From an uncultured Aliiroseovarius sp. (lineage in GTDB: Bacteria > Pseudomonadota > Alphaproteobacteria > Rhodobacterales > Rhodobacteraceae): DNA of 64,000 bases. The notes beneath the pieces were generated by a model. That model was given only the letters and a program-made list of their open reading frames with translations, searched no databases and was not told where the DNA came from. The position numbers and the translations under genes were made by a program. The DNA is taken from the NCBI RefSeq assembly GCF_947497285.1, contig NZ_CANMFT010000008.1, positions 124,001-188,000 on the forward strand, in the 5' to 3' direction. This document shows positions 1 through 64,000 of this stretch, in pieces. Every line of letters starts with the position of its first letter. The stretch's first letter is position 1.

Positions 1-1
1 C

Positions 2-376
2 GACCGCCCCGATGCGCTGGTCTGTCAGGAACTGTTCCCGTGGCTGGATCAAATCGCCTTGCCGCTCGTGATTTCAAGCCTTGGGGGTGGGCGCCCGGGG
101 TCGGAACTGGCTGGGCTGGATGGCGATATCACCTGCCACTGGCGCATTTTACCACTGATGTATGCACGCGAATCCGACCACGTGATTAACACGATCGAGG
201 CCGCAGCCGCCCCAAACAAAATCAAGAAGATCCTGAAGGAATATGATCCGATCAAGCGAATGATCTATCAGGGGCGCGGCCAGAAAGTGCGCGCCCTGTT
301 CGACCGCGACGCCCTGCCCCGCCGTGAACAGGTGATCCGCAACCGGATCAAACGTGAAGGGTTCTGGATGCGGTAG
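2..376 (+). CDS. C-terminal part of an unidentified protein, truncated by window start
   Basis: Frame open from base 2 to TAG at 374-376 (..DRPDALVCQELFPWLDQIALPLVISSLGGGRPGSEL..IKREGFWMR); family not recognised. Confidence 0.55.
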   Translation, partial: DRPDALVCQELFPWLDQIALPLVISSLGGGRPGSELAGLDGDITCHWRILPLMYARESDHVINTIEAAAAPNKIKKILKEYDPIKRMIYQGRGQKVRALFDRDALPRREQVIRNRIKREGFWMR

Positions 377-492
377 CGCACGAAGCTTTGCCGCTTGCTA
401 GGATTGCCAGCTTTATCAGGCTGTGCCGATGGCGGACCGATCAGGGCCACGCGGGCCTGCACGATCATGAAGGCCCACATTGCAAAGAAGAA

Positions 493-516
493 GGGCGCAC
501 CGTTTCCGATGCGCCC
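493..516 (-). terminator. Intrinsic terminator downstream of cspA-like gene
   Basis: gggcgca-ccgtttccga-tgcgccc hairpin; on the minus strand followed by TTCTTCTTTG. Confidence 0.65.
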
Positions 517-557
517 CACTTGGTCAAGGAAACCTCGACCTATCTAGAACTCAAGGC

Positions 558-764
558 TTATGCCAGAGCGATGTTCGACGCGCTTTCGCGGCCGTCACGG
601 CCGGGTTCGATGTCGAAAGTCACTTTTTGGTCATCGGCCAGACCGGTCAGGCCTGCGCGCTCAACAGCCGAGATGTGCACGAACACGTCTTTGCCGCCAC
701 CTTCAGGTGCGATGAAGCCGAAGCCTTTAGTTGTGTTGAACCATTTGACGGTACCAGTAGCCAT
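558..764 (-). CDS. cspA: Cold shock protein (CspA family)
   Basis: MATGTVKWFNTTKGFGFIAPEGGGKDVFVHISAVERAGL: canonical CSD with RNP1/RNP2; AGGAG upstream. Confidence 0.96.
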   Translation of the reverse strand: MATGTVKWFNTTKGFGFIAPEGGGKDVFVHISAVERAGLTGLADDQKVTFDIEPGRDGRESASNIALA

Positions 765-1009
765 CATATTTCTCCTAGTTAGTCTGCCCGCAGGATGCGG
801 CAGGTCGGCAAAGTCAGTACAAGATCGAGAGACTGAGCCTTTAGGAGCAGTGTAGTCGATAGTCGTAACGTCGCAGGGATTACATGGGGCTCTTGGGTCA
901 AAAATACAAGTGTTTTTCTCTTGCGGCTGATTTTCGGTGGAAATTTGCGCGCCAAATTGCCGAACACCACGCCGCGACGACGGAAGGCAAGGGGTGAACA
1001 GGGTCTGGA

Positions 1010-1423
1010 TTAGCTTGCGAACACGCGCGATAAATCGCGAAACCCCTTCACTTCGATCGGATTGCCGGATGGATCACGGAAAAACATCGTCCATTGTTCG
1101 CCCGGCTCGCCCTCAAATCGGGCGGTAGGTGGGATCACCCAGTCAGTGCCATGCGCCTCAAGCCGATCAGCCAGCCCGCGCCAGTCGTTATAGCCAAGCA
1201 CCACACCGAAATGCGGCATCGCCACCATATGCGCGCCGACCTTACCGGTGTCGGCGGTCTCAAATGGTTTGCCCAGATGCAGGCTGAGCTGGTGGCCGAA
1301 GAAGCTGAAATCGACCCAACTGTCTGTGGATCGCCCCTCCTTACACCCCAGCAGGTCGCCGTAAAAGCTGCGCGCGGCGTCCAGATCAGTGACATTCAGG
1401 GCAAGGTGGAAAGGGGTCAGCAT
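1010..1423 (-). CDS. VOC family (glyoxalase/bleomycin resistance-like) protein
   Basis: MLTPFHLALNVTDLDAARSFYGDLLGCKEGR...FFRDPSGNPIEVKGF; start trimmed from an over-extended ORF (1010..2770). Confidence 0.9.
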   Translation of the reverse strand: MLTPFHLALNVTDLDAARSFYGDLLGCKEGRSTDSWVDFSFFGHQLSLHLGKPFETADTGKVGAHMVAMPHFGVVLGYNDWRGLADRLEAHGTDWVIPPTARFEGEPGEQWTMFFRDPSGNPIEVKGFRDLSRVFAS

Positions 1424-1603
1424 GGCGTGCTCCGGAACAAGGTTCTGAAAACCATAGCAGCGGGCGAAAAAAGGACCAGCCGAAAGCGCCGGCGCAAATG
1501 CGGTTCCAATGTCCGCACCCCTGCCCGTTTCACTTAGCAAGACCCGTTGAAGCGCCACGCCCTTTCGCCTAGCCTGCGCGCAACGAAAACGAGGGAGACT
1601 TTC

Positions 1604-2896
1604 ATGTCCAACGACCGCCAACTGGCCTTTGACACGCTGCAAATTCATGCTGGCACCGAACCTGATCCGGCCACCGGTGCCCGTCAGGTGCCGATTTACC
1701 AGACCACCGCCTATGTCTTCAAAGACGCCGACCACGCTGCGCGGCTCTTCAATCTGGAAGAAGTGGGCTACATCTATTCCCGCCTGACCAACCCGACGAT
1801 CGCCGCCCTGCAAAACCGCATCGCGGCGCTGGAAGGTGGTGCGGGTGCTGTGTGCTGTTCGTCCGGTCACGCGGCACAAATCATGGCGCTGTTCCCGCTG
1901 ATGTCGCCGGGCAAGAACATCGTTGCCTCGACCCGTTTGTATGGTGGGTCCGTCACGCAGCTGAGCCAGACCATCAAGCGGTTCGGCTGGGAAACCAAGT
2001 TCGTCGATTTCGATGACGAGGCCGCCGTGGCCGCTGCCATCGACGACAACACCCGCGCGGTGTTTTGCGAATCCATCGCAAACCCCGGTGGCTACATCAC
2101 CGACATTCCGGCAATTGCCGCGATTTCGGACAATGCGGGCGTGCCGTTGATCGTCGACAACACCTCGGCCACCCCTTACCTGTGCAACCCGATCTCGCTG
2201 GGCGCGACGCTGGTCGTGCATTCGACCACAAAATACCTGACCGGCAACGGCACCGTCATGGGTGGCTGCGTGGTGGATTCGGGCAAGTTCGACTGGATGG
2301 CGTCCGACAAGTTCCCGTCGCTCAGCCAGCCAGAGCCCGCCTATCACGGTCTGGTCTTTGCCGAGGCGCTCGGCCCGATGGCGTTCACCTTCCACGGCAT
2401 CGCCATTGGCCTGCGCGATCTGGGCATGACCATGAACCCGCAAGCCGCGCATTATACGCTGATGGGGATCGAGACCCTGTCGCTGCGGATGGAAAAACAC
2501 GTCGCCAACGCCGAGAAAGTCGCCAATTGGCTGGAAGCCGACCCGCGTGTCGATGCCGTGACCTATGCGGGGCTGGACAGCTCGCCCTATAAGCACCGCG
2601 TGGCCACCGTCTGCCCGAAGGGCGCCGGCGCTCTGTTTACGGTTGCTGTGAAAGGCGGCTATGACGCCTGCGTCAAGCTGGTGGACAGTCTGGAACTGTT
2701 CAGCCACGTCGCCAACCTTGGCGACACGCGGTCGCTGATCATCCATTCGGCCTCGACCACGCACCGGCAATTGTCGCCAGAGCAGCAGAAAGCCGCAGGG
2801 GCTGCACCCAACGTGGTGCGCATCTCGATCGGGACCGAGGATGCCGCTGACATCATCGCCGATCTGGATCAGGCGCTGGCGAAGGCCACGGCCTAA
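1604..2896 (+). CDS. metY: O-acetylhomoserine aminocarboxypropyltransferase/cysteine synthase
   Basis: Cys/Met metabolism PLP family: LQIHAGTEPDPATGARQVPIYQTTAYVF, SATPYLCNPISLGATLVVHSTTKYLTGNG; ATG at 1604. Confidence 0.93.
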   Translation: MSNDRQLAFDTLQIHAGTEPDPATGARQVPIYQTTAYVFKDADHAARLFNLEEVGYIYSRLTNPTIAALQNRIAALEGGAGAVCCSSGHAAQIMALFPLMSPGKNIVASTRLYGGSVTQLSQTIKRFGWETKFVDFDDEAAVAAAIDDNTRAVFCESIANPGGYITDIPAIAAISDNAGVPLIVDNTSATPYLCNPISLGATLVVHSTTKYLTGNGTVMGGCVVDSGKFDWMASDKFPSLSQPEPAYHGLVFAEALGPMAFTFHGIAIGLRDLGMTMNPQAAHYTLMGIETLSLRMEKHVANAEKVANWLEADPRVDAVTYAGLDSSPYKHRVATVCPKGAGALFTVAVKGGYDACVKLVDSLELFSHVANLGDTRSLIIHSASTTHRQLSPEQQKAAGAAPNVVRISIGTEDAADIIADLDQALAKATA

Positions 2897-2918
2897 GTCT
2901 GGATCACCAACTAGAAAA

Positions 2919-2946
2919 AGGCCACCTGAAAGGGTGGCCTTTATTA
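2919..2946. terminator. Bidirectional intrinsic terminator between convergent genes
   Basis: aggccacc-tgaaag-ggtggcct with flanking A and T tracts. Confidence 0.8.
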
Positions 2947-2968
2947 TTTTATTACAATGCCCTTCAGA

Positions 2969-3667
2969 TCATTCTTCAAGCAATTCGAACACCATAGTCA
3001 CGCTTGATCCGATCTCAAGCTCGCCCGCCGCAATCGGCATGTCCGACTGCGCGGCCTCCATCGTCATGCGGCCATAGACTGGCGCCGCCCGTGCGCCGCC
3101 TTCGCGGATCGAGATGATCGGCCCCAGCGTGACACCCGCAGCGTCCGCCAGCACCTTTGCCCGCGCCATCGCGTCCTTGACCGCATCTGCGCGCGCCGCG
3201 TCTTCGGCGCTGGCCCGGTCCTGCACGTCAAACTGCAGCCCGTTCAGTTGATTTGCACCGTCCTGCGTTACCGCCGACATGATCGCGCCCAGTTGATCCA
3301 ATGCGCGCACCTGCACAGCTAGTGTCGTGCTCGCGGTGAAGCCTGTCAGCTTCGGTGGCCCATCGCTGTTGCGGTTGTAATCATAACGGGGTGCCAGGCT
3401 GACCTGCGCAGTTTGCATGTCGCGCGGGGCGATCCCAACCGCCTCCAGCCGTGCGAATATCGCCTGCGCGACCTCGGCCACGCCCTCAAGTGCGGCGGGC
3501 GCCTCTGGCGCGTCTTTGGTCACGCCAAGGCTGATCCGGGCCATGTCCGGCACCACGTCAGCGACGCCCTGCCCTGTGACCGTCAGTCGCGCTGCAGCGT
3601 CGTTTTCAGCTTGAAGCGGCGTGGCAAACGCCAACACCAAACCCATAATCGCAATCGTTCTTCGCAT
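2969..3667 (-). CDS. SIMPL domain (DUF541) periplasmic protein
   Basis: Signal peptide MRRTIAIMGLVLAFATPLQA then LTVTGQGVADVVPDMARISLGV, typical of DUF541/SIMPL. Confidence 0.88.
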   Translation of the reverse strand: MRRTIAIMGLVLAFATPLQAENDAAARLTVTGQGVADVVPDMARISLGVTKDAPEAPAALEGVAEVAQAIFARLEAVGIAPRDMQTAQVSLAPRYDYNRNSDGPPKLTGFTASTTLAVQVRALDQLGAIMSAVTQDGANQLNGLQFDVQDRASAEDAARADAVKDAMARAKVLADAAGVTLGPIISIREGGARAAPVYGRMTMEAAQSDMPIAAGELEIGSSVTMVFELLEE

Positions 3668-3853
3668 CTTAGCCTCCTGTTTCGGCCACTTTGCGCCGAT
3701 CTTCGCCATGTGCAAGGCTGCCCTCCAGCCCCCCTTTCCATGGGCAATTTCCTGCTATAGTTTCAATGCAGTGGGCCCAGCCAATGGGATGTGCCTGCTT
3801 TGAAGAAGGGTCCCGGTCTATTCGGGTGGGGTTACGACAGGACGTCAGACGGC

Positions 3854-6829
3854 ATGAAACCCAATTTCGCGCTTGATCTCAGCCATGACGGCATCGGTCT
3901 TGTCCATAGAGGCAAGGGCGGCTGGACGCTTGTGGGCGAGTTGTCGCTGGACGACCCCGATATGCATGGTGCGCTCGAGCGTCTGCGCCAAAAGGCAGCG
4001 GCGTTGGAAAGTGGCGGGTTTTCGGCCAAGCTGATCATCCCCGGATCGCAACTTCTTTTCACTAGCCTGACCGCCCCCGGCCCCGATGACGTCACCCGCG
4101 AGGCGCGGATACGCGAAGGGCTTGAGGGGCTGACACCTTATGCGGTGGACGATCTTGTGTTCGACTGGCATCCGGACGCGAACGATACGGCCTTGGTCCA
4201 TGTCGCGGTTGTCGCCCAAGAAACGCTCGACGAGGCAGAAGCTTTCGCAACAGAGCACAAGCTTAACCCTGTCAGTTTTGTGGCCCGTCCCGAAGCCAGC
4301 TTTTCGGGCGAGGCATTCTTTGGCCTGTCCAGCGCCAATGTGTTGGCGCCGGGCACGCGGGTTGATCGTGATACGCGCCCCGTTCCCGTCCTTTTGGGAC
4401 AGACCCCAGCCACGATACAAGCGACCGCAACTGCGGCCCCTGACCAAAGCACCTCTGAGCCCGAAGGCACGGCCAGCACGGACACCAGCGCGCGCAAGCC
4501 TTCGGACGGGGCCAAAACGCTGCCGGAACTTGCCCCCTTCCCGCCAACCCCGGAGCAGCCGGCCTCACCTCCGCTGACCCTTGGCAGCAGCGATCGCACC
4601 GACAAGGCGCGGTCGACCGATGCGAATTCAGACCCGGCGGGCGCCAAGCAACCCGCCGCCCCGGAGCGCGAACCCAGCCTGCCACCCTCCACCAAAGCGC
4701 CTGCAGCACAGACCCGTGCCGAGCCGTCCGAAACGCCTTCTGCGCCACCGCCACCACCTGCGCCTCCTGCGCCGTCCACTGACCCGGCTGTGCGCCCGCA
4801 GACGCAGGCCAGCCCCTCATTCTCGTCCAGCCGCGCGGAAGAACGGGCAGAGGTTTCTGCCGTGGATCATACTGACCCGCGACCAGAGGACGACGCCGCT
4901 GACCGCCCTGACACATCCCCCACGGCCCCTGACAAACCTGCCGCTGACAAGCCTGCGCCCGAGGCGCCGCAAGTCGAGCCGGCGCCGGACGCTCTGCCCC
5001 GGTTGTCGTTTGGCGTGAGCCGGGACGCGGCTGATCTTGCCACACCGCCACAGGCCAGCTCTGAGCAGCCCGACGGTGATGCACCGACGGCGCCCGCAAA
5101 GACGGTTCACGTGCCCGTCACTGCGCCCACCGCATTCGGGGACGACCCTGATCTTGCGTCGGCCGAGGCATCCAAACGCCCTGAACGCAACGCCGTGAAA
5201 GGGACCGAGAAACTCGCCACGGCGGCCCGCAAAAGCGTGGCTGGTGTGGCGGCGGCGGCCGGTGCGGCCAGCGCCATCGGGCGCAATGCCGCCAAGAAGC
5301 TGCCGCAACCTCGCAAGACCGCAACAGACACGCCAAACACGCCCGAGGCCGGACGCGCGCGCGCATTCGGGCTGCGGCGCAAACAGGAAGCGGCGCAATC
5401 GGCCGAAACCGATACCGCCATCGCGCCGCCGCCGCAGCCGTCACAGGCGTCACAGGCGTCACAGGCGTCCGGGGCAACAGGCCAACGACCCCCATCGCGC
5501 CGGACCCGTGAAGCCGAAGCGATGACGATCTTTGGCGCGCGTCAGACGCAGGTTATCGGCGGAAAACCCAAATATCTTGGGGTCTTTCTGGTGCTTGGTT
5601 TGCTGTTGTTCATGGCGGTCGTGGTGATCTGGTCGATGTTTTTCATGACCGACAGCACGGCGTGGTTGTTTCCAGACCGTGAAGACCAGTTCGAAGCGGC
5701 GATTTCGTCACGTCCAATTGACCTTGATCGCGCCGAGATCGACGCGGCCAACGCCCCTACCCATGATCAGGAAGATGGCGCACTTGTTACCGGGGCCGAT
5801 CCGAACGCGCCCGACCCCTTATCCTCCGAAGCCGCCCAAGCGCGCTATGCCGCGACCGGGATCTGGCAGCGGTCCCCGGACCCGTTGCGCGACCCCGTGA
5901 CCGATGATCTGGACGATCTCTACATCGCCTCAATCGACCCGCTGGCAGGCAACAATGATGCAATCGCCCTGCCCTCGCCTGCGTTGACCGTCTTCGGGGC
6001 CGAAGGTCTGCTCCTGGCCGCCCCGCCCCCCTTGGGCACCACGTTTGCGTTGAACGAAGACGGGCTGGTTCTGGCAACGCCTGATGGCGCGCTGACACCG
6101 GATGGCGCGATCGTATTTGCTGGGCGTCCATCGCTGTTTCCCGCCCCGCGCCCGGGCAGCACAACCGAGCCGGAACCAGAAGAGGCCACCGAGGTCGCGC
6201 CGGGGCAGCCCGGTCTGCGCCCCCGCGCGCGCCCTGAGGGCCTGATCGAAGGCAACGAACGGTTGCAGCTCGGCGGGCGCACACGTAACGAAATGGCTGG
6301 CTTGCGCCCACGCGCGCGCCCAACAACGCCGAAAGCCGCCGCTCAGGCCGCCGCGATTGCAGCAGCGCTTGAAAACGCCGAGGTTTTCGAAAGCGCAGCG
6401 GCGGCAGTCATCGCCCCGACCAAGCTGGCCATCGCCAAGTCGATCGAACCACGCCATCGCCCGCGTAATTTCGGCAAGATCGTCGCGCAATCACGCGACA
6501 ATGGGGATGCCTCTGATGGGTCTGTCGTCGTGGCGGCCGCCGCGGCCTCGCCGGCGCAAACCGTTTCTCCGAAGATCCCGACCCGTGCCTCGGTGGCCAA
6601 GCAAGCCACGATCAAGAATGCGATCAATCTGCGCAAGGTCAGCCTGATCGGGATCTACGGTTCGGCCTCGGCGCGGCGCGCCTTGGTTCGGCTGCCATCG
6701 GGTCGTTACTTGAAAGTCGGGGTGGGCAGCCGACTGGATGGTGGCAAGGTTCTGTCGATCTCGGCCACGAAGCTGGTTTACAAAAAGGGGTCGCGCACCC
6801 ACGAACTGGTCGTGCTTCCCTTCAGCTAG
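3854..6829 (+). CDS. Large single-TM, Pro/Ala-rich protein with GspL/PilM-like N-terminus and GspC/PilP-like C-terminus
   Basis: N-term FALDLSHDGIGLV..LIIPGSQLLFTSL..REGLEGLTPYAVDDLVFDW; TM YLGVFLVLGLLLFMAVVVIWSMFFM; C-term VSLIGIYGSASARRALVRLPSGRYLKVGVGSRLDGGKVLSI. Start could also be 3791. Confidence 0.8.
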   Translation: MKPNFALDLSHDGIGLVHRGKGGWTLVGELSLDDPDMHGALERLRQKAAALESGGFSAKLIIPGSQLLFTSLTAPGPDDVTREARIREGLEGLTPYAVDDLVFDWHPDANDTALVHVAVVAQETLDEAEAFATEHKLNPVSFVARPEASFSGEAFFGLSSANVLAPGTRVDRDTRPVPVLLGQTPATIQATATAAPDQSTSEPEGTASTDTSARKPSDGAKTLPELAPFPPTPEQPASPPLTLGSSDRTDKARSTDANSDPAGAKQPAAPEREPSLPPSTKAPAAQTRAEPSETPSAPPPPPAPPAPSTDPAVRPQTQASPSFSSSRAEERAEVSAVDHTDPRPEDDAADRPDTSPTAPDKPAADKPAPEAPQVEPAPDALPRLSFGVSRDAADLATPPQASSEQPDGDAPTAPAKTVHVPVTAPTAFGDDPDLASAEASKRPERNAVKGTEKLATAARKSVAGVAAAAGAASAIGRNAAKKLPQPRKTATDTPNTPEAGRARAFGLRRKQEAAQSAETDTAIAPPPQPSQASQASQASGATGQRPPSRRTREAEAMTIFGARQTQVIGGKPKYLGVFLVLGLLLFMAVVVIWSMFFMTDSTAWLFPDREDQFEAAISSRPIDLDRAEIDAANAPTHDQEDGALVTGADPNAPDPLSSEAAQARYAATGIWQRSPDPLRDPVTDDLDDLYIASIDPLAGNNDAIALPSPALTVFGAEGLLLAAPPPLGTTFALNEDGLVLATPDGALTPDGAIVFAGRPSLFPAPRPGSTTEPEPEEATEVAPGQPGLRPRARPEGLIEGNERLQLGGRTRNEMAGLRPRARPTTPKAAAQAAAIAAALENAEVFESAAAAVIAPTKLAIAKSIEPRHRPRNFGKIVAQSRDNGDASDGSVVVAAAAASPAQTVSPKIPTRASVAKQATIKNAINLRKVSLIGIYGSASARRALVRLPSGRYLKVGVGSRLDGGKVLSISATKLVYKKGSRTHELVVLPFS
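5441..5470 (+). repeat. In-frame 9-bp tandem repeat (tcacaggcg x3+), encoding SQA repeats
   Basis: tcacaggcg tcacaggcg tcacaggcg tcc inside the large linker-rich gene. Confidence 0.85.
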
Positions 6830-6841
6830 GACTGAATGGAA

Positions 6842-6870
6842 GACGCCCGACATCGTGCATGCCGGGCGTC
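6842..6870. terminator. Hairpin between convergent genes
   Basis: gacgcccg-acatcgtgcatgc-cgggcgtc; weak T-tract. Confidence 0.5.
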
Positions 6871-6904
6871 AAATCTTGCTTGAATTGGATTGCTAACCGG
6901 CCCT

Positions 6905-8002
6905 TCAGGCCACGTCGCCCAATTCACCTTTTTCAATCTGTTCGCGTTCAATGGATTCAAACAGCGCTTTAAAGTTGCCTTCGCCAAAGCCATCATCGCC
7001 CTTGCGTTGGATAAACTCAAAGAAGATCGGGCCGATCACGGTTTTCGAGAATATCTGAAGCAAGATACGTGTTTCGCCGCCACCAAGGACACCTTCGCCG
7101 TCGATCAGAATACCATGCTTCATCATGTCGGCCTTGGGTTCATCGTGACCCGTCACGCGGTCATAGGAGAGGTCATAATAGGTCTCGTTCGGGCCTGGCA
7201 TGAATTTCAGCCCACGCGCCGCAATCTCGTCGACCGAGGCATAGATATCCTCGGTGCCGACAGCGATGTGCTGGATGCCCTCGCCTTTGTATTTCTCAAG
7301 ATAGGCGACGATCTGACCTTTCTCGCCGCGATCTTCGTTCAGCGGGATGCGGATCTTGCCACAGGGCGAGGTCAACGCGCGGCTGAACAGCCCGCTATGC
7401 TTGCCCTGAATGTCGAAAAACCTGATTTCTTCGAAGTTGAACAAATCGCCGTAGAACTTGAACCACACCTCCATGTTGCCCTTGAAGACATTGTGGGTGA
7501 GGTGATCGAGGTAGTAAAACCCAACCCCCTTGGGGTGGGCATCCGCGATCCAGTCAAACTCAGCGTTATAGGCGCTGGTGTCGAAATACTGGTCGATGAA
7601 ATAGATCAGCGAGTCGCCGATGCCATAGATCGCAGGCACATCCATCGCCTTGCCATCCGCCTCATAGGGTTTTGCCCCCATCTTCACCGCATGGTCAAAC
7701 GCGTGCTGTGCATCGACAACGCGCCAGCCCATCGAGGGCGCACAGGGGCCGTGTTGATCAATGAAGTCCGCGGCATGACTGCCCGGTTCGATGTTGATCA
7801 GATAGCTGACGTCGCCTTGTTGCCACAGCTCGATCTTGCGTCGTTTGTGGTTGGCGGTGTGTTCAAACCCCATCTTGGTGAAAAGGTCACGCAATTCCTG
7901 CGGGTCAGGATGGGCAAATTCGACAAATTCGAACCCGTCGGTTCCGGCGGGGTTCTTTTCGCTGATTTCAGCGCGCGGGGCATCATGTGGAAACGGACCC
8001 AT
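6905..8002 (-). CDS. hpd: 4-hydroxyphenylpyruvate dioxygenase
   Basis: FEFVEFAHPDPQELRDLFTKMGFEHTANHKRRKIELWQQGDVSYLIN..GEGIQHIAVGTEDIYASVDEIAARG; characteristic HPPD. Confidence 0.95.
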   Translation of the reverse strand: MGPFPHDAPRAEISEKNPAGTDGFEFVEFAHPDPQELRDLFTKMGFEHTANHKRRKIELWQQGDVSYLINIEPGSHAADFIDQHGPCAPSMGWRVVDAQHAFDHAVKMGAKPYEADGKAMDVPAIYGIGDSLIYFIDQYFDTSAYNAEFDWIADAHPKGVGFYYLDHLTHNVFKGNMEVWFKFYGDLFNFEEIRFFDIQGKHSGLFSRALTSPCGKIRIPLNEDRGEKGQIVAYLEKYKGEGIQHIAVGTEDIYASVDEIAARGLKFMPGPNETYYDLSYDRVTGHDEPKADMMKHGILIDGEGVLGGGETRILLQIFSKTVIGPIFFEFIQRKGDDGFGEGNFKALFESIEREQIEKGELGDVA

Positions 8003-8143
8003 GTGGATCTCTCCTGTTCATTAACGTGTTATGAAACGAGTATCACGCAAGAGCATTGATTTTTTCGCGCGTTCTTTGCAGTATTTTGGATAAATACCGC
8101 GCGTTTTGCGCATATTTGGCAGAAATCCGTGGAGATCACGCAT

Positions 8144-8605
8144 ATGGACGAAACAGACCGGCGTCTATTGAAGGCGTTGCAGATCGACGCGCAGATGACC
8201 GCACAGGATCTGGGCGAGCGATTGAACCTGTCGGCCAGTCAGGCAGGACGACGGCGCGCCCGGCTCGAAGAACAGGGCTATATCCGCGCCTATGCCGCGC
8301 GGCTGGACCCGGCGCGCCTTGGGCTGCATGTGCAGGCCTTCGTGCAAGTGCAGATGGAAAGCCAAGCCCCAAAAGCCGCGCGCGCTTTTCTGCGTCTGGT
8401 CGAATTGCGGCCCGAAGTGACATCGGTCTGGACGCTGACGGGCAATTCCGACTACCTGATGCGGGTCTATTGCTCGGATCTCGGCGCCTTGAACGAGCTG
8501 ATCCACGATGTGTTGTTGCCGCACCCTTCGGTGGCACGGGTCCAAAGCCAGATTGTGCTGGACCATGTCAAACAAGATGCCCCCCTGCCGACTGATCACA
8601 GTTGA
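8144..8605 (+). CDS. Lrp/AsnC family transcriptional regulator
   Basis: MDETDRRLLKALQIDAQMTAQDLGERLNLSASQAGRRRARLEEQGYI; divergent from hpd. Confidence 0.94.
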   Translation: MDETDRRLLKALQIDAQMTAQDLGERLNLSASQAGRRRARLEEQGYIRAYAARLDPARLGLHVQAFVQVQMESQAPKAARAFLRLVELRPEVTSVWTLTGNSDYLMRVYCSDLGALNELIHDVLLPHPSVARVQSQIVLDHVKQDAPLPTDHS

Positions 8606-8722
8606 AGGCAACTTTCTTCCCGCCCGTTAACCGATGCAAAACGGGTCTGACCTATAAGCTGAGGGCCTCAGGTGTCGACCGGCACCCGCATTTGGCATCG
8701 GCAATAACATGGGCAGACCAGT

Positions 8723-9943
8723 TTGACATTCATTGACCGGCGACAAGAACAACGCCCCAAGACAGGCGCCGCCCCCTTTCGGTTGGACGAGGTATTTTAT
8801 TCTCGCACAGACAAACGAGGGATCATTCAATCCGGGAACTACGTCTTTCGTCGGGTCAGCGACTATGACTGGCCTGACCTGATCGGCGCGCCCCATAAAA
8901 TCGTGCGCCACCCGGACATGCCGCGAGGTGTCTTCCACTATTTCTGGACCCGGATCGGGCAAGGTGACCCCTTTGGCGCCTATGTTAAGAATTTGGCGCG
9001 TGACGGCCTTCACTATTGGGTTTTTGCGGTCGTTTTGCCGCTGGGTGACGGGTATCTGTCGGCACGGATCAAGCCCTCGAGCCCGTTGTGGCGAAAGATG
9101 GAAACGGTCTATGCCGACCTTTCAGCGGCGGAAAAGTCGGACAAGCTAGCGCCCGACGACAGCGCGCAGCACCTGCTGGGGCAACTCGCTGATCTGGGCT
9201 TTGCCAGCTATGACCAGTTTGCCGCCATTGCCTTGGCCGAAGAACTGACCTGCCGCGATCTTGCTCTGACAGGTGCTGCGGACCCGCATCTGCAAGCCAT
9301 GAAGGCGACGTTCGAGGCCGCGCGCAATATGGCCGCCGAAACCCAAGCGTTGATCCACGATTTCGAAGGGATGCAGACCATTCCACACAATCTAAGGGTC
9401 ATCGCCTCGCGTCTGGAACCCACAGGCGGACCGATTTCCACGCTATCGCAGAACTATGGCACCATGTCGCGCGAAATGTCGGGATGGTTTGAACACAACG
9501 TGCTTGGCCCGAAAAGCGACTTTTCCAAGATCACGGGCACGGTCGCGACCTCGTTGTTTCTGACCGGGATGGTCAGAGTCTTGGCAGAGTGCGAGGCGCA
9601 GATGCGCCATGAGCAACGCAAGCTCGGACATCAGGACGCAAGCGAAGAACATGCGCAATTGATCGCCGCGACGAAAGCCTACCAGACCCTGGCCCATGAG
9701 GGTTTGATGCAGGTGCGCAGGGAAACCAGACGCATTCTGGACGCCTGCAAGGTGATGAACCGCTATGTGCTTGGGCTAAGCTCGACACGCATCATGTGCA
9801 AGATCGAAAGTGCGCGCTTGCAGGAAGGGGGCATTGGGCTGGCAGACATCATCCAACAGCTAAAGCTGTTTCAGGAACGGGTCACAGCGCGGCTTGAGGC
9901 GGTCGAGGCCAAGGCGCATATCATAGCGCTGACCCGTGACTGA
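8723..9943 (+). CDS. PAS domain-containing (Aer-like sensor) protein
   Basis: TDKRGIIQSGNYVFRRVSDYDWPDLIGAPHKIVRHPDMPRGVFHYFW, an Aer-type PAS motif; TTG start. Confidence 0.78.
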   Translation: MTFIDRRQEQRPKTGAAPFRLDEVFYSRTDKRGIIQSGNYVFRRVSDYDWPDLIGAPHKIVRHPDMPRGVFHYFWTRIGQGDPFGAYVKNLARDGLHYWVFAVVLPLGDGYLSARIKPSSPLWRKMETVYADLSAAEKSDKLAPDDSAQHLLGQLADLGFASYDQFAAIALAEELTCRDLALTGAADPHLQAMKATFEAARNMAAETQALIHDFEGMQTIPHNLRVIASRLEPTGGPISTLSQNYGTMSREMSGWFEHNVLGPKSDFSKITGTVATSLFLTGMVRVLAECEAQMRHEQRKLGHQDASEEHAQLIAATKAYQTLAHEGLMQVRRETRRILDACKVMNRYVLGLSSTRIMCKIESARLQEGGIGLADIIQQLKLFQERVTARLEAVEAKAHIIALTRD

Positions 9944-9975
9944 CAGGGCGTGGCGAGAGGCGCACTGACCCAACT

Positions 9976-10995
9976 TCAGGCGTCTGAAACACCCGCTTCG
10001 GCAAAGGTCGCCATGCCGGAATGGCAAGCCACTGCGCCTTGCAAGATGCCAATGGCAAGTGCGCCACCCGACCCTTCGCCCAACCGCATCCCCATGGACA
10101 GAAGCGGCGCCTTGTTCAACGCGGCCAGCACCTGACCATGCGCCGCTTCGGCCGACACGTGACCTGCCACCACATGATCCAGCGCGGTCGGGGATATCGC
10201 ATTGAGGCAGGCAGCCGCGGCCGAGCAGATGAACCCGTCAAGGATGACCGGAATGCGGTCGACACGCGCGCGCGCCATGGCTCCGGCCATGGCCGCCACT
10301 TCGCGACCGCCAAGGCAGCGCAGCGCCTCTATCCCGCTGCCTTTCGCCATTGGGTTCGCCTGAAGCCCCGCGCCGACAACCCGCGCCTTTAGGTCAAGAC
10401 CAGCGTCGTCGACACCCGTGCCACGCCCCACCCAGTCCTCAGGCGCGCCTCCGAACAGCGCGAAGGCGATTGCCGCCGCCGAGGTCGTGTTGCCGATACC
10501 CATCTCTCCGGTGACCAGCAGGTCAGTCCGCCCATCGACAGCGTTCCAGCCGATTGCCAATGCGTCCAGCAGATCAGCTTCGTCCATCGCGGGTCCACGG
10601 GTGAAATCTGCCGTTGGTGCATCCAGAGACAGCGCATGGACATCCATTTTCGCGCCGAACGTTTTGGACAATTGGTTGATGGCCGCACCGCCATGTTGAA
10701 AATTCAGCACCATTTGTTCGGTCACTTCGGCCGGGAAAGCAGATACCCCTTGTGCCGTGATCCCGTGATTGCCAGCAAAGACAATCACTTGTGGCGCATT
10801 GACCGCAGGGCGACCGGTGCCACGCCAGCTGCCATACCAAATCGCCAAATCCTCTAACCGTCCCAACGCGCCGGGGGGTTTGGTCAGTTGGCCATTACGA
10901 TCCTGCGCAGCAGCGCGGGCGTCGCTGTCCGGGTCTGGCGCTCCCAATAGCACCGCTTCAAATTCCAAGAGCGAGGCGAAAGGCGGCGTGGTCAT
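9976..10995 (-). CDS. cobT: Nicotinate-nucleotide-dimethylbenzimidazole phosphoribosyltransferase
   Basis: [74 protein letters not shown]; start trimmed from longer ORF. Confidence 0.95.
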
Positions 10996-11074
10996 GGCAT
11001 GATCCCGATTGATTCCCGTTGACACCCTCTTTACCCATGGCAGTGGCCCGCAACCAGACCGCAAAAGACCAAAT

Positions 11075-11869
11075 ATGACCAAACACGACACACATACCCA
11101 TGATGACGCGCCGCTGATCGACCCGGTCGATGTTCCAGCCGCGTTGGGGCTGTTGACCCGTTTGCCGATCAAGGTGGACACAACGCGCGCGGTGGCACGC
11201 GGCGCGCAGGCAGCCTGGGCGTGGCCTGTGGCCGGGCTGGTGCCCGCCGGCCTTGCGGCCGTGACCGGCTTTGCGGCATTGGGTCTGGGTGCGGGGCCAA
11301 TTTGGGCCGCGACATTAGCGGTGGGCGCGCAGGTGATGGTCACCGGAGCCATGCACGAAGACGGGCTGGCCGACACAGCGGATGGGCTGTGGGGTGGCCA
11401 AGACACAGCGCGCCGCCTTGAAATCATGAAAGACAGCCGGATCGGCGCCTATGGTGTGATCGCATTGATCTTGGCGCTTTTGCTCAGGATCAGCGCACTC
11501 GCGGCCCTTCTGCCCCTGTCCGGCGCATTCGGGGCTATTCTGGTCTGCGGGCTGGTGAGCCGGGTGCCGATGGTGATCCTGATGGCCTCGCTGCCAAATG
11601 CACGCAAGGTAGGACTGGCCCAATCCGTTGGTCGCGTTCCGGTCAAGACGGCCGGGCTTGCCACCGCTCTGGGCGGCGTGGCGACCTTGATCTTCGCACC
11701 TTGGGCGCTGCTGGCGCTGTTTTTCTGGATTGCGGTCCCGGTGTTGGCCTTGGCGGCATTGGCCAGAACGAAAATCGGCGGTCAGACCGGCGACATCCTT
11801 GGTGCCAGCCAACAGCTTTCCGAGATTGCGGCGCTGGCGGTCTTCGCGGCGCTGCTTAGTCAGACCTAA
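11075..11869 (+). CDS. cobS: Adenosylcobinamide-GDP ribazoletransferase
   Basis: GLLTRLPI.., [37 protein letters not shown]: CobS signature. Confidence 0.95.
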
Positions 11870-11879
11870 ACACAAAAAA

Positions 11880-11906
11880 CCGCCGCCCGGTGTCCCGAAC
11901 GGCGGA
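11880..11906. terminator. Bidirectional intrinsic terminator between cobS and carD
   Basis: ccgccg...cggcgg hairpin flanked by aaaaaa and tttt. Confidence 0.7.
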
Positions 11907-11931
11907 TTTTCTTCTGCGTCGAACGCCGCGC

Positions 11932-12438
11932 TTAGGCGGCGCGCGACATCAGCACATCGCTTACGCGTTTTTGCGCGGCCAGCTCATCCCCACCACCAAC
12001 GGCGGCGACTTCGCGGGTTAGACGCTCAAGCGCGGCTTCATAAAGCTGACGCTCGGAATAGCTTTGTTCGCGCTGATCATCCGTGCGGTGAAGGTCGCGC
12101 ACGACCTCAGCGATGGATTGCAGATCGCCCGAGTTGATTTTCTGCTCGTATTCCTGCGCCCGACGCGACCACATGGCGCGTTTCACACGGGCCTTGCCTT
12201 TCAACGTGTCCATTGCCTTCGACACTTCATCCGGGCTGGCCAAGCTGCGCATCCCGACTTCGGTCGCCTTGTGGGTCGGCACGCGAAGCATCATCTTGTC
12301 TTTTTCAAACGAAATGACAAAAAGCTCCAGCTCGATCCCGGCGACTTCTTGTTCTTCGATCGAAACGATCTTGCCAACGCCATGCGCCGGATAGACGACA
12401 AACTCGTCAGGGCGGAAATCCAGCTTTTTCTTGGTCAT
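11932..12438 (-). CDS. carD: CarD family transcriptional regulator
   Basis: DFRPDEFVVYPAHGVGKIVSIEEQEVAGIELELFVISFEKDKMMLRVPTHKATEVGMR. Confidence 0.94.
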   Translation of the reverse strand: MTKKKLDFRPDEFVVYPAHGVGKIVSIEEQEVAGIELELFVISFEKDKMMLRVPTHKATEVGMRSLASPDEVSKAMDTLKGKARVKRAMWSRRAQEYEQKINSGDLQSIAEVVRDLHRTDDQREQSYSERQLYEAALERLTREVAAVGGGDELAAQKRVSDVLMSRAA

Positions 12439-12733
12439 ACAACGCATCCTTTGCGTATTTGTTTCAGTGTGCGGTCGGAATACGCGCTGTTCGCGAAGCG
12501 AAAAGAACACCGCAGGGGGCAAACGCTCCCTTCGGGTCAATCTCATTTTCGAAACAATCTGCCATGTGGCAGGGTGGATCCCAACTGTCTGACAGGGAGT
12601 ATAGCACAAAATGCGCCCTGCAGAAAGTGCCGCAGTGCAGCAGCGCGCGTTAATCAAACCCGAACAGTAACTTAGAAGACTGACCGGCGGTCAAATACAG
12701 ATCAAAACGGGCAGAAAACCTCGGCTATTCGAA

Positions 12734-13069
12734 TCACTGCTCTGCAGGGGCTTCGGAGAAGTATTTCTGCATCTTGCCCTCTTCCCCATCGCGTTCTTCC
12801 GCGTCGGGCATTGGGTCTTTGCGTTCGATGATCACGGGCCAGAGCTCGGAATATTTGCGGTTGAACTCGACCCAGCTTTCGGTGCCCGGCTCAGTGTCTG
12901 CGCGGATCGCATCCGCCGGACATTCGGGTTCACAAACACCGCAGTCGATGCATTCATCAGGGTGAATCACCAGCATATTCTCGCCTTCGTAGAAACAATC
13001 TACGGGGCAAACCTCGACGCAATCGGTGTATTTGCAGGCGATGCAGTTATCTAGAACGACATAGGTCAT
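12734..13069 (-). CDS. fdxA: 7Fe/bacterial ferredoxin (FdxA)
   Basis: [55 protein letters not shown]. Confidence 0.97.
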
Positions 13070-13118
13070 GTGGACACCTCAATTTGGCTTACCGCCTCCA
13101 ATATTGCAGGGCGCGCGA

Positions 13119-13550
13119 TCAATCAAGCATTCCACCACGGGAAACTGGCAAGTTGCGACGATCTTTCTTGGTTGGGCGGCCTTTGCCGTAGAATTTCTTG
13201 CCCGAGGTAAGACCTTCCGGGACAGAATTCTGGCGCGGCTGTGGTGGATCAAGATCCTCATACAGCGCCTGTGCCTCGGTGGCAGGACCACGACGAGTCG
13301 ATAGGACCTGAATACGGATCACCCGAACCTGATTGCCTTGCGGGAAGGTCAACACATCCCCGGACCCAACATTGAAGGCGGGTTTTGACACCTTGGTGCT
13401 GTTGACCCGCAAGTGGCCTGCTGAAATCAACTTGGTCGCCAACCCACGCGTCTTGAAAAACCGCGCATGCCAAAGCCACTTGTCGGCCCGCATCTTCGGG
13501 CCGTTCGAAGGGGCGGCATCACCGCCCCCTGAGTTGTCGGCCTTCACCAA
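13119..13550 (-). CDS. S4 domain RNA-binding protein (Hsp15-like)
   Basis: MRADKWLWHARFFKTRGLATKLISAGHLRVNSTKVSKPAFNVGSGDVLTF; start is TTG/GTG or internal ATG, abutting the helicase stop. Confidence 0.9.
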   Translation of the reverse strand: MVKADNSGGGDAAPSNGPKMRADKWLWHARFFKTRGLATKLISAGHLRVNSTKVSKPAFNVGSGDVLTFPQGNQVRVIRIQVLSTRRGPATEAQALYEDLDPPQPRQNSVPEGLTSGKKFYGKGRPTKKDRRNLPVSRGGMLD

Positions 13551-16454
13551 TCAGTTCTTTTCCTTCAGCGCCAACAGAGCCGCGAACGGGTTGTCAGGAT
13601 CGATGGCTTTTTCCTTGCGCGGACCAGACTGATAGCTTTTGGGCTTGTTGTCCTGCGGTCCTTTGCGCGGACCACCCCGGCCCGGCTTGCCACCTTGCTT
13701 GCCACCGGGTTTGCCACCCTGCTTTCCACGAGGACGATCGCCCTGCGCCGCCCGTTCGCCGCGCGGTTTTCCACCGCGCGCGCGGCCAAAACCACCCCAT
13801 GTGAAGGTATAAAAGACCTCTGTTTCGGGGGCCTCTTCGCCGTCGGAAGCGGGCGCCGCATCTGTGGCAGACGTTTCCGTCGGCACCTCGGTAGGGGCTT
13901 CGGTTGGTGTCTCGGTCGGGACTTCAACCGGCACTTCAACCGGCGCTTCGGCCGGCACTTCAGTGGGGGGCGCTGCAGGTGTTTCGTTTGGCGTCTCGGT
14001 TGGCGTTTCGACAGGGGGATCACCGGCAACCGTGCTGTCAGCCGCCCCAACTGCGGGCGCTTTCACCTTCACACGCTCGGCCTTGTCAGCCTTGTAGCCA
14101 AGTCCCTGCATCAAGTCGGCAAACTGCTCCAGCGTCATGCCAGTGATCGACAGCATGTCGGCTTTCGCCTCAAACCCGCCACGGCTGTCTTCAGCGCGCA
14201 GCTGGTCGGCCAGACGTTCCAACATGTCGATCCGGATCGCACGGGCACCGGCTGGGCGGTAACCTGCCAGCAAATAGGCATGCGGGTCGACACCGCTGAC
14301 CGCAGGGATCGTCACCAAACCGGGCGGGGGCGATTCCGGAAACTCGGACAGGTCTTTGAACAGGCTGTCCAGCACCAGACGCAGACGCGTCGGCGCGGGT
14401 TTCAGCAGCAAAGGCATGAAGATCGTGAACTGGCCGAACCGGACGCCATGCTTGCGCAATGCCGCGCGGGCATCCTGATCCAACTCTTTCACTTCCTGCG
14501 CCACCTGATCGCGCGGGATAATGCCCAACGCCTCGATCATGCGGAACCCAAAACCCCGGGCCAGACCGGTCAGCGTCTCGTCTTTTTCGATGGTGGTCAG
14601 CGGCTCGAACAGCGCCTGCACCTTGCGGTCGATGAAGTGCTGAAGGCGGCGGGTGACCTTTTCAGCGACATCCGTTCCGGCTTCCTCGTCAACAAAGGCC
14701 TGCACGCGCGGCTTTAGCAGCTCGTCGCCCTTGACCAGCTTACCAACGGCAAGCTCGCCCCACATCAACCCGCCCTGCTCAGTGAAATCAAGCTCGGTAT
14801 CGGGCGCGTTATAGAAACGGTCCGCACGCAGGTGGAATTCGGGCGCGAGCGCCTTCATGCTGGCCGCGCGGAGGGTTTTTGCCTCTTCCGGGCTTTGGGC
14901 GGAGTCCTGACGAAACTGGAACCCCTCCAGTCGACCAACAAATTGGCCTTCGACCGTCACTTCACCTTTGTCATTCACGTCAGCCACGAGGCTCTCCTTC
15001 TGTTTCAACCGCCGCAGCAACACAGAGGTGCGGCGATCTACAAATCTTTTGGTCAATGCGCTGTGTAGTGCATCCGACAGGCGATCTTCTACAGCACGCG
15101 CTTCGCCGCGCCAATGGGCAACATCATCCAGCCAATCGCGTCGTTGTGCAACATATGTCCATGTGCGAATATATGCCAACCGTTTGGAAAGCGTGTCGAT
15201 ATCGCCTTCGGTGCGGTCAATCCGCTTCACCTGCCGGGCAAACCAGTCTTCGCGCACGCGCCCATGTTCGTGGATGTCATTGAAAAGGCTGGTGATCAGA
15301 CCGGCGTGTTCTGCATGGCTGATACCGCGGAAATCGGGCAAGCGGCACACATCCCACAAAAGCCCGACAGAGCGCCCGTCAGTGGCGCGCGCGGCCACCT
15401 CGGCGTCTTCCGCAAGCATCTTCAGGGCCACAAGGTCATCCGCGTCCCGCGCCCGCGCCAACCAGCTGTTGGTGGTGGGCAATTCGAGTGAGCGAATAAG
15501 TGCCTGCACATTGCCAAACGCCAGATCGCCGTTACGCCAACACAGCTTGCGGATCGGCGTGAAGGAATGCGAGGTGATGGCATCGGCCATCTCATCGGAA
15601 AGCGGCGCGGCCTCGCCCGTCACCCCGAACGAGCCGTGTTTCATATAGCGCCCTGCCCGTCCGGCGATCTGCGCCAGCTCGTTGGGCGCTAGCTGCCGCA
15701 TCCGGTGGCCGTCAAACTTGGACAGGGCCGAAAACGCCACATGGTCGATATCAAGGTTCAGCCCCATCCCGATGGCATCCGTGGCGATCAGGTAGTCGAC
15801 CTCGCCGTTCTGATACATCTCGACCTGTGCGTTGCGCGTGCGGGGCGACAGCGCGCCCATGACGACAGCCACGCCCCCTTTTTGGCGACGCATCAACTCG
15901 GCAATGGCGTAAAGGTTATCGACCGAGAACCCCACGATCGCCGAGCGCCCCGGCATGCGGCTGAGTTTCTTAGAGCCGGAATGAACCAACTCGGAAAACC
16001 GCTCGCGATAGAGGAACTGCACCTCAGGCGCCAAACCCGCGATGGCGCTGCGCATCGTGTCGGACCCCATGAACAGCGTTTCCTGCGTGCCGCGCATGTG
16101 CAGCAGCCGGTCGGTGAACACGTGCCCGCGTTCCGGGTCGGCGCAAAGCTGGATTTCGTCGATGGCGACAAATTCTGCCCCGACGCCCAGCGGCATCGCC
16201 TCGACCGTCGCGACCCAATATTGCGCGCGTTCGGGCACGATGCGCTCTTCGCCAGTGACCAGCGCGACCGCATTGGGGCCACGAAGGGCCACCAGCTTGT
16301 CATACACCTCGCGCGCCAGAAGGCGCAGCGGCAAGCCAATTACCCCGGTGCGGTAGCCCAGCATCCGATCCAACGCATAGTGGGTTTTGCCCGTGTTGGT
16401 CGGGCCAAGAACGGCCGTGATCCGCGGGCCACCCCGCGCATTGTCCGAGACCAT
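13551..16454 (-). CDS. SUV3-like ATP-dependent helicase with repetitive Pro/Thr/Glu region and basic Gly-rich tail
   Basis: GPTNTGKTHYALDRMLGYRTGVIGLPLRLLAREVYDKL..IDEIQLCADPERGHVFTDRLLHMRGT..ATDAIGMGLNLDI..QIAGRAGRY; start 16454 (RBS GGGAAAGG) or 16502. Confidence 0.92.
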   Translation of the reverse strand: MVSDNARGGPRITAVLGPTNTGKTHYALDRMLGYRTGVIGLPLRLLAREVYDKLVALRGPNAVALVTGEERIVPERAQYWVATVEAMPLGVGAEFVAIDEIQLCADPERGHVFTDRLLHMRGTQETLFMGSDTMRSAIAGLAPEVQFLYRERFSELVHSGSKKLSRMPGRSAIVGFSVDNLYAIAELMRRQKGGVAVVMGALSPRTRNAQVEMYQNGEVDYLIATDAIGMGLNLDIDHVAFSALSKFDGHRMRQLAPNELAQIAGRAGRYMKHGSFGVTGEAAPLSDEMADAITSHSFTPIRKLCWRNGDLAFGNVQALIRSLELPTTNSWLARARDADDLVALKMLAEDAEVAARATDGRSVGLLWDVCRLPDFRGISHAEHAGLITSLFNDIHEHGRVREDWFARQVKRIDRTEGDIDTLSKRLAYIRTWTYVAQRRDWLDDVAHWRGEARAVEDRLSDALHSALTKRFVDRRTSVLLRRLKQKESLVADVNDKGEVTVEGQFVGRLEGFQFRQDSAQSPEEAKTLRAASMKALAPEFHLRADRFYNAPDTELDFTEQGGLMWGELAVGKLVKGDELLKPRVQAFVDEEAGTDVAEKVTRRLQHFIDRKVQALFEPLTTIEKDETLTGLARGFGFRMIEALGIIPRDQVAQEVKELDQDARAALRKHGVRFGQFTIFMPLLLKPAPTRLRLVLDSLFKDLSEFPESPPPGLVTIPAVSGVDPHAYLLAGYRPAGARAIRIDMLERLADQLRAEDSRGGFEAKADMLSITGMTLEQFADLMQGLGYKADKAERVKVKAPAVGAADSTVAGDPPVETPTETPNETPAAPPTEVPAEAPVEVPVEVPTETPTEAPTEVPTETSATDAAPASDGEEAPETEVFYTFTWGGFGRARGGKPRGERAAQGDRPRGKQGGKPGGKQGGKPGRGGPRKGPQDNKPKSYQSGPRKEKAIDPDNPFAALLALKEKN
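13675..13736 (-). repeat. 12-bp imperfect tandem repeats encoding GKQGGKPGGKQGGKPG
   Basis: (g/c)cttgccacc(t/g).. repeated about 4 times in the helicase 3' end. Confidence 0.75.
13871..14030 (-). repeat. Degenerate 12-bp tandem repeats encoding (P-T/V-E-x) units
   Basis: Encodes VETPTETPNETPAAPPTEVPAEAPVEVPVEVPTETPTEAPTEVPTET. Confidence 0.8.
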
Positions 16455-16508
16455 GTTCTGCCTTTCCCGTCGCTGTTCGGCAGGCGCGCCCGCGCGCGCC
16501 ATTTCCGA

Positions 16509-17138
16509 TCAGATATCCTGCCCGTCCGCCGCTTCAAGCCGCTGAACGGCCTCTTTTACGTCGGGGTTGCGGGGATGTATAGCAAGCGAGAGGCGATAGG
16601 CATCCAGCGCGCGGCGTGGGTCGCCCAGATCCTCCATGATGATGCCCAGCCCGGTCAGTGCTGCGAAATGGCGCGGCTCCAACGCCAGTGCACGGGCGAT
16701 ATCATCCAGCGCCAACCCCAGCCGACCCGCCCGATAGAAGGCTGTGGCGCGGGCGTTCCATCCTTCGGCAAAGTCCGGCGCGTGATCTGTCAACGCGCTC
16801 AGATGCTCGATTGCAGCCTCAAGGTCGTCGCCCTCCATCGCCTTGCGCCCCCGCGCCAAAAGCAGGTCCAGCGCGTCGGAGCCTGACTTGGACCAAAGCT
16901 CCCAGACCTCGTCCTCCAACGCTTGCCAGTTGCTGTCATCGGCCTGACGCAAAAGCGCCAAAAGGCGATCCAGTTCGCTCTGACCTTCCCCCGTGATCAA
17001 TTCAGAGGACACCGACTGGCTGTCCCCCAGATCCGTTCCTTGTGCCAAAAGCGCACCAGAGGATCCGCCCAGACAGGTGATCATCGCCAAGGCGAACAGG
17101 CTGTTGAAGTTGCAGGCGGTCAGAATGCGGCAGGTCAT
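16509..17138 (-). CDS. TPR repeat secreted/periplasmic protein
   Basis: Signal-like N-terminus and TPR-like units (AEGWNARATAFYRAGRLGLALDDIARALALEPRHFAALTGLG). Confidence 0.82.
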   Translation of the reverse strand: MTCRILTACNFNSLFALAMITCLGGSSGALLAQGTDLGDSQSVSSELITGEGQSELDRLLALLRQADDSNWQALEDEVWELWSKSGSDALDLLLARGRKAMEGDDLEAAIEHLSALTDHAPDFAEGWNARATAFYRAGRLGLALDDIARALALEPRHFAALTGLGIIMEDLGDPRRALDAYRLSLAIHPRNPDVKEAVQRLEAADGQDI

Positions 17139-17321
17139 ACGTCAAGTTAACGCCATGCCGGGGCCGGTAACAGACACTTTCCCGTGCAAACGGCAGGTTT
17201 TCGCCCGTCTGATGGTTCCCACACGTCACTTCGGCCGAAAAGCCGTTTACGCCCGCGTCAACGCTGCGTTAGCATTCAGATGATACAAAAGCCCTGTCGG
17301 GCACCAATCGGAGGATTACAC

Positions 17322-17612
17322 GTGAGTGACGTGATCAATAAGGCTGTGGCTTCGCTGAACGAGAAGATGAGCGATGGGTTTGACGGCGGAACTGCCAAAT
17401 TCGTGATCGAAGGCGAAGGCGCGATCATTGTGGATGGAAGCGGCGCACGCGCAGGCGATGACGACGCAGATGTCACTCTGACGGCCGATGCTGGCGTGTT
17501 TCAGGACATGCTGTCGGGCGAAATGAACCCGACCACTGCGTTCATGACTGGCAAACTGTCGGTCGATGGCAACATGGGACTGGCCATGCAACTTGGCGCT
17601 GCGTTGGGCTAG
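17322..17612 (+). CDS. SCP2 sterol-binding domain protein
   Basis: GTG start with GGAGG RBS; MSDVINKAVASLNEKMSDGFDGGTAKFVIEGEGAIIVDG..GEMNPTTAFMTGKLSVDGNMGLAMQL. Confidence 0.92.
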   Translation: MSDVINKAVASLNEKMSDGFDGGTAKFVIEGEGAIIVDGSGARAGDDDADVTLTADAGVFQDMLSGEMNPTTAFMTGKLSVDGNMGLAMQLGAALG

Positions 17613-17644
17613 AATGGTCTGACAAGGGTCAATCGGGGGGCGAG

Positions 17645-18604
17645 ATGAGCGACGCACCGCTGTTTGCAGATATCGCCAAAGGTCCGCCTGACGGGCGGGC
17701 GTTTTGGCGCATGACCTCGGACGGGGTCAGGCTGCGTCTTGGTCACTGGCCGCGCATCAGCGAAACACCTTTGCGTGGCACCGTTCTGCTGTTTCCCGGT
17801 CGCACCGAATATATCGAGAAATATGGCCTGATCGCCGCAGAATTGGCCGCGCGCGGGTTCGACACGCTGACGATTGACTGGCGCGGGCAAGGGTTGTCAG
17901 ACCGGCCCGATGCCGAACGCGAGCTGGGTCATGTCAGCCATTTCGACGAATACCAAACCGATTTGGCTGAAATGATGGCCCTTGCCACGGAATTGGACCT
18001 GCCCCGCCCCTTTACCCTGCTGGGCCATTCGATGGGCGGCTGTATTGGTCTGCGGTCGCTCCAGAATGGGCTGGATGTCGTCGGTGCCTGTTTTTCCGCG
18101 CCGATGTGGGGCATCACCATGTCAACACCGCTCAAGCCCATTGCCTGGAGCCTGTCTTGGGCGTTGCATCAAACCCCGTTGAAGCTGATGCTGTCACCCG
18201 GAACCGCGCGGGCGACCTATGTTTCCACGCAGCCGTTTGACGACAACATGCTGACCACGGATCGCGAGATGTATGCGCTGATGCAAGATCAGGCCAAGCA
18301 GCATCCCGAACTGACCTTGGGCGGACCCACCACCGGCTGGCTGTTCGCCGCATTGACCGAAATGCGGGATCTGATGGCAATGCCAGCCCCATCGTTGCCG
18401 GCTGTCGCCTTTCTTGGCACACACGAACGCATCGTCGAGCCGGGACCGGTTCACGACTACATGGCGCGCTGGCCGCTTGGTCGGCTTGAGATCGCCCAAG
18501 GATGCGAACACGAGGTGCTGATGGAAGCCCGACCGATCCGCAAACGCGTATATGAGGCTTTGGAGATATTGGCACAGCGGCAGAGCGAGACGTCAGCGGC
18601 CTGA
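17645..18604 (+). CDS. Alpha/beta hydrolase (lysophospholipase-like)
   Basis: FPGRTEYIEKYGLIAAELAARGFDTLTIDWRGQGLSDR..LLGHSMGGCIGLR. Confidence 0.9.
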   Translation: MSDAPLFADIAKGPPDGRAFWRMTSDGVRLRLGHWPRISETPLRGTVLLFPGRTEYIEKYGLIAAELAARGFDTLTIDWRGQGLSDRPDAERELGHVSHFDEYQTDLAEMMALATELDLPRPFTLLGHSMGGCIGLRSLQNGLDVVGACFSAPMWGITMSTPLKPIAWSLSWALHQTPLKLMLSPGTARATYVSTQPFDDNMLTTDREMYALMQDQAKQHPELTLGGPTTGWLFAALTEMRDLMAMPAPSLPAVAFLGTHERIVEPGPVHDYMARWPLGRLEIAQGCEHEVLMEARPIRKRVYEALEILAQRQSETSAA

Positions 18605-18661
18605 GCCAGCCAACTGGCGCGCAGGACACCCCTTCGCCACATCAATCGCAATCGAGTAAAT

Positions 18662-20293
18662 TCAATTTCTTGGCACAGCGGCCATCATCGCCTGCACATG
18701 TGACACCAGGGCGCGGGTCGATCCGTCCAGCCCTGCCCCATCACGCGCGCCGGTCACCACCGGTTCCAGCGCGACAGCCAGTTCCTTGCCCAGTTCGACG
18801 CCCCATTGGTCGAACGAGTTGATGCCAAGGATCACGCCCTCCACAAACACCCGATGTTCATAAAGCGCGATGATCTGGCCCAAGACATGCGGCGTCAGCT
18901 TGGGATAGACCAACGTGGTCGACGGGCGGTTGCCGGGAAAGACGCGGTGCGCGGCCTGCCGCTCCAGCTCGTCTCCGCTAAAGTCCATGGCCGCCATCAG
19001 CGCGCGCGCTTTCTCCAGACTGCGCCCCTGCATCAGGGCTTGCGACTGTGCAAGGCAGTTGGCGACGAGCAAGCTGTGTTGATGGGCCAGCTCACCCTCA
19101 TGCCCTGTCGCGCCCACGAGAAATTCACATGGAATGATATCCGTGCCCTGATGGATCAATTGATAGAACGCATGTTGGCCGTTGGTGCCGGGTTCGCCCC
19201 AGACCACGGGGCCTGACGGCACGGACAATGGTTGCCCGTCCAGCGCCACGCGTTTTCCGTTGCTTTCCATCTCGAGCTGTTGAAGGTAGGCCGGCAGCCG
19301 TGCAAGGCGTTGTTCATAGGGTAAAACAGCCCGTGTCGGGTAGCCACAGACCTGCCGATGCCAAATCCCGACAAGCGCCAGCATCAAGGGCATGTTCGCG
19401 CGCCCGTCTGTGGTGCGGAAATGGTCGTCCATATCGCGCGCACCGGCCAGCAATTGTTCAAACCGCTCAGGCCCGATCGCGATCATCAGCGAAAGCCCGA
19501 TGGGGCCCCACACCGAATATCGCCCGCCAACCCAGTCTTCAAAGCCGAACACGCGTTCAGCGGCGATGCCCCAATCGGTGGTCTTTTCAAGGTTCGAGGA
19601 CAGCGCCACGAAATGCAGCCCGACCCCGGCTGCCCCAAGATCACGCATCAGCCAATCGCGCGCCGTCGCGGCATTGGTCATCGTTTCGATGGTCGTAAAG
19701 GTCTTGGATGCCACGATCACCAGCGTTTCGGCCGGGTTCAACCCCGACAGCACATCCGCGATCTGCGCCCCGTCCACGTTCGACACAAAATGAACCCGTG
19801 GCCCGTCATGGTAGGGCGACAGCGCCAGCGTCGCCATGGCGGGCCCCAGATCAGAGCCACCGATCCCGATATTGACCACATCGCGAAAGCGTCCGCCACC
19901 GGGGGCTCGGATCTGACCGGATCGCAAACGAGACGCGAAATCGCGCATACGGGTCAGCGTCTGGCGCACCTCTGGCATGACATCCTGACCGTCAACGTGG
20001 ATTTGTGCCTCGGACCCGGCACGCAACGCCGTGTGCAGCACAGCGCGCCCTTCGGTGAGGTTGATTTTTTCGCCACAGAACATCGCGTCGCGCCGTGATG
20101 CCACCTGCGCCGCATCCGCCAGTGCCAACAGCAAGTCAACGCCCGTATCGTCCAACGCGGTCTTGGACCAGTCGAACACCAGCCCGTTCGTGCGCGTTGA
20201 AAACGCCGCCGCGCGGTCGCCATCCGCAAACAACGCGGCGATATCACGGTCCTTATTGGCGTCGTGATAGACCTTCAGATCACTGATATCCAT
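18662..20293 (-). CDS. pgi: Glucose-6-phosphate isomerase
   Basis: [68 protein letters not shown]. Confidence 0.97.
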
Positions 20294-20317
20294 TGTTCCC
20301 CCACCCCGTGTTGGCAG

Positions 20318-20992
20318 CTAGGCCGCCCAATGCACCGTCATATCCGGCAAAACGGCTTTGACCGGTGCCTCGATCGCGTCATCCGCCTTGAGCGCCACGG
20401 CCAAAGCCGCGCGTTTCGCTTCACCCAGGATCAACAGGTGTTTTGACATCGCCCCGTTCAGAACCGGGGCGGTCAGCGTGACGCGCGGCTCGCTCGCCCC
20501 TGGCGCGCGCATAGCAAGCACGGCCGGCGCACGCGTCGACAACGCATCTGACAGCCGATCTGCCCCCGGAAACAAGCTGGCCGTGTGCATATCAGCCCCC
20601 ATCCCCAGCAGCACGATCGACAAGGGCAAGGCATCAGAAACCCCGCGCGACAGGGCGTCCAGGCTGTCTTCGGGTGCTGCGGTGTCCGCGTAAAGCGGCA
20701 CCAGACGCGCCTTGGCGGCGTTGTTGACCAACAGCCGCGCCTTCAACAACGCCGTATTTGACCGCGGGTCGCTTTCCGGCACCCAGCGTTCGTCGGTCAA
20801 CATGACATCCACCCGCGCCCAATCCAGATCGACAGCGCAAAGGGCATCGAACACCGGACCGGGAGACGTCCCGCCGGGCACCGCCAACGACGCGCGATCC
20901 TCGTGATCCAGCATCGCCACCAATTCCGAGGCCAGCGTGTCCGCCAAATCCAGCATCATCATGTCGCGATCGGCATATTCGATCAGTTTCAT
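20318..20992 (-). CDS. pgl: 6-phosphogluconolactonase
   Basis: LAVPGGTSPGPVFDALCAVDLDWARVDVMLTDERWVPESDPRSN; GMGADMHTASLFPG; overlaps zwf by 4 bp. Confidence 0.95.
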   Translation of the reverse strand: MKLIEYADRDMMMLDLADTLASELVAMLDHEDRASLAVPGGTSPGPVFDALCAVDLDWARVDVMLTDERWVPESDPRSNTALLKARLLVNNAAKARLVPLYADTAAPEDSLDALSRGVSDALPLSIVLLGMGADMHTASLFPGADRLSDALSTRAPAVLAMRAPGASEPRVTLTAPVLNGAMSKHLLILGEAKRAALAVALKADDAIEAPVKAVLPDMTVHWAA

Positions 20993-22443
20993 TCGCGGAT
21001 CTCCCTCCAGCGACGTCCGTCTTTGTGGAGCAGCATAAGCGCCTCTTCCGGTCCCGTCGAGAAAGCGTCGTAAAGCCTGGGCTTGTCGCGACGGTCTACC
21101 CAGCCAGCAATGATCGGATCGGTCCAGGCCCAGGCGGCTTCTACTTCGTCTCCGCGCATGAACAGCGTTTGGTTGCCCCGAATCACATCCATGATCAGCC
21201 GTTCATAGGCATCAGGGGCATCGGCCACATCATCGCCAAGGGCTTCTGCAAAGGTCATATCCAACGGCACGTCGATCAGACGCATGCCGCCCAGTCCGGG
21301 TTCCTTGATCGTGACCTTCAAATCCATGCCTTCATTGGGTTGCAGGCGGATCGACAATTCGTTGGCGGACTGGCCGGTATCCTCTTCAAAGATCGAATGA
21401 GGCGGTTCCTTGAAGCGCACGACGATTTCGGACATCCGGGCGCGCAGACGTTTGCCCGTGCGCAGATAGAAGGGTGTCCCGTTCCAGCGCCAGTTCGAGA
21501 TATGCAGCTTCATCGCCACAAAGCTTTCAGTGGTGCTGGCATCGGTTTCGGCGTCCTGAAGATAGGTCGCCACGCTGTCGCCACCGCGATATTGCCCCCG
21601 CACGATATCGTCAGAGGTCACCGGATCAAGGGCGCGTATGATCTTCAGTTTCTCGTCACGCACAGCGTCAGGTTCGAATTTCGAAGGCGGCTCCATCGCG
21701 GTCAGGCAAAGAAGCTGCATCAGGTGGTTCTGCACCATGTCGCGCATCGCGCCCGACTTGTCATAGTAACTGCCGCGACCTTCGACCCCGACGGTTTCGG
21801 CCACCGTGATCTGGATGTGGTCCACGTATTGCGCATTCCACAGCGGTTCAAACAGCATGTTTCCAAAGCGCAAGGCCATAAGGTTCTGGACGGTTTCCTT
21901 TCCAAGGTAGTGGTCGATGCGATAAATCTGACCCTCATCGAAATGCCGGGCCAGCACCTGGTTCAGCGCCCGCGCAGTCGCCTGATCATGCCCAAAGGGC
22001 TTTTCGACCACGATGCGCGCCTCGGGCCCGGCAATGCCATGGCGATGCAAGCGTTCCGCGATGGGCCCAAACAGGTTTGGTCCGACCGAGAAATAGAAGG
22101 CCTGCACGTGCTCATCGCGAATTTCGGCCTTTAGCTTGTCCCATCCCTGTTCCCCAACCGCGTCGACCTGAACAAAACACAGCCTGTCAAGAAAGGCTGA
22201 CAACACCTTGGGATCGCACTTCTTTTTGGAAATGAATTCGCGCACCGCTTCGCTGACGAACGCCCGATACCCTTCGGTATCCATGTCGCTGCGCGCCACG
22301 CCGATGATGCGCGCGGTGTCGGGCATTTGTTCATCTTGAAAACGCCGATACAGACCGGGCAGGATCTTGCGGCGCGCAAGGTCACCCGTGCCCCCAAAGA
22401 TCACAAGGTCGAACGGATCGACTGGAATGACGCGAGAGACCAT
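20989..22443 (-). CDS. zwf: Glucose-6-phosphate 1-dehydrogenase
   Basis: DLVIFGGTGDLARRKILPGLYRRF, RIVVEKPFGHDQATAR, YRIDHYLGKETVQNLMALRFGN. Confidence 0.97.
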   Translation of the reverse strand: MVSRVIPVDPFDLVIFGGTGDLARRKILPGLYRRFQDEQMPDTARIIGVARSDMDTEGYRAFVSEAVREFISKKKCDPKVLSAFLDRLCFVQVDAVGEQGWDKLKAEIRDEHVQAFYFSVGPNLFGPIAERLHRHGIAGPEARIVVEKPFGHDQATARALNQVLARHFDEGQIYRIDHYLGKETVQNLMALRFGNMLFEPLWNAQYVDHIQITVAETVGVEGRGSYYDKSGAMRDMVQNHLMQLLCLTAMEPPSKFEPDAVRDEKLKIIRALDPVTSDDIVRGQYRGGDSVATYLQDAETDASTTESFVAMKLHISNWRWNGTPFYLRTGKRLRARMSEIVVRFKEPPHSIFEEDTGQSANELSIRLQPNEGMDLKVTIKEPGLGGMRLIDVPLDMTFAEALGDDVADAPDAYERLIMDVIRGNQTLFMRGDEVEAAWAWTDPIIAGWVDRRDKPRLYDAFSTGPEEALMLLHKDGRRWREIRE

Positions 22444-22460
22444 GGGAACCTCCAAGACTG

Positions 22461-22474
22461 CGTTAGCGCTAACG
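22461..22474. promoter_or_regulatory. Perfect 14-bp palindrome upstream of zwf; LacI-family-like operator candidate
   Basis: CGTTAGCGCTAACG, CG-centred, 17 bp upstream of the zwf ATG. Confidence 0.6.
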
Positions 22475-22558
22475 AACTGTGTGAAATGCGTTCTACCGAT
22501 CAATACCCACGAAGTCTAGCATTCATCGGCGCGACCTCAAGCGAAAGTGGTCCGTCAC

Positions 22559-23509
22559 CTAGCCCGTCATGACACACAAAAGCTCGAACATGATCGAGGC
22601 GCCCAGATATGCGGTTGCGCCGGATGCATCGAACGGGGGCGAGACTTCAACCAGATCTGCCCCGACAATCTTAGTCCCACGCAAGCCGCGCACCACGTCG
22701 AGCGCCTGAAACGAGTTTGGGCCACCCACTTCCGGCGTGCCGGTGCCGGGCGCAAAGGCCGGGTCAACAAAGTCGATATCGTAGCTGACATAGGTGTCGC
22801 CTGATCCCGCGATGTCACGAGCTTCGGCCATCACATCGGCCACGCCACGCTTGTGGAATTCTTCGATCGGGATGACCCGGATGCCAACGCTTTCGGCGAA
22901 ATCCCGGTCCTCGTTGTCATAAGCCGTGCCACGAATACCGATCATCACCACACGCAGAGGGTCCAGAAGCCCCTCCTCCACCGCGCGGCGGAACGGGGTG
23001 CCGTGGGTATACATGGTCCCGCCGAAATAGGAGTGATACAAATCCGTGTGGCTGTCGAAATGCACCATGCCCAGCGGCTTGTCTTTGGCCAAAGCGCGCA
23101 AAATCGGCAGGGTGCACAGATGGTCGCCGCCCGCTGTCAGCGGCCTGATCCCCGCCGCCTTCACCCGTTCATAGAACCGCTCCATCCGCTGCAAACTGTC
23201 CATCAGGTCGGCGGGGTTTGGGGCCACATCGCCCAGATCGGCGCAGTTCGCGGCCTCGAACGGGCGCACACCGGTCGCCCCGTTTTGCGCACGGATCATG
23301 GTGGACAGATCGCGCAATTGTCGCGGGCCGTGGCGTGGGCCGGGCCGGTTCGTCGTGCCCCCATCCCACGGTGCGCCGATCAACCCGATCTGCACCTCGG
23401 GAAATCGGGGATGGTCAAATTCGACGTGTGGCAGACGCATGAAGGTCGGCACACCTGCAAAGCGCGGCAGATCGAATCCAGAAATCGGCGTGAAGAACGG
23501 ATCAGACAT
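22559..23509 (-). CDS. Ureohydrolase (agmatinase/arginase family), paralog 1
   Basis: GGDHLCTLPILRALAKDKPLGMVHFDSHTDLYHSYFGG; SYDIDFVDPAFAPGTGTPEVGG. Confidence 0.93.
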   Translation of the reverse strand: MSDPFFTPISGFDLPRFAGVPTFMRLPHVEFDHPRFPEVQIGLIGAPWDGGTTNRPGPRHGPRQLRDLSTMIRAQNGATGVRPFEAANCADLGDVAPNPADLMDSLQRMERFYERVKAAGIRPLTAGGDHLCTLPILRALAKDKPLGMVHFDSHTDLYHSYFGGTMYTHGTPFRRAVEEGLLDPLRVVMIGIRGTAYDNEDRDFAESVGIRVIPIEEFHKRGVADVMAEARDIAGSGDTYVSYDIDFVDPAFAPGTGTPEVGGPNSFQALDVVRGLRGTKIVGADLVEVSPPFDASGATAYLGASIMFELLCVMTG

Positions 23510-23559
23510 GGCGAAGCTCCCTTTTCATGAAGGCAGGCTATCGCCTTGCGCAGTCACCG

Positions 23560-24144
23560 TCACGCCTCCAGTTCGGCATCCCAATAGAGGAAATCCATCC
23601 AGCTTTCATGCAAGTGGCCCGGCGGAAACTTGCGCCCGATGTTGCGCAATTCTTCCGCAGCAGGCTGGCGCGGCGGTTTGCGCAGGTTCAGCCCGGAAAA
23701 CCGCAGGGGCTTTGACCCTTTGCGCAGGTTGCATTTCTGGCAGGCGGCCACGACATTTTCCCAACTGGTCACGCCACCTGCGGCCCGTGGCACCACATGA
23801 TCAAAGGTCAGATCCCCCTTGGCCCCGCAATACTGGCAACAAAATTCGTCCCTCAAAAAAAGATTAAAGCGCGTGAAGGCCACGCGCTTTTGAGGTTTCA
23901 CATAGTCTTTCAGGACAACGACCGAGGGGATCCGTATCTCAAGCGACGGGCTTCGGACCACCTCGTCATATTCGACCAATATGTTGACCCGGTCCAGCAC
24001 CGCGGCCTTCACCGCCTCTTGCCAAGGCCACAGTGACAAAGGGTAGTAGGAAAGCGGTCTGTAGTCGGCATTGAGCACCAGGGCCGCGTGGTTCTTCACG
24101 CCACCCCCTTCGCGCACAAAATCTGTCCTGAAGTCTCCGTCCAT
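23560..24144 (-). CDS. HNH endonuclease family protein
   Basis: LVLNADYRPLSYYPLSLWPWQEAVKAAVLDRVNIL..CQYCGAKGDLTFDHVVPRAAGGVTSWENVVAACQKCN. Confidence 0.92.
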   Translation of the reverse strand: MDGDFRTDFVREGGGVKNHAALVLNADYRPLSYYPLSLWPWQEAVKAAVLDRVNILVEYDEVVRSPSLEIRIPSVVVLKDYVKPQKRVAFTRFNLFLRDEFCCQYCGAKGDLTFDHVVPRAAGGVTSWENVVAACQKCNLRKGSKPLRFSGLNLRKPPRQPAAEELRNIGRKFPPGHLHESWMDFLYWDAELEA

Positions 24145-24311
24145 CGTGCCACATCACCTCACCTTATCGACCCGTCGCGGTCGGATCAGGGCGAGATACC
24201 CGCCCCAGCAATATAAGATGACTATATATGGGCAATTCAACCTGACAACCCCTAGATATAGAGGCCGCACCGGCATCACACCACCGTCCGTCAAGATGGT
24301 GGAAACGCCAG

Positions 24312-24998
24312 CTACTTGGGCTGTGCGGCGCGCGCGATGCCCAGCTTGTCTTGCATGAAGCTCAGCGCGACCGACAGGCCATCCATGGCGATGCCGTGCC
24401 CCGTGCCCTTCATGATGAAGCCGTAGGTCTCGAACCCTTCGGCTTGCAGGATCTCGCCGCTTTCCGAAAAATGGCCGGGCGGAACCATGTCATCCTGATC
24501 GCCATGCACCAGCAACACCGGTGGTTTCGATTTCACCTGCTCCGCGAACTGGTCAGGTTCCAGCATGCGTCCGGAAAACGCCACAAGCCCCGCGATCGGC
24601 TCGGCCCGGCGCGGCAGCACGCGTAGCGCCATCATCGTGCCTTGCGAAAACCCAAAAACGATGAGCTGTTCAGGGGTTATCCCCTCATCTTCAAGCACCT
24701 GATCCAAGAAGGCATCGATATCCAGCGCGGCCTGATTGGCACCGTTCATGCTGTCTTCTTCGGAAGAACCATCAAGCCACGGAATCGGGAACCACTGAAA
24801 GCCCACCGGGTTTCCTGCGCATTTCTCGGGGGCGTCGGGCGCGATGAACGTGGTATCCGGCATGTGTTCTGACAGCGGATCAGACAGACCCAAAAGGTCC
24901 GCGCCATCCGCGCCATACCCGTGCAGAAACACGACGACCGACTTGGTCGTGCCCGAGGCAGCCTCGCGGCGTTTTACATCCAGAATGCGGTTCATCAT
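24312..24998 (-). CDS. Alpha/beta hydrolase (phospholipase/carboxylesterase family)
   Basis: VVVFLHGYGADGADLLGLSDPLSEHMPDTTFIAPDAP; GFSQGTMMAL. Confidence 0.92.
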   Translation of the reverse strand: MMNRILDVKRREAASGTTKSVVVFLHGYGADGADLLGLSDPLSEHMPDTTFIAPDAPEKCAGNPVGFQWFPIPWLDGSSEEDSMNGANQAALDIDAFLDQVLEDEGITPEQLIVFGFSQGTMMALRVLPRRAEPIAGLVAFSGRMLEPDQFAEQVKSKPPVLLVHGDQDDMVPPGHFSESGEILQAEGFETYGFIMKGTGHGIAMDGLSVALSFMQDKLGIARAAQPK

Positions 24999-25633
24999 GC
25001 GACCCCTTCGCGTTTTTTCTCGACCCGGTAATACGCCCAGAGCAGCCGGGCTGCAACGCCCCTCCAGGGTGTCCAGTCTGCGGCCATGGTGCGCAGCGCT
25101 TTGTCGGTTGGCCGGGTGGGCAGATCAAACAGCATCCGGGCCGCCTCTTGTAAGGCCAGATCACCCGCCGGAAAGATGTCGGCGCGGGCCAGCGCGAACA
25201 AGGCATAGATTTCGGCGGTCCAAAGCCCAATACCCGGCACGGCAGTCAGGGTCGCGATCACCTGATCTGACGGTGCGCGACGCAATGCTGGGTAATCCAG
25301 CCCCGCCCCAGCCAGCGCGTGGGCATAACGGATTTTGGGGCGCGACAGGCCCAAAGCGGCAAGACCTTCCGGGCTGGCTTGGGCGACGCTGTCGGGTGTG
25401 GTCATCCCGGCCGCGTCAATCCGCGCCCAGATCGCCGCCGCCGACGCGGTTGAAACCTGCTGACCGACGATGGCAAACAAGAGGGCTTCAAAACCGTCGT
25501 CGCGAAGGCGCAGCGGTATTTCGTCGATCTGATCCAGAACACCCTGAAATCTGGGCTCCTTGGCGCAAAGCCACGCGGCACCTTCGTGCAAGCAATCCGG
25601 CCCACGGATCAGGCGCTCTGTGTGGTCAGCCAC
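24995..25633 (-). CDS. DNA-3-methyladenine glycosylase (AlkA/HhH-GPD family)
   Basis: AIVGQQVSTASAAAIWARIDA..LGLSRPKIRYAHALA..LTAVPGIGLWTAEIYALFALARADIFPAGDLALQEA. Confidence 0.92.
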   Translation of the reverse strand: MADHTERLIRGPDCLHEGAAWLCAKEPRFQGVLDQIDEIPLRLRDDGFEALLFAIVGQQVSTASAAAIWARIDAAGMTTPDSVAQASPEGLAALGLSRPKIRYAHALAGAGLDYPALRRAPSDQVIATLTAVPGIGLWTAEIYALFALARADIFPAGDLALQEAARMLFDLPTRPTDKALRTMAADWTPWRGVAARLLWAYYRVEKKREGVA

Positions 25634-26340
25634 GTCAGCGCCTCTTGAGCGGTTTGCGCATGATCGCAGTCCAACATCGCGGGCCGGTCCAGCAAGGCGA
25701 CCGGCAACCCCAAGGCGCGCGCTGCATCAAGCTTTGCGCGGGTCGGACCACCTGAGTTTTTTGCCACAACCCACTCTACTGCATATGTTTTCAGCAAACG
25801 CATTTCATAAGCCAGAACAAAAGGCGGCTGGCCGATAATCCAGCTTCCCTCATAGGGAAACGGGTCATTTGTTCGGTCCACACGCCGGCAAAACAGCGTT
25901 CTGCCTTTTGCAAGACCGGCCCATTTGTCGATGGATTGCGCCCCGGTCGCCAGAAACACGCGCGCGCGCTGCGGGATCAGCTTTTCGACGTCTTTCTCCG
26001 TTTCAACACTGTGCCACAGATCGCCGTCCTGAGCGCGCCAGGCGGGGCGCAGCAGGCGCAGATATGGCACCCCCAATCGCCGCGCAATGGTCAGGCTGCG
26101 GCTGGAAATCTGGGTTGCGAACGGATGCGTTGCGTCAATCACGGCGTCAAACTCGCCGTCTTGCATAAAGCGTTCTTGCGCGGCCTCGCCTCCAAACCCG
26201 CCCCTGCGAGTTTGGATGGGGAACAACCTTGGCGCGTCGGTGACACCCGCCAGTGACGCGACCGCATCCACGCCGTCTGCGACGAACAGGTCCGCCAGCG
26301 CGCGCGCTTCTTGCGTTCCTGCCAGCAGTAAGGTTTTCAC
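25609..26340 (-). CDS. cobK: Precorrin-6A reductase
   Basis: MKTLLLAGTQEARALADLF..AVIDATHPFATQISSRSLTIARRLGVPYLRLLRPAW. Confidence 0.93.
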   Translation of the reverse strand: MKTLLLAGTQEARALADLFVADGVDAVASLAGVTDAPRLFPIQTRRGGFGGEAAQERFMQDGEFDAVIDATHPFATQISSRSLTIARRLGVPYLRLLRPAWRAQDGDLWHSVETEKDVEKLIPQRARVFLATGAQSIDKWAGLAKGRTLFCRRVDRTNDPFPYEGSWIIGQPPFVLAYEMRLLKTYAVEWVVAKNSGGPTRAKLDAARALGLPVALLDRPAMLDCDHAQTAQEALTWLTTQSA

Positions 26341-27389
26341 GACGCCCGCGCGATCACCGCGCCTTTGCGGTCGATCATGACAACATCAAGGGCAACGTCC
26401 GCATCCCGCAACATCTTGGCGGCCTCGCGCCGGGCTTTCTCGACGATCAAGTCTGACATCTTTTTTCCATGTTTTTCATAGGCCTCAAGGGCCGTATTCA
26501 TGTGCTTTACTTCGGCGTCATCCAGCCAGATGGCGAGTGTTTCAAAATTCACCTGACTGCGTCCTGAATGCAGATCGCGCGCGCCTTGTGCCAGTTTCGT
26601 CAATTTTCCAATACCTCCGCCAATGGTCGCACGCTGGATCGGGTGGCGCGCGAGATATTTCAACAATCCCCCAACAAAATCCCCCATATCAAGCATTGCG
26701 CCATCCGGTAGGCCATAAAGCGCCTGCACCGCGCGTTCGGACGTTGCGCCTGTGCAGCCCGCCACATGTGCCAACCCCTCGGCGCGGGCCACGTCAATGC
26801 CCCGGTGGATCGAGGCGATCCATGCGGCGCAGGAAAACGGGCGAACGATGCCCGTCGTGCCAAGGATCGACAGCCCGCCTTTGATGCCAAGACGCGGATT
26901 CCAAGTCTTTTCAGCCAGTTCCGCGCCATTCCTAACCGAGATCGTGACATCCAGATCCGCGCTTTTTCCGAACGCATCCGCCGCTTCGTGAATGACCCCT
27001 TTCATCATCTGGCGCGGCACAGGGTTGATCGCGGGTTCGCCCGGTGGAATGGGCAGGCCGGGTTTGGTGACGATGCCCACGCCATCACCTGCCAGAAAGC
27101 GGATGCCTTGCCCCGGTTGCCTGGACGCGACATGCGCGCGGATCAGGGCACCGTGGGTCACATCCGGGTCGTCGCCCGCATCCTTGATGATCGCGGCTTC
27201 GGCCCAGCCGTCATCCCGCGCGGCCTCTTCAATCTGGAATGTTGGGGTTTCACCTTTGGGCAGGGTGATCGTGACCTGTGACGGCACACCTGCGCCCCAC
27301 ACCCCCTCCAGCGCCGCCTTTACGGCAGCCGTAGCGCAGGCGCCCGTGGTCCAGCCACGGCGCAGTTTGGGGGGCAAATCACTGCTCAT
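26337..27389 (-). CDS. cbiD: Cobalt-precorrin-5B C(1)-methyltransferase (CbiD)
   Basis: LRRGWTTGACATAAVKAALEGVWG..VTITLPKGE..KDAGDDPDVTHGALI. Confidence 0.94.
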   Translation of the reverse strand: MSSDLPPKLRRGWTTGACATAAVKAALEGVWGAGVPSQVTITLPKGETPTFQIEEAARDDGWAEAAIIKDAGDDPDVTHGALIRAHVASRQPGQGIRFLAGDGVGIVTKPGLPIPPGEPAINPVPRQMMKGVIHEAADAFGKSADLDVTISVRNGAELAEKTWNPRLGIKGGLSILGTTGIVRPFSCAAWIASIHRGIDVARAEGLAHVAGCTGATSERAVQALYGLPDGAMLDMGDFVGGLLKYLARHPIQRATIGGGIGKLTKLAQGARDLHSGRSQVNFETLAIWLDDAEVKHMNTALEAYEKHGKKMSDLIVEKARREAAKMLRDADVALDVVMIDRKGAVIARAS

Positions 27390-27486
27390 CGCGCCGACTA
27401 TAGGCGCAGCGGTGCACGCCGCCAATCCATCGTTTGGGGTCGCAACGGCGCTTTTCGTTGCCCGCCGTCCGGTGCATAAGAAGCCA

Positions 27487-28356
27487 ATGAGCGAGTCGTC
27501 CACTTATACCCCGCCCCCCTTGCCAGGAACTGACTGGCCCGTGATGCAACCCGGTTGGGTGTGGCTGTGCGGCGCCGGTCCCGGCGATCCCGGGCTTTTG
27601 ACGATCCATGCGCTCAACGCGCTGTCCCAGGCCGATGTGATCGTGCATGACGCGCTGGTGGCACCCGAGATCTTGGCGTGGGCGCGTGCCGATGCTGAAG
27701 CGATCTATGCCGGCAAGCGCGGTGGCAAGCCCTCGGCCTTGCAGCGCGATATTTCCCTGCAACTGGTGGATTTGGCGCGCGCCGGCAAGAAGGTCCTGCG
27801 CCTGAAAGGTGGCGATCCCTTTGTATTCGGACGTGGTGGCGAAGAAGGTCAGACCCTTGTGCAGCATGGCGTTCCGATCCGCATTATTCCCGGCATCTCG
27901 GCCGGGATTGGCGGGCTGGCTTATGCGGGCGTTCCCGTCACCCACCGTGACGTCAACCAATCGGTGACCTTCGTGACGGGGCACGACCAGTCGGGCGAAA
28001 CGCCCGGCACGCTGGATTGGGCCGCGATTGCGCGCGGATCACAGGTAATCGTGATCTATATGGGCATGAAGCATCTGGACCGCATCCGCACTGCGCTGGT
28101 CGAGGCGGGTCGCCCGAGTGATGAGCCGGTGGCGATCACTTCAAACGCGACGACGCCGCAGCAGCAGGTTTTGGAAACCACCCTTGGCAGCTGCGTCGAG
28201 GACGCCGCGCGCGACGGGATCGGCGCGCCTGCGATCATCTGCGTCGGTCGCGCCGTCCTGATGCGACAGGCCTTGGACTGGCAGGCGATGGCAGCCGGTC
28301 ATGCGCCCCGCAACACCGACCCGCTGGGCCGTGGGCGCCCGGCCGAGGATCGGTGA
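27487..28356 (+). CDS. cobA: Uroporphyrinogen-III C-methyltransferase
   Basis: VWLCGAGPGDPGLLTIHALNALSQADVIVHDALV..VLRLKGGDPFVFGRGGEE..YAGVPVTHRDVNQSVTFVTGH. Confidence 0.96.
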   Translation: MSESSTYTPPPLPGTDWPVMQPGWVWLCGAGPGDPGLLTIHALNALSQADVIVHDALVAPEILAWARADAEAIYAGKRGGKPSALQRDISLQLVDLARAGKKVLRLKGGDPFVFGRGGEEGQTLVQHGVPIRIIPGISAGIGGLAYAGVPVTHRDVNQSVTFVTGHDQSGETPGTLDWAAIARGSQVIVIYMGMKHLDRIRTALVEAGRPSDEPVAITSNATTPQQQVLETTLGSCVEDAARDGIGAPAIICVGRAVLMRQALDWQAMAAGHAPRNTDPLGRGRPAEDR

Positions 28357-29648
28357 TGCCCGCCGCCGCGCGAAACGGTCAGCGCGGGCTTATCCTATCC
28401 GCGCCGTCGTCAGGCAGCGGCAAGACCACCCTGACCTTGGGCCTTTTGCGGGCGCTGTCACGCCGCGGTGTGGATGTCAGCGGTGCAAAATCCGGCCCCG
28501 ACTACATTGACCCGCGTTTTCACGCCGCCGCCTGTGGGCGCGACTGTCCAAATCTGGACGCGTGGGCGATGAAACCCGCACGGATCGACGCTTTGGCCGC
28601 GTCTGGCGCGGACCTGTTACTGATCGAAGGCGCGATGGGGCTGTTTGACGGTGCACCGCCACACGGGCGCGGGGCCACGGCCGATCTGGCCCGCCAGTTG
28701 GGTCTGCCCGTGGTGTTGGTCATCGACTGCGCGCGGTTGGCGCACTCTGTCGCGCCGCTTGTCAACGGGTTTGCGTCACACGACCCTGACGTCCGCGTCG
28801 CGGGTGTGATTCTAAACAATGTCGGCAGCCCGCGCCACGAGGCAATGCTGCGCGCCGCACTGCACCCAAGCAATATTGCGATATTGGGCGCGGTTCATCG
28901 CCAAACGGGCATGGCGCATCCCTCGCGCCATCTGGGCTTGGTGCAGGCGGGTGAACATCCGGATTTGCAGTCCTATCTCGACCGTGTGGCCGATGCTGTG
29001 GAGGCTGCGCTTGATCTGGAGGCGCTGGTGGCGCTGGCGGAACCGATCACGGCGCGCGCAGAGGCCATGGCGTGTCTGGCGGCACCGGGCAAGCGGATCG
29101 CCATCGCGTCAGACCGGGCCTTTGCCTTTGCCTACCCACATATTCTGGCCGATTGGCAGGCAGACGGCGCGGCCATCCTGCCCTTCTCGCCGCTGGCCGA
29201 CGAAGCCCCGGCGCGCGACGCCGACTTCATCTTCCTGCCCGGTGGCTATCCCGAGTTGCACGCCGCCACGCTGGCCGCAGCACAGACGTTCAAGGCCGGA
29301 CTGCGCGCCGCCACCTGCCCGATCTATGGCGAGTGCGGGGGGTATATGGTGCTGGGCCGCGCGATCACCGACAAGGACGGAGATCGCCACGAGATGTTGG
29401 GGCTGCTCGACCTTGAAACCAGCTTCGCGACGCGCAAGTTGCATCTTGGCTACCGGACCCTTCACGCGACCCACGGCCCCTTCCCCGGCGCATGGGCTGC
29501 GCATGAGTTCCACTATGCGACCACCCTGCGGGCCAATGGCCAAGCGCTGTTCGATGCGAGGGATGCGGAATGCACCGCCTTGCCCCCTATGGGTCTGGTG
29601 AACGGCCAAGTCTCAGGCAGCTTTGCGCATCTGATCGACCGCGCCTAG
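28353..29648 (+). CDS. cobB: Cobyrinate/hydrogenobyrinate a,c-diamide synthase
   Basis: LILSAPSSGSGKTTLTLGLLRALSRRGVDVSGAKSGPDYIDPRFHAAACGR; class-I GATase C-terminus PIYGECGGYMVLG. Confidence 0.95.
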   Translation: MMPAAARNGQRGLILSAPSSGSGKTTLTLGLLRALSRRGVDVSGAKSGPDYIDPRFHAAACGRDCPNLDAWAMKPARIDALAASGADLLLIEGAMGLFDGAPPHGRGATADLARQLGLPVVLVIDCARLAHSVAPLVNGFASHDPDVRVAGVILNNVGSPRHEAMLRAALHPSNIAILGAVHRQTGMAHPSRHLGLVQAGEHPDLQSYLDRVADAVEAALDLEALVALAEPITARAEAMACLAAPGKRIAIASDRAFAFAYPHILADWQADGAAILPFSPLADEAPARDADFIFLPGGYPELHAATLAAAQTFKAGLRAATCPIYGECGGYMVLGRAITDKDGDRHEMLGLLDLETSFATRKLHLGYRTLHATHGPFPGAWAAHEFHYATTLRANGQALFDARDAECTALPPMGLVNGQVSGSFAHLIDRA

Positions 29649-29720
29649 ACGGCAGCGGTCAATTGCCGCGTCGCGGCTGGTTTTTCCATCTGGTCAAATC
29701 CGCGCCCCGCAGATACCCAT

Positions 29721-30953
29721 ATGCGCATGAGTGACGCGATCCAGACCCCAGGCGACGACGCCCGCGCCAAGCGCAATGTGACCATCCTTGTGCTGGCGCA
29801 GGCTTTTCTGGGCGCGCAGATGCCGATGATTTTCACCATGGCAGGGCTGGCCGGGCAATCGCTGGCGTCGAACCCCTGCTGGGCGACGCTGCCAATCTCG
29901 CTGATGGTCGGCGGCTCGATGTTCTTCGCCAATCCTGTATCTTGGGTCATGCAGACCTATGGCCGCCGTGTGGGCTTTTGGCTTGGCACGATGGGTGGCA
30001 CGCTGGGCGCCGCGATCAGCGCCTATGCCCTGACCCAAGCCGATTTCGGTATCTTCCTTCTCGGGTCGTTCCTGATGGGGCTATATCAATCCTCGCAAGG
30101 GTTCTTTCGGTTTGCGGCGGCCGACACGGCTTCGGCCGCGTTCCGACCCAAAGCGATTTCTTATGTCATGGCGGGCGGTCTGGCCTCGGCGGTCATTGGA
30201 CCTCAGCTGTTCAACGCCACAAACGACGCGATGGTCGTGCCCTTTCTTGGGGCTTATCTGACCATCATCGCGATCAACATTCTGGGCTCGTTCCTATTTT
30301 TGGGGCTGGACATCCCCAAGCCGCCGAAGCCGCATGTGGATGACCCCAAAGGCCGCACAAGACGCGAGCTTTTGCGCGACCCTGTCATCGCCGTTGCGAT
30401 CATCTGCGGGATGGTATCCTACGCATTGATGAACCTTGTCATGACCTCGACACCGCTGGCCGTCGTCGGCTGTGGGTTTGAAACCGATATGGCGGGAAAT
30501 GTCGTCACCGCACACGTGCTGGCGATGTTCGTGCCCAGCTTTTTCACCGGCCACCTGATCGCCCGCTTCGGCACCCGCAAGGTGATCGCAACCGGGCTGG
30601 CCATTCTTGGGCTGGCGGGCGTCGTCGCGCTGCAAGGCGTCGAGCTTGAGAACTTCTTCATCGCGCTGATCCTGCTGGGCGTCGGCTGGAACTTCGGGTT
30701 CATCGGCGCAACCACCATGCTGGCAGGTGCCCATGCCCCGGAAGAGCGTGGCCGCGTGCAGGGCATGAACGATATGATCGTGTTTGGCTGCGTGACCATC
30801 GCGTCGCTGGCCTCGGGCGGGTTGATGAACTGCTCAGGCGGATCGACGGTCGAGGGCTGGAACGCGGTCAACATCGCCATGGTGCCGTTTTTGGCGCTGG
30901 CGGGCGCGTCGCTGATCTGGCTGATGCTGCGCCCACAGGACGATTTGGCCTGA
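29721..30953 (+). CDS. MFS transporter
   Basis: About 12 hydrophobic segments; LGTMGGTLGAAISAYALTQADFGIFLLGSFLMGLYQSSQGFFRF. Confidence 0.9.
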   Translation: MRMSDAIQTPGDDARAKRNVTILVLAQAFLGAQMPMIFTMAGLAGQSLASNPCWATLPISLMVGGSMFFANPVSWVMQTYGRRVGFWLGTMGGTLGAAISAYALTQADFGIFLLGSFLMGLYQSSQGFFRFAAADTASAAFRPKAISYVMAGGLASAVIGPQLFNATNDAMVVPFLGAYLTIIAINILGSFLFLGLDIPKPPKPHVDDPKGRTRRELLRDPVIAVAIICGMVSYALMNLVMTSTPLAVVGCGFETDMAGNVVTAHVLAMFVPSFFTGHLIARFGTRKVIATGLAILGLAGVVALQGVELENFFIALILLGVGWNFGFIGATTMLAGAHAPEERGRVQGMNDMIVFGCVTIASLASGGLMNCSGGSTVEGWNAVNIAMVPFLALAGASLIWLMLRPQDDLA

Positions 30954-31100
30954 TTGGACGCGCTCGGCGCGTCTGCATCAACTGCCCGTCGCACATCACC
31001 TCTTTTTTACAAAAATGTGTCACCGACCGCTTGGCACCAGCTTGCCCAGCGACATTTTGGCATGCCGGACGCTTTGGCTTGAAATCCTTGTGACGGGTCA

Positions 31101-31122
31101 TTAGTTATAAGCCTATAACTAA
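31101..31122. promoter_or_regulatory. Inverted repeat operator (probable TetR-family site)
   Basis: TTAGTTATA-AGCC-TATAACTAA, perfect 9-bp arms, 15 bp upstream of the ATG of an operon encoding a TetR regulator. Confidence 0.75.
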
Positions 31123-31137
31123 CCTTGCGAGGCCGCC

Positions 31138-31536
31138 ATGCCCAACCAATCCACACCCGTTCGCTGGCTCAAACCGATCGCTGTTGTTGCGTTGGTGTTT
31201 GGTCTTCTGACCCTCTTTTCCGGTGGCAACGTGCTGTTTGGCCCGGACGAAGCGCGCGCCTCCGCCGGGCAATATGTCGGTTTCGTGGTCTGGTTCAACT
31301 TCCTCGCAGGCGGCGTTTACGTGCTGGCAGCCATCGGCCTGTGGCTTGGCAAGTCCTGGGCCCCCAGATTGGCCGCACTGATCGCCATTGCTACGGCAGT
31401 GGTCGGACTGGGCTTCGCATTCGTCGTCTTGCGCGGCAGCCCGTTTGAGATGCGCACGGTCGGCGCCCTGACCCTCAGATTTGCCTTCTGGGCCGCGATT
31501 GCCTTGATCACCACCCGACGCTCTGCCCCAGCATGA
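31138..31536 (+). CDS. Small integral membrane protein
   Basis: About 4 predicted TM segments; overlaps tetR by 4 bp. Confidence 0.8.
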   Translation: MPNQSTPVRWLKPIAVVALVFGLLTLFSGGNVLFGPDEARASAGQYVGFVVWFNFLAGGVYVLAAIGLWLGKSWAPRLAALIAIATAVVGLGFAFVVLRGSPFEMRTVGALTLRFAFWAAIALITTRRSAPA

Positions 31537-32141
31537 GCGCGCGCAAATCCACAGACGATCGCAAGACCGAGATCCTGGACGTGACCCTTGATCTGGCCTT
31601 CAGGGTCGGGCCGGACCATGTGACGACCGGCATGATTGCAACGCAACTTGGGCTGACCCAACCGGCGATCTACAAGCACTTTCCCAAGAAAGAAGATATC
31701 TGGCGGGCCGCGACCGACCGGCTTTGTGCCCTGATCCGCGACAATATCGACCGAACCGCCCAAGCAAACCTGCCCCCGACCCACGCCTTGCGTCGCCTGA
31801 TACTTGGGCATCTGAAATTGGTCTGCGACACCCCCGCACTGCCCGAAATCATGGTGACGCGCGACCCGTCCGGCAATCTGACCCAAACCCGCCGCCTCAT
31901 TCTGGAAGCGATGACAGAATTTCGTGCAACGCTTGCGCAATATCTTTCGAACGCCCAACAGACCGGACAACTTCGCCCCGATCTGCGAAGCGAAGATGGC
32001 GTGACGCTGCTGATCGGGATCGTGCAAAGCCTGGTGCTGCGCCTGATCGTAACCCGCGACACCGCAACGCTTGTGCCAGACGGCGAACGCCTGCTTGACC
32101 TGCAACTGACGCTCTTCGAACGCCAAGGAAAAGACATATGA
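31533..32141 (+). CDS. TetR/AcrR family transcriptional regulator
   Basis: TEILDVTLDLAFRVGPDHVTTGMIATQLGLTQPAIYKHFPKKEDIWRAA. Confidence 0.95.
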   Translation: MSARKSTDDRKTEILDVTLDLAFRVGPDHVTTGMIATQLGLTQPAIYKHFPKKEDIWRAATDRLCALIRDNIDRTAQANLPPTHALRRLILGHLKLVCDTPALPEIMVTRDPSGNLTQTRRLILEAMTEFRATLAQYLSNAQQTGQLRPDLRSEDGVTLLIGIVQSLVLRLIVTRDTATLVPDGERLLDLQLTLFERQGKDI

Positions 32142-33499
32142 AAACCGGCTTCAAACTGGCTCTGATCACCCTTCCCATCGCGGCCATTGGCGCGGGCATT
32201 CTGGCCTATGTCGTATCGACAAGCCCACCACCCGAACGCAGCACGCTGGCCGAACGCAGCGCCGCGGTGCGGGTGATCCCTGCTGACAGCAGATCACTTG
32301 TGCCAACCCTGACCGGGTTCGGGCTTGTGACCCCGCAACGCACGTTCGACGCAATCGCAGAGGTCGGCGGGCGCGTCGAATATGTCAATCCGGGGCTCCG
32401 CGGCGGGCAGATCCTGCCCGCAGGCGCCGTGCTTCTGCGCGTATCGCCTACGGATTTCAACCTCGCCATTGCACAGGCCAAGGCCAACATTCGCGCCGCC
32501 GAAGCCCGTCTGGCCGAACTGGACGTGTCCGAACAGAACCAGCGCGACGCCCTGGAGATTGAACGCGAGGCGCTGGAGGTAAAAGCATCCGATCTGGCCC
32601 GCGCCGAGGCGCTGTTCAAAGCAGGCACCATGTCGAAAGGCGCACGCGACCAGTCCCGTGCCGCCCATCTGGCGCAACGCCAGAAGGTGCAGGGGATTGA
32701 AAGCACGCTGGCCTTGTTTCCAACCCAGCGCACCGTTCAGACCGAACAGATCGCCGTTTACCAGGCAACGCTTGCCACCGCGCAACTGAACCTTGAGCGC
32801 AGTGAATTGACGTTGCCATTTGCGGCCCGCGTCGCCGCCTATTCCGTCGAGGTCGGGCAGTTTCTGAAAACCGGGCAAACAGCCGCAAGTCTGGACGGGA
32901 TCGAGCGCGCCGAGGTCGTGGTGCAGGTGTCTCTGGACGATTTCGGCCGTCTGGTGCGGCTTGGTCGCAGCACAGCGCCGACAATGCCGATCGAACCAAC
33001 CCAGATGACCGAAGCTCTTCACGCCCTTGGACTGACGGCTCAGGTCCGGTTGCGGCTGGGCGAGCAAACCGAAACCTGGCCGGCCACGGTTGACCGGGTC
33101 AGCGACGGGATCGACCTACGGTCAGGTACGGTCGGTGTGGTTGTGGTGGTGGAAAACGCCTATGGGCAAAGCGGCCAAGGCAATCGCCCGCCCCTGACCA
33201 AAGGCATGTTCGTCGATGTGGTGCTCAGCAGCGCGCCAGTTTCGGGTCTTGTCTTGCCGCGCAGCGCGCTGCGTGACGGCAGTCTCTATGTCGCTGACAG
33301 TGACAACCGGCTGCGTATGGTCGCAGCCACACCTCGGTTTGAACAAGGCGAGATCGCGCTTTTTGCCAGCGACACGCTTGCACAGGGCACGCATGTTTTG
33401 CTGACCCCGCCAAACCCGGTGATCGAGGGACAATTGCTTGATCCGCATGTGGATGAAGGTCTGATGCCGCAGCTTTTGGCCAAGGACGCAGCTCAATGA
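32138..33499 (+). CDS. RND efflux periplasmic adaptor (membrane fusion protein)
   Basis: N-terminal TM, GGRVEYVNPGLRGGQILPAGAVLLRVSPTDFNLAIAQAKANIRAAEARLAEL. Confidence 0.93.
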   Translation: MKTGFKLALITLPIAAIGAGILAYVVSTSPPPERSTLAERSAAVRVIPADSRSLVPTLTGFGLVTPQRTFDAIAEVGGRVEYVNPGLRGGQILPAGAVLLRVSPTDFNLAIAQAKANIRAAEARLAELDVSEQNQRDALEIEREALEVKASDLARAEALFKAGTMSKGARDQSRAAHLAQRQKVQGIESTLALFPTQRTVQTEQIAVYQATLATAQLNLERSELTLPFAARVAAYSVEVGQFLKTGQTAASLDGIERAEVVVQVSLDDFGRLVRLGRSTAPTMPIEPTQMTEALHALGLTAQVRLRLGEQTETWPATVDRVSDGIDLRSGTVGVVVVVENAYGQSGQGNRPPLTKGMFVDVVLSSAPVSGLVLPRSALRDGSLYVADSDNRLRMVAATPRFEQGEIALFASDTLAQGTHVLLTPPNPVIEGQLLDPHVDEGLMPQLLAKDAAQ

Positions 33500-36400
33500 T
33501 CAGGTTTTTCGCAGGTCACCCGACCATCGCCAACCTCTTGATGATCCTGTTCCTTGCAGCGGGGCTGTTTGTCAGCCCGACCTTGCTGCGCGAAACCTTC
33601 CCGCGTGCCAATCTCAGCGAGGTTGAGATCAGCGTCCCCTATCCCGGCGCCCGCCCCGAAGAGGTGGAAACCGCGATTTGCGAGCGGATCGAAAGCGCTC
33701 TTGATGGGGTGACGGGTCTTGAGAAACACGCGTGCGAGGCGCGCGAAAACGCGGCGCTTGCGGTCGTCAAAATGCGCGAGGGCGACAATTTTCAAACCTT
33801 CGTCGCCGATGTGAAGACGGAAGTTGACGCCATCTCGGATTTTCCAGAACGCGCCGAGGCGGCCACCGTCAGACCGTTGGGGCGCACCGATTTCGTCGCC
33901 TCGGTCGCGTTGACCGGTCCGCGCACGCGCACGGATCTGAACGACTATGCCGAATACATACGCACCGGTATGCTGCGCTGGGGCGGCATTCCGAAAGTTG
34001 ACATTCGTGGCTTTGCCACCCGCGAGTTCCAGATCGACCTCCGCCCGTCAGAGCTTCAGAAATTCGGCATTTCCGTCGCTGACGTTGCACGCACGGTGCA
34101 GGCAAACAGCCTTGATCTGCCAGCGGGCAACATAGAGGCGGCAACCGAAACACTGCTGGTGCGTGTCGCCGAAGAGCGGCGCGATAGCCGTGCGCTGGAA
34201 GCCCTGATCGTGCGGTCCTCGGCGCAGGGGGGACAGGTGCGGCTGGGCGACATCGCAGACATTTCCGAAGGGTTCGCCTCTGATGACGATGTGATCTTGT
34301 TCGACGGCAAACCCGCCGCCATCCTTGATATCACCAAGACCCGCGCCGAAGACAGCCTGCGCACAATGGACGCGCTGCAGGGGTTTCTTGACGCCGAACG
34401 CGCCCAAGCCCCCCCCGGTGTGACACTTGAAATTACCGCTGACGGCGTGTCGGTGGTGCGCGACCGGCTTACACTGGTGGTGGTCAACGGCCTGCAAGGT
34501 CTGGCTCTGGTGTTTATGGTCCTGTGGCTGTTTTTCGGCTTTCGGTTTTCGTTCTGGGTGGCGATGGGACTACCGGTGTCCTTCATGGGCGGCGTCGCCC
34601 TGATGGGGCTTGTCGGCTATTCGCTGAACCTGATGACGACGCTGGGCTTGTTGATCGTGATCGGGCTGTTGATGGACGACGCCATCGTTATCGCGGAAAA
34701 CATCGCCCGGTTGCGCGAAAAAGGGCGCAGTGCGCTGGACGCCGCGGTCGAAGGCGCAAGGCAGGTGTTTCCCAACGTCTTTGCCTCGTTCGGGACAACC
34801 GCGATGATTTTCGGCTCGCTTGCCTTTCTTGCCGGTGATCTGGGTGCTGTGTTGCGCGTGGTGCCTGTGGTGATGCTGTTCGTTCTTATGGTGTCGCTGG
34901 TCGAGGCGTTCCTGATCCTGCCCCACCACCTGATCCACAGCCTTGAGGTCGCCAACCACGACAAGGGGCTGCGCGCGCGTGTCGAACACGCCGTCGATTG
35001 GACGCGCGAACGCCTTGTCGGGCCGCTGGTCGATCTGACGATCCGTTGGCGATATGCGGTGGCAGGGCTAAGTCTTGCGGTGCTGTTGACCTCGGTCAGC
35101 ATGCTGGCGGGAGGCTATCTGAAATTCACCGCCTTTCCCGAATTGGACGGCGACACGATTGTCGCGCGCGTTCTGCTGCCGCAAGGCACGCCGCTGTCGC
35201 GCACCGACCAGATCGTCGCCCAGCTTGAGGCCGGTCTGGACGAGGTCAATGCCACTCTGACGCCCGAGCAACCCAACGAGGCCACTCTGATCCGCCATGT
35301 CAGCGTTTTTCACGGTTTGAACCGGGATGCCTTCGAGACCGGCGCCCATGTGGTCACCCTGAGCGTCGATCTTCTGCCCTCGGCCAAACGCGTCAGCACA
35401 CCGGACGAGATCATGGCGCTGTGGCGCGACACCGTCGGTCCCGTGGCCGATGTGATCAGCCTGAAATACGCCGAAAGCACGATCGGCCCCGCCGGGATCG
35501 CCATCGATTTGCGCTTGAAGGGCGACGATCTGGCAGCCCTCAAGGCGGCGTCGATCGAGTTGCAGGATTGGCTGTGGCAGTATGAGGGCGTCACCTCGAT
35601 CCTTGATGACCTGCGACCGGGCAAACGTGAATTGCGTGTGACGCTCAGGGACAGCGCAGGCCCGATGGGGATCACCGCGGCGATGGTCGCAGACCAGTTG
35701 CGCGCCGCCTATATCGGCACCACAATCAGCGAAATGCAGGTCGCCGGAAGCCTGATCGAGGTCACCGCGCAATTTGGCAAGGATGATCGCGGCGACCGGT
35801 CCATCTTCGACAACTTCTCGGTCACCCGGAGCGATGGCAGCTATGTGCCCCTGGATATCGTCGCCAAGGTCGAGATCGGTCAGGGCTACAACCGCATCAA
35901 CCACGAAAACGGGGTGCGCACGGTCACCGTTCAGGGGTCGATTGACACCCGCACCGCGAATGCGAACGCCATCGTCGGCGACACCCTGACGCGCTTTGTG
36001 CCAGAGCTTCTGGCGCGCCATCCCGGCGTCACGCTTGATGTCGAGGGTCAGAATGCCGAAGCCGGTAAGACCCAGCAATCCATGCTGAAAGGGTTCGTCA
36101 TCGGGCTATTGGGCGTGTTCTTGCTGCTCAGCTTCCTGTTTCGCTCGTATCTGGAGCCGATCGTGGTGATGTTGGTGATCCCGCTGTCCCTGCCCGGTGC
36201 GATCTTCGGCCACATGGCGATGGGGCTCGACTTTTCGATGCCCAGCATGTTGGGCTTTGTCGCGCTGGCGGGGGTCGTGGTCAACAACTCGATCTTGCTT
36301 GTCGATTTTGTCAAACACGAACATGTCGAGGCGGCAAATGTGTCGCAAGCCGCTGCGCGCGCTGCACGGGCGCGGTTCAGGGCGATCTTTCTGACCACCA

Positions 36401-36585
36401 CTACGACGACGGCGGGTCTGTTGCCGATCCTGACGGAAACCAGCCTGCAGGCGCAGATCCTGATCCCGCTGGTGGCCAGCCTGGTGTTCGGGCTGCTGTC
36501 AGCCAGCGTGGTGGTGCTGTTTGTGCTGCCGGCGATCTATGCCATTTTGGATGACCTCGGCCTGACCACGCTGTCCAAAGCCTGA
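33496..36585 (+). CDS. RND efflux inner-membrane transporter (AcrB family)
   Basis: ISVPYPGARPEEVETAICERIESALDGVTGL; MDDAIVIAENIARLREKG; 1029 aa with RND topology. Confidence 0.95.
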   Translation: MIRFFAGHPTIANLLMILFLAAGLFVSPTLLRETFPRANLSEVEISVPYPGARPEEVETAICERIESALDGVTGLEKHACEARENAALAVVKMREGDNFQTFVADVKTEVDAISDFPERAEAATVRPLGRTDFVASVALTGPRTRTDLNDYAEYIRTGMLRWGGIPKVDIRGFATREFQIDLRPSELQKFGISVADVARTVQANSLDLPAGNIEAATETLLVRVAEERRDSRALEALIVRSSAQGGQVRLGDIADISEGFASDDDVILFDGKPAAILDITKTRAEDSLRTMDALQGFLDAERAQAPPGVTLEITADGVSVVRDRLTLVVVNGLQGLALVFMVLWLFFGFRFSFWVAMGLPVSFMGGVALMGLVGYSLNLMTTLGLLIVIGLLMDDAIVIAENIARLREKGRSALDAAVEGARQVFPNVFASFGTTAMIFGSLAFLAGDLGAVLRVVPVVMLFVLMVSLVEAFLILPHHLIHSLEVANHDKGLRARVEHAVDWTRERLVGPLVDLTIRWRYAVAGLSLAVLLTSVSMLAGGYLKFTAFPELDGDTIVARVLLPQGTPLSRTDQIVAQLEAGLDEVNATLTPEQPNEATLIRHVSVFHGLNRDAFETGAHVVTLSVDLLPSAKRVSTPDEIMALWRDTVGPVADVISLKYAESTIGPAGIAIDLRLKGDDLAALKAASIELQDWLWQYEGVTSILDDLRPGKRELRVTLRDSAGPMGITAAMVADQLRAAYIGTTISEMQVAGSLIEVTAQFGKDDRGDRSIFDNFSVTRSDGSYVPLDIVAKVEIGQGYNRINHENGVRTVTVQGSIDTRTANANAIVGDTLTRFVPELLARHPGVTLDVEGQNAEAGKTQQSMLKGFVIGLLGVFLLLSFLFRSYLEPIVVMLVIPLSLPGAIFGHMAMGLDFSMPSMLGFVALAGVVVNNSILLVDFVKHEHVEAANVSQAAARAARARFRAIFLTTTTTTAGLLPILTETSLQAQILIPLVASLVFGLLSASVVVLFVLPAIYAILDDLGLTTLSKA

Positions 36586-36681
36586 CGGTCAGGTTCTTTG
36601 GGGTTTGGGCCGGGTCGTCGCTTGACGACACATCGCGTGGGCGGATCAGAAGAACGACCGCTCTGGTCAGGTCATGACAGG

Positions 36682-36960
36682 TCAGGCCTGATCGACCCGC
36701 CCCTTTCGACCACCGCGCCGCTTGGGCTGGGGTAGCTCTTGTCGGGCGTCGCGCAGCACGGTGGTCATCGGGTGCGCAGGTTGAGCCGTTTCGTAGTGGT
36801 CCAGCAACAGCGCGATCCGTTCGGACTGCGGCATGGCATGGTCATCAAACAAGGCCCAGTCCAGAAAGATCGACCGGCATTCCTCTATCCTGATCCCGTC
36901 GATCAGATAGCTGTCCTTGATCAGACCGCGCGGGTCGATGTCTTTGATGAGATCGCTCAT
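36682..36960 (-). CDS. Conserved small hypothetical protein
   Basis: MSDLIKDIDPRGLIKDSYLIDGIRIEECRSIFLDWALFD; directly downstream of glnE. Confidence 0.7.
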   Translation of the reverse strand: MSDLIKDIDPRGLIKDSYLIDGIRIEECRSIFLDWALFDDHAMPQSERIALLLDHYETAQPAHPMTTVLRDARQELPQPKRRGGRKGRVDQA

Positions 36961-36990
36961 CGCGGCTCCTTGGGTGCCGACGCGATCGGG

Positions 36991-39789
36991 TTACCCCGGT
37001 GGTGCGGCCAGCACCTCTTCGATGGCTTGGGCGGCGGCCCTTGCCTTTTTCTCCAAATCCTCTACCAGCGCCGCCTCACTTTCGGCACCGGTCTCTCGCA
37101 AGAGCAAGTCCTGCCCGCCCTTCCCCAGCGCGTCAAGGTCCAACGGACCCTCTGACAGTAGTTTAGAGACCGCCTGAAGGCGCCACATCAGGTCATGGCT
37201 GTCGGCCAACGCGCGGCCTTGGGCGTCGGAAAACCAGCCGATCGCGATGCCTTGTGCAATCTGGTCGCGCGGCGCGCGGGCCGTTTCACGCGACAAAAGG
37301 GCAGCGGCCTGCGCGACCAGTTCAACGTCCTGGAGATGTCCGACGCCCAGCTTGGCATCCAGAGCCCCGCCCCCGTGGCCCTTGGCCTGTGCGATCCGGT
37401 CGCGCATCTCTTTCACATCGGCGACCACCGTGGGAGGGTCACGGTCAAACGCCAAAACCTCGGCGCGCGCGGCGTCATAGGAAGCGGCCACAGCGTCGGG
37501 TCCGGCAACCACCCGTGCACGGGTCAACGCAAGATGCTCCCATGTCCAGGCCTCGTCGCGCTGATAGGCACTGAAACTGCTTATCGACGTCGCCACCGGC
37601 CCTTGCCGTCCGGACGGGCGCAGGCGCATGTCGACCTCGTAAAGCCGCCCTTCCGCCATTGGTGCGGACAGAGCGGTCAGAAACGCCTGCGTCAGACGGG
37701 CATAATAGGCCCGCGTAGCCAGCGGACGACGCCCGTCAGACATGTCTTCGTCCTTGGGATCATAGATCACGATCAAATCCAGATCCGATGTCGCCGTCAA
37801 ACTGCGCGCGCCCAATGACCCCATTCCCACAATCACAGCGCCCGCCCCCGGCGGCGGGCCATGCTTGAGCGCAAAGTTGTCGATCACCACGGGCCAAAGC
37901 GCCCGGATGACCGCATCGGCAAGGTCGGTATACTGGATGCCGGCCTCGCGCGCGGTGATCAGTCCGCGCAGCAAATGCACGCCAATGCGAAAATGCCATT
38001 CCTTCATCCAGCGCCGCGCCATATCAAGGCGCGCCTCATAGTCGGGCGCTTTTTGCAAACGGGTCTCCAGCTGGCGTTCCAACGCCTCGGCGCTTGGCCA
38101 ATCTTCGAAAAAACCGCCCCCGATGACAGCATCAAGCACTTGTGCATTGTTGCCCAGATACGCCGCCAGCGCCGGCGCGGTGGCCGCGATGTCCACGATC
38201 AGGTCCACAAGGGGGGGATTGGCTTCGAACAGGGAAAACAGCTGCACACCGGCGGGCAGGCGTGACAGAAACCCGTCGAAATGGATCAATGCGTCATGCG
38301 GGCGTGGGGCTTCGGCCAGACGCGCAAGCAAGTCGGGCTTCAAGCGTTTGAAGATTTCAACCGCGCGCGCTGATCGCAGGCAGGGATAGGTTTCCCAACG
38401 GCGCACGATCTCGGCTTCGTTTTCGTCCAGGTCGGGCACAGCCGAGGACGCGTCATCCGGCGCAAAGAAGCTTTCCGTCACCTCATGAACCTCGGACAAG
38501 GCGTCGCGCAGGCGGGCGCGCAAGCTGTCGGTGTCGCCTTCGCCCATCATCCGCGCCAGCCGGTCAAATTCCCCGTCCGTTGCAGGCAGTTTGTGCGTCT
38601 GCGCGTCGCGCATCATCTGCACCCGGTGTTCAACCTCGCGGTGGGACCGGTAATGGCCGGTCAGAATCTGCGCCACGCGCTCAGGAATCCAGTCGCGCGC
38701 GGCCAGTGCGGCCAGCCCCTGCACGGTTTCGCGCATCCGCAGGCTTTCGTCGCGCCCGCCCGCGATGATCTGGCGGGTCTGGGTGAAGAACTCGATCTCG
38801 CGGATGCCACCCTGCCCCAGCTTCATGTCATGGCCTTCCAGCGCCAACGCGCCATGCAAGCCTTTGTGCTTGCGAATACGCAAGCGCATGTCATGGGCGT
38901 CCTGAATGGCGGCGAAGTCCAGATGCTTGCGCCAGATAAACGGGCGGAGCCGCTCAAGATACGCCGCGCCGGCGGCAAGGTCGCCGCCACAGGGGCGCGC
39001 CTTGATATGCGCGGCGCGTTCCCATGTGCGACCGAGGCTTTCATAATACCGCTCTGCGGCCTCCATCGAGACACAGACGGGCGTCACAGCCGGGTCGGGG
39101 CGCAGACGCAGATCGGTGCGAAAAACATAGCCATCGGCGGTCAGCTCGGACAGCATCGCGCTCATCTTGCGGGTGGCGCGAACGTGGCTGGCGCGGGCGT
39201 CGTGGAAGTCATCGCGGTCGAACTGGCTGTCGTCAAACAGCATGATCAGGTCGATATCCGAGCTGTAGTTCAGCTCGTGCGCGCCCATCTTGCCCATCGC
39301 CAGCGCGACCATGCCCCCGGCGCTGGCAATGTCGTCTTCCGTCTTGCCGGGCAGCTTGCCGCGTCGGATTTCCTGACCGACCTGAAACTGCATCGCTTTG
39401 GTGGTGGCGGTGTCGGCCAGATCGGTCAAGGCACCGGTCACCTGCTCCAGCGCATAGACACCGGCAAGGTCTGCCAGCCCGGTCAGCAAGGCCACCCGCT
39501 GCTTGGCAATGCGAAGTGCGGCGCGCAGGGCGCTGTCGGTATCACCTGCGATGCCGTTCAGAACCTCGGTGATGGCGTGTTCCGGGGGGCCTGACAAAGC
39601 CAGCCGCAACCAGTCGGACTGGTGTTCCATCAGTGATTTCAGATAGGGCGCGCAGCCCGCCGCCCCGGCCAGAAGCTCTCTGATCTCGGGGGGCTGATCA
39701 GCGAAGGCAGTATCAATTTCCGTCGCCGGATCGGCCTCGTAGGGGATCGGACAGCGGGTGATACGGGCAGAGAAGGTCTGGTGCGTCAT
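36991..39789 (-). CDS. glnE: Bifunctional glutamine synthetase adenylyltransferase/deadenylase
   Basis: MGKMGAHELNYSSDIDLIMLFD; GMGSLGARSLTATSDLDLIVIYD; two nucleotidyltransferase halves; start trimmed from 40329. Confidence 0.96.
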   Translation of the reverse strand: MTHQTFSARITRCPIPYEADPATEIDTAFADQPPEIRELLAGAAGCAPYLKSLMEHQSDWLRLALSGPPEHAITEVLNGIAGDTDSALRAALRIAKQRVALLTGLADLAGVYALEQVTGALTDLADTATTKAMQFQVGQEIRRGKLPGKTEDDIASAGGMVALAMGKMGAHELNYSSDIDLIMLFDDSQFDRDDFHDARASHVRATRKMSAMLSELTADGYVFRTDLRLRPDPAVTPVCVSMEAAERYYESLGRTWERAAHIKARPCGGDLAAGAAYLERLRPFIWRKHLDFAAIQDAHDMRLRIRKHKGLHGALALEGHDMKLGQGGIREIEFFTQTRQIIAGGRDESLRMRETVQGLAALAARDWIPERVAQILTGHYRSHREVEHRVQMMRDAQTHKLPATDGEFDRLARMMGEGDTDSLRARLRDALSEVHEVTESFFAPDDASSAVPDLDENEAEIVRRWETYPCLRSARAVEIFKRLKPDLLARLAEAPRPHDALIHFDGFLSRLPAGVQLFSLFEANPPLVDLIVDIAATAPALAAYLGNNAQVLDAVIGGGFFEDWPSAEALERQLETRLQKAPDYEARLDMARRWMKEWHFRIGVHLLRGLITAREAGIQYTDLADAVIRALWPVVIDNFALKHGPPPGAGAVIVGMGSLGARSLTATSDLDLIVIYDPKDEDMSDGRRPLATRAYYARLTQAFLTALSAPMAEGRLYEVDMRLRPSGRQGPVATSISSFSAYQRDEAWTWEHLALTRARVVAGPDAVAASYDAARAEVLAFDRDPPTVVADVKEMRDRIAQAKGHGGGALDAKLGVGHLQDVELVAQAAALLSRETARAPRDQIAQGIAIGWFSDAQGRALADSHDLMWRLQAVSKLLSEGPLDLDALGKGGQDLLLRETGAESEAALVEDLEKKARAAAQAIEEVLAAPPG

Positions 39790-39927
39790 GGATGCAAATT
39801 GCGCCGCCGCGCGGGATGGGTCAACCGGGGATCGACGAATGCGACAAAGGTGCAAAACTGGCGGGCAAAGCTGGCTTGCGCCGCCTTCACAGTTTGTTAC
39901 CGTGACCCGCAACGCAGGAGCCGCCAA

Positions 39928-40395
39928 ATGTCCAAAAGTCTGAAACGCGTGCGCGCGGCGCTGGAGACCGCCGGGATCGACAGCGAAATACGCGAGATGA
40001 GCGAGGGCACCCGCACCGCAGCCGACGCGGCGCGCGCGGTGGGGTGCGCCATCGATCAGATCGCAAAATCGATCATTTTTCGCGGCACGCAGAGCGGCCA
40101 CGTGGTGCTGTTCCTGACTGCAGGCGGCCACCAGGTGGATACGGACAAAGCTTCGGATCTGGCTGGCGAGGCGCTTGGCAAGGCCGATGCGGCCCTTGTG
40201 CGGGCCGAGACCGGGTTTGCCATTGGCGGCGTGTCCCCGGTGGGTCTGATCAGCCCGGTGCGGGCGTTCTTCGATCCGCGTTTGCTGGAGTTTGACACCG
40301 TCTGGGCCGCTGCAGGCACCCCGCGCCACGTCTTTTCCGCCGCGCCCCGCGCCCTGATCAGCGCATGCGGCGCGCTGCCCGGTTCCTTCACCTAA
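39928..40395 (+). CDS. YbaK/EbsC family (Cys-tRNA deacylase-like) protein
   Basis: CAIDQIAKSIIFRGTQSGHVVLFLTAGGHQVD..ETGFAIGGVSPVG. Confidence 0.92.
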   Translation: MSKSLKRVRAALETAGIDSEIREMSEGTRTAADAARAVGCAIDQIAKSIIFRGTQSGHVVLFLTAGGHQVDTDKASDLAGEALGKADAALVRAETGFAIGGVSPVGLISPVRAFFDPRLLEFDTVWAAAGTPRHVFSAAPRALISACGALPGSFT

Positions 40396-40862
40396 GCGTC
40401 AGGCGAAGCAGACAGCGTCACCAGCAACTTGGCCAACGAAGCGCGCTCGTCTTTGGTCAGCGGGGCCAGGAACGCATCATTCACGTCGCTGACGGTCGCA
40501 AACAGCTTTGGCATCAGGTCAGACCCGGATTGGGTCAGAAAAACCCGATGGGATCGGCGCGACTGGGCATCTTTTCGACGCTCGACCAGCCCAGCTTCTT
40601 CAAGAAAATCCAGCGCACGGGTGATCGCGTAGTTCGGCATCGATATCCCCTCGCCCAACTGGGTCTGGGTTACGTTGTCGCGTTCCGCCAATGTCATAAG
40701 GATCACAAAATGATCGATCTTCAGCCCATGTGCTGCAAGCCTGGCGCTCATGTCACGCTCGACCACGCAGGCCAGCCGTTGAAAGTGCCAGCCAGCGCTT
40801 GTGAGCCGCGTGGCTTTTGCGCGTTTTGAAAGAGGCGTGTCCTTGGTCATCTGGAAAACCAT
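40392..40862 (-). CDS. MarR family transcriptional regulator
   Basis: LTLAERDNVTQTQLGEGISMPNYAITRALDFLEEAGLVERRKDAQSRRSHRVFLT; start uncertain (40850/40862/40886). Confidence 0.92.
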   Translation of the reverse strand: MVFQMTKDTPLSKRAKATRLTSAGWHFQRLACVVERDMSARLAAHGLKIDHFVILMTLAERDNVTQTQLGEGISMPNYAITRALDFLEEAGLVERRKDAQSRRSHRVFLTQSGSDLMPKLFATVSDVNDAFLAPLTKDERASLAKLLVTLSASPDA

Positions 40863-40874
40863 AGACAACAACTG

Positions 40875-40886
40875 TTGCATTCGCAA
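40875..40886. promoter_or_regulatory. TTGC-N4-GCAA site 1 (MarR operator candidate)
   Basis: TTGCATTCGCAA in the divergent marR/cytochrome b561 intergenic region. Confidence 0.5.
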
Positions 40887-40904
40887 ATGTTAATGTTGCC
40901 AATG

Positions 40905-40916
40905 TTGCAATTGCAA
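40905..40916. promoter_or_regulatory. TTGC-N4-GCAA site 2 (MarR operator candidate)
   Basis: TTGCAATTGCAA within perfect 14-bp palindrome GTTGCAATTGCAAC; 30 bp from site 1. Confidence 0.6.
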
Positions 40917-40954
40917 CTATAATGGGCGCGACTCTTTACACATCGGAGACCCTC

Positions 40955-41488
40955 ATGACACGTTACCACCCCCTGCTCGTCGCCCTGCACTGGGGACTGG
41001 CCGCAATGATTGCCGGCGCACTGATCATGGGCGGTCAGGTGCTGGCTGCACTGCCCAATGACAGCCCCGACAAACTGTTCAGCCTGCGCGCGCATATGAC
41101 AGTTGGACTGGTGATTGGTGCGCTGATGGTTCTACGCCTCGTGACGCGGCTCAGAACAAAGCACCCGCCAAAGGCAGACACCGGGAACGCGCTGTTGAAC
41201 ACGGGCGGTCGTGTGGCCCATTGGGCGCTTTACGGCTTGGTTTTGCTCATGGTTGCCAGCGGCATCGGCATTTCGATCACCGCAGGCCTGCCCGACATCG
41301 TGTTCGGCGGATCAGGCGCCCCCCTGCCCGAAACCTTCAACGATCTGGCCCCGCGCAAGGCGCACGGGATCCTGTCCAAGCTGCTTGCACTGACCATTCT
41401 TGCGCATGTCGCAGGCTGGGCCTATCACCAGTTCGCCCTCAAGGACGGTCTGATCAGCCGGATGTGGTTCGGCAAACGGAGCGAGTGA
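40955..41488 (+). CDS. Cytochrome b561 family protein
   Basis: MTRYHPLLVALHWGLAAMIAGAL..RAHMTVGLVIGALMVLRLVTR..VAHWALYGLVLLMVASGIG..RKAHGILSKLLALTILAHVAGWAYHQF. Confidence 0.92.
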   Translation: MTRYHPLLVALHWGLAAMIAGALIMGGQVLAALPNDSPDKLFSLRAHMTVGLVIGALMVLRLVTRLRTKHPPKADTGNALLNTGGRVAHWALYGLVLLMVASGIGISITAGLPDIVFGGSGAPLPETFNDLAPRKAHGILSKLLALTILAHVAGWAYHQFALKDGLISRMWFGKRSE

Positions 41489-41979
41489 TGTCCCGCAAGT
41501 TTGTTGATTTTCTGAATGAGGTCGCCGGCATCATGTATGTCGGCGGCATCCTGTCTCACATTATCATCGGGGCAGCCGTCGGCGCGACAGATGGCGGGAC
41601 CGCAACTGTCATCTACGAATACAAGCTGATCAGCGCGTATATACTGATCCTACCCGGGTTAGCGATGAAACTTATGTGCGACATTGCGTTGTTTACTTAT
41701 TGGAACGAACGCGGGCGCTGGATGATCGTCAAACTGCTTTGCCAAGCCTTCCTTGCCGTGAACGCTTTCGTCTTCCTCGTTCCTATGATGCCTAAGTTGC
41801 TGGCTCTTGCCGAGGCTGGAGACCCATCAGGACCCGTAAGTGAGGCATTCCACGCGTTAGAAGCAAAAGAAGCCTTAGTGGGCATGTCCAATGTCATTCC
41901 GCTGGTAACTGAAATCCTCATGGGAGCCTTTAAGCCCAGGCTAGGACAGCGCTCAAACACTGCTGGTTTGGCCGCATAA
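41488..41979 (+). CDS. Small integral membrane protein, translationally coupled to cytochrome b561
   Basis: TGATG overlap; 4 hydrophobic helices; MSRKFVDFLNEVAGIMYVGGILSHIIIG; family not recognised with confidence. Confidence 0.8.
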   Translation: MSRKFVDFLNEVAGIMYVGGILSHIIIGAAVGATDGGTATVIYEYKLISAYILILPGLAMKLMCDIALFTYWNERGRWMIVKLLCQAFLAVNAFVFLVPMMPKLLALAEAGDPSGPVSEAFHALEAKEALVGMSNVIPLVTEILMGAFKPRLGQRSNTAGLAA

Positions 41980-42017
41980 GTCCAATTTTGTAGCGGGGGA
42001 CATACATTGTGAACTAG

Positions 42018-42046
42018 GGCCGCAGAAGTTTCTGCGGCCTTTTTTC
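42018..42046 (+). terminator. Strong intrinsic terminator
   Basis: ggccgcagaa-gt-ttctgcggcc followed by tttttt. Confidence 0.92.
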
Positions 42047-42073
42047 GTTACTAAACAGTATCTTATAAAAATA

Positions 42074-42092
42074 ATGTAAAATACTTTCACAT
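42074..42092. promoter_or_regulatory. 19-bp inverted repeat, copy 1
   Basis: ATGTAAA-ATACT-TTCACAT, one mismatch in the arms. Confidence 0.65.
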
Positions 42093-42132
42093 TATCCCTT
42101 GATGCCGACCACGAAATCCCCACATCTTAATC

Positions 42133-42151
42133 ATGTGAAAGGCATTCACAT
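42133..42151. promoter_or_regulatory. 19-bp inverted repeat, copy 2
   Basis: ATGTGAA-AGGCA-TTCACAT, perfect 7-bp arms. Confidence 0.7.
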
Positions 42152-42178
42152 TACTTAACTCAACGATTGGAGACCACC

Positions 42179-42718
42179 ATGAACACCGCCGCTCAAACCG
42201 ATTACACCGCCGCACCGCGTGGCTGGTTTTCGCGAAGCGAAACTTGGCTGGATGAGCGCGGCAAAGGCGCGTGGATCGCCGCCATGGTCATCGGCTTCAT
42301 TCTCTTCTGGCCCATCGGTCTGGCCCTTCTTGCCTATATGATCTGGAGCAAACGCATGTTTTCGAAATCCTGCCGCCACCGCACCTCGACTGAAACCGCT
42401 CCGTGGAATGATGCGCGTTTCGCACGTCGCCATGGCTTTTCCAGCTCAGGCAACACAGCGTTCGACGCCTATAAAGCGGAAACCCTGCGCCGCCTGATGA
42501 GCGAACAGGAAGCCTTCGAGGCCTTCTTGGAACGCCTGCGCGCAGCCAAAGACAAGTCCGAGTTTGACGAGTTCATGGATGAACGCGCAAACGTAGCCCG
42601 GTCGGCGCGTGAAGCCGCCCAAGCCGAGTTCGACGACACCGAAATGGACGCAGACATTGATGCGGACGACATCGAAGTGCTTGACGAACCCAAACGCGGC
42701 AAGAAAAAGCCATCGTAA
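42179..42718 (+). CDS. DUF2852 domain protein
   Basis: GAWIAAMVIGFILFWPIGLALLAYMIWSKRMFSK..ARRHGFSSSGNTAFDAYKAETLRRLMSEQEAFEAFLERLRAAKDKSEFDEFM. Confidence 0.85.
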   Translation: MNTAAQTDYTAAPRGWFSRSETWLDERGKGAWIAAMVIGFILFWPIGLALLAYMIWSKRMFSKSCRHRTSTETAPWNDARFARRHGFSSSGNTAFDAYKAETLRRLMSEQEAFEAFLERLRAAKDKSEFDEFMDERANVARSAREAAQAEFDDTEMDADIDADDIEVLDEPKRGKKKPS

Positions 42719-42752
42719 GCTAGGGATTGACTGTTCACTCTGTCATCCTGCA

Positions 42753-42785
42753 GACCCGGCCCCATACAACAGGGCCGGGTCTTTC
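42753..42785 (+). terminator. Intrinsic terminator downstream of DUF2852 gene
   Basis: gacccggccc-catacaaca-gggccgggtc then ttt. Confidence 0.7.
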
Positions 42786-42817
42786 CACCTGAACGACCTT
42801 TCACAACAGGAGCCGCC

Positions 42818-43306
42818 ATGCCGGACGATCCGCACAGCTTTCACGACAACGGGCAGACGCACGCGCCCTATTGGGGACTTCCCGACCCGGTCACGCAAGC
42901 CGAGTTTTACCAGGATGTGACCCTAAAGCGCCTGCTGGCTTGGGTGATCGACGTGGTGATGATCGTGGCAATCTGCCTGTTGATCAGCCTCCTGACCCTT
43001 GGCATCGGCTTTTTCTTGTGGGGCCTGATCTATCTGGCGGTTGGATTTGTCTACCGGGTAACGACGCTGACGCGTGCCTCGGCGACCCTTGGTATGCGGC
43101 TGGTCGCGATTGAGCTTCGCACCCATCGCGGAGAGCATTTTGACCGACAAACAGCGGTTCTGCACACGCTGGCCTATTTGGTGGCCATGTCCACCTTCGT
43201 GCTGCAGATCTTTTCGATCGTGATGATGTTCACCACGCCGCGCGGTCAAGGACTGGGTGACATGGTGCTGGGCACGGCGGCGATGAACCGCGCCGCGGGC
43301 CACTAG
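42818..43306 (+). CDS. RDD family membrane protein
   Basis: LKRLLAWVIDVVMIVAICLLISLLTLGIGFF..RASATLGMRLVAIELR. Confidence 0.9.
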   Translation: MPDDPHSFHDNGQTHAPYWGLPDPVTQAEFYQDVTLKRLLAWVIDVVMIVAICLLISLLTLGIGFFLWGLIYLAVGFVYRVTTLTRASATLGMRLVAIELRTHRGEHFDRQTAVLHTLAYLVAMSTFVLQIFSIVMMFTTPRGQGLGDMVLGTAAMNRAAGH

Positions 43307-43431
43307 CCACCAGGCTGATCGTCCGGGTGCGCCGGGTCGTGCACTGGCCATTTACCCTGTGATCAAGCAGGACTTGCCCGCTTCAACCGACCGCGCTAAC
43401 CTTCTCTGGACTGGTCAAATTTGAAGGTGTC

Positions 43432-44283
43432 ATGCGCCATACACTACCCCTTGCCCCTCAGTTTTATGTCACTGCGCCGCAGGATTGCCCGTATCTGGAT
43501 GGCCGGATGGAACGCAAGCTTTTCACCGCGTTGCAGGGCGAGCATGCTACCAAGCTGAACGACAGCCTATCCAAGCAAGGGTTCCGCCGGTCTCAAAACG
43601 TGCTTTATCGTCCGTCTTGCGCCGATTGCTCTGCCTGTCTGTCCGCACGTATTCGCGTGGCGGATTTCACCCCTACCAAAGGTCAGCGGCGCACCGTTCG
43701 GCGCAATGCCGATCTGGAACGACGCGCCCGCGCGCCATGGGCCAGCGAAGACCAATACGAGCTGTTCCGCCACTATCTGGACACCCGCCATGCTGATGGC
43801 GGCATGGCGGATATGGATGTGTTCGAATTTGCCGCAATGATCGAGGAAACACCGATCAAAAGTCGCGTCATCGAATATGCTGAACGCGGGCGCGACCAAA
43901 CCCCCGGCGACGAGGCCACGGGGCCGTTGCGGGCGGTCTGCCTGACGGATGTTTTGGATGATGGGTTGTCGATGGTGTATTCCTTCTACGACCCTGACCG
44001 GACCAAGACCTCGCTTGGCACTTACATGATCCTCGATCACATCCAGATCGCGCGCGAGGCGGGGTTGCCCTATGTCTACTTGGGCTATTGGGTGCCGGGA
44101 AGTCCGAAGATGGACTACAAATCCAAGTTTTCCGCGCTTGAAATCTATCGCGCTGGTAACTGGACACCGCTGCACGGAAACGAAGATTACTCGGCCGAGC
44201 TGCACCCGCTGTCCACCGATCCGATCGCAGAACAGGTTGCAGGGATCACCCTGCCGGACACGGTCGGCCCAAACACCACCTGA
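43432..44283 (+). CDS. bpt: Aspartate/glutamate leucyltransferase (Bpt)
   Basis: [73 protein letters not shown]. Confidence 0.96.
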
Positions 44284-44575
44284 GACAACGATGATTTGCA
44301 TGGCCGCGGTCTGATGCAGCCTTGGCTGAGACGCACAGGCGTCGGGCTGCCCGTTGGCGGAGCCAGGCGACCGAGACCGCGCAACAGTCGCAAAACTCGC
44401 CTTCGCTTTCCGATAATTGCGCCGCTCAAGCCAAATGCTGCACGAAAATTTCAAAAAAAGCGCCCCTGCGACACTTTATTCACCCATTTCGCGGTTGACG
44501 CCCTTTGCCCCCCCTCATAATGTCCCGCGCACGTAGTCAAGAAGCCCGCTTGGGCAAGGCATAGGAAAAGTTGCA

Positions 44576-44623
44576 ATGGGCAGCGTCCTCGTACTTGTAG
44601 AAATATGGCGCATGGGCCGGTAA
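44576..44623 (+). CDS. ilvB attenuator leader peptide MGSVLVLVEIWRMGR
   Basis: Codons ATG GGC AGC GTC CTC GTA CTT GTA GAA ATA TGG CGC ATG GGC CGG TAA; AGGAAAAG upstream; 6 of 15 residues are Val/Leu/Ile. Confidence 0.88.
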   Translation: MGSVLVLVEIWRMGR

Positions 44624-44650
44624 CGGAACCCTTTAGGTCCCCCATGCGCC
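44607..44650 (+). promoter_or_regulatory. Putative antiterminator stem of ilv attenuator
   Basis: ggcgcatggg (44607-44616) is the exact reverse complement of cccatgcgcc (44641-44650). Confidence 0.75.
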
Positions 44651-44673
44651 CCCGTAAAACCGGGGGCTTTTTT
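44648..44673 (+). terminator. Attenuator terminator upstream of ilvB
   Basis: gcccccg-taaaac-cgggggc then tttttt. Confidence 0.9.
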
Positions 44674-44705
44674 GTGAATACCGCACGTGGAACGGAGAGA
44701 GAGAA

Positions 44706-46460
44706 ATGACGCGTCAGATAACCGGAGCGAAAATGGTGGTTCAAGCCCTGAAGGATCAGGGTGTGGACACGGTATTCGGCTATCCAGGGGGTGCCGTCCT
44801 TCCGATCTATGACGAAATATTCCAGCAAAATGATATTCGCCACATTCTTGTGCGCCACGAACAAGGGGCTGTGCACGCGGCCGAAGGCTATGCGCGTTCG
44901 ACCGGCAAACCCGGCGTCGTTCTGGTAACCTCGGGCCCCGGTGCGACAAACGCGGTGACCGGGCTGACCGATGCGTTGCTGGATTCGATCCCGCTTGTGG
45001 TGCTGACCGGACAGGTGCCGACCTTCATGATCGGCACGGACGGGTTTCAAGAGGCGGACACCGTCGGCATCACCCGCCCTTGCACCAAACACAACTGGCT
45101 GGTGAAAGAGACAGACAAGCTGGCGGAAACGATCCATCAGGCGTTTCACGTCGCAACCTCGGGTCGCCCGGGGCCAACGCTTGTCGATATTCCGAAGGAT
45201 GTGCAGTTCGCCACCGGCACTTATACACCGCCCGCGAAGGCCGAAACCGGTCACTACGCGCCCCGTCTGCGTGGCGACACAGAGGCGATCACCGCGTTGG
45301 TCGAAGCCATGGAGACCGCGAAACGTCCGATCTTCTATACCGGCGGCGGCGTGATCAACTCGGGCCCGGAGGCCTGCCAGCTTCTGCGCGAACTTGTTGC
45401 CGCGACGGGCTTTCCCATCACCTCAACCCTGATGGGTCTGGGGGCCTATCCCGCGTCAGGCGAACATTGGCTGGGCATGTTGGGCATGCATGGGCTTTAT
45501 GAAGCCAACATGGCGATGCATGATTGCGACCTGATGATCTGCGTCGGCGCACGTTTTGATGACCGGATCACCGGGCGGATGGATGCGTTCAGCCCCGGAT
45601 CGAAAAAGGCGCATATCGACATTGATCCCAGCTCGGTCAACAAGGTGATCCATGTGGACATTCCGATCATCGGCGATGTCGGGCATGTGCTTGAAGACAT
45701 GTTAAAAATCTGGAAGGCGCGCGGCCGCAAAACCAATGGCGAGGCGCTGGCCGGATGGACCCAACAGATTGCAGACTGGCGCGCGCGCAACTGCCTGTCC
45801 TACCGCAACTCGGACGAGATCATCCAGCCACAATACGCTTTGGAACGGCTGGAGGCGCTGACCAAAGGGGCGGATCGCTATGTCGCCACCGAAGTTGGCC
45901 AGCACCAGATGTGGGCGGCTCAATTTCTTGGCTTCGAGGAACCGAACCGCTGGCTGACATCGGGTGGCCTGGGAACCATGGGCTATGGTTTGCCCGCCTC
46001 TCTGGGCGCGCAAATTGCCCATCCCGACGCCGTGGTCATCAACGTGGCCGGCGACGCCAGCTGGCTGATGAACATGCAGGAAATGGGCACCGCCGTTCAG
46101 TTCCGCGCGCCCATCAAGCAGTTCATCCTGAACAACGAACGCCTGGGTATGGTGCGCCAGTGGCAAGAGCTGTTGCACGGCGAACGCTATAGCCAAAGCT
46201 GGTCGGAAAGCCTGCCTGATTTCGTGAAGCTGGCCGAGGCATTTGGCTGTAAAGGTCGACAAGTGTCGGACCCGGCCGAGCTGGACGACGCCATTCAGGA
46301 AATGCTGGATTATGACGGCCCGTTTATTCTGGATGTGCTTGTCGAAAAGCACGCGAACTGCTTCCCGATGATCCCGTCGGGCGAACCGCACAACAAGATG
46401 CTTCTGGGCGAAGCCGAGACGCAGGGCGTCATCGGTGCCTCGGGCGCGACGCTGGTATAA
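44706..46460 (+). CDS. ilvB: Acetolactate synthase large subunit
   Basis: [67 protein letters not shown]; ThDP motif [12 protein letters not shown]. Confidence 0.97.
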
Positions 46461-46473
46461 GGAGGGCTGAGAC

Positions 46474-47040
46474 ATGTCTGCACTGAAGATCAAAAAAGGC
46501 TCGTCACGCAAATCGGCTTATGACCTGCGCGATCCCAACTCCGACGTGGTGGAAAGCCATACACTGGCCTGCGTCGTGGACAACGAAGCAGGCGTTCTGG
46601 CCCGCGTTATCGGTCTTTTCGCCGGTCGCGGCTATAACATCGAAAGCCTGACCGTGGCCGAAGTTGACCACAAGGGCCATCTGTCGCGGATCACCATCGT
46701 GACCACCGGCACACCCGCAGTGATCGAACAAATCAAGGCGCAACTGGGCCGCATCGTGCCCGTGCATGAAGTGCATGACCTGACCGTCGAAGGCCGTTCG
46801 GTCGAACGCGAGCTTGCCTTGTTCAAAGTCGAGGGCTCTGGCGACAAACGGGTCGAGGCCTTGCGCCTGGCCGACATTTTCCGCGCCAATGTCGTCGATA
46901 GCACGCTGGACAGTTTTGTCTTTGAAATCACCGGGACAACCGAAAAAATTGATGCGTTTGCTGACCTGATGCGCCCGTTGGGCCTGATCGAGGTTGCGCG
47001 CACCGGCGTTGCGGCCTTGTCGCGTGGCGCTCTGGTCTGA
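46474..47040 (+). CDS. ilvH: Acetolactate synthase small subunit
   Basis: HTLACVVDNEAGVLARVIGLFAGRGYNIESLTVAEVDHKGHLSRITIVT: ACT domain. Confidence 0.96.
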   Translation: MSALKIKKGSSRKSAYDLRDPNSDVVESHTLACVVDNEAGVLARVIGLFAGRGYNIESLTVAEVDHKGHLSRITIVTTGTPAVIEQIKAQLGRIVPVHEVHDLTVEGRSVERELALFKVEGSGDKRVEALRLADIFRANVVDSTLDSFVFEITGTTEKIDAFADLMRPLGLIEVARTGVAALSRGALV

Positions 47041-47068
47041 TCACCGCGCCTCCGTCCAGAAAATTTGT

Positions 47069-47097
47069 GCCCGCCTCGGAAACGTGGCGGGCGCATT
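47069..47097. terminator. Hairpin between convergent ilvH and downstream gene
   Basis: gcccgcc-tcggaaacgt-ggcgggc followed by gcattt. Confidence 0.5.
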
Positions 47098-47112
47098 TCG
47101 TTCAAAGTCGCG

Positions 47113-47412
47113 TCAGGCCACGACGCGAAGGCGCGACCGTTCCGGCGCGGGCTCATAGCTGGCCAGCACCTGCCCCGGATCGACCGTCCCCGGCAACACG
47201 GCAATCGCGTCGATGCGCTGCACGGTCCGAAAGCCGTTTCTTTCCTCAAGCTCAAAGCGGATCTGCGTTCCACGATGAAAATTGATGACTGGCCCCGCCG
47301 TTTCAACCTCGGGTCCGATATAGGCAAGCGGCCCCTGATCTTCGCACCAGACCAAGCCAACGCTCTTTTCGGCGTTATACCACAGGATTATCCCCAACAT
47401 GCGCGTCTCCAT
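47113..47412 (-). CDS. Divergent cold-shock-domain-like small protein
   Basis: MLGIILWYNAEKSVGLVWCEDQGPLAYIGPEVE..VINFHRGTQIRFELEERNGFRTVQRIDAI resembles the CSD pattern G-V-W(F/Y)N-x2-K-x-x-G; start 47412 or the next in-frame ATG 47400. Confidence 0.7.
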   Translation of the reverse strand: METRMLGIILWYNAEKSVGLVWCEDQGPLAYIGPEVETAGPVINFHRGTQIRFELEERNGFRTVQRIDAIAVLPGTVDPGQVLASYEPAPERSRLRVVA

Positions 47413-47589
47413 TCTTTGGAGTTATTCTAGAAGCAGGTTGCGGCAGAAACAGGGCAAATATCAATTTTAAGCGCCGCTGCATGGCGTCATTGCGCAGCTT
47501 TTCCGACGCTAAGGCGCGTCAAATCGATCGGATTCAGCGCATTATTTGCCCCAACGTCAATTTGATCATTTTCGTTAGGAATCAGTGCG

Positions 47590-47611
47590 ATACATAAAGG
47601 TATCTATGTAT
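47590..47611. repeat. Inverted repeat in nrdJ/downstream intergenic region
   Basis: ATACATA-N8-TATGTAT, perfect 7-bp arms. Confidence 0.6.
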
Positions 47612-47652
47612 TTGAATGCGGAGAGGCGCAAGATCACCCCAAACCCGCCAAG

Positions 47653-47684
47653 CCAAAAAGAATGGGGCGCCCGAAGGCACCCCA
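47653..47684 (-). terminator. Intrinsic terminator reading minus strand (likely nrdJ transcript end)
   Basis: Minus strand: tggggtgcc-ttcg-ggcgcccca then ttctttttgg. Confidence 0.75.
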
Positions 47685-47783
47685 GTTTCGCTGATAAGGC
47701 TCGTGATTGATACTGCCCGATTTGTTTTTTACCTGCGGCCCTATCCGCGTCAGGGGGCGAGCGCACCCGCCCCGTGTCATGTC

Positions 47784-47809
47784 GGGTGGGCGGCATAGCC
47801 GCCCTACCC
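47784..47809. repeat. Palindromic GC-rich element (possible dispersed intergenic repeat)
   Basis: gggt-GGGCGGC-ATA-GCCGCCC-taccc. Confidence 0.5.
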
Positions 47810-47860
47810 CTATTTCGCCGATTGCCACCCCTTGGGAAAAGCGGCAACCAGCGGAAGATC

Positions 47861-50800
47861 TTAGCTGCAGCCCGTGGTCGAGCCGCAGGTGTTGCACTTC
47901 ATGCAAGTGCCGTTACGCACCAATGTGTAGTTGCCACATTCGCCGCAAGGGTCACCCTCGTAGCCTTGCATCTTGGCTTTGGTGCGCGCGTCGATCTTGT
48001 TGATCGTGCCCGCCGAAATCGCTGTCTCGCTGACCAGCGTTTCGGTCACGGTCGTCGTCACGCCCGACGTTTCCGGAACCAATGTGTTCAGAACACCCAC
48101 CGGATCAGTGCCGGTCAGCATGGTTTCTTCCGCGCCGGCCCCACCCTGCAAGACCATCAGCTCTTGCGGCATGCGCTTGCGCAGATATCCGGTCGAGCTG
48201 ATTTGCTTCAACACTTCCAAGGACTTAGTGGCGGCGGTTTCCGTCATTTCCTGAACGTTGGCGACGCCTTCTTCCTGACCACGGCCCAGATCGTCGAAGG
48301 CAGCGCCCTCAGGCTTCACATGCGCCAGATCGGTGCGGTCCAGGTAGGACACGGCCAGTTCGCGGAAGATGTAATCCAGGATTGAGGTCGCGTTCTTGAT
48401 TGAATCGTTGCCCTGCACCATCCCAGCCGGTTCAAACTTGGTGAAGGTGAAGGCGTCGACGAATTCCTCCAACGGCACGCCGTATTGCAGGCCGACCGAC
48501 ACCGCGATGGCGAAGTTGTTCATCATCGCGCGGAAGCCAGCTCCTTCCTTGTGCATGTCGATGAAGATCTCGCCCAGATTGCCGTCTTCGTATTCGCCGG
48601 TGCGCAGGTAAACCTTGTGCCCGCCAACGATGGCTTTCTGGGTGTAGCCCTTGCGACGTTCGGGCAGCTTTTCACGGCCACGCGCCACTTCCTTGATCAC
48701 GATTTTCTCGATGATCTTCTCGGCCAGTGTCACGGCTTTATCGTGGGTCGAACCCGATGCGAGGATCTCTTCGGCTTCTTCGTCATCTTCGACCAGTGCC
48801 GCAGCCAGCGGCTGGCTGAGTTTCGAGCCATCGCGATAGAGCGCGTTCGCCTTGATCCCCAACGACCAGCTCAGCTCATACGCCTTCTGACAGTCTTCAA
48901 TCGTCGCGTCGTTCGCCATGTTGATGGTTTTCGAGATTGCGCCGGAAATGAAGCTCTGCGCCGCCGCCATCATATAGATATGGCTGTCAACATTCAGGAA
49001 ACGCTTGCCTTTTTTGCCGCACGGGTTGGCGCAGTCGAAGACGCTGTAATGCTCTTCCTTCAGGTGTGGCGCGCCTTCCAACGTCATCGTGCCGCACACA
49101 TGGTCGTTGGCCGCGTCGATGTCCTTGCGGGTGAAACCAAGGTGGCTGAGCAGGCTGAAATCGGGGTTGTTCAGCTTCTCGGTCGGGATGCCCAGCACGT
49201 TGGTGCAGAACTCTTCGCCCAGCGTCCACTGGTTGAACACGAAACGGATGTCGAAGGCGGACGGCAGTGCCGCCTCGATCTTGTCGATCTCGTTTTGGCC
49301 GAAGCCGTGCCCGATCAGGGTCGTGTGGTTGATCCCCGGCGCGTTGCCGATGGTGCCGTGCCCCACGGCGTAGCTGATGATCTCTTCAATCTCGGACGAG
49401 GCATAGCCAAGCTTTTCAAGCGCTGCGGGAACCGAGCGGTTGATGATCTTGAAATAACCGCCACCCGCCAATTTCTTGAACTTCACCAATGCGAAGTCAG
49501 GCTCGATCCCTGTGGTGTCACAATCCATCACCAGACCAATGGTGCCGGTTGGCGCAATCACAGACACTTGCGCGTTGCGGTAGCCGTGCTTTTCACCCAG
49601 CGCCAGCGCTTCGTCCCACGCGCCCATGGCCAGATCGACCAGCTTGGCATCGGGGCAGTTTTTCTGGTCCAGCGGCAAAGGTTTGATCGCCAGATCCTCA
49701 TAGCCGTCTTTCGCGCCGTAAGCGGCGGTGCGGTGGTTGCGAATGACGCGCAGCATGTGGTCCTTGTTGCGCTCGTAGCCTTCGAACGCGCCCAACTCGC
49801 TCGCCATTTCGGCAGAGGTCGCATAGGACACGCCCGACAGGATCGCGGTCAGCGCCCCGCACATCGCGCGGCCTTCAGCCGAGTCGTAACCAAAGCCCAT
49901 GTTCATCAGCAGACCGCCGATATTGGCATAGCCCAGACCCAACGTGCGGAAGACATAGCTGCGTTCGGCGATCTCTTTCGACGGGAACTGCGCCATCATC
50001 ACCGAGATTTCCAGCGTGATCGTCCACAGGCGGGTCGCGTGCATGTAGTCTTCGGCCTGGAACACGCCGTCCTTCAGGAAGGTCAGCAGGTTCATCGAGG
50101 CGAGGTTACAGGCGGTGTCGTCCAGAAACATATATTCCGAGCACGGGTTCGAGCCGCGGATCGCGCCATCTTCGGGGCATGTGTGCCACGCATTGACCGT
50201 GTCGTGATACTGGATGCCGGGATCAGCACAGGCCCATGCCGCGTGACCGATCTGGTCCCACAGATCGCGCGCCTTGATGGTCTTGGCGACCGAGCCATCG
50301 GTGCGGCGGATCAGTTCCCAGTCGGCGTCGGCCTCAACAGCTTTCAGATAAGCGTCAGTGACGCGCACCGAGTTGTTCGAGTTCTGGCCCGATACAGTCG
50401 CATAGGCTTCGCTGTCCCAGTCGGTGTCATAGGTCGGGAACTCGATCGAGCCATAGCCTTGCTTGGCGTAATCCAGCACGCGCTTAACGTAAACTTCGGG
50501 GATTGCGACTTTTTTCGCGGCCCGAATGACGCCTTTCAGGGTCTCGTTCACCTTGGGATCATAGGCGTCTTCCTCGGCCCCGTCCCATGCGCGGATGGCG
50601 GCAAAGATGTGGTTCAGATGCTCTTCGTGCATCTTCGAGCCCGCGACCAACGAGGCCACTTTCTGCTCTTCCTTGACCTTCCAGTTGATGTATTCCTCGA
50701 TATCCGGGTGGTCGCTGTCCACGATCACCATCTTGGCCGCACGGCGCGTGGTGCCGCCCGACTTGATCGCGCCAGCAGCACGGTCACCAATCTTCAGGAA

Positions 50801-51568
50801 CCCCATCAGGCCGGACGACTTACCGCCACCGGACAGATTCTCGTTGGCCGCCCGCAAGGACGAGAAGTTGGTGCCGGTGCCCGAGCCGTATTTGAACAAA
50901 CGTGCCTCGCGGACCCACAGATCCATTATGCCGCCGTCACCCACCAGATCATCGCCAACAGACTGGATGAAGCAGGCGTGGGGCTGCGGATGCTCATAGC
51001 TCGACTTGGATTTGGTCAGCTTGCGGGTCTTGTGATCGACGTAATAGTGACCTTGAGCGGGGCCATCGATGCCGTAGGCCCAATGCAGGCCGGTGTTGAA
51101 CCACTGGGGCGAGTTCGGGGCCGCGCGTTGGCTGGCCAGCATGTGGCGCATTTCGTCGAAATAGGCTTTGGCGTCGGCCTCGGTGGTGAAATAACCACCC
51201 TTCCAACCCCAATAGGTCCACGCACCCGCCAGACGATCAAACACTTGCTTGGCCGAGGTCTCGCCGCCGAAGCGGTCTTCTTTGGGAAGGTCTGCCAGCG
51301 CCTTGTCGTCGGGAACCGAGCGCCACAGGAATTCAGGAACACCCTTTTCTTTCACGCGCTTCAGGGCAGCAGGCACACCGGCTTTGCGGAAATATTTCTG
51401 CGCGATCACGTCCGAGGCGACTTGGCTCCAGGCAGATGGGACTTCGCAATCGTCCAGTTTGAACACGATGGTCCCATCTGGGTTTCGAATTTCCGAAGAT
51501 GTGGTGATGAAATCCAGATCGGAATAAGCGTCTTTGCCTGCCTTGGTAAACTTACGTTCAATCTTCAT
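47861..51568 (-). CDS. nrdJ: Adenosylcobalamin-dependent (class II) ribonucleoside-diphosphate reductase
   Basis: 1235 aa; [53 protein letters not shown]-terminal Cys cluster [28 protein letters not shown]. Confidence 0.97.
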
Positions 51569-51767
51569 GTGCCCCGTCTGTCCTTCATGCGCTGTGGCGG
51601 CTCGCGTCTTGGCGCGGGTCCACCTTGATCAATACCTTCTGCGCTGATCACAAAGGACCGGAAACAAAGAAAACCCCTCCCCTCCGAGACGTGAAAACAC
51701 CGCTTCGGACCAAAGTGACCTATTGGGTCATGTCAAATTTGTTTCACTGTCCCGCAACAACCTGCCG

Positions 51768-51783
51768 CCACTATATGTTGTGG
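51768..51783. promoter_or_regulatory. NrdR box-like site upstream of nrdJ
   Basis: CCACTATATGTTGTGG; 13 of 16 positions match the general acaCwAtATaTwGtgt form as I recall it. Confidence 0.7.
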
Positions 51784-51798
51784 CTTGATGACCAGCGC

Positions 51799-51814
51799 CC
51801 ACAAGTTGGCGTAG
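51799..51814. promoter_or_regulatory. Second, degenerate NrdR box candidate exactly 31 bp away
   Basis: CCACAAGTTGGCGTAG; phasing of about 3 helical turns. Confidence 0.4.
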
Positions 51815-52315
51815 AGACACCTATCAGGTCAACGAAAAATTATGGGATATCCACAACTCTTTTCCATTGACCTGAGGGGCATGTTCATTCTGCAAGAAAG
51901 TGGCGTTTGATTCCCCCGCGCCGACAACCCCTGCGTGTATTGAGTTTTTTCTATTTATGGGGCTGGTTTATCTGACAAAGGCAAGGTGGCGCCTGAATAG
52001 CATCAAGGTCGCAAAACACCGCGCGCGTGTATTTTGTGGCAGCCGGCCGCGCCCGGAGCATCCGTCACACTGAAAATCATTGTGCACCTGCAGAAACTCA
52101 ACAAATCAAGGCGCTCGTGCCTGAACGCGTGTCCTGTTCGCAACAGGCTTGCCCCTGTCCTTGCCCAAGCGCGCGGCGTGACGAACAGAATCGGCAGAGT
52201 AGACAGCAAGGGGGACCATGGCGTTTTCAGACCACCACATCAGACACAACATCTTGGGTCAGCCCACACCCGTTTGGCGGAAAAACCTTGTCTGCAGGAT
52301 GGTCAAGAAAGGTGG

Positions 52316-52392
52316 TGGTCGGGACGGCAAGATTCGAACTTGCGACCTACGGTACCCAAAACCGTCGCGCTACCAGGCTGCGCTACGCCCCG
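52316..52392 (-). tRNA. tRNA-Pro (anticodon TGG), CCA encoded
   Basis: Minus strand CGGGGCGTAGCGCAGCCTGGTAGCGCGACGGTTTTGGGTACCGTAGGTCGCAAGTTCGAATCTTGCCGTCCCGACCA folds to a cloverleaf; loop TTTTGGGTA. Confidence 0.97.
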
Positions 52393-52472
52393 AACGCCCT
52401 CTCCATAGCGACCGTTCCGCATGATGAAAAGAGCAAAACGCCGCGCGGGCCAGCATCAATCGCAAGAAGTCG

Positions 52473-52970
52473 TCATTCAGGCGCATCACAAGGCCATGCG
52501 GCGCGCGTTTGATCCAATGCAGGGTGGCGCAAAACACTGCCCGTGGTGATGCCCAGACGATCTGTCATCCCGCCGTTCACTTCGAGGACGGCCAGTATAT
52601 CGGATCCGCCCGGAATGGGGGTCAGGTCAAGTGGCAGGGCGTTTTCATGGATCGACGCCACAGTCCCATCTGCGCGCAGAAACAGCATATCCAACGCGAT
52701 AAGCGTGTCCTTCATCCAAAAGCTCACATTCTGTGGGGCCTCAAACAGAAACAGCATGCCGTGGCTGGCCGCCATGTCTTCGCGGTGCATCAACCCGCGC
52801 GCCCGGTCGGCGGGGGTCTGTGCCAGCTCGACGGTGAAACGTGCCACGCCCCAGTCACCGCGCAAATCCACATGTGTCGGGCTGCAATCACCAGCCGCGG
52901 CGGCGATGGAGGTTGCCGCCCAGACCCAAAGGCTGACCCCGACGTTCCGTCCAAAGGAGGAAAGCCGCAT
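52473..52970 (-). CDS. DUF192 family exported protein
   Basis: FTVELAQTPADRARGLMHREDMAASHGMLFLFEAPQNVSFWMKDTLIALDMLFLRADGTV. Confidence 0.93.
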   Translation of the reverse strand: MRLSSFGRNVGVSLWVWAATSIAAAAGDCSPTHVDLRGDWGVARFTVELAQTPADRARGLMHREDMAASHGMLFLFEAPQNVSFWMKDTLIALDMLFLRADGTVASIHENALPLDLTPIPGGSDILAVLEVNGGMTDRLGITTGSVLRHPALDQTRAAWPCDAPE

Positions 52971-52976
52971 CTCAGA

Positions 52977-53516
52977 TCACTCTTTTTCGTGGATCGCTGC
53001 GTCCCAAGCCGACACGCTGACCGCCATGAAGCCCCGTTTGCCTTGGGCCGCGCGAAGGCTGATCGCCTCGCCGGGTTGCAAATCCGCCAGACCAGAGCGG
53101 CGCAGAACCTCGACATGGATAAAAACATCCTCGGGGCGGCCGAACACATTGGCAAAACCGAAGCCTTTGGCCTTGTCGAACCACTTGACGCGCGCAGGCT
53201 CTACCGGCCCGACATCTTCGGGGTCGACCAGCCCTTCGGCAAATTCTTCCAACTGGTGAAGTCCACCATCTGCGGGTGGCTCGATCGACAGAACACTGAC
53301 CGCCTGACGGCCCCGATCCGTGGACTGTACCGTGATTTCGATCCGCGACCCGTCAGCCACCGAGCTTTGCCCGAAGTTGCGCAAGACATTGGCGTGAAGC
53401 AGAATATCTGCCCCGCCCTCGTCCGCAATGACGAAGCCAAACCCCTTGCTCGGGTCAAACCACTTGACTTGCCCGTGCACGACCACTGGCTCTTGCGCGT
53501 CGCTGGCTAGCGCCAT
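52977..53516 (-). CDS. Double cold-shock-domain protein
   Basis: Two CSDs: GQVKWFDPSKGFGFVIADEGGADILLHANVL and ARVKWFDKAKGFGFANVFGRPEDVFIHVEVL. Confidence 0.95.
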   Translation of the reverse strand: MALASDAQEPVVVHGQVKWFDPSKGFGFVIADEGGADILLHANVLRNFGQSSVADGSRIEITVQSTDRGRQAVSVLSIEPPADGGLHQLEEFAEGLVDPEDVGPVEPARVKWFDKAKGFGFANVFGRPEDVFIHVEVLRRSGLADLQPGEAISLRAAQGKRGFMAVSVSAWDAAIHEKE

Positions 53517-53630
53517 TTGAAACCTCTAGAATTTCGCATCCCCAGCTCCATAAATGGGACTAATGCGCAGGTGACGCAAGACCTAATAACCTATACTTTT
53601 AGCTAGGCTACGCATCACAATTGCCCGAAA

Positions 53631-54236
53631 TCATGGGTTTAGTCGGGTGACAGACCACGGTGCGCCTGCCTCGGCCCGCGTCCAGCGAAACCGGTCATGA
53701 AGGCGGAATGCCCCGTCGGCCCAGAATTCTATTTCGACCGGCTTAAGTCGATATCCACCCCAAAACGGAGGCCGCGGCGGATGCGTGCCATGGGTCGCGG
53801 TCACCTTCGCGACCTCGGCCATCAACGCCGCTCGCGAGGCGAGCGGTTGGCTTTGTTGCGACGCCCAAGCGCCCAGCCGACTTTTCAGCGACCGTGACGC
53901 ATAATAGGCGTCGGCCTGCGGCCCCTCTTCGCGCGTTATCAACCCGCGCACCCTGATCTGACGGCGCAGGCTTTTCCAATGCATGACGAATGCGGCCTTG
54001 CCGGCTTGATCAAGCTCGTGCGCCTTGGCAGAGCCGAAGTTGGTGTAGAACACGAACGCATCGTCTTCGATGTCTTTCAACAGAACCATGCGCACATTGG
54101 GCAGGCCGTCTGCGTCCACCGTGGACAGGGCGATGGCGTTGGGATCGTTGGGCTCGGTTTTCTCAGCTTCGGTCAACCAGCTGCGTGCAATCACAAACGG
54201 ATCGTCGCCCGAAAATATCCCGCCTCTTTCCGTCAT
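53631..54236 (-). CDS. pdxH: Pyridoxamine 5'-phosphate oxidase
   Basis: [59 protein letters not shown]. Confidence 0.96.
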
Positions 54237-54392
54237 GGTCGCATCCTTTCCTGCTCGTGCCACATATAAGCGCCTGCGCGATAAGGCGCCAATTGAATTC
54301 CAACCACGCAACGTCTTCGGTGCCAAGACTTGAAGAAGCAATGCCAATCGCCTAAACGGGCTTATTGCAGTATCTCGGGACGGGGAATACAT

Positions 54393-55211
54393 ATGTCGAC
54401 CGAATTGATGAAGGGCAAGCGCGGCCTGATCATGGGACTTGCCAATGACAAGTCCATCGCGTGGGGGATCGCGAAAGCCTGTGCCGAGGCCGGGGCAGAG
54501 CTGGCTTTTTCCTATCAGGGCGAAGCGCTGAAGAAGCGCGTCGGGCCGTTGGCTGACCAGCTTGGGTCAGACATCGTGCTGGAATGCGACGTGTCGGACC
54601 AAGGGTCGATCGACACCTTGTTCAGCACCCTTGAGGCAAAATGGGGCAAGCTCGACTTCGTCGTTCATGCCATTGGGTTCTCAGACAAAAACGAACTTCG
54701 CGGCCGCTATGTGGACACCAGCCCGGAAAACTTCCGGATGACAATGGACATCTCGGTCTATTCGTTCACTGCGGTGGCGCGGCGTGCCGCTGCCATGATG
54801 CCGGACGGGGGATCACTTCTGACGCTGACCTATTACGGCGCCGAACAGGTCATGCCGCATTATAACGTCATGGGCGTGGCGAAGGCCGCGCTTGAGGCCT
54901 CGGTGCGCTATATGGCCGAAGATCTGGGCAAGGATGGCATCCGGGTGAATTCCATCTCTGCGGGGCCAATCAAGACGCTTGCGGCCTCGGGCATTGGTGA
55001 TTTTCGCTATATCCTCAAATGGAACGAACTGAATTCCCCGCTGCGTCGCAACGTGACCATTCAGGATGTGGGAAACTCCGCGCTATATCTTCTGTCTGAC
55101 CTAGGGTCGGGGGTGACCGGCGAAACCCACCACGTTGACAGTGGTTATCATGTCGTCGGCATGAAGGCCGTCGACGCACCGGATATCGACGTGGCCACAG
55201 GCCGCAAGTAA
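54393..55211 (+). CDS. fabI: Enoyl-ACP reductase (NADH)
   Basis: [44 protein letters not shown]-x6-K region [19 protein letters not shown]. Confidence 0.96.
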
Positions 55212-55223
55212 GGAGACCCAGAT

Positions 55224-55727
55224 ATGAGCGACCGCTTGCCGCACGAAAAAGGGTTCCACATCAGCTGGGATCAAATCCACCGCGACAGCCGCGCCTTGGC
55301 GTGGCGCCTTGATGGTCAGGGGCCCAAAGACACTGGGTGGCGCGCCGTGGTTGCGATCACGCGCGGCGGCCTTGCCCCCGCGATGATCGTCGCCCGCGAG
55401 CTGGACATTCGAACCGTCGACACCGTCTCGGTCAAGTCCTATCACCACCAATCGCAGGGCGAAGCAGAGCTTCTGAAAGCCCCGGATGCGGCAATGATGG
55501 GCGACGGCGAAGGGATCTTGATCATCGATGATCTGGTCGATACCGGCAAAACGCTGGAGCTGGTGCGCAAGATGTATCCCAAAGCGCATTTCGCGACTGT
55601 TTACGCCAAGCCCAAAGGGCGTCCGCTGGTCAACACCTTCATCACCGAAGTCAGCCAGGACACCTGGATTTTCTTCCCCTGGGACATGGCCTTGCAATAT
55701 GTAGAGCCTTATCGCGGCACAGATTAA
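55224..55727 (+). CDS. gpt: Xanthine-guanine phosphoribosyltransferase
   Basis: [74 protein letters not shown]. Confidence 0.95.
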
Positions 55728-55782
55728 ACAGCGGCGCGGTTGCCAAGGCCCCTCCTGCCCCAAAGCGCAGACCAAAAACAAG

Positions 55783-55821
55783 AACACCCGGCGCTCTGAC
55801 AAGAGGACCGGGTGTTTTTCG
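55783..55821. terminator. Bidirectional intrinsic terminator
   Basis: aacacccgg ... ccgggtgtt ttt. Confidence 0.85.
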
Positions 55822-55849
55822 TTTTGGTAGCGACGTGAAGCGCGCGGGG

Positions 55850-56425
55850 CTATTCAGCAGCTTTTGGCGCATCATCTGGTGCGGCCGGTGCGGACCCAGA
55901 TGAGGCCTCGCCCTGATCAGGCGATCGTTTCACCGGTTTACGCGGCTTGCGCGCCCGGGTTGGGGCTTTCTTGGACTTGCTTTCCGGTGTTTCCACCAAA
56001 CCGCTGTCGGCGTCGTTGGACACGTCAGATTGCGATGGCGCCGACACATTGGGTTGCTCACCCTCGCCCGCCACATCAGGCGTCGGCTTGTTGTCGGGCC
56101 GCGCTTCGCGATCCTCTTTTTCGCGTTGCTGGCGTTCGCGGTTCTGCTGTTCGGTTTGCACCCGGCGGGCTTCCATCTCGCGCTGCGCTTCGCCCAGAAG
56201 GCGGGTGTAGTGTTCGGCGTGTTGCTGGAAGTTTTCGGCGGCGACCCTGTCGTTGGACAAAAACGCATCGCGGGCCAACTGGGTGTATTTCTCGATGATC
56301 TGCTGGGGGGTGCCGCGCACCTTGCCCTCGGGCCCCGAACTGTCGAAGACCCGATTGATATTGTTTCCCGGATTGTTCCGGTTACGGTTCGACTTGTTGC
56401 GCGAACGCGATTTGGAAGATCTCAT
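55850..56425 (-). CDS. DUF4167 domain protein
   Basis: MRSSKSRSRNKSNRNRNNPGNNINRVFDSSGPEGKVRGTPQQIIEKYTQLARDAFLSNDRVAAENFQQHAEHYTRLL. Confidence 0.92.
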   Translation of the reverse strand: MRSSKSRSRNKSNRNRNNPGNNINRVFDSSGPEGKVRGTPQQIIEKYTQLARDAFLSNDRVAAENFQQHAEHYTRLLGEAQREMEARRVQTEQQNRERQQREKEDREARPDNKPTPDVAGEGEQPNVSAPSQSDVSNDADSGLVETPESKSKKAPTRARKPRKPVKRSPDQGEASSGSAPAAPDDAPKAAE

Positions 56426-56720
56426 AAGCTTGTTTTTCCAGCTTTAGCTTCAGACGCACGATGCAATAACCGTGCTGAGTTCTCGGACAAGACACCATTC
56501 TGTGCCACGACATCCGAATTGTAGGGCTTACCTGCGGCGGCTGTCCAAAGGACTGCGACGCTGCTTGTTTCTGATTGTCATGCGCGGGGTCGAAAGACAA
56601 GCCCAAACTGTCCAAAACCTCTGCAAGCGGGGGTTTTTGCCGAAAATTTGCGGGTTTGCAGGGCTTGGGCAACATCCCGACACGCCCTTCACGCCGGGTG
56701 ATTCTTGTGACCAACAGCGG

Positions 56721-57566
56721 TCAGCTGCCTTGCCAAAATCCGGTCACAACCCGGTCATGCCCGGTCAGATCTTGCACGACCCGCACCGATTGAAACCCCG
56801 CACTTTCAAAAAGCCCGGACACAGCGCGCCCTTGGGTGGCCCCGATTTCAACGATCAGGCGCCCTTTGGGGCGCAAGAAATCGGGGGCCTGGGCCACGAT
56901 GATCCTGAAGGCCGCCAGCCCGTCCCCCCCCGGGGTCAGCGCCACATGTGGTTCCCAATCCCTCAGCTCAGGCGCTAACGCGCGCATTTCAGCCTCAGAA
57001 ATATAGGGGGGGTTCGAAACAATCAGATCGACCGGTTCGGCTTTGGCCAAGGGGTCGAACCACGACCCCTCCAGAAAGGCAGCACGATCGGTCAGGGCCA
57101 GTTGGGACGCATTTTTCTGTGCCACACCCAACGCGGGCGCGGAAATGTCCACCCCCTGCCCAGTCGCCAAAGGTCTTTCTGCCAGCAAAGTCAACAAGAT
57201 ACAGCCCGACCCGCAGCCCAGATCCACAACGGTATCAAATGGGTGATCCAGCGCCGTTTCGACAAGCCGTTCGGTGTCGGGGCGCGGATCAAGAACGTCG
57301 CTGGTGACGTAGAAATCGCGACCATAGAAAGCGCGTTTGCCGATGATCTGAGCCACGGGCTGGCGCGCGGTGCGGGCGTTGATTGACGCGGCAAACACCG
57401 CCTCTGCCTCTTGCGCGACCTCATCGGGCAAGGCAAGCGTCAGTCGGCTTCGGTCGATCCCCAAGGCGTGGGCCAACAGCACACGGGCGTCGCGCGCGGG
57501 GTCGTTCACGCCCGCCGCGCGCAGGGTCTGCGTGGCGGCAATCAAAAGCGCCGTTCCGGTGGTCAT
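56721..57566 (-). CDS. prmC: Peptide chain release factor N5-glutamine methyltransferase
   Basis: [35 protein letters not shown]. Confidence 0.95.
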
Positions 57567-58618
57567 CCGTCCAGCGCAGCCAGTTGTGCCGCCTGATCCT
57601 CGGCGATCAGGGCGTCGATGACCTCGTCCAGATCGCCTGCGATGATCTGATCCAGCTTGTAGAGTGTCAGGTTGATCCGGTGATCGGTCATCCGGCCTTG
57701 CGGAAAGTTGTAGGTGCGGATGCGCTCGGACCGGTCGCCCGACCCGACTTGCGCCTTGCGATCCGCGGCGCGCGCATCATCGACACGTTGGCGTTCAAGG
57801 TCGAACAGCCGCGTTTTCAGAACCTGCATCGCGATCTCGCGGTTGCGGTGTTGGCTTTTTTCCGAGCTGGTCACCATGATCCCGGTCGGAATATGGGTGA
57901 TGCGCACGGCGGAATCCGTCGTGTTCACATGCTGCCCCCCCGCCCCCGATGCGCGCATCGTGTCGATGCGAAGATCGCCGGGGTCGATCTGGATATCCAC
58001 GTCTTCGGCTTCGGGTAGCACCGCCACGGTCGCCGCCGAGGTGTGGATGCGTCCACCGCTTTCTGTTTCGGGCACGCGCTGCACACGGTGCACGCCGCTT
58101 TCGTATTTCAGCCGCGCGAACACGCCGTCGCCTTTCACATGCGCCACCACCTCTTTGACGCCACCCAGTTCTGAAAGGGTTTGTTCCATGATTTCAAAGC
58201 GCCAGCCGCGGGCCTCGGCATAGCGTTGATACATCCGCAACAGATCGGCGGCGAACAGTGAGGCCTCCTCGCCCCCGGTGCCGGGCCTGATCTCGATCAT
58301 CGCAGGGCGCGCGTCTGCGGCGTCTTTGGGCAACAGCACCAGCCGCATCGCCTGTTCAGCCTCCGGCAAACGCTCGCGCAGCAGGGGCAGCTCTTCTTCG
58401 GCCAGTTCCCGCATGTCGGGGTCCGTCAGCAACGCCTCGGCTTCGGCGATGTCATCCAGAAGTTGGCGATACGAAGCGATTTCTTCGACCACAGGCCTAA
58501 GTTCGGCATATTCACGGCCAACTTTGGCGATCTCGTCGCCAGTCAACCCTTCGGCCATGCGCGCTTCAAGGAACTGAAACCGTTCGGTGATCGCTGAGAG
58601 TTTTTCCATCGGAACCAT
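57563..58618 (-). CDS. prfA: Peptide chain release factor 1
   Basis: [48 protein letters not shown]; start 58618 or 58609. Confidence 0.97.
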
Positions 58619-58725
58619 GTCAGGCGGTGTCCCTTATTGCGCGGGTTTGGTCAAGTGGCAGGGCGCTTTGGCGTGCGCTTGGACGACACGCTTCAAATTC
58701 CGCACATTTCGGGGTAAAATGGCAT

Positions 58726-59031
58726 ATGGCAAATCGCATGCTTTTCATCTTGTTCGCGGGGCTGATGTCCTCGCCCGCGGCGTTCGCGGATGTCACCACG
58801 CCGGGCGGCAAGGTGATCGACTGCTATTGCACCGACACCCAAGGCAGCCGCGTTGAGTTGGGCGAAAGCATCTGCCTGTTCGTGGGCGGGCGCGCCTTCA
58901 TGGCCCGCTGCGAGATGAGCCTGAACGTGCCCATGTGGCGTGACACTGGAAAAGGCTGTGTTTCGGCTGGCAATGCGACCCCGCTGCCCCTGCCCAACAG
59001 TCCGGCGCCAAACGATCTTTCCCGCCTGTAA
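58726..59031 (+). CDS. Small secreted Cys-rich conserved hypothetical protein
   Basis: MANRMLFILFAGLMSSPAAFADVTTPGGKVIDCYCTDTQGSRVELGESICLFVGGRAFMARCEMSLN; signal peptide. Confidence 0.75.
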   Translation: MANRMLFILFAGLMSSPAAFADVTTPGGKVIDCYCTDTQGSRVELGESICLFVGGRAFMARCEMSLNVPMWRDTGKGCVSAGNATPLPLPNSPAPNDLSRL

Positions 59032-59043
59032 GCGCGGGCACCA

Positions 59044-59520
59044 TCAGTAGTCGTCGTCTTCTTCCAAATGGCGCAGCTTTTCCAGCCAACGGTCGATGCG
59101 CGCGACGTTGGTGCCAAGATCATTGCGCCCGTAGACAAGATGGGCGTGTATATGAAGCGCGTCGTCCGCCACCCATGCCACGGTGATATCGGGGAATCCG
59201 ATCCGACGCGTTCGGGTGACAATGGCGATCTGGTCATCGGATTGCTGGCGCAACCTGCTGCGCGGGGCCTCCAGCGCGACCCATGCCAGATGATCCAGCG
59301 CGCCCTCGGGCAGGTCCTTCAACGGCACCACGTATTTGACGCCGCCCGGAAAAACATGGCGCCCCGGTGTGTCCGGACCGGGGCGGGCGGAAAAACGCTC
59401 AACCGGCAGTGGCGCCAATCGCACCCAGCCTATCCCCAATATGGCCAGAAACAAGACCAGCAAAATCACACTTGTCAGAAGATTCACACGCCCCCCTCGC
59501 GGCACCCAGAACCGCCACAC
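59044..59520 (-). CDS. DUF1499 domain membrane-anchored protein
   Basis: WVALEAPRSRLRQQSDDQIAIVTRTRRIGFPDITVAWVADDALHIHAHLVYGRNDLGTNVARIDRWLEKL. Confidence 0.85.
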   Translation of the reverse strand: MWRFWVPRGGRVNLLTSVILLVLFLAILGIGWVRLAPLPVERFSARPGPDTPGRHVFPGGVKYVVPLKDLPEGALDHLAWVALEAPRSRLRQQSDDQIAIVTRTRRIGFPDITVAWVADDALHIHAHLVYGRNDLGTNVARIDRWLEKLRHLEEDDDY

Positions 59521-59639
59521 CCACTATACCCTAGCGATACTGGAGCAGACTTCCCCTTGCAAGTCCACGCTGTTTCGCGGGCGGTCTGGCAGACGCAAAG
59601 ACGGCCGCCCGTTACGTAGCGCAGGCCCTGCGGTGAGGG

Positions 59640-60602
59640 CTAGCTTCGGCGCGTAAACGCCCACAAGTTCAGAATTTCCATTGCCACATGCGCCCCGGCA
59701 ATCGCCGTCGCACCGGTGGTGTCGAAAGGAGGCGAGACTTCGACAATGTCGCCACCGACAAGATTGATCCCTGCCAGATCACGCAGGATGATCGCAACCT
59801 GTGCTGTGGTCAGACCACCCCAAACCGGTGTGCCCGTCCCCGGCGCATAGGCAGGGTCCAGCCCGTCTATGTCGAAGGTCAGGTAGGTTTTGTGGTCGCC
59901 AAGGATCGACTTGATCTTCTTGACCACCGCAGCGGGGCCGGTTTCATGCACTTCGCGCGCATCAATGATATTCACACCCAACGTGTCGTCATTATGGGTG
60001 CGGATGCCCACCTGAACGGATCGTGACGGGTCAATCAGCCCCTCTTTCACCGCCTTGTAGAACATCGTTCCATGATCGACACGGGTCATGTCATCGTCGG
60101 GCCAGGTGTCGGTGTGCGCATCAAACTGCAACAGGCTAAGCGGCCCGTGCTTCTTCACATGCGCGCGCAGGATGGGGAAGGTGATGTAATGGTCGCCTCC
60201 AAGGGTCAGACAGGCCGCGCCTTGGTCCAGAATACCGCTGATATGCGCCTCGAGCGTCGCGGGAAACTGGTCGATATGGGCATAGTCGAACGCCATGTCG
60301 CCGTAATCGGCGATGGCAAATTCGCTCATCACGTCGAAGTCCCAGCCATAGGCCTGATCGGGCGATTGCAGGCATGACGCCTCGCGGATGGCGCGCGGGC
60401 CAAGGCGCGTGCCCGGGCGGTTGGTGACAGCTTGATCAAACGGAATGCCGGTGACAGCAATATCCACCCCTGTCAGGTCTTTTGAATAGGTGCGGCGCAG
60501 GAAAGATGTCGCCCCGCCGAACGTGTTTTCATAGGCTAAGCCCTTCAACCCATCCCGCGTAAACGCGGTGTCCACCTGAGTTCTCGCGTCTTCCAAAGCC
60601 AT
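59640..60602 (-). CDS. speB: Agmatinase (ureohydrolase), paralog 2
   Basis: GGDHYITFPILRAHVKKHGPLSLLQFDAHTDTW; TFDIDGLDPAYAPGTGTPVWGG. Confidence 0.94.
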   Translation of the reverse strand: MALEDARTQVDTAFTRDGLKGLAYENTFGGATSFLRRTYSKDLTGVDIAVTGIPFDQAVTNRPGTRLGPRAIREASCLQSPDQAYGWDFDVMSEFAIADYGDMAFDYAHIDQFPATLEAHISGILDQGAACLTLGGDHYITFPILRAHVKKHGPLSLLQFDAHTDTWPDDDMTRVDHGTMFYKAVKEGLIDPSRSVQVGIRTHNDDTLGVNIIDAREVHETGPAAVVKKIKSILGDHKTYLTFDIDGLDPAYAPGTGTPVWGGLTTAQVAIILRDLAGINLVGGDIVEVSPPFDTTGATAIAGAHVAMEILNLWAFTRRS

Positions 60603-60685
60603 TGCCGCCTCCTTTGCTTTCAGACCGATTAGCACAGACTGATTGGTCTGGCCATATAATTTGATCAAATTATCGACTGATCCAT

Positions 60686-61849
60686 CTAGACAGGGTTCAA
60701 TCGCTCGACAAGCCGCGCAAAGAAACTGGCCCCATAGGGCGCGGCCTCGTCGTTGAAATCATAGGCGGGGTGATGCACGCCTGCGCCGTCTTCGCCCTGC
60801 CCCAAAAACAAATAGGCGCCGGGACGTTCTTGCAGCATATAGGCGAAATCTTCGGCCCCCATTTCACGCCCCTGATCGGCAAAAACGCGCGCCGCGCCGC
60901 TGACCTCTTGGGCGGCCTCGATCGCTTTTTCGACCGCTCTGGCGTCGTTCACCGTGGGGGGGTAGCCCAGTTCATAATCAATATCGGCCGTCACGCCGAA
61001 GCTTGCCGCCTGCCCTTCGATCACCTCGCGGATGCGCCGCTGCGCCATCTCGCGCACCTCGGGCGTGAAAGAGCGGATCGTCGCGCCGAACCATGCCTCT
61101 TCGGGGATGATGTTGTCCGCTGTGCCGCCACCGACTTGCGTGACCGAGATGACAAGGTTTTCCATCGGCGACAGATTGCGGCTTACGATGGATTGCAGCG
61201 CCTGCACCATTGTGACCAACGCCGTGATCGGGTCGACCGTGTCATGCGGATAGGCCGCATGCCCGCCCAACCCGCGCAGCTTCACCACCAGCGTATCCAC
61301 AGCCGCCATGATCGGCCCCGGCGTGGTGTAGAACGCGCCCAGCGTGCGACCGGGAAGGTTATGCAGGGCATAGACCTCAGCGATCGCAAAGCGATCCATT
61401 ATACCGTCGTCACACATGTGCTTGGCACCACCAAAGTTTTCTTCGGCCGGTTGGAAGATCAGCGCCACACGGCCCTTGAAATTCCGCGTCTCTGCCAAGT
61501 ATCGCGCCGCCCCCAACAGCATCGCCGTGTGGCCGTCATGACCGCAGGCATGCATCAAGCCCGGCACGGTCGAGGCATGGTCAAGCCCCGTCGCCTCGTC
61601 CATCGGCAACGCGTCCATATCGGCGCGCAGGCCAATCGTCGGCCCCTCGCCCTGCCCGTTGATGATCGCGACGACACCCGAGACTCCGATCTTCTCATGC
61701 ACCTCATCCACCCCGAAGCTGCGCAATTGTTCGACCACGAAGGCAGCCGTGTCGTGACACTCCAACCCAAACTCGGGATGCGCGTGCAGATGGCGTCGCC
61801 AGGTCGTCATATCCCCGGCAAATTCGCCAATGCGGTTGATGATGGCCAT
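60686..61849 (-). CDS. M20 family amidohydrolase (hippurate hydrolase-like)
   Basis: WRRHLHAHPEFGLECHDTAAFV..GLRADMDALPMDEATGL..MHACGHDGHTAMLLGAA. Confidence 0.94.
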   Translation of the reverse strand: MAIINRIGEFAGDMTTWRRHLHAHPEFGLECHDTAAFVVEQLRSFGVDEVHEKIGVSGVVAIINGQGEGPTIGLRADMDALPMDEATGLDHASTVPGLMHACGHDGHTAMLLGAARYLAETRNFKGRVALIFQPAEENFGGAKHMCDDGIMDRFAIAEVYALHNLPGRTLGAFYTTPGPIMAAVDTLVVKLRGLGGHAAYPHDTVDPITALVTMVQALQSIVSRNLSPMENLVISVTQVGGGTADNIIPEEAWFGATIRSFTPEVREMAQRRIREVIEGQAASFGVTADIDYELGYPPTVNDARAVEKAIEAAQEVSGAARVFADQGREMGAEDFAYMLQERPGAYLFLGQGEDGAGVHHPAYDFNDEAAPYGASFFARLVERLNPV

Positions 61850-61903
61850 GACTTCCTCCTATCAAGGGTGCGACGAGACAATCCTGAAAAGGGCGTGGAT
61901 GCA

Positions 61904-62758
61904 ATGACCAAAACACAGGGCCTGAGCCGATCAGATGCGTTGGTGTATGACCCGAAAGGTGGCATGGATCGCCTGCGCGAGATCATGCGCCGCCTGCGAG
62001 ATCCAAACGGGGGCTGCCCGTGGGATATCGAACAGACCTTCGCCACCATCGCGCCCTACACGATCGAGGAAGCCTATGAGGTCGCAGATGCGATCGAACG
62101 TGAAGCCTGGGACGAACTAAAAGGCGAATTGGGCGATCTGCTGTTTCAGTCGGTCTTTCATGCGCAAATGGCGGAAGAGGCCGGGCTGTTCAGCTTTGAC
62201 GAGATCGCCGACACGATGTCCGACAAGATGGTCGCCCGCCACCCGCATGTGTTCGGCAGCGAATCCCGCGACAAGTCTGCCGATCAACAGACCCGCGATT
62301 GGGAAACGATCAAAGCGGCAGAACGGGCAGACAAGGCGCAGCAAGGGGTGCTGGATGGGGTCGCCATCGGCCTGCCTGCCCTGCTGCGCGCCGTGAAGCT
62401 GCAAAAACGCGCCGCGCGCGTGGGATTCGACTGGCCTGACATTGGCCCGGTGCTAGACAAAATCACCGAAGAAGCGCGCGAACTGGCCGAAGCGCGCGAC
62501 AGTCTGAGCCAAGACGAGGTGCGCGAAGAACTGGGCGACCTTTTGTTCGTCGTCGCCAATCTGGCCCGCCACCTGAATGTCGAGCCGGAAGAGGCGCTGC
62601 GCCATACGAACGCCAAGTTTGAACGGCGTTTTCAGGGGATTGAACGCCGACTGGCCGCAGACGGGCGCGCGCCTGATGATGCGACGCTGGAAGAAATGGA
62701 TGCGCTGTGGGACGCCGAGAAGGCTGCTGAGCGGGTCGCAAAAAAAATTCCCGATTAA
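61904..62758 (+). CDS. mazG: Nucleoside triphosphate pyrophosphohydrolase
   Basis: MRRLRDPNGGCPWDIEQTFATIAPYTIEEAYEVADAIE..ELKGELGDLLFQSVFHAQMAEE; tandem MazG domains. Confidence 0.96.
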   Translation: MTKTQGLSRSDALVYDPKGGMDRLREIMRRLRDPNGGCPWDIEQTFATIAPYTIEEAYEVADAIEREAWDELKGELGDLLFQSVFHAQMAEEAGLFSFDEIADTMSDKMVARHPHVFGSESRDKSADQQTRDWETIKAAERADKAQQGVLDGVAIGLPALLRAVKLQKRAARVGFDWPDIGPVLDKITEEARELAEARDSLSQDEVREELGDLLFVVANLARHLNVEPEEALRHTNAKFERRFQGIERRLAADGRAPDDATLEEMDALWDAEKAAERVAKKIPD

Positions 62759-62828
62759 ATTAATCAGGTATTGACCCTAGCAAAAGACTCGGATTTAAGC
62801 GGCGTCATCGAAACAAGGAGATCGCGCG

Positions 62829-63845
62829 ATGAAAACTGTCCGCACACTCGCCATGGCCCTGACTGCGGCCACAGCCCTGACCCCCGCCCTTGCCAGCGCG
62901 GACGAGGTCAACGTCTATTCCTACCGTCAGCCAGAGCTGGTCCAGCCGCTGATGGATGCCTTCACGGAAGAAACCGGCATTCCGGTCAATGTGGCCTTCC
63001 TGAAGAACGGCGTGATCGAACGCTTGCAGGCCGAAGGCAAGCGCAGCCCGGCTGACCTGATCATGACCGTCGATTTCGCCCGTCTGGCCGCCGTGGTCGA
63101 AGCCGACCTGACCCAGCCGGTCGAAAACGAAACCCTGACGGCCAACATTCCCGCCGCCTATCGCGATCCGGGTAATGAATGGTTCGGCCTGACCTCGCGC
63201 GCGCGGATCGTCTATGCCTCGAAAGACCGCGTCGCTGACGGCGAAGTCACCACCTACGAAGATCTGGCCGACCCGAAATGGAAAGGTCGTATCTGCACGC
63301 GGTCAGGCACCCACGCCTATACGTTAGGCCTTGTCGCCGCCCATCTGACCCACAACGGCGAAGAAGCCACCCGCGCCTGGATCGAAGGCGTGAAGGCCAA
63401 TCTGGCCCGCAAACCGCAAGGCAATGACCGCGCGCAGGTCAAGGCGATCTGGGCTGGCGAATGCGACATTTCGATCGGCAACACCTATTACATGGGTAAG
63501 ATGCTGTCAGACCCCGAACAAAAGGAATGGGCCGACAGCGTCAATGTCGTCTTCCCGGTCTTCGAGGGATCGGGCACCCATGTGAACGTATCGGGCATGG
63601 CGCTGACCAAACACGCGCCCAACAAGGAAACCGCCATCAAGCTGATGGAATTCCTCGCATCACCGAAAGCGCAGCAGATTTACGCCGCGCAGAACTTCGA
63701 ATACCCGATTGCGCCTGATGTCGCGGCCGACGAGATCGTGCAAAGCTGGGGCAGCTTTACCCCGGATGGATTGAATCTGATGGAAGTGGCCGGACACCGC
63801 GCTGACGCCCTGAAACTGATGCAGGAAGCCGATTTCGACGGTTAA
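62829..63845 (+). CDS. Fe(3+) ABC transporter substrate-binding protein
   Basis: Signal peptide; VNVYSYRQPELVQPLMDAFTEETGIPVNVAFLKNGVIERLQAEG..RKPQGNDRAQVKAIWAGECDISIGNTYYMGKM. Confidence 0.93.
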   Translation: MKTVRTLAMALTAATALTPALASADEVNVYSYRQPELVQPLMDAFTEETGIPVNVAFLKNGVIERLQAEGKRSPADLIMTVDFARLAAVVEADLTQPVENETLTANIPAAYRDPGNEWFGLTSRARIVYASKDRVADGEVTTYEDLADPKWKGRICTRSGTHAYTLGLVAAHLTHNGEEATRAWIEGVKANLARKPQGNDRAQVKAIWAGECDISIGNTYYMGKMLSDPEQKEWADSVNVVFPVFEGSGTHVNVSGMALTKHAPNKETAIKLMEFLASPKAQQIYAAQNFEYPIAPDVAADEIVQSWGSFTPDGLNLMEVAGHRADALKLMQEADFDG

Positions 63846-63870
63846 GACGCTGAGTTGGAAGTAAGACTGA

Positions 63871-63898
63871 AAAGCCCGGCATATTTGCCGGGCTTTTT
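63871..63898. terminator. Bidirectional intrinsic terminator
   Basis: aaagcccggca-tatt-tgccgggcttt tt. Confidence 0.88.
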
Positions 63899-63903
63899 GT
63901 TTG

Positions 63904-64000
63904 TCACTCGCCCGCTTTACGCATCGGCGTCAGCATCTGCGCCAGATAATGACCCGTGTAGCTTTCAGCGACCTGCGCCACCTTTTCCGGTGTGCCAGTC
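63904..64000 (-). CDS. uvrA: UvrABC system protein A, C-terminal fragment, truncated by window end
   Basis: Minus-strand translation TGTPEKVAQVAESYTGHYLAQMLTPMRKAGE*, a typical UvrA C-terminus. Confidence 0.9.
   Translation of the reverse strand, partial: TGTPEKVAQVAESYTGHYLAQMLTPMRKAGE

Follow-up and report, generated by a model that had tools for sequence, protein, structure and literature searches.

A predicted fusion of GspL/PilM-like and GspC/PilP-like domains, widespread in Rhodobacteraceae and retained where no secretin is detected

The window, that is, the whole analysed stretch of 64,000 nucleotides of an uncultured Aliiroseovarius sp., contains a gene for a protein in which, as predicted by computation, a GspL/PilM-like N-terminal domain (N-domain) is fused through a transmembrane (TM) helix to a C-terminal GspC homology region (HR)/PilP domain. 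This arrangement within a single chain, proposed in a preliminary description of the same DNA, was borne out by structure prediction, Foldseek and profile searches, and both folds were modelled with high confidence. The HR/PilP domain is the grip on the secretin, and GspL/PilM is the inner-membrane dock of the extension ATPase. The domains are known; literature searches brought up no account of a fusion of this kind or of any GspL-like protein from Rhodobacteraceae, and the secretin-independent distribution of the fusion is unexpected. Rhodobacterales-specific proteins were catalogued by Gupta and Mok (2007). It is rather probable that the protein is an envelope-spanning inner-membrane adaptor, core and vertically inherited in Rhodobacteraceae, derived from two recycled domains of the T2SS/T4P platform and acting with a partner other than a secretin.

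The open reading frame encodes 991 aa plus a stop codon. Its start Met (ATG at 3854) is the exact point where conservation of the family sets in, and homologues are alignable from Met1 to the C-terminus. The nearest relatives belong to Aliiroseovarius and the wider Rhodobacteraceae. Conserved and variable blocks alternate along the protein in the family alignment (Table 1); their lengths were taken from the window protein and distinct full-length homologues. Since the order N-domain, TM, HR is preserved in homologues at as little as ~30% identity, the architecture does not result from chance. No Pfam match was obtained for the whole protein, and in NCBIfam only PilP was matched, under its curated cut-off; the misannotation as ‘translation initiation factor IF-2’, expected in the preliminary description, was not seen. 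Weak matches to SctD/GltJ profiles were also obtained, probably reflecting similarity of the linker or TM.

Table 1. Features of the gene, its surroundings and the genomes that retain it without a detectable secretin
Feature	Position	Strand	Residues (aa)	Basis or details
Whole gene, predicted single-pass inner-membrane protein	3854..6829	+		translation, full-length homologue alignment
N-terminal GspL/PilM-like half-domain	3854..4333	+	1-160	AlphaFold2, Foldseek, hhalign
Variable Ala/Pro-rich cytoplasmic linker	4349..5497	+	166-548	composition, family alignment
Conserved juxtamembrane motif	5519..5572	+	556-573	consensus RMTVFGARxxxxVGGKPRFLG; family alignment
Transmembrane helix	5573..5632	+	574-593	hydropathy peak; model helix aa ~575-600
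Conserved periplasmic block, no recognised fold	5819..6343	+	656-830	family alignment; pLDDT mixed
C-terminal GspC-HR/PilP domain	6569..6826	+	906-991	AlphaFold pLDDT, Foldseek, TIGR03021
Cys/Met-metabolism PLP enzyme (O-acetylhomoserine type, metY), synteny marker	1547..2896	+		Pfam Cys_Met_Meta_PP, 7.6e-123
SIMPL/DUF541 protein, divergent neighbour	2969..3715	-		Pfam SIMPL, 1.8e-52; cluster in 43/81 regions
Hairpin between convergent ends of the gene and hppD, weak candidate (possibly bidirectional) terminator	6842..6870	.		8-bp outer stem, -18.1 kcal/mol
Genomes (at least 90% complete) with the gene but no detectable secretin or RcpC				G066, G081, G092, G103, G107, G127, G131, G139, G154

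The N-terminal ~160 aa were modelled by AlphaFold2 from 68 sequences of the window protein and its homologues, with a mean pLDDT of 95.0 and pTM of 0.89. In the Foldseek search against PDB, the top 15 matches were all cytoplasmic domains of GspL/EpsL or PilM (E 1.8e-7 to 6.6e-5), the best being 4pht_X, GspL (E 1.8e-7), from the GspE-GspL complex; FtsA came next in structural similarity. Comparison with alphaproteobacterial GspL by hhalign gave 92.6% over aa 50-145, a value that was lower with smaller sub-alignments. Sequence matches of individual proteins are weak: PilM_2 was matched by five and T2SSL by three of the 68 members (best E 0.006), the three matches to T2SSL (PF05134), with a best E of 0.028, lay below its cut-off, and a PDB sequence search with the N-domain returned nothing. 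The domain is 158-172 aa long across the family, and its conserved motifs are TPY and AxETLxEAExFA.

The preliminary description had likened the N-terminal ~170 aa to the actin-like domain of GspL/PilM, and the AlphaFold check that it proposed for this region returned a fold of this type, but only the first half of it. The domain ends near aa 160, where the rest of a PilM/FtsA-type fold would start and a variable linker follows, so that the second, nucleotide-binding half is absent and the complete cytoplasmic domain of GspL with its last subdomain is not represented. The ATP-binding signature of ASKHA proteins is likewise not preserved: position 8 of the phosphate-1 region is mostly S, D or T, with no GT/GS. 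From the lack of the ATP-binding half and the degeneration of the phosphate-1 region, we infer that the N-domain is a docking domain and not an ATPase.

The cytoplasmic linker comprises 388 aa (A 20%, P 17%) in the window protein and 101-571 aa across the family, with variable length and sequence and low conservation. The juxtamembrane motif together with the TM occupies 42-52 aa in the family, and the single TM placed earlier at 5566-5646 agrees with the hydropathy peak and the model helix. On the periplasmic side, a variable spacer precedes, and a short linker follows, a block of near-constant length (171-220 aa) and strong conservation, with the conserved sequences ARYAATGIWQRAP, DAVALP, ATPxGALTPDG and RPRARP repeats. 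AlphaFold gave no stable fold for this block, pLDDT reaching ~90 in short stretches, and Pfam revealed no recognised peptidoglycan-binding domain in the protein. Accordingly, of the two low-complexity linkers reported previously, the cytoplasmic one is truly variable, but ~175 aa, about half, of the periplasmic one are strongly conserved.

The C-terminal domain is 83-86 aa long in the family, and six beta strands were modelled at aa 930-986 with pLDDT of 94-97. The best Foldseek matches were PilP (3jc8_Pa, 2y4y, 2ivw) and GspC (3oss_C, 7oio), with TMt 0.78 and rmsd 1.6 A for 3oss_C, GspC in complex with GspD. The NCBIfam model TIGR03021 (PilP) was matched by 67 of the 68 members (best E 1.6e-8), although the window protein, at 23.8 bits, lies under the curated cut-off of 34.65; a PDB sequence search with the HR profile placed GspC on top at a non-significant E of 0.29. 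The resemblance to GspC-HR/PilP noted earlier for the C-terminal ~70 aa is therefore upheld by the six-stranded model, the structural matches and the profile. Judging from the topology, this HR (PilP core) beta domain would lie in the periplasm.

Other proteins with HR-like domains are also encoded in the family. Small HR/PilP-like proteins that stand alone (~90-150 aa) form a second family, present in about 45 of the 121 Rhodobacteraceae genomes (e.g. the C-terminal ~110 aa of L122 3712-5187); one member inspected has no obvious TM or signal peptide. The window's genome (L152 1468-2994 (-), contig C4:230233) and a sister species (L121 4403-5860) also encode a paralogue that lacks the N-domain and resembles GspC in topology, a short N-terminus being followed by a TM, a long Ala/Pro linker and HR. 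The neighbours inspected include glycosyltransferase-like and membrane-protein-like ORFs; none was recognised as a secretin.

Distribution of the gene was analysed in 121 Rhodobacteraceae genomes, each from a different genus: 113 were matched by the N-domain profile and 119 by the HR profile, 120 in union. The C-terminal matches lifting 113 to 120 are mostly at the same locus; since some HR-only matches could be paralogues, 113 is the strict figure. Absence of the gene from eight genomes was considered and rejected, as the loci fetched from most of the discordant genomes contain fragments at contig ends that match the C-profile strongly (L137, L140, L141), divergent copies (L138, L139) or an HR-only form, together with one short form of unclear type (L143); genome G069, with no N-domain match, is 74% complete. 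The HR-only form (L142 4030-4719, genome G051), located beside metY and the SIMPL gene, has a signal-peptide-like start followed by HR, a natural loss of the N-domain and TM. A compact 569-aa version with N-domain, TM and HR adjoins metY in the 2.5-Mb genome G127 (L139 3851-5557 (-)), which contains no detectable secretin, RcpC or MshEN. In a class-level sample of 289 alphaproteobacterial genomes, N-domain matches were found only in its four Rhodobacteraceae members; the order-level sample comprised Rhodobacteraceae only. The best reading is that the gene is core and vertically inherited in Rhodobacteraceae.

Genome context was compared in 80 loci and the window (81 regions). The usual neighbours are housekeeping genes: metY, hppD, cobT and the genes for the divergent SIMPL protein, a CarD-like regulator and an antiporter of the KefC type. 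The gene is adjoined by metY in most lineages examined, the most divergent ones included; copies in the divergent lineages examined are mostly still beside metY, which marks the gene as an orthologue whose position on the chromosome is fixed. The hairpin downstream of the gene had a z-score of -1.4 against shuffles, not significant on its own. As stated previously, no secretin or ATPase gene is adjacent, none being found among the flanking genes examined; the gene was not located in a Tad locus at any locus examined, and none of the recurrent neighbours identified is a division or polarity gene.

Secretin, usually of Tad size, was detected in 109 of the 121 genomes, and RcpC, the Tad marker, in 103. 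Nine genomes at least 90% complete have no detectable secretin, and all nine lack RcpC and keep the gene (Table 1). Typical full-length copies, with the middle block and HR also conserved, are present in G103 and G154. The N, middle and HR blocks of G103 score like those of secretin-bearing relatives, evidence against a gene that is decaying because Tad was lost. It is unlikely that a divergent secretin went undetected in some of the nine genomes, since RcpC is absent from the same genomes. The 2x2 comparison of secretin and N-domain presence (Fisher p 0.36) is uninformative because almost all genomes have both; it is the retained copies that carry the argument. A link to secretin was not supported by the phylogenetic profiles, and the earlier idea that bridging functions of two T2SS/T4P components may be collapsed here into one polypeptide is not supported in the sense of a secretin machine, in view of the nine genomes with no secretin detected, the metY locus and the housekeeping neighbours.

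The window's genome contains one secretin, of the Tad type (C1:511712), and RcpC (C1:513312), both on another contig; no PF05134 match was detected in this genome. Widespread MshEN matches (104/121) looked like an orphan GspE, and this candidate was rejected for the window's genome, in which no separate GspE was found: the sole match there (L136 1058-3127 (-), contig C1:28988) is a GT2 glycosyltransferase with an N-terminal MshEN domain, potentially binding c-di-GMP. Similar-sized MshEN proteins, which are confusable with GspE, occur in about 100 of the 121 family genomes. The gene is not accompanied by a GspE ATPase gene or other gsp genes nearby.

As an adaptor, the protein would dock a cytoplasmic protein through its N-domain, by analogy with GspL, whose corresponding region helps to bind GspE. 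The variable linkers may serve as flexible tethers that reach through the cytoplasm and span the periplasm, while the HR domain would hold a periplasmic or outer-membrane-anchored partner, probably by beta-strand pairing of the kind seen between HR and the N0 domain of secretins. In this way the protein could couple a complex in the cytoplasm or at the pole to the outer envelope. STN-type N0 domains were found in none of the ten genomes searched, secretin-less ones and the window's own included, so that the HR partner is putative. Because the gene is carried even where no secretin is detectable, part of a secretion machine seems to be reused for another job in the envelope. Chances are about even that the fused protein is the inner-membrane element of a dedicated, family-wide trans-envelope structure, neither secretion system nor pilus, with HR re-targeted to a non-secretin partner. 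The bridge is not obligatory, because the N-domain is dispensable in the lineage with the HR-only form. Also counting against the adaptor reading, most genomes of the family do carry secretin, so that there are few absences to judge by.

An accessory role in the Tad (Flp) pilus, in which HR would bind the N-terminal domains of CpaC/RcpA and the GspL-like domain would contact the ATPase of Tad, so as to provide the PilMNOP/GspC bridge that Tad lacks, appears rather unlikely. A Tad-type secretin and RcpC are present in the window's genome and in most genomes of the family, HR of GspC grips the N0 domain of the secretin GspD by beta-strand augmentation in ETEC (PMC3169554), and a survey of type IV filament systems reports that next to Tad loci PilMNOP homologues are missing or very uncommon (PMC6668835). 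However, the nine high-quality genomes with neither secretin nor RcpC detectable keep the gene, full-length in two of them; no examined copy lies in a Tad locus, the place beside metY being fixed, and the association of secretin with the N-domain is not significant. A facultative Tad role is possible in Tad-bearing species, but, provided that the secretin-less genomes are read correctly, such a role cannot be the constraint shared by all. A scaffold at the pole or in the divisome, whose half-domain would bind a cytoplasmic protein of the pole or septum and whose periplasmic part would be anchored to peptidoglycan or an outer-membrane protein, would be a special case of the adaptor and is improbable: the structural proximity of FtsA, the near-universal presence independent of secretion genes and the long disordered tethers flanking the membrane are in its favour, but the identified recurrent neighbours include no division or polarity gene, and no peptidoglycan-binding domain was recognised.

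Both domains come from platform families of T2SS/T4P, as would be expected of a genuine T2SS component, a fused GspL plus GspC served by machinery encoded elsewhere. This reading is highly improbable and already contradicted for the window's genome: its one secretin is of Tad size and lies beside RcpC, T2SSL is not matched, and the single MshEN protein is the glycosyltransferase. Equally far-fetched is the suggestion that the resemblances are a low-complexity artefact and the ends are unrelated small folds. It draws on the weak sequence-level scores given above for PilM_2, T2SSL and TIGR03021, but has been largely refuted by the confident models and the homogeneous GspL/PilM and PilP/GspC top matches, and the end domains are not of low complexity.

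Joined in one chain that is near-universal in a large family and persists where neither secretin nor Tad locus is detected, HR/PilP and GspL/PilM modules are detachable from pili and secretion systems, and may act as a general bridge between the cytoplasm and the outer envelope. For geneticists working with Ruegeria, Phaeobacter or Rhodobacter, this finding offers one clearly bounded core gene and a testable question about its partner. For annotation, ‘PilP’ calls in Rhodobacteraceae need not mean a type IV pilus.

Among known systems, the N-domain is similar to the cytoplasmic domain of GspL of T2SS (PF05134; EpsL/PulL) in the fold of the first half, with equivalents of the IIPxxQ strand, the xTPY/DLxF region and the VAxVAxETL helix. 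Unlike GspL, the fusion protein contains neither the second actin-like half nor the periplasmic ferredoxin-like domain, and its gene lies outside a gsp operon. The same actin-like N-terminal lobe is present in PilM of T4aP (PF11104; Foldseek 4e-7), but PilM is a soluble protein of ~350 aa, which binds ATP and the N-terminus of PilN, while here the lobe is joined in one chain to a TM and periplasmic parts, and its phosphate-1 region is degenerate. The best sequence-level relatives of the N-domain are short GspL-like proteins of other Alphaproteobacteria (L148-L150), in which a truncated actin domain is located directly before a TM. They share with the fusion protein the truncated N-domain with a TM after it and the TP(F/Y)..d.v.F region, although their periplasmic part looks like PilN/GspL and contains no HR domain.

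With GspC HR/PilP (PF11356, PF04351, TIGR03021) the protein shares the six-stranded HR fold and the GspC-like order of TM, linker and HR; it differs in its large cytoplasmic domain, its persistence without a detectable secretin and its score under the TIGR03021 cut-off. The Tad/Flp pilus is the sole secretin system detected in the window's genome, but the fusion gene is located outside the Tad locus and retained where Tad is absent. A precedent for HR/PilP joined to another platform component is provided by the PilO-PilP fusions of T4P, mentioned for example for Pseudomonas putida (PMC3169554); the partner in these fusions is PilO, not PilM/GspL, and they are described as T4P proteins.

Follow-up and report, generated by a model that had tools for sequence, protein, structure and literature searches.

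A conserved leader upstream of ilvB in Rhodobacterales is probably a ribosome-mediated attenuator and has a sister element upstream of Bcr/CflA-type transporters

Attenuators of alphaproteobacterial ilvB and ilvIH were reportedly predicted in 2004 by Vitreschak and colleagues (FEMS Microbiol Lett 234:357), for the same gene and bacterial class as the locus described here and with the same placement of a leader rich in branched-chain amino acid (BCAA) codons ahead of the attenuator. Attenuation of ilvB is thus already known as a kind since that prediction, and the present leader is an instance of it. An ‘ilvB leader peptide’ is named as previously described in a passage of PMC1273637, and an ‘ilvIH cis regulatory’ element is listed for S. 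meliloti in a passage of PMC2573895. In Rhodobacterales itself, the uORFC-8-2 motif 5′ of cysS is likewise a candidate for uORF-based ribosome-mediated attenuation; it has Cys codons, another gene and another structure, and the relevant text of that paper describes no ilvB motif of Rhodobacterales (PMC8632094). Our literature search for ilv attenuators in Rhodobacter or Rhodobacteraceae found nothing specific. With the classical enterobacterial attenuators (trp, his, ilvGMEDA, ilvBN and leu), the element described below shares a control-codon leader peptide, a predicted alternative pairing and an intrinsic terminator.

The leader lies on the forward strand of the window, the whole 64 000-nucleotide stretch of Aliiroseovarius DNA that was analysed. 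Direct reading gives a 15-codon ORF encoding MGSVLVLVEIWRMGR, from the ATG at 44576 to the TAA at 44621–44623, with a purine-rich ribosome binding site (AGGAAAA, 44563–44569; AAGGAG-like in relatives) whose GGA ends approximately 9 nt 5′ of the ATG. The position, frame and control codons of this ORF are kept in relatives. Codons −12 to −8, counted from the stop, are GTC CTC GTA CTT GTA (Val-Leu-Val-Leu-Val, 44585–44599), and further on the codons for W-R-M-G contain arm A (GGCGCATGGG, 44607–44616), the exact reverse complement of arm B (CCCATGCGCC, 44641–44650). Two hairpins between the arms appear in single-sequence folds: P2 (44617–44626, CCG-GUAA-CGG), which holds the leader stop codon inside its GNRA-type loop, and the weak P3 (44628–44638, ACC-CUUUA-GGU), which on inspection of the alignment is visible by eye in many relatives and absent in others. 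An intrinsic terminator follows at 44648–44673, with a 7-bp G-C stem (44648–44654/44661–44667), a loop of 6 and U6 (T6 at 44668–44673). The gene for the acetolactate synthase large subunit, ilvB (44706–46460, 584 aa), assigned by homology and with its closest relatives in Aliiroseovarius, starts 33 nt 3′ of the T tract; next comes an ilvH-type small subunit gene (46474–47040, 188 aa), named from its position and its sequence as an ORF. The sequence-only reading on which this analysis is based had reported the leader ORF with its ribosome binding site and five Val/Leu codons, the perfect 10-nt complementarity of the arms, and a terminator at 44648–44667 plus U6 overlapped by arm B. All of these are present, the overlap covering three bases only (44648–44650).

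Upstream of the leader, a predicted promoter (44495–44523) was read directly as TTGACG (44495–44500) and CATAATGT (44516–44523). Of 105 relatives, 104 have TTGAC no more than 115 nt 5′ of where the leader starts, compared with 8% of shuffles, and the CTCATAATGTC of the promoter is kept in close relatives; a strict sigma-70 scan called no promoter at 44495–44523. From this promoter-like site, the terminated RNA would be approximately 144 nt long. Positions 44530–44555 of the window are an Aliiroseovarius-specific insert in the 5′UTR, whose AAGCC(CC) is complementary both to the 3′ arm of the terminator and to the U tract.

When the region is shuffled 5000 times, only 8 shuffles contain any arm pair of 10 nt with a loop of comparable size. 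Taken alone, the sequence has an ordinary folding energy (z = −0.76); the case for the element rests on conservation. We built a covariance model from 95 of approximately 110 ilvB-upstream loci with the recurring arrangement; the relatives in this alignment were picked by ilvB similarity, and close relatives are consequently over-represented. Searching with the model located the element in 224 of 246 genomes of Rhodobacterales, representing 96 of the 101 genera, a count that is less biased than the alignment and does not by itself prove the identity of the downstream gene. In the ilvB loci inspected, the element is directly 5′ of ilvB, and the genome of the window has one true copy. The ordinary folding energy is in keeping with a chance match of leader ORF and arms in a GC-rich intergenic region, but given the rarity of the arm pair in shuffles and the presence of the element across the genera of the order, this reading is already refuted by conservation, and its probability is practically nil. 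The sequence-only reading had made its case depend on conservation in related genomes, and leader, arms and terminator proved to be conserved across Rhodobacterales. Most absences in the order come from a single genus (g298, at least 12 sampled genomes), and both Paracoccus ilvB loci examined (L076 and L078) lack the element; in Paracoccus and g298 the regulation has apparently been lost or replaced.

Four divergent ilvB leaders (L165 in G024, L166 in G034, L150 in G028, and L046) have almost wholly diverged in sequence and still retain, ahead of a terminator, a hairpin that encloses or adjoins the stop codon. In the divergent leaders L150, L166 and L108, an A:B-like helix scores better than shuffles; in L066 it does so only weakly, and in L165, L107, L056 and L029 it is no better than shuffles. 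Because these last four fail, we claim only partly that the architecture is kept without the sequence. At gathering scores, Rfam reports only a tRNA in the window, and the element is without an Rfam family of its own. A match to isrK at relaxed scores was a chance likeness to the 20-nt terminator and was dropped, and model matches above approximately E = 1e-4 (e.g. L134–L147 and L224) were dropped as ordinary terminators.

In the alignment of 95 leaders, pairing reaches 98.4% over the structure taken without overlaps (A:B core, P2 and terminator), and seven pairs are changed on both sides compared with 1.3 in shuffles (0/500). A wider alignment that includes transporter leaders (see below), fitted to the covariance model, has nine such pairs compared with 2.5 (0/500). 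The terminator stem covaries in relatives, and an intrinsic terminator is thus predicted between the leader and the first structural gene. The A:B helix is 9 bp long in nearly all relatives, with the tenth pair (44607/44650) kept in 61 of 94. At its ninth pair, in alignment column 48 facing the terminator, 94 of 95 rows have G, whose partner in arm B is C; this column is a third codon base, and the amino acid there varies (W, T, K, R, M and S among others). Both arms vary less than pairing alone would demand, so the covariation evidence is weaker for this stem. Stem covariation in relatives, as envisaged by the sequence-only reading, is accordingly borne out overall but not for the A:B core, which varies little and has three of its seven pairs invariant in the 95-leader alignment.

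P2 has a nearly constant core, and its partners change together in 32 variants. Compensatory examples include GUCUC-UAAC-GAGAC (L058), GUCU-GUAA-AGAC (L106), CAGAUGU-GAGAA-ACAUCUG (L066) and GGCGGC-GUA-GCCGCC (L111), and the stem length summed over variants is 130 compared with 108 in shuffles (0/2000). P2, which does not figure in the sequence-only reading, is on this comparative evidence a conserved, covarying hairpin predicted to enclose the leader stop.

For the analysis of control codons, leaders were anchored on arm A and the in-frame stop alone and were not chosen by their Val/Leu/Ile content. Among 93 distinct ilvB leaders, Val, Leu or Ile occupies each of codons −12 to −8 in 91–99% of cases; at codons −7 to −1 the share is 10% or less. 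The predicted leader ORF, short as it is, thus carries tandem codons for the product of the pathway, as a BCAA attenuator requires. Codon choice is biased too: GTA makes up 46% of leader Val codons versus 4% in the genes of the window, and CTA 24% of leader Leu codons versus 2%. This enrichment of rare Val and Leu codons fits selection for stalling, beyond the amino acids alone. The last control codon is constant at −8, arm A starts in codon −5 and the stop falls at the end of arm A/P2. With stalled and stop-codon ribosomes placed according to the size of the ribosome footprint, the control codons appear to be positioned such that a stalled ribosome would free arm A and a ribosome at the stop codon would cover it.

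In trp-type attenuators, the antiterminator takes the whole terminator arm. Here, arm B and the terminator overlap by 2–3 nt in 105 of 115 ilvB loci; the overlap is absent in seven divergent loci, and one further locus has no clear overlap. The best single fold combines a shortened A:B stem with the full terminator: for the window, seven A:B pairs with the 7-bp terminator stem give −31.8 kcal/mol versus −30.3 kcal/mol for ten A:B pairs with a shortened terminator, so that the two are nearly equal and 1.5 kcal/mol favours the full terminator. On equilibrium folding, the terminator foot is approximately 86% formed when the ribosome edge lies just before arm A and A:B is free, compared with 98% when the ribosome is at the stop codon. 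Until the 3′ arm of the terminator has been synthesized, A:B pairing occupies the first terminator bases with probabilities of 0.99, 0.99 and 0.64, and with the whole leader free A:B pairing is still 0.94–0.96 (average over 95 sequences). The folds of these 95 sequences also revealed no conserved upstream segment with which arm A could form a 1:2 protector or pause stem, which a classical trp-type four-segment attenuator (1:2, 2:3, 3:4) would be expected to have. The modelled element thus differs from the classical enterobacterial attenuators in that arm A pairs arm B directly, the overlap with the terminator is 2–3 nt instead of a whole shared arm, and the stop codon lies in a hairpin loop. 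The description of the locus as complete, classical attenuation is not supported as it stands, on three grounds, namely the missing 1:2 stem, the small overlap and the 86% versus 98% formation of the terminator foot. What survives of the proposed geometry is a BCAA-codon leader with arm A just 3′ of the control codons and arm B at the terminator foot, all of it conserved; the equilibrium folds do not support classical mutual exclusion.

Given the small overlap and a terminator that survives equilibrium folding, A:B would not exclude the terminator in the simple manner of a trp or his antiterminator, and the switch would have to act kinetically or sterically, or else be weaker than the classical type. 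The likeliest route by which A:B would suppress termination is a kinetic or steric effect. The antiterminator could instead be another pairing, for instance between AAGCCC in the 5′UTR and the terminator 3′ arm GGGGCUUUU, in which case attenuation would be real and A:B would serve as a spacer or pause hairpin. In the fold of the full predicted transcript, the AAGCCC segment (approx. 44540–44548) does pair with the 3′ arm of the terminator, and most Aliiroseovarius leaders retain AAGCC. The other genera inspected, however, lack the insert; there, TTGAC sits approximately 25 nt closer to the leader and the rest of the element is conserved. As a general antiterminator this pairing was rejected, since the insert is limited to the genus; we regard it as very unlikely to be the antiterminator, and the insert as possibly an extra layer or a coincidence.

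Ribosome-mediated transcription attenuation of ilvB-ilvH by way of A:B is the best explanation of the leader and, in our judgement, a highly probable one. The parts, their conservation, spacing and covariation and the codon bias were observed; the ribosome positions, the direction of the response and the kinetic or steric step are inferred, as follows. Transcription would start near 44530, and a ribosome would translate the 15-codon leader. With ample Val, Leu and Ile, it would quickly reach the UAA at 44621, cover arm A and open P2; arm B would then be unpaired, the terminator would fold and RNA polymerase would stop in the U tract, leaving the RNA of approximately 144 nt. Were charged Val-, Leu- or Ile-tRNA scarce, the ribosome would stall on codons 4–8, three codons before arm A, with its leading edge at or just short of arm A, and arm A, P2 and arm B could fold together as a single element, ahead of synthesis of the 3′ arm of the terminator. 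A:B would take the first 2–3 bases of the terminator stem and abut the rest, so that closing of the stem foot may be delayed or sterically hindered in the RNA exit channel: the pre-formed helix would have to be partly undone, in or beside the channel, before the terminator hairpin could close. Transcription would then continue into ilvB-ilvH. With no 1:2 protector stem, this model predicts readthrough when the leader is untranslated, unlike trp.

Outside Rhodobacterales, strong matches to the model (L123–L133, E-values from 1e-17 to 3e-6) are not 5′ of ilvB. Where it is readable (L124 and L126–L132), the nearest downstream frame is an MFS transporter; for L123 and L125 it was not established. 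Two of these transporters were tested, and both score above the NCBIfam curated cut-off for TIGR00710 (Bcr/CflA family efflux MFS transporter). Nine genomes from a different order have the same pair of leader and transporter. Two model matches each occur in eleven Rhodobacterales genomes, the second copy being 5′ of a Bcr/CflA-type transporter in ten of them; the first copies in these eleven were not assigned to ilvB one by one. L196–L203 and L214–L223 are likewise transporter-leader loci. The transporter leaders are Val-rich with like ends, as in MTPNNIVVVSERCMVR, MNTGVVLVGSRRMDR and MLPLNFVVVGERCMVR, each running to its stop codon, and finish in R-[CRM]-M/L-[VDG]-R-like cores. They are poorer in branched-chain residues (mean 4.7, of which 3.3 are Val), and their last Val is about the same distance from the stop as in ilvB leaders. 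That a homologous element elsewhere keeps the same spacing lends support to attenuation.

The Rfam family RF02502 (Atu_C8), entered as a Rhizobiales sRNA, gives the only meaningful Rfam match to the window, a full-length, same-strand one of 17.3 bits against a curated gathering score of 50 bits, and at that score the window element is not a member; G000 has no RF02502 match. Six matches above the cut-off fall in one alphaproteobacterial family, that of G143 (L111 and L225–L229), and all six have a Val-containing leader ORF, a stop hairpin, a terminator and the same type of transporter directly 3′. Atu_C8 and the window have a GCGCAUGGGC/CCCAUGCGC stem in common, and the strong matches carry Val-rich leader ORFs with an R-[MV]-G core as well as the stop-codon hairpin and terminator. 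They differ in that Atu_C8 precedes a Bcr/CflA-type transporter, not ilvB, and that its arm B and terminator are approximately 7 nt apart (L111). Because leader ORF, terminator and downstream transporter recur in all six matches, the Atu_C8 ‘sRNA’ in these genomes would be the terminated leader of the transporter gene, and not an sRNA gene in its own right. An RNA-seq study of A. tumefaciens had earlier remarked that 32 reported sRNAs resemble segments of long 5′UTRs, and C8 is not named in the relevant text of that paper (PMC3738593).

The cataloguing of this related element as an sRNA bears on a further reading, in which the terminator in the ilvB leader is constitutive and the conserved structured RNA is a stable small RNA with a role in trans, the peptide being secondary. 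It would account for a best fold that holds A:B and the terminator at once and for arms near-invariant in sequence, and a trp leader peptide of S. meliloti is described as acting in trans in a passage of PMC7298713. Five tandem Val/Leu/Ile codons, fixed spacing and rare-codon enrichment nevertheless require translation to matter, and the element keeps its fixed place before ilvB. We consider this reading improbable, and a trans role would in any case be compatible with attenuation.

We think it somewhat more probable than its opposite, judging from sequence comparison, that one ancestral leader-attenuator family, with conserved GCGCAUGG/CCAUGCGC arms, a stop-codon hairpin and an abutting terminator, has two unrelated targets in the Alphaproteobacteria, namely ilvB in Rhodobacterales and, in other groups, a Bcr/CflA-type MFS transporter, with both in some genomes and Atu_C8 as its terminated leader. 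A literature search for Bcr/CflA with a leader peptide found nothing relevant, and no description of the stop-codon hairpin, the minimal overlap or the shared element before a transporter was found in a search that most subscription papers lay outside. What began as a prediction from one sequence is now an RNA element with good support throughout almost an entire bacterial order, so far without an Rfam family, and the comparison suggests that Rfam lists as a small RNA what is in fact the stopped leader of a transporter gene. This raises the questions of how a barely overlapping antiterminator works and why the same switch precedes a Bcr/CflA-type transporter. If the common ancestry is true, A:B would act by abutting the terminator and not by replacing it, and the Val-rich leader would link the transporter to branched-chain amino acid (or translation) status.
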